Assembly: GCA_029246505.1 (NCBI GenBank)
Contig: JAQWNC010000008.1
Span: forward strand, 1 to 32,277
Source of the DNA: Arenicellaceae bacterium
Lineage (GTDB): Bacteria > Pseudomonadota > Gammaproteobacteria > Arenicellales > Arenicellaceae
Length of the DNA stretch: 32,277 bases
Reading direction: 5' to 3'
Shown: positions 1 to 32,277 of the stretch, piece after piece
Layout: every line of letters begins with the position of its first letter
How positions within the stretch are numbered: position 1 is the first letter of the stretch
Program-made: the position numbers and the translations under genes
Notes under the pieces: generated by a model
The model's input: only the letters and a program-made list of their open reading frames with translations
The model's database searches: none
Told to the model about the DNA's origin: nothing

Positions 1-148
1 AGGCGCAACGATCGAGTTTGTTCTTGAAGACCCTGAGTACATCGTCGGGTCACTATCTCATTCGCGTGAGATGATCTTTGCACCACAAATGACGCTATCT
101 CTCTTCGATTGTGACGTGGAGTCGACCGGTCGGTTCGTGCCCCAATAA
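1..148 (+). CDS. 3' end of an unidentified protein gene (partial)
   Basis: The frame starting at base 2 is open from the window edge to a TAA at 146-148 and encodes the last 48 residues of a protein. The peptide contains EFVLEDPEYIVGSLSHSREM and then a FDCDVES stretch before the C-terminal FVPQ. It reads like genuine coding sequence: acidic and aromatic residues are well spaced and there is no low complexity. I do not recognise a named family with certainty, and the N-terminus lies outside the window. The gene runs in the same direction as the amidohydrolase at 477 but is separated from it by 328 bases and a hairpin, so it is probably not in the same transcript. Confidence 0.6.
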   Translation, partial: GATIEFVLEDPEYIVGSLSHSREMIFAPQMTLSLFDCDVESTGRFVPQ

Positions 149-476
149 TTAATTAATTCAATAGCGATTACTTTCACTTTATCTTAACGATATTCGCCCA
201 TTTTGGGGCTGCTTACTTCAGCACAAATACGTTTCCGGCGTATTTGTCTGTCTCTCCACCATCTCTTTTTAGCCCAGAATCTAGTCGCCAATCCGTTAGT
301 CAGGGGCTTTATAGGCTCCTCCCTTTTACCCTGCCTGATGTGTCACTTTAGATTCGCCTGAGTGCAGTATGCTAGATATCGTCCAAGTATCTTTGGTATA
401 ACTACGTCTGCATATTCAACGTATTAATGAACTTTATTCAGTTATAGTGCATTAATAATTTTTACACTCAACAAAC
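149..476. other. Intergenic region with one perfect hairpin
   Basis: No coding sequence is visible in these 328 bases. A perfect 9-bp inverted repeat, ACAAATACG (223-231) and CGTATTTGT (239-247) with a 7-base loop, lies 75 bases past the end of the upstream gene. It has no immediate T run (a TTTTT follows about 20 bases later), so it may be a processed 3' end or a weak terminator. The AT-rich stretch 420-470 probably holds the promoter of the amidohydrolase, but no convincing -35/-10 pair stands out. Confidence 0.45.
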
Positions 477-1793
477 ATGGGGGCTTCGATGTATCGAGTA
501 ACAGCTAATAAGTCATATTTACAAAAAGTGACACCTACCGCTTCATTCATTACGCTGCTGGCATTAAGCGCTTGTGGCCAATCTACCGAGCAGGCTGCTG
601 AACCGGCCGATGCGGCACCCGTAACTGTCGTACTGTACGAAGGCGCGCGATTAATCGTGGGCGACGGTTCAGATGCGATCGAAAATAGCGCATTTACCGT
701 TGACGGTGGTCAGTTCGTCGCGGTTGGTGCTGCTGGTGAGATATCGGTACCGGACGGCGCGAATCGCGTGGACTTGAGCGGTATGACCGTGATGCCCACA
801 ATTGTCGATGCACACACGCACCTAAGCGTTACCCGCGAGGCACTCCTAGACGACCTACAGCGGCGGGCGTATTTCGGCGTTTCTGCCACACTGAGCATGG
901 GTGCTGACGGGCCAGGCGCACCGCTAGAAATGCGCGACGAAGTAATTCCCAGCGCAGCACGGTATCAATCTGCCGGGTACGGCCTAACCGCCCCAGAACC
1001 AGGGCGTCGTGAAGTCCATTGGGTAACCACCGAAGATGAAGCCCGACAAGCTGTGCGAGATGAAGCCGCGCGCGACGTCGACGTAATCAAGCTTTGGGTC
1101 GATGACCGAGATGGGCAATTCGATCAACTGAGCCCCGAGATCTATGGCGCAGCTATCGACGAAGCCCATCAGAACAATATACGTGTATCATCACACCAAT
1201 TCGAGCTAGTGGACGCAAAAGGCCTGCTGCTCGCAGGGGTCGATATTCTTGCACACGGTGTGCGCGACCAAGATATTGATGATGAATTCGTAGCAATGGT
1301 GAAAGAACGCCCAAATTTACTTCTTATACCTAACTTACCCACACGCGGCGTGGCCACTGACCTTAGTTGGATGGCCGGCTCTATACCAGATGAGGCGTTG
1401 AAAGGGTTGCAGGAAGGGAATGTCGATAATCCCGAAATTCAGGAGGGATTCAACATTCAGGCACGCAACCTCGCTAGGCTCAACGACGAAGGAATGACGA
1501 TCGCGGTTGGCAGCGATGGGAATAGACCATGGGGCCCGCATATTGAGATGGAGGATATGGTTGCCGCTGGAATGTCGCCTGCACAGGTACTGGTCGCCGC
1601 CACGCGTAATGGGGCCGTACTTATGGAATTGGATGACACGGGGACCATCGAAGCAGCTAAGAGCGCCGATTTCATCGTGCTCGAAGCGAATCCGCTTGAC
1701 GACATTACCAACACGCGGCAGATTTCGTCGGTATATTTACGTGGCGAACGAGTTAATCGCGCTAGAATTAGCGCGCGCTGGCGTGGGCTGTAA
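477..1793 (+). CDS. Lipoprotein amidohydrolase (imidazolonepropionase-like)
   Basis: Metal-dependent hydrolase of the amidohydrolase superfamily, 438 residues, predicted to be a membrane-anchored periplasmic lipoprotein: a hydrophobic signal segment ends in lipobox LSAC with Cys33. The metal-ligand set of the family is visible: DAHTHL (His113, His115), Lys205 in VIKLWVDD as candidate carboxylated lysine, His240 (SSHQF), His260 (LAHGVRD) and Asp347 (VGSDG). The N-terminal beta-sandwich (about 50-105) and the C-terminal part (TGTIEAAKSADFIVLEANPL) are typical of imidazolonepropionase-related enzymes. ATG at 477 and ATG at 489 are both possible; the latter has GGGGG upstream and gives a cleaner signal peptide. 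The substrate cannot be read from the sequence; cyclic amides or dipeptides are usual for the group. The gene ends in a strong terminator at 1823-1875. Confidence 0.85.
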   Translation: MGASMYRVTANKSYLQKVTPTASFITLLALSACGQSTEQAAEPADAAPVTVVLYEGARLIVGDGSDAIENSAFTVDGGQFVAVGAAGEISVPDGANRVDLSGMTVMPTIVDAHTHLSVTREALLDDLQRRAYFGVSATLSMGADGPGAPLEMRDEVIPSAARYQSAGYGLTAPEPGRREVHWVTTEDEARQAVRDEAARDVDVIKLWVDDRDGQFDQLSPEIYGAAIDEAHQNNIRVSSHQFELVDAKGLLLAGVDILAHGVRDQDIDDEFVAMVKERPNLLLIPNLPTRGVATDLSWMAGSIPDEALKGLQEGNVDNPEIQEGFNIQARNLARLNDEGMTIAVGSDGNRPWGPHIEMEDMVAAGMSPAQVLVAATRNGAVLMELDDTGTIEAAKSADFIVLEANPLDDITNTRQISSVYLRGERVNRARISARWRGL

Positions 1794-1822
1794 CAAACTA
1801 TACTTTTTTTGTCGGTAGCTAG

Positions 1823-1875
1823 AGGGCCGGTGACAAGCAGCAATCGTTCTGCATTGTCATCGGCCCTTTTATTTT
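1823..1875 (+). terminator. Rho-independent terminator after the amidohydrolase
   Basis: The arms 1823-1836 (AGGGCCGGTGACAA) and 1854-1867 pair over 14 bp with one G-T wobble. The stem extends by GCAG/CTGC (1837-1840 with 1849-1852) past one bulged A, leaving an 8-base loop. TTTTATTTTT follows directly on the plus strand. On the minus strand no T run follows the stem, so it mainly stops transcription from the amidohydrolase before it runs into the convergent DUF5916 gene. Confidence 0.8.
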
Positions 1876-1892
1876 TCAGCAACTCGATCTCA

Positions 1893-4151
1893 TTAAAAAC
1901 GAAAGGTATGACCTACTTTCATGGTCGCTGACTGACCGAGCTGGTCGAAACTGTTGCGCTCGTTCTCACGCCAGCCGCCATTATAAATAACGTAAAACTC
2001 TGAACCGGCCCTCGGAATCCATTGCAGCCGGCTGTTAGCTCCGAGTAATTCGGACTGGTTGTCGTATTGGACGGTCGATACCCACGCCCATTCGGGGGTA
2101 ATCGCTATATCTGCGCGTAGCCGGACTAGTTGCGTCGTAAAGTTTCCCTGAGGTAGGTCGATATTGTTGTATTCATACTCCAGCGCACCGGTAAAACGGG
2201 GGCTCGGACGAAAATCCAGTCTGAATTCCGCGGTCTTACGATTTCCGCCAAAGAAACTACCATCCTCGAGAAGAAGCGTGACGCGCAGCGGCCGCTGTCC
2301 GCCTGTATTCAATGTAACTCCGTACCGCTCAAATGAGTAATCGCCAATCGGGATAGTTACACCGTCTGCAATTTTAAACGGCTCTATTAGAACCTCACGT
2401 ATATCGTTATACAACAAGTAGGCCTGATCGCCCCTTTGGTTTTCGATCTTGGCAAACTCCAACTCCAGTTCTTCGGTTTGAACATTACCCTGAGTATCCG
2501 ATATTTGGCTTAACTCGAATGTGTTCTCAAAAGAACGCAACCAACCACCTCGGCCAAAGCGGTATATATGCCCTGCTTCAACCTCAGCTTGCTTAATCCC
2601 AACCCGATTCGCAAAACCCAGTGCTGGAAAGTAGTCTTCACCAAACTTTCCGTACTCCAAAGTGCCATAAAAGCCATTATTATTTGGGGAAGCCAGTAAA
2701 AACCCCCATGCTTCATCATCCCCGCTCAAACCCTCTGTATCAGATTTTTGATACCAGGCTCTCCCTTCAATAGTAATATTTTCGAAGGAGCGATTATTTA
2801 AATAATTAAAGTCCACACCAACCACTTTGTTCTCTTCATCGCGGGTTGGATTACCGTAAGTCACAATTGCACCGATATTAGATTGCTCCAATACGTTTGC
2901 GGAAGCTCGCCCAACGAATAGTTCGCTATCTTCAATAAATCGAGCCCCGGGCGGTAGCTCGTCCAGAATGTCAGAATTTCCTGTCTGCTTCACGGCCAAG
3001 GCACCAATATTCCAACGACCTATCCGTCCAGTAAGTTTGCCACCCGCATCCAGATTTAGATTCTGCCCACCCGGCCCCATTCCAATCCGACGCGAAAAAA
3101 ATGGCTTACCGTTTCGATTCAATCCACCAAACTCAAAGATATCGGCTTCCTGAAGAAAAAACTTCCGTTGCTCCGGAAAAAACAAGCTAAACCGCGTTAA
3201 CTGTACTTGTCGATTATCAACATCTGTCGCAGAAAAATCGGTATTTAAAGTCAAGGCACCCGTTAGGTTCGGCGTAAATTTATAAAACGCATTGAGTGAA
3301 GGCTCTATCTCAGTACTACTTGATTCAGGATCATAGGATCGGCGGTTTGTGACATTTACAGCGGGTATCACGTCAAGACCTATACCTTGCTTCATTCCAG
3401 TCATACCTACCGCAGTACCAAAGTTACTCGGGTTTGTGCTCCGATTAACTGAGGTCCAGCCTACATCCTCACTGTTACTTTCTATTCCACGCTGAAATGA
3501 AATGCCCCACGCATCGGAACTAGGATCAAACGAAATAGTATTGTATGGCACAGCAATTTCGGCAAACCATCCTTCCTCTGTCCGCTCAGCCCCAGAAAAC
3601 CAAATACCGGTCCAATCGCGGTTCAAATCGCTAACGTTTTCAAATATAGCCTCTGAACGAATAGCATTGGCGTTAGTTTGAAAATAGTACCCATTTCGGC
3701 CATCATTAAAAGGATTAATGTAAAGGCCGAACTTGTCATCGAAGCGCAGGCTGCCGCCCTGAATCATAGTTGCTGCAATAATATCTTCCGGGTTCTTATG
3801 AATCATCCGCGCACCCACATAGATAGCACGCTCTCCGTAAAGCACATAGACCACTGTTCTTTCGGAGGGCTCGGTATATTCATTCGGCCGGGTTTGATGA
3901 AAATCTTCGACCACGGCTGCCGTGGACCAAACATCGTCCATAATCCCATCAATGATCGGCGGCGTATCGGTCTTGATCATTTGTATAACCTTATCCCGAC
4001 CCGAGCGATCATCAGGGACTTCCTCTTGGGCGAGAGTCTGCGAGGCCAAAATAAAAATACTTGCGATGGCAGTAGCACACACTCCGGCCTGAAGGGTTTT
4101 TTGTCTATTTAAATAAAGGGGGTTCGATATACTTTTAATTCTACTCTGCAT
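1893..4151 (-). CDS. DUF5916 protein: CBM9-like domain plus outer-membrane beta-barrel
   Basis: 752-residue exported protein. Residues 1-41 form a signal peptide ending near TLA-QEE. Residues 60-250 form a carbohydrate-binding-family-9-like module with the signature IDGIMDDVW (67-75) and repeated Tyr/Trp/Asp strands. The remainder matches the DUF5916 pattern of a large barrel with alternating amphipathic strands, and the chain ends in VGHTFRF, the aromatic C-terminal signature of outer-membrane barrels. DUF5916 proteins are commonly found beside exported hydrolases; their exact function is not established, and ligand binding or transport at the outer membrane is an inference. The ATG overlaps the end of the sulfatase gene by 11 bases and has no clear ribosome binding site, which suggests translational coupling. 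No other start codon lies nearby. Confidence 0.85.
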   Translation of the reverse strand: MQSRIKSISNPLYLNRQKTLQAGVCATAIASIFILASQTLAQEEVPDDRSGRDKVIQMIKTDTPPIIDGIMDDVWSTAAVVEDFHQTRPNEYTEPSERTVVYVLYGERAIYVGARMIHKNPEDIIAATMIQGGSLRFDDKFGLYINPFNDGRNGYYFQTNANAIRSEAIFENVSDLNRDWTGIWFSGAERTEEGWFAEIAVPYNTISFDPSSDAWGISFQRGIESNSEDVGWTSVNRSTNPSNFGTAVGMTGMKQGIGLDVIPAVNVTNRRSYDPESSSTEIEPSLNAFYKFTPNLTGALTLNTDFSATDVDNRQVQLTRFSLFFPEQRKFFLQEADIFEFGGLNRNGKPFFSRRIGMGPGGQNLNLDAGGKLTGRIGRWNIGALAVKQTGNSDILDELPPGARFIEDSELFVGRASANVLEQSNIGAIVTYGNPTRDEENKVVGVDFNYLNNRSFENITIEGRAWYQKSDTEGLSGDDEAWGFLLASPNNNGFYGTLEYGKFGEDYFPALGFANRVGIKQAEVEAGHIYRFGRGGWLRSFENTFELSQISDTQGNVQTEELELEFAKIENQRGDQAYLLYNDIREVLIEPFKIADGVTIPIGDYSFERYGVTLNTGGQRPLRVTLLLEDGSFFGGNRKTAEFRLDFRPSPRFTGALEYEYNNIDLPQGNFTTQLVRLRADIAITPEWAWVSTVQYDNQSELLGANSRLQWIPRAGSEFYVIYNGGWRENERNSFDQLGQSATMKVGHTFRF

Positions 4152-5604
4152 TTCGGCTAGCTGCCGGATCTATGGGTTCATTGTGTTTGGGTAATAGCGC
4201 GACGAGCTCTTGTTTCTTCTCGCCTAGTTTTGGGTCATTAGCCAGATTGTGCCACTCGTTCGGATCCGAATCTAAATCATACAACTCCTCAGTATTATCC
4301 GCGTATCGAATATAACGATATTGATCAGTCGATACCGCGTGATTTCCGAAACCGCTTGTCGTGATAGCTGCATGGTTCCACTCGGTGGCTGGATTCTCAA
4401 TTAGCGGCACCAGACTGACGCCTTCTGGATGAGCAGGCATATCGAGCCCGGCCAGTTCTACCAGGGTCGGATAAATATCCAAAAGCGAGACAGTTGATTC
4501 AATATTGCTAGCGGCTGTTGTAACTCCAGGCGCAACTACAATGAATGGAACGCGAGTGGATTCACGCCAAAGTGTTTGTTTACGCCACCACGATTTTTCG
4601 CCGAGATGCCAGCCGTGGTCCGACCACAAAACAATGATCGTATTATCCGCCCGGCCACTTTGCTCCAGTGCGTCAAGTAGATGGCCCAGCATTGCATCGG
4701 CATAACTGATACTTGCAAGATAAGCTCTAACGGCTTCCCTCCATCGTCCGTTGGTCTTATCTTCGACGATCCAGTCATTAATCCCAAAAGCTGACATCGC
4801 ACCACCCCCGCGACCACGCTGAATGATAGCCTCGGGGATATCATCGAGGTCGTTTTCAAGCACATCGGGAAGTACGATGTCTTCGAGTGGATGCATGTCG
4901 AAATATTTTTGCGGCAAATACCAGGGAAGATGTGGACGATAGATACCGACAGCGTTGAATTTTGGTGCATCGCTATCGGCCAGAATTTGTTCCGCAGACC
5001 AGGTTACTACCTGACCGTCACCCATAGCCATGTCGGTAGTCGACACCGCCGACCAGTCGAAGTTTTGCGAAAGTGGACTACCATTAGCCGGCCGCTCGTG
5101 AGGCGTAGGTTCGTCGGGAAGCTGCCGCTCCAAAGATGGAAAGTAAGCATCCCAGGCGGTTGTATCGTTAAAACCAAAGTAGGCCCAGGTATTGTAGGTC
5201 GAGGCGTGGAAAAGTTTGCCGGCGCCGACACTTCGATAACCATTATCCTTAAAGTGACGTGGAATCGTAGGGACTCCGGCCAAGGGTTTTGCTTTGCGCC
5301 AATCTGTCCCGTTAGCGTAGACCCCCGATGATGAAGGCAAGACTCCGGTCATAACTGCTGCTCGCGATGGGCTACAGAGCGCTGCCGGTGCATAAGCATT
5401 AGTAAAAGTTACCCCTTGAGCCGCCAGACGATCAATATTTGGGGTCTTCGCCTGGGGATGCCCGCCCAGCGGGCCAACCCAGTCGTTCAGATCATCAATG
5501 GCTATAAACAGCACATCGGGCTGATCGGTCGTCTGTGCCTGTACAGAAAAGTGCATTGTTGACAGCAAAGCCAATATGGCAAGGTGAGTAAACAGTCTAG
5601 TCAT
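4141..5604 (-). CDS. Exported sulfatase (iduronate-2-sulfatase-like)
   Basis: Type I sulfatase of the alkaline-phosphatase superfamily. The formylglycine motif CSPSR is complete (Cys90 to Arg94 in the longest reading), with the metal residues AIDD (Asp50, Asp51), GAGKLFH (Lys143, His146), WSDHGWHLGEK (Asp342, His343, Lys350) and the YRPHLPW segment typical of the iduronate-2-sulfatase branch. I place the start at ATG 5604, which gives the signal peptide MTRLFTHLAILALL...VQAQ preceded by GGA 7 bases upstream; an ATG 39 bases earlier (5643) adds 13 residues ahead of it. It would remove sulfate esters from polysaccharide or small sulfated compounds in the periplasm and needs a formylglycine-generating enzyme, not seen here. 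It is first in a two-gene unit with the DUF5916 protein. Confidence 0.88.
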   Translation of the reverse strand: MTRLFTHLAILALLSTMHFSVQAQTTDQPDVLFIAIDDLNDWVGPLGGHPQAKTPNIDRLAAQGVTFTNAYAPAALCSPSRAAVMTGVLPSSSGVYANGTDWRKAKPLAGVPTIPRHFKDNGYRSVGAGKLFHASTYNTWAYFGFNDTTAWDAYFPSLERQLPDEPTPHERPANGSPLSQNFDWSAVSTTDMAMGDGQVVTWSAEQILADSDAPKFNAVGIYRPHLPWYLPQKYFDMHPLEDIVLPDVLENDLDDIPEAIIQRGRGGGAMSAFGINDWIVEDKTNGRWREAVRAYLASISYADAMLGHLLDALEQSGRADNTIIVLWSDHGWHLGEKSWWRKQTLWRESTRVPFIVVAPGVTTAASNIESTVSLLDIYPTLVELAGLDMPAHPEGVSLVPLIENPATEWNHAAITTSGFGNHAVSTDQYRYIRYADNTEELYDLDSDPNEWHNLANDPKLGEKKQELVALLPKHNEPIDPAASRNAE

Positions 5605-5643
5605 AGTAATATCCGTTAAGTTGAGAGTTGCAAGTGCACACAT

Positions 5644-6095
5644 CCACTTTTAATAAAGACAGCACCACGCTAAATGTATGTCGAAAAATCTTGGCTCCTT
5701 ACTAACACCTTTATTATTACCTAGATTATAACAAAGGTTGTACCATTCGGTAACATCTGGTGCTGTGTTTAAAACTCAATTCGCACCAAAGTATCGGTAA
5801 GTGACGATGGTACTATCCGGATTATTATCTAGGTAAAAACTTTGATCTTCGCCATAGAATAAATAATCCACACGGAACAACTAAATCAGCACAACTCACA
5901 TGCTCGAAAAAGCAATGGAAAATAATGCTGCTGTAGAAATCAGTCATTTATACCGCGAAAAACCAACCCTATTAGAAGCCCGGTTGCAAGGTGCACAAAT
6001 TATCAATTTAATAACTAGCCTTCAGCTGGTGCGTTATCAGGTATCACTATCAGGCTGGCGACGGGGCTCCCTAAATTCTAAAATCACTCCAAAAT
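5644..6095. promoter_or_regulatory. Divergent promoter region between sulfatase and AEC permease
   Basis: These 452 bases separate two divergently read genes and must contain both promoters. Nested inverted repeats are visible: TACCAT (5741-5746) with ATGGTA (5807-5812), enclosing TGGTGC (5758-5763) with GCACCA (5783-5788); the element CGGTAA also occurs twice (5748, 5794). Such symmetry may mark regulator binding, but no regulator gene is nearby and the arms are short. A 68-codon open frame at 5900-6106 overlaps the AEC start, has no ribosome binding site and no family resemblance, and is not called as a gene. Confidence 0.3.
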
Positions 6096-7052
6096 ATGCT
6101 TACTGAATTTATTACCTTGCTAGATTTTGCCTTCGGCGTGACCGGCCCAATTTTTGCGCTGGTTTTTCTAGGCATTTTGCTTAAAAAATTCGAGGTGATT
6201 GACGATGCTTTTACATTAGCGGCCTCCCGGCTGATCTATATGGTAGCGATGCCAACCATGCTATTTATGAGTATGATTAATACAGACATTCGCTCTGTGG
6301 TTGATGGGCCTTATCTTGTTTTTGCCGTATGCGGCAGCCTGGTTATTTTCGCCGCATCTTCCCTGCTTTGCCCTCTACTGGTAAAAGAAAGACGAGATCG
6401 TGGCGTATTTATTCAGGGCACTTTCCGTAGTAACTTGGCTATTGTAGGGCTGGCATTTTGTTTTAATGCCTATGGTGAACCCGGTCTCGCAAAGGCTTCA
6501 ATATTGATGTCGGTATTGACCATTTTGTATAACCTGCTGACGGTCTATACCCTTAGTGCAAGCCTCAGTTCAGAGCAAGTCCGAATATCAAAAGTACTTA
6601 TTGGCATTGTCAAGAATCCGCTGATAGCTGCGCTTGTCATCGGCATTATATTTAGTCTTATGGCGGTGCCAATCCCCGACGTAGTTAGAACTTCTGGTGA
6701 ATACTTGGCGCGCATGACCCTGCCATTGGCCCTTATTAGCATCGGCTCGGCACTGTCGTTCAGCGAACTCAAGAATTCAAGCTCTGTATCTGTAATGGCA
6801 GTGTTTGCGAAACTGGTTATTGTTCCGGTCACCCTTACCTACACTGCCTACCGATGGGGCATTCAGGGTATGGATTTGGGAATTTTATTTTTAATGGTGG
6901 CCTCTCCCACTGCAGCGGCCAGCTACATCATGGTGCAGAACATAGGTGGAAACGCAAAACTCGCCGCTAGCATTGTGGTTATCAGCACAATTGCTTCGCT
7001 GATAACCGTGAGCTTTGGATTAGCGGTGTTAAAACAAATGGGCGTCATTTAA
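6096..7052 (+). CDS. AEC family permease (auxin efflux carrier / malate permease-like)
   Basis: Inner-membrane transporter of 318 residues with about ten hydrophobic segments in two five-helix halves, as in the AEC family (YfdV, MdcF and MleP relatives). The family motif GTFRSNLAIVGLAF is present at about residues 108-121, and the N-terminal PIFALVFLGILLKKF is also characteristic. Members export or import small organic anions such as malate or malonate; the substrate here is not readable. The ATG at 6096 has no strong ribosome binding site. The gene stands alone, divergent from the sulfatase and convergent with the metallo-hydrolase at 7095. Confidence 0.85.
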   Translation: MLTEFITLLDFAFGVTGPIFALVFLGILLKKFEVIDDAFTLAASRLIYMVAMPTMLFMSMINTDIRSVVDGPYLVFAVCGSLVIFAASSLLCPLLVKERRDRGVFIQGTFRSNLAIVGLAFCFNAYGEPGLAKASILMSVLTILYNLLTVYTLSASLSSEQVRISKVLIGIVKNPLIAALVIGIIFSLMAVPIPDVVRTSGEYLARMTLPLALISIGSALSFSELKNSSSVSVMAVFAKLVIVPVTLTYTAYRWGIQGMDLGILFLMVASPTAAASYIMVQNIGGNAKLAASIVVISTIASLITVSFGLAVLKQMGVI

Positions 7053-7094
7053 GTCACCGCTCGCCATTTCTTTAATATATAAAACCTCTTGGTA

Positions 7095-8111
7095 TTAGCA
7101 CCTCACCACACACTGCCCCTCCCCATCGAACTCCATTGTACGCCCGCTAATGGCCAGATGGGTCGGTGGCTCGAACTGCTCAATTAACGTGGCTGCGCGC
7201 GACTCAGGACGCAACTTCCCGCCTTCGGTCGCAGGCTCATTCGGATGCGTAAGTAGCACTGACGCCGGTTGGATCAATTCGTTGATCACATGGGCTCCGG
7301 AAGCATAAATTCCCGGATTATTGCCTAGGTTGAGTATTGCAAGGTTAGCGTGATGGTATTCGTTGACCACTGTTCGCATATCAGAATGGATACCGGTATC
7401 GCCGGAAAGATAGGCCTTGAGCCCATTGGTAAACTTAACTACATAGCCGGTAGGAGGGCCGAACTCGAGAATCGCGCCATTAGCCGCGAGCATCTCACGT
7501 TGCTCCTCAGTAAGAAGCGCCGGTGGGGCGTTATTTACATGCGACGCATAAACAATCGTAATTTCCACGCCTTGATCTGCCTCCGCCGTTTTGGCTACGA
7601 ATATCCCACCTACATCCATACTCGATCTGCAAGCTTCTTCAACGGGAACGGTCGCTGCAATCGGCTGAGCGCAGATGCTGAGTGGCTGATCGAGGATATC
7701 TTGTACCTCATTTGCCACAAATCCCGCCATAGCTCGGGTGGTGACCAGAATCGCCGTTTTAGCGGCCACTACTTCAGCGGTCATGGAGTTTGGTACCGGA
7801 ATGCGTTCCGAGTTTGCGCAACTGCCAGCGTTTACGGCTCGGAGCTTGCGATCACCGAGATGGTCGCCATGCATGTGCGTTAACAGCACGACGTGAATGT
7901 CGCCGAGCCGCGAGTCATCACCGGCGGTAAGATTGTGAGCCGGATCGTATAGCAGGCGCACTCCGGTTGGATCCTCAAAAACAATCGCCCGATCGTTCGC
8001 GCAAAGCTCACCTGTGTGGGAGCCGATTGGAGTGATCCTCACATTCTGAGCAACCGCCGATACGGCGATGAACGTGAGGGCAATAACGAACGTTACACAT
8101 ATAGTTTTCAT
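7095..8111 (-). CDS. Exported MBL-fold metallo-hydrolase (UlaG-like)
   Basis: 338-residue metallo-beta-lactamase-fold enzyme with an N-terminal signal peptide (residues 1-21, ...VSAVAQ). The binuclear metal site is complete: THMHGDH (His79, His81, Asp83, His84), His191 (YASHVNN), Asp238 (SGDTG) and His289 (LLTHPNE). The layout resembles L-ascorbate-6-phosphate lactonase (UlaG) and related periplasmic hydrolases, but UlaG is cytoplasmic and acts on a sugar phosphate, so the reaction is open. The start ATG has a strong ribosome binding site, GGAGG, 5-6 bases upstream. A small hairpin (arms 8144-8148 and 8155-8159) followed by a T run on this strand lies in its leader. Confidence 0.85.
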   Translation of the reverse strand: MKTICVTFVIALTFIAVSAVAQNVRITPIGSHTGELCANDRAIVFEDPTGVRLLYDPAHNLTAGDDSRLGDIHVVLLTHMHGDHLGDRKLRAVNAGSCANSERIPVPNSMTAEVVAAKTAILVTTRAMAGFVANEVQDILDQPLSICAQPIAATVPVEEACRSSMDVGGIFVAKTAEADQGVEITIVYASHVNNAPPALLTEEQREMLAANGAILEFGPPTGYVVKFTNGLKAYLSGDTGIHSDMRTVVNEYHHANLAILNLGNNPGIYASGAHVINELIQPASVLLTHPNEPATEGGKLRPESRAATLIEQFEPPTHLAISGRTMEFDGEGQCVVRC

Positions 8112-8444
8112 ATTTTCCTCCAGACATCTATTAAAAAAACACCAGTAGCGAATACTACTATGAAACCTTTTTTAAATTTTCATACCTCTGAGAATAGTCT
8201 TTTTAATATTCGAAAGTTAAGTTGTGTCGTTAGTGTTTCAGAAATAATATTAAATCGCGAAGCCTTTGAGCTAGCAGGACTCTTTTCGGTAATGCTCCAT
8301 TAGGTCGGAGATTATATTCATTGTCTAGAGTCGTCTAGGCGATGTTGTGAGTCGAAATATAAATACGCTTTTTCATCTGAGGCGCTCTGTGCGTTACACT
8401 GCCAATTCTCACGTAACACAACATCGGCTAAGAGGACTTGGGAT
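8112..8444. other. Divergent intergenic region
   Basis: 333 bases between the metallo-hydrolase and the yedI-like gene. Apart from a 5-bp hairpin (8144-8159) with a run of T on the minus strand, just ahead of the metallo-hydrolase ribosome binding site, I see no gene or clear promoter. The hairpin could act as a weak attenuator, but its stem is short. Confidence 0.3.
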
Positions 8445-9386
8445 ATGGCAGGTACTAGTTTACTTGTACTAATCGACGACATTGCAGCGGTATTGGATGA
8501 TGTGGCCTTAATGACCAAGGTCGCCGCCCAAAAGACCGCAGGGTTATTAGGCGACGACCTTGCGGTAAATGCAGAGCAAGTCTCTGGCGTCCGGGCCGAC
8601 CGCGAGTTACCTGTCGTTTGGGCCGTGGCGAAAGGGTCTTTTTGCAACAAATTAATTTTAGTTCCCACCGCACTCGCCATATCGACTGTGGCGAACTGGC
8701 TAATATTACCTCTGCTAATGTTGGGCGGACTCTACCTATGCTTTGAAGGCTTTGAAAAAGTAGCTCACAAATTCCTTCATTCTGCTGAGGAGGATCTGGC
8801 TTATCGTAAGAATTTGGAAAGCCACCTGTCTGACCGCACTGTCAATATGGTCGAGTTCGAACGGGATAAAATCAAAGGCGCGATAAGAACTGACTTTATA
8901 TTATCAGCTGAAATTATTGTGCTGACGCTAGACATTGTGTCTACCGCTAGCTTCACAACCCAAGTGGCTGTGCTGTCGAGCATCGCCATTCTAATGACCG
9001 TTGGTGTCTATGGCATGGTCGCAGCCATCGTCAAAGTAGATGATGCAGGTCTGCATTTATCTCTCAAGCAAGGTAATGGAGCGTTCACTAGGTTCCAACG
9101 TTGGGTAGGTGCCCGGCTACTAGCGCTTGCGCCTTTGCTAATGAGGACCCTTACTTTAGTAGGTACCGCCGCCATGTTTTTGGTTGGAGGAGGCATACTC
9201 GTGCACGGGCTGCACCCCGTTAGTGTCGGGGTGGAACATATTGTAAGTTGGTTCGGGGCGCTGTCGATGGGTGGGCCGTTCCTACAAGCGATTGCGCCCA
9301 CAGTGTTACAGGCCTTATTCGGTATTTTCGCTGGCGGGCTTGCATTGGGGGGGTTCAGTTTATGGGGACTTGTTCGGAAAAAATAG
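8445..9386 (+). CDS. yedI: DUF808 inner-membrane protein YedI
   Basis: 313 residues, close to the length of E. coli YedI (about 305). The start MAGTSLLVLIDDIAAVLDDVA and the following segment with AAQKTAGLLGDDLAVNAEQV are the hallmark of the DUF808/YedI family. Six or so hydrophobic segments follow (for example residues 70-90, 145-165, 170-190, 230-250, 285-305), and the conserved FEGFEKVAHKF lies near residue 105. The family's function is unknown; a membrane transport role is only guessed. AGAGGA stands 9 bases ahead of the ATG. nhaA follows 198 bases downstream on the same strand, and a shared role in ion homeostasis is possible but not shown. Confidence 0.88.
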   Translation: MAGTSLLVLIDDIAAVLDDVALMTKVAAQKTAGLLGDDLAVNAEQVSGVRADRELPVVWAVAKGSFCNKLILVPTALAISTVANWLILPLLMLGGLYLCFEGFEKVAHKFLHSAEEDLAYRKNLESHLSDRTVNMVEFERDKIKGAIRTDFILSAEIIVLTLDIVSTASFTTQVAVLSSIAILMTVGVYGMVAAIVKVDDAGLHLSLKQGNGAFTRFQRWVGARLLALAPLLMRTLTLVGTAAMFLVGGGILVHGLHPVSVGVEHIVSWFGALSMGGPFLQAIAPTVLQALFGIFAGGLALGGFSLWGLVRKK

Positions 9387-9584
9387 TCCGCCTACATTGC
9401 ACCAGAATATTTTAGACCTTAAAGGTATTTAGCCTGAAATCCGACTTTCGTTATCGTCGAACATCAAGGATTACCTTACCCAAATGACAGCGCTTTGGAT
9501 CGCCCCAAAATCTTCTTACAATAATTAGGCAGTCTTCGACAAGTGCAGCCAAAATGAGTTTTCAAATCAACCGGAAATAAAAAA

Positions 9585-10940
9585 ATGTCCAAAAAAGGTA
9601 TTTACTACGCCCCCTGGGAAAAAGCTATTGACGGTGTTTTGACTCCCCTCGAGGAGTTCATACACCAGGAAACTACCAGCAGTATATTGTTAATGATCTC
9701 TGCCGTGACGGCCTTGGTAATCGCCAATGGACCTCTTCACGATCTCTACGAGACTTTATTACATACAAACCTCAGCATAGGTATTGGGACCTATGTGTAC
9801 TCCCTCACGTTTCACCATTGGATTAACGACGCCCTGATGGCTATTTTCTTTCTCGTCATGGGGTTAGAATTAAAACGCGAGCTCATGGTAGGAGAATTGT
9901 CGTGTCCGAACCAGGCTCTGCTGCCAATTATGGCGGCAATCGGCGGCATGGTCATTCCCGCACTGGCTTATTATCTGTTCAACCCCACAGGCGACACCGC
10001 AATTGGTTGGGGTATTCCCATGGCGACGGATATAGCATTTGCGATCGGAGCTCTAAGCCTGCTGGGGCCACGAGCACCAAAAACCCTCATCACCTTTTTG
10101 ATTGCGCTCGCTATTGTCGATGACCTTGGTGCCGTAGCTGTCATTGCCGTTTTCCATACAGATTCAATATACCTCCCAGCACTATATATTGCCGGCGCTT
10201 TCACCGCGGTATTAGTCAGCCTCAATCTGGCAGGCATTCGACATTCACTACCCTTTATTATCATCGGTGTAATGCTTTGGTCAGCAATGTTGGCAAGTGG
10301 CATCCATGCAACCATCGCAGGCATTATCGTAGCCTTCACTATCCCTATTCGCCCAAAATTTGAGCCACAGTATTTTATCGATAGAGTGAAGGAGGTAACG
10401 ATGAATATGCAGAAATCGATAGTTGAAAATCCGGATATTATTCACAACGATCAATTTCGCACACTGGCCACCTCTTTAGGCGATGAAGTGCACCGCGTGC
10501 AGGCACCAGCGCAGCGAGCCGAGCATTACCTACATCTTCCTGTTGCGTACCTGGTAATCCCAATTTTTGCCCTGGCTAATGCTGGCATCCCTATTGATGT
10601 CACTGGACTCAGAGAGTCTCTCGGTCACCCCATAACTTTGGGCGTTATCGCTGGGCTGTTACTAGGCAAACCAATTGGCATCCTCGGTTTTACCTGGATC
10701 GTAGTAAAGATGGGATGGGCTGAATTGCCCACCGAACTGAATATGAAACATATTCTTGGTGTCGGCTTGCTAGGAGGCGTTGGCTTTACCATGTCTATTT
10801 TTATCGCTGGCCTTGGTTTTGTCAGCTTGCCAGAAGATTTATTACTCGCCAAAACCGGAATTGTGCTAGCTTCCCTACTCGCAGGAGTGAGTGGTTTCTG
10901 CTGGTTAAAGTACTGCATTCGCGACCGAACTAACACTTAA
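9585..10940 (+). CDS. nhaA: Na+/H+ antiporter NhaA
   Basis: Inner-membrane antiporter that expels Na+ in exchange for protons. The family core is clear: MGLELKRELMVGEL (residues 92-105), PMATDIAFAIG with Asp149, and AIVDDLGAVAVIA with the ion-binding aspartate pair Asp179/Asp180. The interrupted helix near GIHATIAG also matches. At 451 residues it is longer than E. coli NhaA (388); the extra length sits mostly in the loop around residues 268-310 (EVTMNMQKSIVENPDIIHND), as in many marine homologues. The ribosome binding site is weak (GGAAA). A salt-exporting antiporter fits a saline habitat but does not prove it. Confidence 0.95.
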   Translation: MSKKGIYYAPWEKAIDGVLTPLEEFIHQETTSSILLMISAVTALVIANGPLHDLYETLLHTNLSIGIGTYVYSLTFHHWINDALMAIFFLVMGLELKRELMVGELSCPNQALLPIMAAIGGMVIPALAYYLFNPTGDTAIGWGIPMATDIAFAIGALSLLGPRAPKTLITFLIALAIVDDLGAVAVIAVFHTDSIYLPALYIAGAFTAVLVSLNLAGIRHSLPFIIIGVMLWSAMLASGIHATIAGIIVAFTIPIRPKFEPQYFIDRVKEVTMNMQKSIVENPDIIHNDQFRTLATSLGDEVHRVQAPAQRAEHYLHLPVAYLVIPIFALANAGIPIDVTGLRESLGHPITLGVIAGLLLGKPIGILGFTWIVVKMGWAELPTELNMKHILGVGLLGGVGFTMSIFIAGLGFVSLPEDLLLAKTGIVLASLLAGVSGFCWLKYCIRDRTNT

Positions 10941-10970
10941 GCTGTTTGGCGATAAATAAACGAATACAGC

Positions 10971-11171
10971 ATGGCTGAGCAGTCTCTATTTACCTCTTGT
11001 GGTTACGTACAAGAATCAGAGCTTTTAGCGTTTGTTGACCAGGGAGCAGATTTGTTGGCATTGCCGCCCATTTTATATGTGCTACAGAGCACCGATGGAA
11101 CGGTGGCAAAAACACTAGAGTCCTATTTTTGAAAACCTGTCAGAGTGAATAATAAGGCTGTAATGTAGATT
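10971..11171 (+). pseudogene. Remnant of a chorismate-lyase-like (UbiC/DUF98-type) gene
   Basis: An ATG at 10971 opens a 53-codon frame whose second half, LPPILYVLQSTDGTVAKTLE, resembles the N-terminal part of chorismate pyruvate-lyase-like proteins, where LLRxLLxTDGTVTxxLEAYFWEPVxV is usual. The frame stops at TGA (11130-11132) exactly where that pattern has the Trp before the PV motif, and the next codons read KPVRVNNKAVM up to a TAG at 11169-11171. TGG changed to TGA is the simplest reading. Nothing of the remaining 100 or more residues of the family is left. There is no ribosome binding site. The family match is from memory of the motif, so the identity is moderately uncertain. Confidence 0.45.
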
Positions 11172-11240
11172 ACGGAGTTTTTCCCAATTGAGTTATATTG
11201 CCTGTATAGATACTACTATTTGGATAACAAGGAGACCTAG

Positions 11241-12203
11241 ATGAATCACAGCAAATTTAATGCCCTATTAATACTTGTCGGTATTGCCCTGTTTCAGGAC
11301 GTGATTGCTCAGGAAGAATTCGACGGCAGCCCAAGTCTGGTCAATATTACCGATAACGTATATCGAACCGTACATCGACCCGCCGCCGCAAATAGTGTTG
11401 TTATTGCGACGGACGAAGGGCTTGTGGTTGTCGACGGCACCTGCCGGGGCGAGGGCGATTCTGCCTGGCTTAAGGAGGAATTGGGCCGACGATTCGACGT
11501 GCCGGTCAAATATGTCGTCCTGAGCCATGATCATGAAGATCACATTTGTGATTTACACGTATTCGACGATACGGCCGTCACTATCTCGCATGCCTTGACA
11601 AGAAAGCACATTCTTAGAGAAAAACGGAACACCTCCATACCTGACGTCATCTTCCAAGATGAGATGGAGTTCTTTCTCGGGGGTAAGCAATTCATTCTGT
11701 ATTACTTTGGCCCCACTCATAGTGATAATTTGATTCAGATACATATTCCAGATGAAGGTGTCTTAATTGCGCCGGATATATCTCGATCCGGGAAATCGCT
11801 GGTACTACCCGATTTTAGAGATGCCGATGTAAACAACCTAATCGATACGCTGGAAAAATTATCTAATTTAAAGAATGTTGATATTGTGGTTCCGGGTCAC
11901 CGCGGCACAACAACTCAGGACCGATTTCTGGATTACCAAAAATTTGTAATGGCTCTTCGAGACCGTGTTCTGGAACAAATGATCAACAATGCTTCGATAG
12001 AAGAAATTCTTGAGCGTGTTACCATGGAAGATTTCTCGGACTATGGAAACTACGATCTCTGGTTACGCAGCAATATCATTTCCATGTGGGACAATATGTA
12101 CCGGTATCGAGAGCCCAATGTTAATTCGAACGGAGCTGGCAGTTACCAAAGTTCTTACCCGATCGGATATCCGATCGGCGGATACGAAAGCGGGTCCCAG
12201 TAA
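11241..12203 (+). CDS. Exported MBL-fold metallo-hydrolase
   Basis: 320 residues, signal peptide at 1-24 (...FQDVIAQ-EE). All metal ligands of a metallo-beta-lactamase-fold hydrolase are present: SHDHEDH (His96, His98, Asp100, His101), His160 (GPTHSDN), Asp179 (APDIS) and His220 (PGHRG). GPTHSDNLIQIHIP and the flanking order resemble the QuiP/subclass-B-like periplasmic hydrolases that often sit beside catabolic genes; whether it cleaves a lactam, lactone or thioester cannot be told. The start has a good ribosome binding site (AAGGAG, 10 bases ahead of the ATG). The C-terminus is an odd Gly/Tyr/Pro tail (SYPIGYPIGGYESG) whose DNA contains a 20-bp perfect palindrome. A strong terminator follows. 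Confidence 0.85.
   Translation: MNHSKFNALLILVGIALFQDVIAQEEFDGSPSLVNITDNVYRTVHRPAAANSVVIATDEGLVVVDGTCRGEGDSAWLKEELGRRFDVPVKYVVLSHDHEDHICDLHVFDDTAVTISHALTRKHILREKRNTSIPDVIFQDEMEFFLGGKQFILYYFGPTHSDNLIQIHIPDEGVLIAPDISRSGKSLVLPDFRDADVNNLIDTLEKLSNLKNVDIVVPGHRGTTTQDRFLDYQKFVMALRDRVLEQMINNASIEEILERVTMEDFSDYGNYDLWLRSNIISMWDNMYRYREPNVNSNGAGSYQSSYPIGYPIGGYESGSQ
12159..12178. repeat. 20-bp perfect palindrome in the end of the metallo-hydrolase gene
   Basis: CCGATCGGATATCCGATCGG equals its own reverse complement over all 20 bases. It encodes the repeated PIGYPIG part of the protein's C-terminal tail, 25 bases before the stop codon. It could be a protein-binding site, a recombination relic or chance duplication within the tail. 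Confidence 0.7.
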
Positions 12204-12234
12204 ACAGAGAAAAACTTGTGCTTAATACCAGATC

Positions 12235-12272
12235 ACCGCATCTGGGTACATACCCGGATGCGGTTCTTATTT
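12235..12272 (+). terminator. Rho-independent terminator after the metallo-hydrolase
   Basis: ACCGCATCTGGGTA (12235-12248) pairs with TACCCGGATGCGGT (12251-12264) along its length with one T-G wobble, giving a long GC-rich stem with a small apical loop. TCTTATTT follows. It separates the metallo-hydrolase from the sulfatase remnant downstream. Confidence 0.8.
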
Positions 12273-12358
12273 AAATTCGTTGGAAAATACATCTGTGAGA
12301 TAAGCTGAATTGGATATAACCGTTTATTTACAAATTGAATATGTATAGGAGAAGAAGG

Positions 12359-13803
12359 TTGATTAGAAGTAGCTTGGTTTTAGCGAGCATGGTTGCACTA
12401 GCCGCCTGCTCAGATTCCACCGAAATAGATCAGGGAGCAGCTGAAATCAGCTCTCCGCGAGAGCTCGTAAGCAAACAACCAAACGTTCTATTTATCCTTG
12501 TGGACGATATGGGTTTTGGCGATGTGGGCTACAACGGTAGCGAAATTGCGACGCCAAATCTGGATCAAATGGCTCTTGACGGCATGCAACTAGACCGTAA
12601 TTACGTTTATTCAGTATGTAGCCCCACAAGAGCTGCTTTACTTTCAGGTCAAAATCCGCTGCATATGGGTATTACCGGGCCTATGGATGATCTCGCCAGT
12701 TTTTGCCAGCAGGCCTAAAGTTAATGCCTGAGTATTTTAAAGAATTGGGCTATCAGACTCATATGATTGGTAAATGGCATTTAGGGCTAACCGAGACCAG
12801 TGCCTGGCCAATAAACAAAGGTTTTGACAGCCACTATGGTTTTCTCGGCGGTTGGATAGATTTTTATACCCATGTTTTTGCCGGAGGATTGGATTGGCAG
12901 CGTGATGGGGTTTCTGTTCGTGAAGAGGGTCATGCGACTGATCTAATGACTGATGAAGCTGTTCGTATTATTGAACAGCGAAACCAGCAGCCATTCTTAA
13001 TGTGGCTTTCGTATAACGCACCACATAGTCCTTTGCAGCATCCGCCAAGTTACTCCGAGCTTAATGATTACCCGGAGATCACTGATCGTAGTGTGTATGC
13101 GGAAATGGTTACGCATGTGGACGGCGGTATTGGTCGAGTAATCGAAAGCCTGAATGACCAGGGTATTCTCGAAGAAACCATAGTGATCTTCTCTAGTGAT
13201 AACGGCGGTGCATTGGGCCTTGGTGCCAGCAACGGCGATTTACGCGGCGAAAAGCGCTTAAGCCTGGAAGGCGGAATGCGCGTTCCCGGTTTGATCAGTT
13301 GGGCTGGAACAATAGAGTCTGGAAGCGTATTGGAGCAACCCATTGCAATACACGATTGGTTGCCAACGCTTTTGGAAGCGGTCGGTGGAGACCCTGAAGC
13401 AGTGGTTGATGCCTATGGTCAGAGCATGTGGCCCGCGATCGCCGGTGGCGTAACCGTGGAGCGAAATACCATAGTTATGGGTGCAACACATAACCTCGGA
13501 GTGTTTGAATGGCCCTTGAAACTTGTCGCCGTCGAAGATGCTGAAAGTGGGGAACAAAGCTATAACTTATATAACGTTGTTAATGACCCTACAGCGCAGC
13601 AGGATTTAGCAACTACAAATCCTGAGGTGATGGATCGCTTGATTGCGGAAATTGAAGCTATGCCAGAGCCGGAAGTAAATCGACTTGAACCTGAATACAA
13701 TAATTCTCCACGCTACTACCCCCCAGAGGTTTCGACCTATGACGCGCGCCTTGTAGAAAGCAAAGAACCTTGGGCTGAAGCTGCAATTAGAGATACTGAC
13801 TAG
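12359..13803 (+). pseudogene. Lipoprotein arylsulfatase gene broken by a -1 frameshift
   Basis: Two frames together encode one arylsulfatase. The first (to TAA 12716-12718) carries a lipobox LAAC, the metal residues LVDDMGFGDVGY and the formylglycine motif CSPTR. The second (from about 12703 to TAG 13801) continues with LMPEYFKELGYQTHMIGKWH, the PHSPL histidine, the SSDNGG metal site and LRGEKRLSLEGGMRVP. The join needs one extra base in the T run 12700-12704: six T would give ASFLPAGLKLMPEY. This is a genuine frameshift, a sequencing error, or polymerase slippage. Start choice: ATG 12341 has no ribosome binding site, while TTG 12359 is preceded by AGGAG at a 7-base distance and yields a compact lipoprotein signal (MIRSSLVLASMVALAAC). 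If intact it would be a periplasmic arylsulfatase B-like enzyme of about 480 residues. Confidence 0.8.
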
Positions 13804-13966
13804 GGGATAGGCCCAAATTATCTGGGCCACTACTTTCAATTTGCACGCAGGCTTGCTTACTTTGCGCGAAACCGCTTATCAGGGCGCGCCGAGCTCTTCC
13901 CTCTCGGCGTCACAAAGCATCCCTTTGCTAATGATTAAGTGCACCAGCACGTCTAGTACGTCAATT

Positions 13967-14938
13967 TTAATCTGTTTTGAAGTCGTACTTCTCAGCTGCA
14001 GATCTTAGGCGTTGCATTTCCGATTCTATAAACCTCGAAAAGTCAGCTGGAGACTCGTTGAGGTTTACTTCCATTCCCAATGCACCAATCGCCGCGACAA
14101 TTTCGGGGTCATCCATAGCAAACTCCAGAGCTTTATACAGGCGATCCAAGTCTTCATCAGAAGTACCTCCAGGCGCGAAAACACCAGCCCAGGATCCCGA
14201 AGACATTGTTGTAGCCCCCAATTCCAACAGAGTAGGAACGTCTGGAAACAGAGGCATTCTAGTAGGGTGAATCACCACTAGCGGTACAGCAGCACCCGAG
14301 CTAATCAGTTGGGTCATATAAGGTGAAGTGCTAGCCATCAGGTCTAGAGTACCATCGGTAATTCCTGCCATACCGTCGTCATTGCCATTTGATCGAGCCG
14401 TATCCAGCGTAGCTTGAACACCCAGCTCTCCGAATATTGCGGCAAATTCCAGACGATGAATGCTAGTTGGAGCAACATGAAAGTACTTCAACGCATCGGG
14501 TTTTTCATTCGTGTAAGCAATAAGCTCTTCGATGGTATTAATGCCCAAGCCTGAACGTATTACCAGCATATCCGGAGTTCCGGTGGTGCGCGTAATAGGT
14601 CGCAAATCAGTTAGAGAGTTGACTGGATAATCTGGCACTACACCTGGAAGAAGCGCCATAAGCCCGATGGTAGACATCACCATAGTTTTGCCATCGGCAG
14701 GAGCCCCAACACCAGCGTTCTGCCCCTGGCTAAACTTTAGCTCAACTGAGCCATTCAAATATTGCTCTAGCTTGGGCGCAATAATCTTTGCAGTTTTGGA
14801 GGAAGATCCGGGTTCTCCAAATGCATTTAGAAGCTGAATAGAATCGGTCTGCGCCCCAGAAATAGTTGAATAGGTCAAAACAAAACCTACTAAAAGTAAG
14901 CAAAATCCCGCTCTACGAATTTGGTTTAATATTTTCAT
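13967..14938 (-). CDS. Bug/TctC-type tripartite tricarboxylate transporter binding protein
   Basis: 323-residue periplasmic substrate-binding protein of the Bug (TctC) family. A signal peptide covers residues 1-29 (...TISGAQ). Family features seen include IIAPKLEQYLNG, the DGKTMVMSTIG segment, LRPITRTTGTPDMLVIRS and PLVVIHPTRMPLFPDVPTL..LG near the C-terminal lobe, with GVFAPGGTSDEDLDRLY close to the end. Such proteins bind carboxylates, aromatic acids or amides and deliver them to a TctA/TctB membrane pair; neither membrane partner is in the window, so it may be an orphan that works with components encoded elsewhere. AGGGGAG lies just ahead of the ATG. Confidence 0.88.
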   Translation of the reverse strand: MKILNQIRRAGFCLLLVGFVLTYSTISGAQTDSIQLLNAFGEPGSSSKTAKIIAPKLEQYLNGSVELKFSQGQNAGVGAPADGKTMVMSTIGLMALLPGVVPDYPVNSLTDLRPITRTTGTPDMLVIRSGLGINTIEELIAYTNEKPDALKYFHVAPTSIHRLEFAAIFGELGVQATLDTARSNGNDDGMAGITDGTLDLMASTSPYMTQLISSGAAVPLVVIHPTRMPLFPDVPTLLELGATTMSSGSWAGVFAPGGTSDEDLDRLYKALEFAMDDPEIVAAIGALGMEVNLNESPADFSRFIESEMQRLRSAAEKYDFKTD

Positions 14939-15032
14939 GCAACTCCCCTTAGTGTTTGCCCAACATTATATCTTAAAGCAATTTCTGACCAAATAAAGTT
15001 TGTGGGATATAAAATACTTCTCTCGCTAACTC

Positions 15033-15908
15033 CTACCCAATAAAAGCCAGCACCCAGGCGAAGCAGACTAGTCCAAAACTGGCCAGGGCAAACACACTTT
15101 GTGCAGGGATATTTGCAAAGTCCCGACGTAAAACAAATATCCACACAATACCGCTGAGACACCCGCAAATGTAACCAGATAAATGCGCCATAATATCTGT
15201 ACGCTCACCAGCAGTGCCAATAAATCCCAGCAGCGCGAAGGTCGCTATGAACGGTGCCCATCGGCGGAAATTGCGTCTTGAATAATTCTGCCCGTTGTTA
15301 ATAGCGAAAACGCCAAGGATGCCCAAAGCAGCGAACACCATTGTTGATGCGCCAATAGAAAGGTGTGCAGTCTGGTACCAATAAGCATTGAGACCATTAC
15401 CCAGTGCGCCGGCAACTAAAATGGTAAACCAGGCAGCACCGCTACCTATATATTGCGAAACTAGAATTCCAAAAAGTGCACCAAACCCAATATTACCGAC
15501 CATATGGGCCGAGTCTGCATGTAAGCCCAATGCGGTGATAGTGCGCCACCATTCGCCCTGTATTATTTTTACTGAATGGGCGAGCCCATTAATTTGCCAA
15601 TGAAGATTCAGCGCATTTATGCTTTTTAACGCTCCAATTATCAGTAACATCAAACCATACAGGTAAGCTCCGGCAAAACCCTTAGAAATCGGTATTAATG
15701 GTTGTGAAAGAACCTCCTCGGGCGCATTTTCTTCGATATACAACTTTAACTGCTGGTGCGCCTCTGCCGCCATGCTTTCTTCAACCAACAAATAAAAGCG
15801 ATCGTCACTGTTAACAACCTCACTATCGAGATGTACCGACTGCAAAACCAGATTAAACTCCTTGCATCTAGCAGGCCCGGCAGAATGAAACAGCGCGTAT
15901 AAACTCAT
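15033..15908 (-). CDS. Rhomboid family intramembrane serine protease
   Basis: 291 residues. After a cytoplasmic N-terminal domain of about 80 residues come six or seven membrane segments. The catalytic dyad is visible: Ser188 in GASTMVF and His242 in MAHLSGYICG. The oxyanion-region residues His135 and Asn139 (SAHMVGNIGFGALFG) match the HxxxN motif of GlpG-type rhomboids. It would cut membrane proteins within or near the bilayer; the substrate is unknown. The ATG has no clear ribosome binding site. It lies 94 bases upstream of the binding-protein gene on the same strand, but nothing links them functionally. Confidence 0.9.
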   Translation of the reverse strand: MSLYALFHSAGPARCKEFNLVLQSVHLDSEVVNSDDRFYLLVEESMAAEAHQQLKLYIEENAPEEVLSQPLIPISKGFAGAYLYGLMLLIIGALKSINALNLHWQINGLAHSVKIIQGEWWRTITALGLHADSAHMVGNIGFGALFGILVSQYIGSGAAWFTILVAGALGNGLNAYWYQTAHLSIGASTMVFAALGILGVFAINNGQNYSRRNFRRWAPFIATFALLGFIGTAGERTDIMAHLSGYICGCLSGIVWIFVLRRDFANIPAQSVFALASFGLVCFAWVLAFIG

Positions 15909-16010
15909 TTACATAAAATGCGCACTTGTTTGACTAATTCAATAGGTATCGATCAATTTGTCCGTCAAATATCCGCTTCAACGGTGCATGATCTGAGAAT
16001 ATTGGCGCTG

Positions 16011-16925
16011 TTAGAGCCCCCACAAGTAGTCAAACATACGTTGGCGCATGTCTGCACCTGGCAACTTACCATATCCCGAGCCCATATTATCGACCACATG
16101 GTGTGGCTTGCTCGTTTCAGGAAGTGCGCAAGTTACTGCGGGATGAGACAAAATGTATTTTAAAGCGAACTGCGCCCAGGACTCACAATCGAATTCCGCC
16201 GTCCAATCCGGTAATTCGCGCCCACTTACAACACTGAAATAGCGCCCATTGCTAAACGGTTGGATTGTTATGATGGCCACGCCGTTATCTATGGCTGCTG
16301 GGAATATACGATCCGCAGCTTGCGGTTGCTGAATAGAGTAATTGACCTGAAGCATATCGAGCTCACCGCTCTCCATTAGTTTGATCAGCGCATCGTCCGC
16401 CACTCGCTCAGTCTGAGTGACACCAATGTACCGAGCTCGCCCGGAATCTTTCCACTCTTTCAAGGTAGGCCAGTGAGAGCTCAGATCCATCATATTGTGG
16501 ATCATCAACAGATCTAGCGGATTTTTCCCAAGTGCTTCCTGTAACCGCTCTAGATGCCGGCCGCCTGCCTCTTTTCCTCGTACGGTTATCTTTGCCGAAA
16601 TAAATGACTCTTCCAGTAGGCCCATCCCCTTCAAAGCCTGGCCCAGCACCGGATCGATATTGCGCAGAAAAGATGGCGTATCAATCATTCTACCACCCAT
16701 ATCGAACATGGCGCGGATTACAGACGTAGTTACATCTTCACTACCCTCGGGGGTTGACATAAATATTGGCGATGAACCCAGCCCGCAAACGGGTATTTCT
16801 TCTCCACTTGATGGAATTTTACGCCGGCGCATCGCCTCCTGTGAAAAGGAAAGTGAGGGAAAAGCCGATGCAACGGCCGCGCTGGCACCGGCCGAGAGAA
16901 ATTGCCTTCGATCAATAGATTTCAT
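16011..16925 (-). CDS. Tat-exported aldo/keto reductase-like protein lacking the catalytic Tyr
   Basis: 304 residues with a twin-arginine signal (DRRQFLSAGASAAVASAF) and an aldo/keto reductase barrel. Three members of the usual Asp-Tyr-Lys-His tetrad are present: Asp82 (GGRMIDTP), Lys112 (ISAKITV) and His143 (LLMIHNMMD). At the Tyr position the sequence reads DTPSFLRN, with Phe86/Leu87 and one residue fewer than the usual DSSPMYG, so the proton-donating Tyr is missing. The protein may be a divergent reductase or a non-catalytic binder; a Tat route implies it folds with NADP(H) or another cofactor before export. It lies 52 bases downstream of the alpha/beta hydrolase gene on the same strand, a likely operon. 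Confidence 0.82.
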   Translation of the reverse strand: MKSIDRRQFLSAGASAAVASAFPSLSFSQEAMRRRKIPSSGEEIPVCGLGSSPIFMSTPEGSEDVTTSVIRAMFDMGGRMIDTPSFLRNIDPVLGQALKGMGLLEESFISAKITVRGKEAGGRHLERLQEALGKNPLDLLMIHNMMDLSSHWPTLKEWKDSGRARYIGVTQTERVADDALIKLMESGELDMLQVNYSIQQPQAADRIFPAAIDNGVAIITIQPFSNGRYFSVVSGRELPDWTAEFDCESWAQFALKYILSHPAVTCALPETSKPHHVVDNMGSGYGKLPGADMRQRMFDYLWGL

Positions 16926-16977
16926 AATAGGGAGTCAACGTTTAACTAGACACCTAAACAAACTAACAAAATAGCGA

Positions 16978-18126
16978 CTACTTCACATTCTCATGCAACC
17001 AGCCGCTAATGTACTCCGCTATACCCTTACTATTGAGTTCCAGCATCATCTGATGACCATTGCCGGGGAGCCCGACCTCTTCAAGACGCACATACTCTGT
17101 AGACACACCGGCCTGATTTAGCCAATTCGCAAGGCAGTGATCATAAATTCGGTGATACCCTCCTTGGCCATTAAGAAATAATACTGGGATATCCTGCAGG
17201 TTTGGAAGCGTTCTAGCCGGTTCTGTTTGGCGATAGCAAGCAATCAGGTTCTCACCCTCTGCTTCAGGTTGAAGTTCGACTTGCAGCTCAGATGCCTCAC
17301 TAATAGGCGGATCATAGGTTATCGGTACATTACCGACACCCCAAGCTAGACCGCCAGACTCTCTATAAGCGACTTTCGCAGGATCCACGCTTCGAATAGG
17401 AGGGGATGAAGGCTCAACGGTAACGATGGCCTTAATATTATCCGGACGTTCGTCTGCAATGCTCCAGCCGAACCGACCCCCTTGAGAATGAGTAAGCAGA
17501 ATGACTGGCCCGTCGATTAGATCAAGGAGCGCGGTATTAGCATCGATGGTGAGTTGGGCCTGACTGGCACCTATATATTGCACCTGAGTTCGAGTAAACG
17601 TATCCATAATGGAGTCACCCATTTTTCCGGTGCCGGGCCATTGGGTAAAGTCTTTGGCTTGCGGGAAGTCTTCATCTGCCGGGGCGGTAAAAATCTTTTC
17701 GAGCGTTGGGCCCGTACGGATGCTGAGATCACCATCGACGGCGGGAACATACGGTGAGCGGCCTCGAGCAGGATAGTCTTGAAGGTAGACTACAAAACCC
17801 ATATCAATAAAGTTATATGCCCACCCGGGACGACCGTCTGGAGTCCATAGCCAATCAAAACCGGTCTGCCCTGTGCCATGTAACAAAACGATAGGGTAAG
17901 GGTATTTGATTTCTTTAGGCACCATGACTTCGACGTACATCGCGCCACCCATAGTTTCTTCTCCCGCTCCACCTACATAACTGCCTCCAACGTAAAATGC
18001 TCCTTGTCGGGCAATATTGTCACTCGAAACGGTCGGAATGGTCGATGGTGGTTGTTGTGCGCTTACTGAAAATGCAGTCAACAAGCCCAAAAAAATAATA
18101 GGTACTATTTTAGGTACTATTTTCAC
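16978..18126 (-). CDS. Exported alpha/beta hydrolase (esterase/lipase-like)
   Basis: 382 residues with signal peptide 1-23 (...FSVSAQ-QP). The alpha/beta-hydrolase elements are in order: oxyanion segment LLHGTGQTGFDW (82-92), nucleophile elbow THSQGG with Ser214, a candidate acid Glu239 in VTVEPSS, and catalytic His358 in GNGHQMM. The EPSS segment and the overall length resemble the exported esterase-like hydrolases often annotated near catabolic genes. The start codon is GTG (18124-18126) with GAGGAAG upstream. A 12-base tandem repeat, GGTACTATTTTA/C (18101-18124 on the plus strand), creates the KIVPKIVP duplication in the signal peptide. Confidence 0.85.
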   Translation of the reverse strand: MKIVPKIVPIIFLGLLTAFSVSAQQPPSTIPTVSSDNIARQGAFYVGGSYVGGAGEETMGGAMYVEVMVPKEIKYPYPIVLLHGTGQTGFDWLWTPDGRPGWAYNFIDMGFVVYLQDYPARGRSPYVPAVDGDLSIRTGPTLEKIFTAPADEDFPQAKDFTQWPGTGKMGDSIMDTFTRTQVQYIGASQAQLTIDANTALLDLIDGPVILLTHSQGGRFGWSIADERPDNIKAIVTVEPSSPPIRSVDPAKVAYRESGGLAWGVGNVPITYDPPISEASELQVELQPEAEGENLIACYRQTEPARTLPNLQDIPVLFLNGQGGYHRIYDHCLANWLNQAGVSTEYVRLEEVGLPGNGHQMMLELNSKGIAEYISGWLHENVK

Positions 18127-18233
18127 GTTAATTCTTCCTCAATGTTGGTGGGCATTCGCACCACGATTTTCTGATCTAGGTAATATTTAACGGACACTAT
18201 AAATAGACATACTCTATTATGGACCGATTATTT

Positions 18234-19064
18234 TTATGCGTCGACATCAGCACCATGTGCATGTGCCGAAACTTTACGGGAAGGCTCGCCACCATCGATG
18301 TTTTTACCGGTGGGTGACCAGGTACAAACTGTTTCAGGATTCACCCAAATAGTTTGACATTCCGCTGGCACAAAGTACTCGACAAAGACCAGGTCTTCGT
18401 CGCCGTCATTTACAAAATTGTGCATCTCATACTCGTAGTTATACAAGGTGTCGCCCGCTCGCATTGGCTGAGACTCATCACCCAATAATGCTGTGCCACT
18501 GCCGCTAATTATGTACTGAAAGTGCTCTGCACCAACGTGATGATGGGTAGATGCGGTTGCGCCCGGAGCATAAATAATCATCTCACCTTTAACCGCTTTG
18601 GTTCCAAACAGGGTCGGTGTAACTAGATAGATTCGAGTACGAGCATCATGCTCAGAATCAAGCGTAGGCTCCGCTCGCCAATCCACACAGCGGAATTTCA
18701 AATTTGAATCAGCAAATGCAGGATCAAAACGCCCGGCGTCGGGCACCCTTGCGTACAGTACTACCGCTCCGGCGGCTGACTCCAACGTTCCTTCGAATTC
18801 AGGCGGGAGAAAAACCACGTTTGCATCGCTTAAATTATGTTGGCCTGCAGTTCCATCCAGACTTGCCTCGCCTTCGAGCAACTGGAACCAAGCTAAATCC
18901 GTGGCGGCGACTTGAATTTTAGTACTTGCGCCAGCGCTTACATTCCAGCGGTCTAATACGATGCAGTCATTATTCACACGCTCCGGCGTGATTAAAGCTT
19001 GGCGGGTAATGCCTTCGCCCATGGGTACGACATCAACATTTTCAGGATTAATAAGAACCGGCAT
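18234..19064 (-). CDS. Bicupin protein
   Basis: 276 residues with two cupin domains (about 35-110 and 150-235). Only the second keeps a metal site: HHH at 174-176, Glu180 and His215 (EMHNFVND), spaced as in cupin motifs 1 and 2. The first cupin has lost the His/Glu ligands (TDLAWFQLLEGEA). This asymmetry is seen in ureidoglycine aminohydrolase-like and dioxygenase-like bicupins, but a specific reaction cannot be assigned. There is no signal peptide, so it is cytoplasmic, unlike its two downstream neighbours. It is divergent from the carboxymuconolactone-decarboxylase-like gene, with a shared 227-base control region. Confidence 0.8.
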   Translation of the reverse strand: MPVLINPENVDVVPMGEGITRQALITPERVNNDCIVLDRWNVSAGASTKIQVAATDLAWFQLLEGEASLDGTAGQHNLSDANVVFLPPEFEGTLESAAGAVVLYARVPDAGRFDPAFADSNLKFRCVDWRAEPTLDSEHDARTRIYLVTPTLFGTKAVKGEMIIYAPGATASTHHHVGAEHFQYIISGSGTALLGDESQPMRAGDTLYNYEYEMHNFVNDGDEDLVFVEYFVPAECQTIWVNPETVCTWSPTGKNIDGGEPSRKVSAHAHGADVDA

Positions 19065-19291
19065 TGATCATTTTCTCAAAGATTTATCAGGGCGAACATA
19101 TTAACAATATTTGCTTCTTTGTGACATATAGGTTTTGCTACAATAATCATCTGGTGTCTGCGAGATGCCCCGTTTTCGATGACGGACTGCAACAGTTAAA
19201 CTTTAAGTATTCGCAGTTCGACTCTAGGTACAATAAATAAAACCACCTGGAACTATTCACTATTTTACCCCTTAATAAGGAAGCTATATTT
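19065..19291. promoter_or_regulatory. Divergent control region of the bicupin and the plus-strand cluster
   Basis: These 227 bases separate the last minus-strand gene from the first gene of the plus-strand block and should contain both promoters. A small inverted repeat, ATATT-AAC-AATAT (19098-19110), lies 34 bases upstream of the bicupin start and is the best operator candidate. AAGGA at about 19278 serves as ribosome binding site for the gene at 19292. No -35/-10 pair is convincing. Confidence 0.3.
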
Positions 19292-19888
19292 ATGAAAACC
19301 CCCAGAATTAAAGGCCTTTCTGCCGACACAGCTACCGGCAGAATCGGTGAAATTTTTGCTGAATCGACCCGCCAATTTGGCACCGTTAGTAATTTTTCTA
19401 TGATTATGGCTCTTGCTCCGGGAGCGCTGGAAGCATGGATGACTGCCAACAAAGGCATTCGCATGCGCTACCTAGACGAGGACCCTGAATTTCTTAAGGT
19501 TGAGCAAGCGGTAATTATTCGAACTTCGAGTCAGAACGATTCAGAATATTGTCTTATCCATAATATCGATCTAGGTGCGGAAGCCGGGCTTACCACTGAA
19601 CAAATAAAAATGATTCAAGCTAGCGATTACCATGCAGCCGACTGCCTGGATGAGCGAACCAAGGCGGCGATAGCATGGGTGGATGCCGTTACCGATATGA
19701 GTGCGAGTGGTAACAACGAGGTATTTGAACGAATTTCGGGGCATTTCAGTGATCAGCAGGTGGTTGAACTTACGGTGCTGTGTTGCATGTGGAATTTCTC
19801 CAATCGATTCACCGATGCGTTCCACATTCCACCCGAACCCGAAGGACAAAGACTTCGATTCCGACCGCTTCCACCTACCGGAGAGTAA
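19292..19888 (+). CDS. Carboxymuconolactone decarboxylase-like (AhpD-fold) protein
   Basis: 198 residues of the CMD/AhpD-like fold. The conserved block KVEQAVIIRTSSQNDSEYCLIHN contains the relay Glu71, the resolving-type Cys87 and His90. The first cysteine of the CxxC redox motif is replaced by Ser84 (SEYC), so an AhpD-type disulfide cannot form. Members of the family act as peroxidase partners, decarboxylases or lactone-related enzymes; with one Cys this one is likelier to bind or transform a substrate than to carry out disulfide exchange. It is the first gene of a co-directional run that continues to 26755, 89 bases before the OsmC-like gene. Confidence 0.82.
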   Translation: MKTPRIKGLSADTATGRIGEIFAESTRQFGTVSNFSMIMALAPGALEAWMTANKGIRMRYLDEDPEFLKVEQAVIIRTSSQNDSEYCLIHNIDLGAEAGLTTEQIKMIQASDYHAADCLDERTKAAIAWVDAVTDMSASGNNEVFERISGHFSDQQVVELTVLCCMWNFSNRFTDAFHIPPEPEGQRLRFRPLPPTGE

Positions 19889-19977
19889 TACTAAAAGCAG
19901 CTGCAGTACTAAGCGCAGCGTTGATGCTAAACAAAGCGATTAAAACAAGACCATAAGAATGAGGAGTATTAATAGCA

Positions 19978-20544
19978 ATGTCTGAAACAAATCTTGAATC
20001 TATAAGTGTATGTTTCCCCGAGCTTAAAAAGATCACGCTTGCCCGAGAGGCTCGCTATATAGAAGATCCTGATGCGGCCGCGCCAAAAGGTCCGCAATCT
20101 ACCGTTGAAGTAGCGGTCAAATCGGTTGGTGATCTCAATGAACTCGCCTCTAGCCTTAAATCGGGCCGCAGTTGGGTAATCAGTGAGCCTTCACATGTCG
20201 GAGGTTTAGCCGACGCACCAACACCGTTGGAGTATTTGTTGAGTGGCGCGCTAGGCTGCTTCGCCGCTGTCTTTGCCTTCTACGCCGCCAAGTGGGATGT
20301 TAAGTACGATACCTTTGAAGCCACAGCTGTAGCCGAAATGGACGTAAGAGGGCACATGATGGAAGACGCGCCACCCTCGGGATTCCGACAGGTAACTATC
20401 GACGTAGATATCGGCGTTTCTGAACAACCGGATCAGGAAGCATTAGACCGAGTTCTGCAGGCCACAATGAAAGGTTGCCCGGGTATATCAACGCTTAGAG
20501 AACCCGCTAATCTTGCGGCGAATATGACAGTACGCTCAACCTAA
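19978..20544 (+). CDS. OsmC-like protein
   Basis: 188 residues of the OsmC/Ohr superfamily. The two reactive cysteines are at their family positions: Cys94 in SGALGCFAAVFA and Cys167 in MKGCPGIST. The ADAPTPLEYLLSGALGC stretch is diagnostic. OsmC and Ohr proteins reduce organic or lipid peroxides through this Cys pair; related proteins in catabolic operons may act on other thiol-reactive compounds. There is no signal peptide, so it is cytoplasmic. AGGAG lies 11 bases before the ATG. Its place between an AhpD-fold protein and transporters suggests a thiol-redox step in the same pathway. Confidence 0.88.
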   Translation: MSETNLESISVCFPELKKITLAREARYIEDPDAAAPKGPQSTVEVAVKSVGDLNELASSLKSGRSWVISEPSHVGGLADAPTPLEYLLSGALGCFAAVFAFYAAKWDVKYDTFEATAVAEMDVRGHMMEDAPPSGFRQVTIDVDIGVSEQPDQEALDRVLQATMKGCPGISTLREPANLAANMTVRST

Positions 20545-20602
20545 GCGCAGCAACAATCTGTGGATCCGCAATCTGTAGATGCTCCCCGAGGGTTAATCAG
20601 GT

Positions 20603-21517
20603 ATGCGTGATCAAAACCGTTCAGCCATTGAGGCTGTTCCGTCAGCTGCACGAACCGCAGCCCTGACAATAGTGGCGATTTTTGCTTTTGCAGCGAACTC
20701 GCTGCTCTGTCGACTTGCGTTGGGCGAAGGTCTTATCGATGCGGCAGGTTTTACCACGGTCAGAGTTCTGTCTGGCTCCGTAGTGCTCCTGCTGATTACA
20801 ATGCCGCGATGGCGTTCACACGGTCGGCCGGTATTTAATTGGCGCTTTTCTGCAGCGTTATTCATTTACATGGCGTTCTTTTCCTTCGCTTACCTTTCAC
20901 TGAGTGCGGGTACCGGAGCGTTATTGCTGTTTAGCGCAGTTCAGCTAACCATGTTTACCGCCGCATTGCTCGGCGGTGAGCGTCTCTCGCTATCGTCTTG
21001 GGCCGGACTAGCTTTAACCGTTTTCGGATTAATCTACTTATTACTACCCGGTGTAACGGCGCCCGACCCAATGGGTGCCATCCTAATGTTAGTAGCTGGC
21101 ATTGCCTGGGGAATGTACTCGTTGCTGGGCAGAAACGTTGATGACCCATTGCAAGCAACCGCAAACAGTTTTGTCTATGCAATACCACTGGCACTGCTCG
21201 TCAGTGTGGTGTTCATTGATGACTATTATAGTTCCCGCAACGGGGTGATCTTGGCGGTTGCCTCAGGCGCCATCGCCTCTGGTTTAGGATATGTAATATG
21301 GTATGCGGCCCTTAGGGGCCTCGCTGCAACGCATGCCGCCACCGTTCAATTGTCCGTTCCGGTAGTCGCAGCCCTTGGTGGGATTGTTTTTTTGTCAGAG
21401 CAGATTACACTGCGTCTGGTATTTGCTTCTGTCGCCATCCTTGGCGGGATCATGATTGTACTAACCCAGCGAGCATCGGGCGCTCGCGAACCTAGAGTTC
21501 CTCACAATAAGAATTAA
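20603..21517 (+). CDS. EamA/DMT family transporter
   Basis: 304 residues with ten hydrophobic segments arranged as two EamA repeats (about 17-150 and 158-290). Typical repeat ends are visible: LSAGTGALLLFSAVQLTMF and GERLSLSSWAGLALTVFGLI in the first half, AATVQLSVPVVAALGG and LSEQITLRLVFASVAILGGI in the second. DMT proteins mostly export amino acids, metabolites or toxic compounds across the inner membrane. It starts 58 bases after the OsmC-like gene and ends 45 bases before the MFS gene. The substrate is unknown. Confidence 0.88.
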   Translation: MRDQNRSAIEAVPSAARTAALTIVAIFAFAANSLLCRLALGEGLIDAAGFTTVRVLSGSVVLLLITMPRWRSHGRPVFNWRFSAALFIYMAFFSFAYLSLSAGTGALLLFSAVQLTMFTAALLGGERLSLSSWAGLALTVFGLIYLLLPGVTAPDPMGAILMLVAGIAWGMYSLLGRNVDDPLQATANSFVYAIPLALLVSVVFIDDYYSSRNGVILAVASGAIASGLGYVIWYAALRGLAATHAATVQLSVPVVAALGGIVFLSEQITLRLVFASVAILGGIMIVLTQRASGAREPRVPHNKN

Positions 21518-21562
21518 CCGACCCTCGAAAACCTTTTCTGACTTTACATAGGACTGAATAAG

Positions 21563-22921
21563 ATGAGCGATATACGATTAAGCAAGCTTCAAATGTTTGG
21601 CTTTGCGCAACCAGCGCTTGGATTGAACATGTTGCTAACTGCAGTTTTCGTGTTTTTACCCGCATTGTATGCCGAACATCGAGGCTTGGGTGCCGCGACA
21701 GTCGGCGCGATTTTCTTTGCGGCTAAGTTCATCGACATGATCGCCGCACCGATGTGGGGACTGTTAATGGACAGTTACGAAACACGCTGGGGGCGTCGCC
21801 GACCCTGGTTGGCTCTATCCGCACCGATCTTGGTTGTCGCCATGTATCTGGCATTTAACCCCCCGGAAACTGTCTCCAAAACCTATCTTTTTCTTACTAT
21901 GGGTTTGATGTATATCGGGTGGGATGCGTTCACCATTAGCCACACTTCCTGGGCGCTTGAGCTGTCTCGCGACTATGATCGTCGTTCACGAATTACTGGT
22001 GTGCTACAAATACTTGGAATTGTCGGCGGACTATTGGTTGGGCTGGTACCAACCATCCTCGAGTATTTTGGATCGCCGGACTATGAAGCGAAGGTTTCCG
22101 GGCTTGGCTGGTTCATGATGATCGTGTTACCTCTGACCGTTATTGTCTGTTTGTTTAGCGCGCCCGAGCGTAAGACGGCAAACCGTCCACATCTGGGGTT
22201 TAAGAAAGGTGTCACCCTACTACTTGGCAACCCGGCACTTGCCCGACTTCTCTGCGCAAATGCTTTACTCGGTTTCTCCACCTTTATTGTTCAAGGCCTA
22301 TTCTTCTTTTTTGTTGCCTACACCTTAAACCTTGAAGATAAAGCTGGTTTTATCCTATTGTTTCTAGTGATCGGTGGTGCCGTAGGGCTGCCAGCCTGGG
22401 TCAAAGCTTCCGAGAAATGGAGCAAACATGGTGCACTACAGATTGCTATGGTAACCGGTGCACTCACCCCCTTATTGCTAATCGTTCTTCCACCAAATCA
22501 GGTAGCTTTAACAGCCGCGATGTTCGTACTTGTCGGGCTAAACTCATCGGCCAACGAATTTTTGCCTAGAGCCATGATGGCCGACGTATGCGATACAGAT
22601 AACGTGGAGAGTGGTACGGAGAGGACAGGGCTCTACTATTCCTTGCTGCAACTCTCGAGCAAGTTTGCATCTGGTTTCGCGATATTTATCGGCTTCTCTT
22701 TTCTTACCGTGTTTGGCTTCAATCCCGAATTAGGGGCCGACAATTCCGTCGAAGCACTACAACGCTTGCGTTACTTTATTGTTGGAGTACCTATTTTAGC
22801 CTATGCTATCGTCTTCGCCTTGTTAGCGCGCTACCCAATTAGCCGTGAAAGCCAGCGTGAAATGCGCACACTTATTGACGAGCGCGAATCCAAAGCGCTG
22901 GCTAATTCTGACCTGAAATAA
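21563..22921 (+). CDS. MFS transporter of the GPH (MFS_2, sodium:sugar symporter-like) type
   Basis: 452 residues, about twelve membrane helices. The loop after helix 2 reads GLLMDSYETRWGRRRPWL, the GPH/MFS_2 signature (D...RWGRRRPW), and the region ADVCDTDNVESGTERTGLYYSLLQLSSKF in the second half is equally typical of this group. Classical members carry glycosides, pentosides or hexuronides with Na+ or H+; many marine relatives sit in non-sugar catabolic clusters. The ribosome binding site AGGA lies 9-10 bases before the ATG. The next gene starts 16 bases after the stop codon, so the two are almost certainly co-transcribed. Confidence 0.87.
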   Translation: MSDIRLSKLQMFGFAQPALGLNMLLTAVFVFLPALYAEHRGLGAATVGAIFFAAKFIDMIAAPMWGLLMDSYETRWGRRRPWLALSAPILVVAMYLAFNPPETVSKTYLFLTMGLMYIGWDAFTISHTSWALELSRDYDRRSRITGVLQILGIVGGLLVGLVPTILEYFGSPDYEAKVSGLGWFMMIVLPLTVIVCLFSAPERKTANRPHLGFKKGVTLLLGNPALARLLCANALLGFSTFIVQGLFFFFVAYTLNLEDKAGFILLFLVIGGAVGLPAWVKASEKWSKHGALQIAMVTGALTPLLLIVLPPNQVALTAAMFVLVGLNSSANEFLPRAMMADVCDTDNVESGTERTGLYYSLLQLSSKFASGFAIFIGFSFLTVFGFNPELGADNSVEALQRLRYFIVGVPILAYAIVFALLARYPISRESQREMRTLIDERESKALANSDLK

Positions 22922-22937
22922 CCTAAAGGAGATTACC

Positions 22938-23468
22938 ATTAACTTAGTATTTAAAAGACTGCTTGCAAGCGTCATTTACCTACTCACTATATTGTTATCA
23001 ACGAGCCCGGCTCTGCACGCTGCGGATGAACTTACGCAAGACGAGTTGGTCGCAATGGTCATAGGGTGTGAACGACTTGAACATGACTACGCTATTTACC
23101 GTGATCGAGGCGATGCTGAGGCGTTCGCAAATATCTTTACCGAAGACGGAGAATGGGCAAGATCCAACGGTCGGATTATTAAAGGCCGCCCAGCAATTAT
23201 CGAGTACGTAAATTCTTTGGACCGTAGCGAGCCTGAGGCGCATATGCAGCTAACCGGCACTGTCCAAATTAAACCGGTCGATGCCACTACTGCTAACGGA
23301 GTCAGTTATGCAATTGTACTTGAGGCTCCGATTACTGAAACTGGACTACCAGCAACGAATAACTCCTTTCAGGTCGGTTCTGAGTCACGCTCGGTTTATA
23401 AGTTGACCGACGACGGCTGGAAAATTGCCAAGCGTGAGTACACCACTCTGTTTGTTGATCCAGAGTAG
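22938..23468 (+). CDS. Exported SnoaL-like (NTF2-fold) protein, probable ATT start
   Basis: The conserved part (DYAIYRDRGDAEAFANIFTE, then SNGRIIKGRPAIIEYV) is a SnoaL-like alpha+beta barrel of about 125 residues. Usual start codons would begin at TTG 22992, inside a hydrophobic stretch and without ribosome binding site. Reading upstream in frame gives NLVFKRLLASVIYLLTILLS ending in ALHA, a full signal peptide, and AAGGAG stands 6 bases ahead of ATT at 22938. I therefore choose ATT, giving a 176-residue precursor; CTG 22959 is a weaker alternative. SnoaL-like domains are cyclases, isomerases, hydratases or plain ligand binders; export suggests periplasmic substrate handling. It is a tandem paralogue of the next gene. 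Confidence 0.75.
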   Translation: MNLVFKRLLASVIYLLTILLSTSPALHAADELTQDELVAMVIGCERLEHDYAIYRDRGDAEAFANIFTEDGEWARSNGRIIKGRPAIIEYVNSLDRSEPEAHMQLTGTVQIKPVDATTANGVSYAIVLEAPITETGLPATNNSFQVGSESRSVYKLTDDGWKIAKREYTTLFVDPE

Positions 23469-23477
23469 GAGCGACCG

Positions 23478-23993
23478 ATGAAATTATCTGAATATTTGTT
23501 TCTGGTCGCCAGTTTATTGTTTTCATCAATTGCAACCTCTGCCGATTTAGATGTTAAGGATCGAAATACCATCGAAGTCCTATGTAAGCAGTTGTTAGCA
23601 GACTATGCCATTTATCGAGATCATTTAGATGCTGACGGGTTTGCCAACACATTTAGTCAAGATGGCACTTTGCTTATTGGTACAAACACCTATCACGGTC
23701 GGCAAGAAATTAGAAAGAATATAACTGACCGCCCACATCCCGGTAACGCGCACATGATAATGTTTACCACTACTCAAATCACTCCAATCTCTGCAACTGA
23801 AGCGTCTAGCATAAGCTCTGCTCTGATTTTGAACGGCAATCAGCCAGTAGCAGCCGGTGATAAGCCCATTCAAATGTATGGCATTTCAGTAGCAAATGAA
23901 TATCGTACAAATTTTAAACTAACTGATGGGGGCTGGAAGATTTCGCACCTGGAATTCAGTACAGTTTTCCGAGGACCCGGATATGTACAATAG
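23478..23993 (+). CDS. Exported SnoaL-like (NTF2-fold) protein, second tandem copy
   Basis: 171 residues with signal peptide 1-22 (MKLSEYLFLVASLLFSSIATSA). The mature part repeats the layout of the preceding protein: DYAIYRDHLDADGFANTFSQ, a GRQEIRKNI helix, HMIMFTTTQI and the C-terminal LTDGGWKISHLEF. The two are clearly paralogous but strongly diverged, which suggests separate roles or a heterodimer. AGGAG lies 7 bases before the ATG, and the gene starts 9 bases after its neighbour. Its function is unknown; an NTF2-fold pocket for a small hydrophobic compound is the usual expectation. Confidence 0.83.
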   Translation: MKLSEYLFLVASLLFSSIATSADLDVKDRNTIEVLCKQLLADYAIYRDHLDADGFANTFSQDGTLLIGTNTYHGRQEIRKNITDRPHPGNAHMIMFTTTQITPISATEASSISSALILNGNQPVAAGDKPIQMYGISVANEYRTNFKLTDGGWKISHLEFSTVFRGPGYVQ

Positions 23994-24023
23994 TGCCCGG
24001 CAAGTCGTAATGAGGAGACAGCA

Positions 24024-24797
24024 TTGAGCAACAAAACATCAGTCAATCCTGTTGAGCTGCGAGAACAGATAAAAGACACCTATCGTGAAGTCGCGATCGA
24101 TCCACGTAAGGGCTACCACTTTCATACCGGAAGACCGCTAGCGAAAAAACTTGGCTATGATCAGGCTGCCGTCGATGCCTTACCCGATTCAGCAGTAGAG
24201 TCTTTCGCCGGGGTATCTAACCCTTTTGTGATGCGGGCAATTCAACCAGGTGAAAAAGTCATAGACGCCGGAGCCGGCGCTGGCTTCGATTCCTTTATCG
24301 CTGCCGGCCTGGTTGGAGAACAAGGCCAGGTAGTTGGGGTTGATATGACCGAGCAAATGCTGAGTAAGTCGCGTGAAACTGCCTCCCAAATGGGTGCTGA
24401 AAATATTTCTTTTAAACAAGGCCTTCTCGAAGAATTACCAGTTGATGATGGCTGGGCCGATGTGGTGATAAGCAACGGCGTATTTAATCTTTGTGCAAAC
24501 AAGCAAACAGTATTCAATGAAGCTTACCGTGTGCTTAGGCCCGGCGGAGTTTTACAGTTTGCAGATATTGCCAATGGCAACTCGGTACCGGAGGAAGCCC
24601 GAAATAATATCGACCTCTGGACCGCATGAATTGCCGGTGGCCTGCCGTGTGCAGGCTGGAAAAAACTTCTGACAGATGCCGGGTTTATCAACATTCGTAT
24701 TGGTGATAAGCACGATACTTTCGCAGGCGCTGGCGGAGAAAAGAATGCGCGAGCCTTCGCGGTTTACGGGTACCCATTTTATGCAGAAAAACCCTGA
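24024..24797 (+). CDS. Selenoprotein SAM-dependent methyltransferase (ArsM-like), Sec at in-frame TGA
   Basis: Rossmann-fold methyltransferase. SAM-binding motif I VIDAGAGAGFDSF (79-91), VGVDMTEQML (104-113), NGVFNLCANK (151-160) and EAYRVLRPGG (166-175) resemble arsenite methyltransferases. Translation to the TGA at 24627-24629 gives 201 residues ending in IDLWTA, but the same frame continues IAGGLPCAGWKKLLTDAGF and on for 55 codons to TGA 24795-24797, ending GYPFYAEKP. In related proteins the interrupted position is the Cys of a (W)TGCIAG-type motif, where arsenic-binding Cys is expected, so TGA is read as selenocysteine (Sec202; Cys209 may be a partner). A SECIS-like hairpin follows. TTG start with AGGAG 6 bases upstream. 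A nonsense mutation is the alternative. selA, selB and selC are not in the window and are needed elsewhere. Confidence 0.82.
24639..24657 (+). promoter_or_regulatory. Bacterial SECIS-like hairpin
   Basis: GCCTGC (24640-24645) and GCAGGC (24651-24656) form a perfect 6-bp stem, extended by a G-T pair (24639/24657), with the loop CGTGT (24646-24650). Sixteen bases separate the TGA (24627-24629) from the loop, and a G is the second loop base. The known bacterial SECIS model requires a loop 16-37 bases after the UGA and a G among its first two bases, so both conditions hold. The hairpin lies inside the coding sequence, as SelB-dependent decoding demands. Confidence 0.72.
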
Positions 24798-24886
24798 TGG
24801 AGCCAACAGGTGCGCTGCGTTTGGTCATAGTCAGTAAGGAAATCCATTGCTACAGGGATTTTCGGCAGTAGCCTGAGAAAAGAAAA

Positions 24887-26755
24887 TTGAGAACTATCCC
24901 AGCCCTTATATTGGTGCTCATACCAATTGGCCTATTTATCGTTTCGTCGCAAACCAGCGCCGCACCTCTCGATGAGGTATCTGTTATAGGTACACGGCTC
25001 CCGGGAGTATCCAAAGCAAATGTTCTGTTCATCGAACATGACATAATCCGGTCATATGCTGGAATCTCGACCTTGTCTGCCCTGCAGAACAATCCACTTA
25101 CGTTTACCCAGGCGGGATCAGGACGCGGAACTTACAACAGCCTATATCTAAGAGGTGCCGACCCAAACTATACCCTCATTCAAATTGATGGTTTACCCGT
25201 GAACGATCTAACCGATAATCGCGGTGGCGCTGTAGATATGGGGAATTTCGGGCTGCTTGGGATTGAATCAATAGAAATATTACCCGGGGCTTCATCAGCC
25301 GTTTATGGCTCGCAAGCTCTGGGGGGTGTAATTAATATTAAAACCCTAAACATCGTTGGTACCGAGCTCTACGGTCAGGTTTCTCCAAGTGGTGATGGTT
25401 ACCGTTCTGGGCTGGTGTGGGGGGATGGGCAATGGAATGTGTCTTCACTTTATGAAAGAGACGATAATGAAGCGACAAGGAGCAGCTACACCGGTCGGAG
25501 CCTGGTTGTTAAGCGCTCAACTGAAATCGATTCTTCTCGGCAATTAGATATTCAACTCAGATATTCCGATAGTGACAGTGACGCGTATCCCGATGATAGC
25601 GGAGGTGCCCTATTTGCGGTTTCACCCAAGTTAGAATCGCGAAACTCTGTGCAGAAACAGATTGGTGCTAACTACCGAGCTGAATACGACGGAGGTAGTG
25701 AGTTTTCGTTTAAGACGTCTTACTCGGAAATAGCGCTAAATGTTGATACCCCGGCAGTTTTACCAGGCTTGCGTGATCCATTTGGCCTACCTGCAATCCG
25801 TTCGGATAATCACTACGAAGCGACTATCGTCTCGATGTCCTATCTATCAAAACAGATTCGTAATCTTAGAATATTAGGTGGTGTAAATTACGAACGATCA
25901 AGTGGTGGAAGTAATGGAATAATAGATATCGGATTTGAACTTCCAGCATCTTTTGTTCTAAGACGAGAACAATGGGGTGTATTTACTGAAATGGTTTGGC
26001 GCCCGATAAAACAAATAGCGGTTAGCGGTGGTGGAAGAATTGAAAGGTTTCAGGATAATGAGATTTTTACACCCCTAGTTAACGTGGAATACACATCTCT
26101 AAACGAAAGGCATACGGTAATGCTGAGCTGGGGAGAGGGTTTTAAACTCCCAAGCTTCTATGCACTTGGAAACCCCTTGGTAGGTAACCCTGAATTAGAA
26201 AACGAGAGCTCTAATTCTTTGGAATTCAGATATTCTTTCGAAAGCATGCGTTGGGTGTTGGGCATATCTGTGTTTCGCAATAAATTCAAAAATTTAGTCG
26301 ATTTTGCGGCGGGGCCACCGCCCTCATTAGTCAATCGAGATAAGGTCGAAATCACAGGCGCTGAATTACAAGTTCGTCTAATGCTATCTAGCGCCCTGGA
26401 GCTAACCGCATTTGCGTCCATGCTAGATATAGTAGTTATCAATCAACCCGCTTTAAAATTGAGGGGTAGACCGGAATCGCGAATCGGATTAGGTTTACAG
26501 TGGAAGCCAAATAGTGACTTTCAATTAAACCTTAGAGCACGATATTCAGGAAACATACCCGACTCAAGCGTGCCTACCGGAAACATTCCTATTGAACCTG
26601 CTAACGTACTTGATGCTACCGCGAGCTATGCGTTGACTCCAAGCATCATCGTCAATGGTTCTTTAGAGAACGTATTAGGGGAGGATTACCAAACAAGTAT
26701 TGGTAACTTTGTACAAAAGCCAACAATGTATGTTGGCTTTCGATACAAACTGTAA
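24887..26755 (+). CDS. TonB-dependent outer-membrane receptor (BtuB-like)
   Basis: 622 residues, close to BtuB (614). The signal peptide ends near residue 26 (...SQTSAAP). The plug domain (about 28-155) shows the TonB-box region LDEVSVIGTR, YNSLYLRGADPNYTLIQIDG, VNDLTDNRGG, and the plug end IESIEILPGASSAVYGSQAL. The rest is a 22-stranded barrel with the FKLPSFYALGNPLVGNPELENESS region typical of the late barrel, ending VGFRYKL. It imports a large or rare ligand through TonB energy; cobalamin-type receptors are the nearest look-alikes, but the intergenic 89 bases hold no cobalamin riboswitch. The start is TTG at 24887, the only in-frame candidate after an upstream stop that gives a full signal peptide. 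It closes the plus-strand block, so its ligand may be the pathway's substrate. Confidence 0.87.
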   Translation: MRTIPALILVLIPIGLFIVSSQTSAAPLDEVSVIGTRLPGVSKANVLFIEHDIIRSYAGISTLSALQNNPLTFTQAGSGRGTYNSLYLRGADPNYTLIQIDGLPVNDLTDNRGGAVDMGNFGLLGIESIEILPGASSAVYGSQALGGVINIKTLNIVGTELYGQVSPSGDGYRSGLVWGDGQWNVSSLYERDDNEATRSSYTGRSLVVKRSTEIDSSRQLDIQLRYSDSDSDAYPDDSGGALFAVSPKLESRNSVQKQIGANYRAEYDGGSEFSFKTSYSEIALNVDTPAVLPGLRDPFGLPAIRSDNHYEATIVSMSYLSKQIRNLRILGGVNYERSSGGSNGIIDIGFELPASFVLRREQWGVFTEMVWRPIKQIAVSGGGRIERFQDNEIFTPLVNVEYTSLNERHTVMLSWGEGFKLPSFYALGNPLVGNPELENESSNSLEFRYSFESMRWVLGISVFRNKFKNLVDFAAGPPPSLVNRDKVEITGAELQVRLMLSSALELTAFASMLDIVVINQPALKLRGRPESRIGLGLQWKPNSDFQLNLRARYSGNIPDSSVPTGNIPIEPANVLDATASYALTPSIIVNGSLENVLGEDYQTSIGNFVQKPTMYVGFRYKL

Positions 26756-26832
26756 CATGGCTAAACTGAATAACTATAGACAAATTATCGGAGTGTTAAA
26801 TTGATAGCCCGTAAGAAAAGACGAACGAAGTA

Positions 26833-27915
26833 TTATCCTTCGATGCGCAGCATACGCATTAAATTTCCGCCCAGGATAGCTTCTTTCTCAGCATCACTCA
26901 ACGTAGGTGAGTCGATAATCAGATCTAATGTTTCTGGCCATGGGAACGGGGAATCAGTTCCATACACCACCTGACTTGCACCCATCTCTGCTACCAGGTG
27001 ACGGAGTCCCTCTGCAGAAAACACCATTGAGTCAGCAAAAATCTGACTTCTTAAGTATTCGCTAGGCTTTTTGGTATTCAGGCAATTAGCATCTTCGTCT
27101 TGAAAACGTTCGCACGCAACTTCTGTACGGCCGAGATACGAGGGCAAATAACCACCACCGTGCGCCCCAACGATCTTTAAGTTCGGGAAACGGTCAAGCG
27201 TGCCGTCGAAGATCATATGAGTTAGGAAAAGAGTTGTCTCTAGCGGTGCACCTACGATGTTATCTAGACCGCCCCGGCCCTTCAGTGTGTTTTCCATAAC
27301 AAGATTTGGCGCTCCGATCGCAGGATGCATAAATACCGGAACGTCAAGCTCTTCGGCTTTAGCCCAAAACACGTCGAAACGCTCTGCAGAAGGGTACTCA
27401 CCGTGGATCTGTCCACCGACTGAAGCACCACGAGCCCCAAGTTCTTTTACTGCGTATTCCAGCTGCTCCGCCGCGAGATCTGGATACGGTAAGGCGACCG
27501 ATGACAGAGCAACAAATCGATCTGGATGTTGCTCAACCCAAGCTGCCATTGACTCATCGGCAGCACGGACAATACGAGCTGCGAACTCACGGTCGGCCGC
27601 ATACCACCAGTGCCCATAGATCGCCATACTCAGCGCCTGATAGTCTATACCTCTACGATCCATCTCCTCAAGGCGCGACGCACCCAATATCTGCGATGGT
27701 GGAAATGGCGCACCACTTAGCGGCGAACCCTTAATGATCTCCTCAACCTCTGGAATCACACAATGCGCATGAACGTCTATGATCGTGACACGCTTGCCAT
27801 TCAGGATGACTTCGCGACGCGTAGGCTGAGCCAACGCATTCAGACCATTACCTATTAGATAAGCACCGCCTGCAGCAGTTCCAACAGTCTTAAGAAAATT
27901 TCTACGATTTGACAT
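26833..27915 (-). CDS. Tat-exported amidohydrolase (ACMSD-like amidohydrolase 2)
   Basis: 360 residues with a twin-arginine signal NRRNFLKTVGTAAGGAYLIG. The metal site of the amidohydrolase-2 family is complete: DVHAHC (His49, His51), FMHPAIG (His197), GAHGGGYLPSY (His252) and YGTDSPFPW (Asp321). The family includes aminocarboxymuconate-semialdehyde decarboxylase and gamma-resorcylate decarboxylase, which remove CO2 from aromatic-derived acids, as well as lactonases; a Tat-exported member most likely hydrolyses or decarboxylates a compound in the periplasm. AGGA precedes the ATG by 8 bases. It follows the NHL-repeat gene by 68 bases, a probable two-gene operon convergent with the TonB receptor. 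Confidence 0.87.
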   Translation of the reverse strand: MSNRRNFLKTVGTAAGGAYLIGNGLNALAQPTRREVILNGKRVTIIDVHAHCVIPEVEEIIKGSPLSGAPFPPSQILGASRLEEMDRRGIDYQALSMAIYGHWWYAADREFAARIVRAADESMAAWVEQHPDRFVALSSVALPYPDLAAEQLEYAVKELGARGASVGGQIHGEYPSAERFDVFWAKAEELDVPVFMHPAIGAPNLVMENTLKGRGGLDNIVGAPLETTLFLTHMIFDGTLDRFPNLKIVGAHGGGYLPSYLGRTEVACERFQDEDANCLNTKKPSEYLRSQIFADSMVFSAEGLRHLVAEMGASQVVYGTDSPFPWPETLDLIIDSPTLSDAEKEAILGGNLMRMLRIEG

Positions 27916-27983
27916 ATTTTATCCTCATTGTGGTACCGACAAAATATCGGTTGATAGCACTAATGGTTAGGGAATTCGGTTCT

Positions 27984-29249
27984 TTACTGGGGCACGTAAC
28001 TTGCCGCTGGGGCAATTAGATAGTCCGGATTTGCACCCGGGCGTGGTCGATATTTCTGTACACGTCCATTGTCCACCTCGGCCACGTAGAAGTTTCCTTC
28101 TGAATCGACGCTAATAGCATGCACACCCCACATTCCACCCGGGAAATCACCAGAAATACCCCAGGCATACAAAAAGTTACCATCCAGGTCATATTTTAAA
28201 ATTCTATTGCTGCCACGATCTGCCGCCCACAAATAGCTATCGGTGCTGATAATAAACATATGCAAATCCGATGGCGCATCACCAACTGGCCATTCATGCA
28301 AAAACTCACCGTCAGCGGTAAAAGCCTGAACTCGATGGTTCTGCCGATCATTGACGAACACCCGTCCCGTTGCCGGGTCCACTGCTATTCCGTGAACGTT
28401 GTTGAAATAGGCAGGCCGCGACTCATTTGGCGGTATACCTTCCTGCCCCCACTCAAGCAAATAGTTGCCGTCTTTATCATATTTAACGACGCGCGCACCG
28501 AGTGGCCGGTCTGGATCATAAAAGTCTGCACCATCAGAAACGTAGAAGCTACCGTCCCCCGCCCAAGCCATATAGCTTGGCCAGAACAAATGAGTTTCGT
28601 CGATACCGCCCTCCCCAGGCACGCCAATAGTCTGCACGAGTTGTTTGCCATCGTTTGTGAACTTGTATATCACGTGCAGGCCATCATCAATAACCCAAAC
28701 ATGTTTCTCAGAATCGTAGGGGCTGATATAGATCGAATGTGGCCGTTCCAAGATCGAATCCCACTGGGTCCATTCTTCGATGAGATTACCATCGCCGTCA
28801 AAGACAATTATGCCGTGGCCATCGCGAAAGTCGATACCTTCACGGGCACCTTGCCCACTAAGCAGGTTTGCTCCACCAGCACCCTGTGCTGCCCGATAGC
28901 TACGCCATGGTGCACGGGCCACAGGAAAACCAATACCTGGACCTATCTCGGGCAACACTCGCGGTGCAGGTCGCTCAATGTTAGGTAGCTCCCCAAGTTG
29001 TACCGCTAATATGCGATCTGGGCTTTCGGCATACACACCGCGCACGGCAGCAAAGGTCCACTCTTCATGCCCCGCCGACATGGCCGTATCTTTGGGCCAG
29101 TTTTCTACAATGTCATAAGCACCAAAAATATCTTGACCGCCCTTTTCTGCTGGAACCGCGGCAAAACTTGCATTTGATTGTTGTACTTCTTGAGCGATGC
29201 TCGTGCCAAACATAAACAGCAACGATACTGGAATCAATAATCTTCTCAT
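27984..29249 (-). CDS. Exported NHL-repeat beta-propeller protein
   Basis: 421 residues with signal peptide 1-19/20 (...MFGTSIAQ). From about residue 130 onward a series of NHL repeats is visible: GIIVFDGDGNLIEEW, DGLHVIYKFTNDGKQLVQTIG, ARVVKYDKDGNYLLEWG, GIAVDPATGRVFVNDRQNHRVQAF, SNRILKYDLDGNFLYAWG and ISVDSEGNFYVAEVDNGRVQKY. This matches the six-bladed propeller of peptidylglycine alpha-amidating lyase-like and SMP-30-like exported proteins. Enzymatic activity is not assured; ligand binding or a lyase/lactonase role are both possible. AAGGATG precedes the ATG. It is first of two genes with the Tat-exported amidohydrolase. Confidence 0.85.
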   Translation of the reverse strand: MRRLLIPVSLLFMFGTSIAQEVQQSNASFAAVPAEKGGQDIFGAYDIVENWPKDTAMSAGHEEWTFAAVRGVYAESPDRILAVQLGELPNIERPAPRVLPEIGPGIGFPVARAPWRSYRAAQGAGGANLLSGQGAREGIDFRDGHGIIVFDGDGNLIEEWTQWDSILERPHSIYISPYDSEKHVWVIDDGLHVIYKFTNDGKQLVQTIGVPGEGGIDETHLFWPSYMAWAGDGSFYVSDGADFYDPDRPLGARVVKYDKDGNYLLEWGQEGIPPNESRPAYFNNVHGIAVDPATGRVFVNDRQNHRVQAFTADGEFLHEWPVGDAPSDLHMFIISTDSYLWAADRGSNRILKYDLDGNFLYAWGISGDFPGGMWGVHAISVDSEGNFYVAEVDNGRVQKYRPRPGANPDYLIAPAASYVPQ

Positions 29250-29673
29250 GTGTTCTCATCCTTCAGAACCGTTCACATAACGGCACAATCATAAAATTAA
29301 GGTGATGAAGAGTATAAAGCAGATAGTTCTTTATTTAAAAAGCAATAATAACAAATAGAATTTTAGTATGTCCTCTCTGGATCTTGCTTTACCTGATATT
29401 GCGCCCATACTGTAAACTAGAGTCGTTACTTTTTTCTGAGCTCTATAGTCCTATCTATTTGTATATAAGTTATACGCTAGGGGATGATGGCCCTCCGAAA
29501 AACTTTGTAGTAGTTGACCTATGAATTGCACTCATGTGGCAGATCCACACAACAAATTCAGTAAAGAATTTGCGTTCACCATCGTTAGTACTAAGATGTC
29601 CAAGCTAGTTTAAATGAATCGCGTAAGCTTCCAAAATAACCACTCAACACCTTAACTTCCAGAGGCTGGTATC
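29250..29673. other. Intergenic region without recognised feature
   Basis: Upstream of the NHL gene (minus) and of the lysine-rich small gene (plus). It is AT-rich (29281-29480 especially) and should contain both promoters. GTGG-CAGAT-CCAC at 29534-29546 is the only, very short, inverted repeat. I see no open frame of note, RNA gene or repeat. Confidence 0.3.
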
Positions 29674-29784
29674 ATGAGTAAAGAAAAGAAAAGCAACAAA
29701 GAAAACAAGAAAGCGCCTTTAATGACCCCCAAAGAAAAAAAGGCTGCCAAGAAATCCAAAAAAGCCGCTAGAAATAGTAACTAA
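29674..29784 (+). CDS. Small lysine-rich conserved-type protein
   Basis: 36 residues from an ATG with AGAGG about 7 bases upstream to TAA 29782-29784. The peptide is almost only Lys, Glu, Ala, Asn and Ser (for example SKEKKSNKENKKAP, then TPKEKKAAKKSKKAARNSN), with a net positive charge. It resembles tiny lysine-rich NKExKK proteins found in many gammaproteobacteria, function unknown. Composition alone could mislead, but the good ribosome binding site and the absence of stop codons or overlapping alternatives support a gene. A nucleic-acid or membrane association is a guess. Confidence 0.55.
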   Translation: MSKEKKSNKENKKAPLMTPKEKKAAKKSKKAARNSN

Positions 29785-29914
29785 AGCGGTGTTCGTGAGC
29801 GGCCGTAAACCGGATGCAACGAGCCGCTTCGTAGAGCGATAAAACTGGAATGTCTTGTAACACCCACACATAACATTAAGGATATTTAAAGCGTAACTAG
29901 ATAAAGAGAATCTA

Positions 29915-31528
29915 TTAATCCTCGCCTGGCCGCACCAACTGTGGGTAGTCAATTCCTAGTTGCTCAAGATAGCTGTCGAATTCTGACGGATCGTAATACA
30001 AGGACTTCAATCTTTCTTTAAACTCTGCCATGACGTCAGCATTTTTCTCGATTGCAGGGAGGTCCTCATCCAATATGAACGGGACGTAGCTCTCGTTTGC
30101 AGTTTGCTCCTCGCGAAAATAAATCCAACCCGCCTCAAGCAAAGACTCATTCTGCACAAGATCTAGCAGCGTTGCTGCCACCACTTTAGCGCCAGCCAAG
30201 GCACCTTTATGCGCGACAGGCGTCGCCATCGCGATCGCACTTGACCAGTGGTGCCCCTGACGACCGGCGATATTCGATGGATATCTCAATGTCACTGTTG
30301 GAACGTTCCATGAGACATCGCCAATATCGTCAGAGCCGCCTGATCGTGGTTCCTCGAGGGGTACTTCAATATCCTCTATTTCAGTCTTGAGACCTGATAT
30401 CTCTTCTACTTCCATAAACTCCTGAAACGCGCGCGCAAATTTTTGATCGTCGTCTGACCACTCCGGCATACCGATCGCTCGTATGTTTTCATGCATCGCG
30501 AGCGCGATGGGCTTGTTAAAATGCCTTGGATAAGCTGCACCGATAATTCGCCGAGAAAAGCTTGTATCGGTCATCAAAGCGGCGCCCTCAGCTATCCGCT
30601 GCAATGTATCGAAGTTCTCTCGAATATTTTCGGCTGTTAGTTCGCGAATGAAGTACCAAACCGATGCCGTTGACGGAACAACGTTGGGCTGATCACCACC
30701 ATCTGTGATCACGTAATGTGAACGTTGCAGTGGCCGGAGATGCTCACGGCGAAAATTCCATGCTATGTTCATAAGTTCGACCGCATCGAGCGCACTACGG
30801 CCTTGCCAGGGAGCTCCCGCTCCATGGGCAGCGACACCCTCAAACGAGTATTCGACCGAGACCAAGCCGGTTCCCGACGCTTGCCCCCACCCCACTGACA
30901 TCGAATCACTCACGTGCGTGAATATCACCGCATCGACGTCGTCGTAGAGCCCATCTCGCGCAAACCATGCCTTCGTGGCCAGAAGTTCTTCAGCAATACC
31001 AGGCCAAATAATAACAGTTCCACTAAGCCCTTCCCGCTCCATAATTTCTTTCACGGCCAGTGCCGCAATAATATTGACGGCCTGGCCCGAATTGTGCCCC
31101 TCACCATGCCCCGGCGCGCCCTCGATCAACGGCTGCCGATAAACAACGCCCGGCATTTGCGAAGATTTGGGGATCCCGTCAACATCTGAGCCCAATGCGA
31201 TGACGGGTTTGCCACTTCCCCAACTTGCCCACCACGCGCTTGGAATACCGGCAACGCCGCGCTCAACATCGAATCCATTGCGCTCAAGCAGTTCGACTAG
31301 GTATCGCTGAGTTTCGAACTCCTGAAAACCGAGCTCGGAAAATGAAAACAAGCTATCAACGATTTCTTGTGTAAGCTTTTCAGACTGATCGATTCGTTCG
31401 ACTGCTTCAGCCTGCAAACGGGAAAGGGTTGGTACGGATACTTCTTGTTGTGGAATGGCGCCCTGAGCCAAGACAATCGGATGAGTCCAAACTGCGATTA
31501 GAATTAAGATGAACGCAAATTTCTTCAC
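29915..31528 (-). CDS. Exported M20 family amidase/peptidase (AbgB-like)
   Basis: 537 residues, signal peptide 1-22 (...PIVLAQG). M20D/AbgB features are visible: SFSELGFQEFETQRYL, ALGSDVDGIP, PGHGEGHNSGQAVN (His141, His145), PGIAEELLATK (Glu180, Glu181), HVSDS and HHWSSAIAMATPVAHKGA near the C-terminus; the dimerisation domain lies around 215-330 (SVEYSFEGVAAHGAGAPWQG). It would hydrolyse an amide, such as an N-acyl or aminobenzoyl-amino acid bond, in the periplasm. The usual Cys in GHxCGHN is Glu143 here, so metal binding differs. AbgB-type enzymes normally have a cytoplasmic partner AbgA, not present. The start is GTG with GAGGAG upstream; it gives a proper signal peptide. Confidence 0.87.
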   Translation of the reverse strand: MKKFAFILILIAVWTHPIVLAQGAIPQQEVSVPTLSRLQAEAVERIDQSEKLTQEIVDSLFSFSELGFQEFETQRYLVELLERNGFDVERGVAGIPSAWWASWGSGKPVIALGSDVDGIPKSSQMPGVVYRQPLIEGAPGHGEGHNSGQAVNIIAALAVKEIMEREGLSGTVIIWPGIAEELLATKAWFARDGLYDDVDAVIFTHVSDSMSVGWGQASGTGLVSVEYSFEGVAAHGAGAPWQGRSALDAVELMNIAWNFRREHLRPLQRSHYVITDGGDQPNVVPSTASVWYFIRELTAENIRENFDTLQRIAEGAALMTDTSFSRRIIGAAYPRHFNKPIALAMHENIRAIGMPEWSDDDQKFARAFQEFMEVEEISGLKTEIEDIEVPLEEPRSGGSDDIGDVSWNVPTVTLRYPSNIAGRQGHHWSSAIAMATPVAHKGALAGAKVVAATLLDLVQNESLLEAGWIYFREEQTANESYVPFILDEDLPAIEKNADVMAEFKERLKSLYYDPSEFDSYLEQLGIDYPQLVRPGED

Positions 31529-31746
31529 TATTTCTCCTCAGTATTGTTAGAGGGCCACGTGAGCTTTTGCAACGTCGACTACGCTTAGCAGATTAACTTT
31601 TATCACAAAGCAATCACCTCTGCCAAAGCTTTCAAGCGAAAGGCTAACACGAGCCATCGACAGATAGGATCTAACGATTATTATCATAAGTATAGGAAGT
31701 ATAAAGCATATGTTCCATTAATCGAATGGCCCAGGACGTGAGGCGG

Positions 31747-32083
31747 TCATTCGGTTTCGTAACCGATGTTTTCTTCCATCCATTGAACGAAATATGGCGA
31801 TAGCCGCGGCTTAACTTTTTCCCAAGAGCCCATCAATGCATGGCCGTAGCAGCTACCCTTATAAAAAGCCCTCCTTAGATTGGGAAGCATTCTAGCGGCC
31901 CTCTCATTGTACTCTCTCCACTGAGCTTAGACCACGTAGCTTTAACGTCTCAACCTCCATCAGAGGCTCTCCGTTGCGAAACCTTCTGATACACGACGTT
32001 ACATACTTCGCTAGTGTTTGTATGCTAGTGTCTGCGGCGCAAAATTTCACCTTGATTAGCCATTTTTTACATGCCCGAGTTCT
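31747..32083 (-). pseudogene. Unidentified gene remnant in two frames
   Basis: The minus strand holds two consecutive open stretches that read like one protein with a frameshift. The first (32083 to TGA 31904-31906) includes LAKYVTSCIRRFRNGEPLM and ETLKLRGLSS. The second, in another frame (31926 to TGA 31747-31749), reads AQWREYNERAARMLPNL, then YKGSCYGHALMGSWEKVKPR and SPYFVQWMEENIGYETE. They overlap at about 31905-31926, where one base gained or lost joins GLSS to QWREY. No start codon with ribosome binding site is visible and the 5' part overlaps the start of the next plus-strand gene. I do not recognise the family. ATG 31890 would give a 47-residue peptide, a less likely alternative. Confidence 0.4.
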
Positions 32084-32277
32084 TTACTAAGCAAGCCTTC
32101 CCTTGCCTTCTATTAATCAGTCTAACGGGGCTTATACAAGCACAAGCAGCTGGCTGGACCATAACACCGAAGATTCAGGTTGACCTCGCGAACAAACACT
32201 TTGATGCCCCTCGAACCGAGGTTGCGCCAATTATTGACGGCATAGTTGGTGGCGACCCCGGGCTTGGCGCACATCAG
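32071..32277 (+). CDS. 5' part of a secreted protein (truncated by the window end)
   Basis: An ATG at 32071 opens a frame that stays open for 69 codons to the end of the window. The N-terminus MPEFFTKQAFPCLLLISLTG followed by LIQAQA is a clear signal peptide. The mature part begins GWTITPKIQVDLANKHFDAP and includes VAPIIDGIVGGDPG. The family cannot be assigned from so short a piece. There is no evident ribosome binding site. Confidence 0.55.
   Translation, partial: MPEFFTKQAFPCLLLISLTGLIQAQAAGWTITPKIQVDLANKHFDAPRTEVAPIIDGIVGGDPGLGAHQ

Follow-up and report, generated by a model that had tools for sequence, protein, structure and literature searches.

A methyltransferase gene apparently cut short in an Arenicellaceae genome very probably encodes a complete selenocysteine enzyme

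In a 32,277-nucleotide stretch of DNA from an Arenicellaceae bacterium (contig JAQWNC010000008.1; hereafter the window), a gene that appears to be cut short by an in-frame TGA very probably encodes, as judged by comparison with its relatives, a complete selenocysteine (Sec) enzyme. We consider it likely that its product is a 257-residue SAM methyltransferase in which UGA at codon 202 is read as Sec, and that this enzyme works with one chalcogen on an acceptor other than free arsenite. Sec202 is supported by a sel gene cluster in the genome, by relatives with TGA or Cys at the same codon, by protein-like evolution of the frame after the TGA, and by a conserved hairpin, and the prediction of a 257-residue selenoprotein made from the letters of the window is supported by comparison. 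The features are collected in Table 1.

Sec-containing relatives of ArsM are already known. The Global Ocean Sampling survey of 2008 named arsenite S-adenosylmethyltransferase (PRK11873, arsM) among its selenoproteins (PMC2398784); in the part of the survey consulted, which lacks the column heads, the PRK11873 row reads 8, 4 and 245, and we take the 8 to be Sec sequences. By that partial description, those proteins belong to the same broad family as the window protein and were reported with Sec. Reviews, likewise consulted in part, also name arsenite methyltransferase selenoproteins (PMC13188914, PMC9312934), and a table in one of them gives the motif UxxG at the Sec (PMC13188914), where the window protein has U-I-A-G. 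The window protein, very probably a genuine selenoprotein by its sequence, would join this company, and the arsenite label is to be doubted.

Table 1. Features of the methyltransferase locus and its surroundings (window positions)
Feature	Position	Strand	Basis or remark
Peroxidase-related / YciW-like protein	19292..19888	+	Matches weak, all under cut-offs; none to Pfam at 1e-3
OsmC-family protein, about 3.5 kb upstream, not adjacent	19978..20544	+	Domain match; link to the methyltransferase putative
SnoaL-like protein	22992..23468	+	
SnoaL-like protein, ends 30 bases before the methyltransferase start	23478..23993	+	
SD-like GAGGAG, 6 bases before the TTG start	24012..24017	+	
Predicted Sec-containing ArsM-fold SAM methyltransferase CDS, 257 aa	24024..24797	+	Frame, family and structure matches
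Gly63-Val64 codons; Gly-Cys in classical ArsM (CmArsM Cys72)	24210..24215	+	Alignment
Gly152 codon; Cys in classical ArsM (CmArsM Cys174)	24477..24479	+	Alignment
TGA codon, residue 202, predicted Sec, equivalent to CmArsM Cys224	24627..24629	+	Frame and relatives
55-codon C-terminal part after Sec: last helices/strands (209-219, 222-226, 239-244, 247-255)	24630..24794	+	Model and codon comparison
SECIS-type hairpin: 7-bp stem, loop CGTGT 24646-24650	24639..24657	+	Folding and relatives
TonB-dependent receptor, directly downstream	24887..26755	+	

The reading frame, residue 202 and the selenocysteine machinery

The frame starts with TTG at 24024, where the closest full-length relative (locus L047) has ATG at the equivalent position, and it runs for 55 codons beyond TGA202 to a TGA stop at 24795-24797. 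The coordinates and peptide readings originally given for this extension are correct, as is the statement that standard calling gives 201 residues, the length of the ORF under translation table 11. Conservation of the extension is protein-like in the three closest relatives. Identity at codon positions 1, 2 and 3 between the window and L047 is 0.67, 0.80 and 0.36 after the TGA, as compared with 0.70, 0.86 and 0.31 before it; for a second relative, L075, the figures are 0.75, 0.82 and 0.36 after the TGA and 0.79, 0.86 and 0.41 before it.

Scanning the contigs of named genomes yielded 55 related loci, 42 of which reach residue 202 (13 fall short of the site). These were sampled by similarity to the window, and the following proportions are not natural frequencies: 30 loci have TGA at this codon, 10 have Cys (L076-L080 and L082-L086), one has TAA, and one has Asn. 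Judged by title, the TGA loci belong to Chloroflexi, Desulfobacteraceae and other Deltaproteobacteria, Methylomirabilota, Rokuibacteriota, Actinomycetota, SAR324, and a Rhodobacteraceae MAG. The pairing of Cys and Sec homologues foreseen for position 202 was therefore found, and among loci of at least 43% identity no sense codon other than Cys occurs there; the Asn belongs to L089 only, a distant methyltransferase of 34% identity. Locus L081 aligns in two frames, indicating a frameshift, and its site codon is TGA. Separately, L074 has a second in-frame TGA at codon 164; its close relatives carry TGG (Trp) at this codon, and the difference is likely due to a point change or a sequencing error.

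The source genome carries selA, selB, tRNA-Sec and selD as one cluster on contig C15, so that all four sel genes expected in the rest of the genome, selC included, are present. The proteins score well over their cut-offs (selA, 554.4 bits against 267.9; selB, 333.1 against 242.25; selD, 360 against 125), and the tRNA-Sec, which lies between selB and selD and has the anticodon TCA, scores 75.8 bits (cut-off 47). General reassignment of TGA was rejected: this tRNA and the sel genes explain the TGA, and the long ORFs of the window are normal under table 11. SelB was detected in 4 of 41 genomes (the source and 40 relatives), including both genomes of its own genus in that search. In the 12 genomes containing relatives of the methyltransferase, tRNA-Sec was found in seven; of the remaining five, all drafts, two have SelB over the cut-off, one has sub-cut-off fragments, and two have neither. 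The genome's formate dehydrogenase alpha was searched for an in-frame stop and has none, and so does not provide a second selenoprotein.

The TAA at the Sec site occurs in L064 (the same gene as L114; codon L064:3574-3576), which keeps six of the seven hairpin pairs and the downstream frame. In its draft genome, neither tRNA-Sec (E<=1e-8) nor SelB (E<=1e-40) was detected, and Sec decoding has probably been lost there; we rejected a UAA-encoded selenocysteine, since neither component was found and loss of the Sec system is the simpler reading. This TAA, together with the 201-residue ORF of table 11, is what could be adduced for taking TGA202 as a true stop, in a gene truncated or decaying or misassembled at this codon. 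We regard that as extremely improbable. We rejected a simple nonsense mutation or an assembly error, since 30 loci from several phyla have TGA at this very codon; the protein-like frame beyond the TGA in the three closest relatives and the sel genes also speak against a true stop, and a 201-residue product would miss the last strands of the fold. Within the order, 109 genomes gave 33 matching places in 28 genomes at E<=1e-20, with an internal stop only in the window's. From this single stop-containing match we infer that the gene was probably acquired laterally.

The hairpin after the TGA

The stem of the hairpin (24639-24645 paired with 24651-24657) begins 9 bases past the TGA and includes one G-U pair, and its loop starts 16 bases after the TGA with G at loop position 2. 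The original prediction described a perfect hairpin starting 16 bases after the TGA. The hairpin does exist, with the loop sequence and the G within the first two loop bases as described, but the distance given is that to the loop rather than to the stem, and the G-U pair makes the stem less than perfect. Taken alone, the hairpin of the window shows no stability beyond chance (z -0.35, with 67 of 200 shuffles folding equally well).

Evidence for the hairpin comes from its relatives. In 30 distinct sequences with 210 cells in all, 94.8% of the cells pair, as against 25.7-46.7% in slid versions, and RNAalifold recovers the same helix unprompted. On three of five pair measures the relatives outdo every one of 500 shuffles; neither the covariation score nor the number of cells changed on both sides was equalled by any of them. 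The number of pairs changed on both sides (four of seven, as high in 72 of 500 shuffles) and the number of further pair types (11, as high in 47 of 500) show no excess. All seven pairs are present at the window's offset in 30 of 48 TGA rows versus 0 of 51 Cys rows, and the longest stem located by free search averages 7.56 in the TGA rows versus 4.92 in the Cys rows, 5 of which reach 9 bp (this row comparison counts L113, L114, L116 and L118 alongside L058, L064, L062 and L071, which are the same genes). Ten TGA rows of a sister group are without the hairpin at the window's offset and have stems of 7-10 bp a few bases off. By this comparison, relatives keep the hairpin with compensatory changes, just after the UGA as expected of a bacterial SECIS element. 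That TGA and hairpin go beyond chance follows mainly from the recurrence of the same TGA and following frame in 30 loci, the hairpin with them.

Fold, ancestry and the arsenic-site cysteines

Sequence searches of Pfam and the PDB place the window protein among SAM methyltransferases, next to ArsM. An AlphaFold model of the 257 residues, made with a 32-row alignment, has a mean pLDDT of 93.5 and a pTM of 0.92, and in it the strands and helices after residue 202 complete the fold. The best structural match is ArsM 4fr0 (Z 26.9 over 215 residues, 2.2 Å), followed by 6cx6 (26.6) and 5evj (25.6); the next match after these top ArsM entries is another methyltransferase (22.1), and further ArsM/AS3MT structures (Z 20.1-21.1) are mixed with unrelated methyltransferases. 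In Foldseek, the first 13 rows are all ArsM or AS3MT. The label ArsM-like was therefore apt for fold and ancestry. Canonical ArsM shares the fold and the SAM region with the window protein, at 31% (4fr0) and 34% (5evj) identity in structural alignment, but canonical chains (CmArsM 4fr0, CrArsM 5evj, and human AS3MT 8xt7) have 321-387 residues, whereas the window protein ends at 257.

Among the best 25 of 56 NCBIfam matches, the window protein passes no model; nor do the relatives L047, L051, L062, L066 and L110 (matches to 1e-45). Its best match is the arsenite methyltransferase NF008823, at 218 bits (cut-off 263). Because the genome's own classical ArsM also misses this cut-off (168.9 bits), the score does not separate the readings and does not count against arsenite. 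The methyltransferase part of three fusion families also aligns, over residues of about 6-228: NF041537 (AhpD domain; 217.6 bits, cut-off 510), NF047649 (UXPK-star; 198.5, cut-off 460), and NF041536 (DUF2284; 194.1, cut-off 575), a range of 194-218 bits in which no cut-off is passed. In contrast to these fusions, the 257-residue window protein is unfused, and its match to the profiles ends at profile position 227-229.

The cysteines that bind arsenic in canonical ArsM are mostly missing. In a phmmer alignment, Cys72 and Cys174 of CmArsM correspond to Val64 and Gly152 of the window protein, and Cys224 corresponds to Sec202; the first Cys of the window protein is residue 157, and there is none near CmArsM position 44. 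According to the part consulted of a survey of ArsM evolution, at least three of the four cysteines 44, 72, 174 and 224 were required (PMC5552862); the window protein keeps 224 alone, as Sec. In the consulted part of a study of human AS3MT, As(III) is bound by three cysteines, MMA by two, and DMA by one, and the CmArsM variants C174A and C224A are each inactive on iAs and MMA (PMC3877260).

A whole group shares these losses. In an 89-row tree, for which the program warned of long branches, a 49-row group with support of 100/95 lacks Cys at 64 and 152 throughout (49 of 49). It comprises 5 Cys rows and 44 of Sec type, among which the TAA row is counted. All but one of the other 40 rows have all three cysteines, the exception being L120, without Cys at 152. 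The tree and tally leave out L114, L113, L116 and L118 (the same genes as L064, L058, L062 and L071), L044 (short of residue 202), and L075, L081, L086, L087 and L089-L101, which were read apart, as were the haloarchaeal loci L145-L149. L086, a Cys row, has Cys at 152, and in its Cys-72 region the alignment is out of register. The group's pattern at the three positions recurs in a sister group of Sec proteins, which come from relatives of the L064 genome; one of them, L127, has a Cys two residues from 64. Sister-group Sec methyltransferases L127-L137 have the motifs FPxG or YPxG, VNGxFNL or SNG, and mostly UIAGA. Single rows (L058, L127 and L145) have stray cysteines close to the lost positions. 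Cys157 and Cys209 of the window protein could in principle replace a lost thiol; few rows share them.

The losses extend to haloarchaea. A haloarchaeal "methyltransferase domain-containing protein" encoded beside OsmC (Haloarcula JP-L23 plasmid, L110) falls in the same tree group (L109 and L110) with the same losses at 64 and 152, and at 64, 152 and 202 each of the seven haloarchaeal relatives fetched carries Val, Gly and Cys, respectively. These have Cys where the window protein has Sec, at 42-45% identity to it. They are seven of ten haloarchaeal rows in a list of 15 from 127 plasmid records; the three left out were H2, which has no annotation, and H11 and H15, both annotated as arsenite methyltransferase (37-38% identity).

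These comparisons bear on whether the window protein could be a true arsenite methyltransferase after all, a more reactive Sec offsetting the lost cysteines and small thiols of the glutathione type completing As coordination. The ArsM fold, the Sec at the Cys224 position and the classing of such Sec proteins as arsenite methyltransferases in the consulted parts of the survey and reviews all agree with that idea, and the window protein scores higher on NF008823 than the classical ArsM does. We nevertheless think it decidedly unlikely. The equivalents of Cys72 and Cys174 are absent, leaving the protein below the published minimum of three of the four cysteines (PMC5552862, seen in part), and Sec alone does not explain this, because the seven haloarchaeal members with a plain Cys202 share the loss. 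In addition, contig C8 of the source genome (L150:1815-3863) encodes a distinct ArsM that has the classical cysteine motifs and, next after it, ArsS, an arsenosugar radical SAM protein (458.8 bits, cut-off 300). Given the missing ArsM thiols and this separate pair, arsenite is doubtful as a substrate of the window enzyme on sequence grounds, and action of Sec202 on it is not supported. We thus favor a one-chalcogen methyltransferase for another acceptor.

Neighborhood and proposed role

OsmC is the commonest Pfam domain in the neighborhood of the family, accounting for 7 of 143 neighbor ORFs of 30 Sec loci, in a set biased toward OsmC: a known OsmC frame was swapped in at L060, L067, L072 and L073 or added at L055, another L067 frame was swapped in, and L067 and L070 each lost one more pick. 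In 23 of the 30 Sec loci, the flanks examined contain no OsmC. An earlier clustering found the same 7 OsmC loci, of 32, four of them from one Chloroflexi lineage. Of the seven haloarchaeal loci fetched, six have OsmC directly upstream; CMD replaces it in one locus and precedes it in another. The 25 commonest of 176 neighbor families include no arsenic family. The consulted parts of the selenoprotein surveys and reviews searched make no mention of the methyltransferase–OsmC gene pair.

In the closest full-length relative, the gene order (L047:1-4162) is the end of selA, the Sec methyltransferase, selD, and a selU-like gene. This order would tie the methyltransferase to selenium biology; it does not give the substrate. 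The SelD of this locus itself has an in-frame TGA in its HGGGxGCK motif. Elsewhere in the window, ORFs at 4141-5643 and 12335-13803 look sulfatase-like by eye, the latter consisting of two overlapping frames (12335-12718 and 12703-13803), possibly through a frameshift.

The favored mechanism begins with SelA, SelB, tRNA-Sec and SelD of the genome, which would decode UGA202 as Sec under the direction of the downstream hairpin. The Sec would then sit at the place of CmArsM Cys224, with the other thiols of the arsenic site absent. There the selenolate, or the thiolate in Cys members, may hold or activate a soft acceptor beside SAM. A SAM methyltransferase requires a nucleophilic methyl acceptor, and the "soft electrophile" of the original prediction was loose chemistry. 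Instead of free arsenite, candidate acceptors are metalloid or chalcogen species that are bound by a single thiol or carry methyl groups already; those needing one ligand could include DMA(III), thiol-bound Se or Te, or a thiol or selenol metabolite. The OsmC/CMD proteins beside some relatives might, more speculatively, supply or recycle the redox state of the enzyme.

The main alternative, which overlaps with this mechanism, is that Sec202 is mainly redox-active, with selenenylsulfide or peroxide chemistry, a thiol or selenol acceptor, and OsmC/CMD partners. The prominence of OsmC among the neighbors, in haloarchaea too, would fit, as would the methyltransferase/AhpD fusion selenoprotein in NCBIfam. 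No conserved resolving cysteine was found among the aligned relatives, however, and the many Sec loci with OsmC-free flanks also weigh against it; we judge a mainly redox role unlikely. More broadly, and tentatively, we suggest that the methyltransferase acting through one chalcogen represents a distinct class. This class, with Sec or Cys and OsmC/CMD partners, would span bacteria and haloarchaea and be widely misnamed arsenite methyltransferase, its substrate being not inorganic arsenite but, for example, DMA(III), a thiol metabolite or a Se/Te species; we hold this to be possible but somewhat less than an even chance.

For the gene itself, the comparison suggests that the 201-residue table 11 fragment, without its key residue, is wrong, and that the name arsenite methyltransferase is doubtful. 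Should the group act on another soft element, a thiol or a selenol, it would take Sec chemistry beyond its usual redox roles. If that is true, surveys of the arsenic cycle that count such genes as arsM would need correction.
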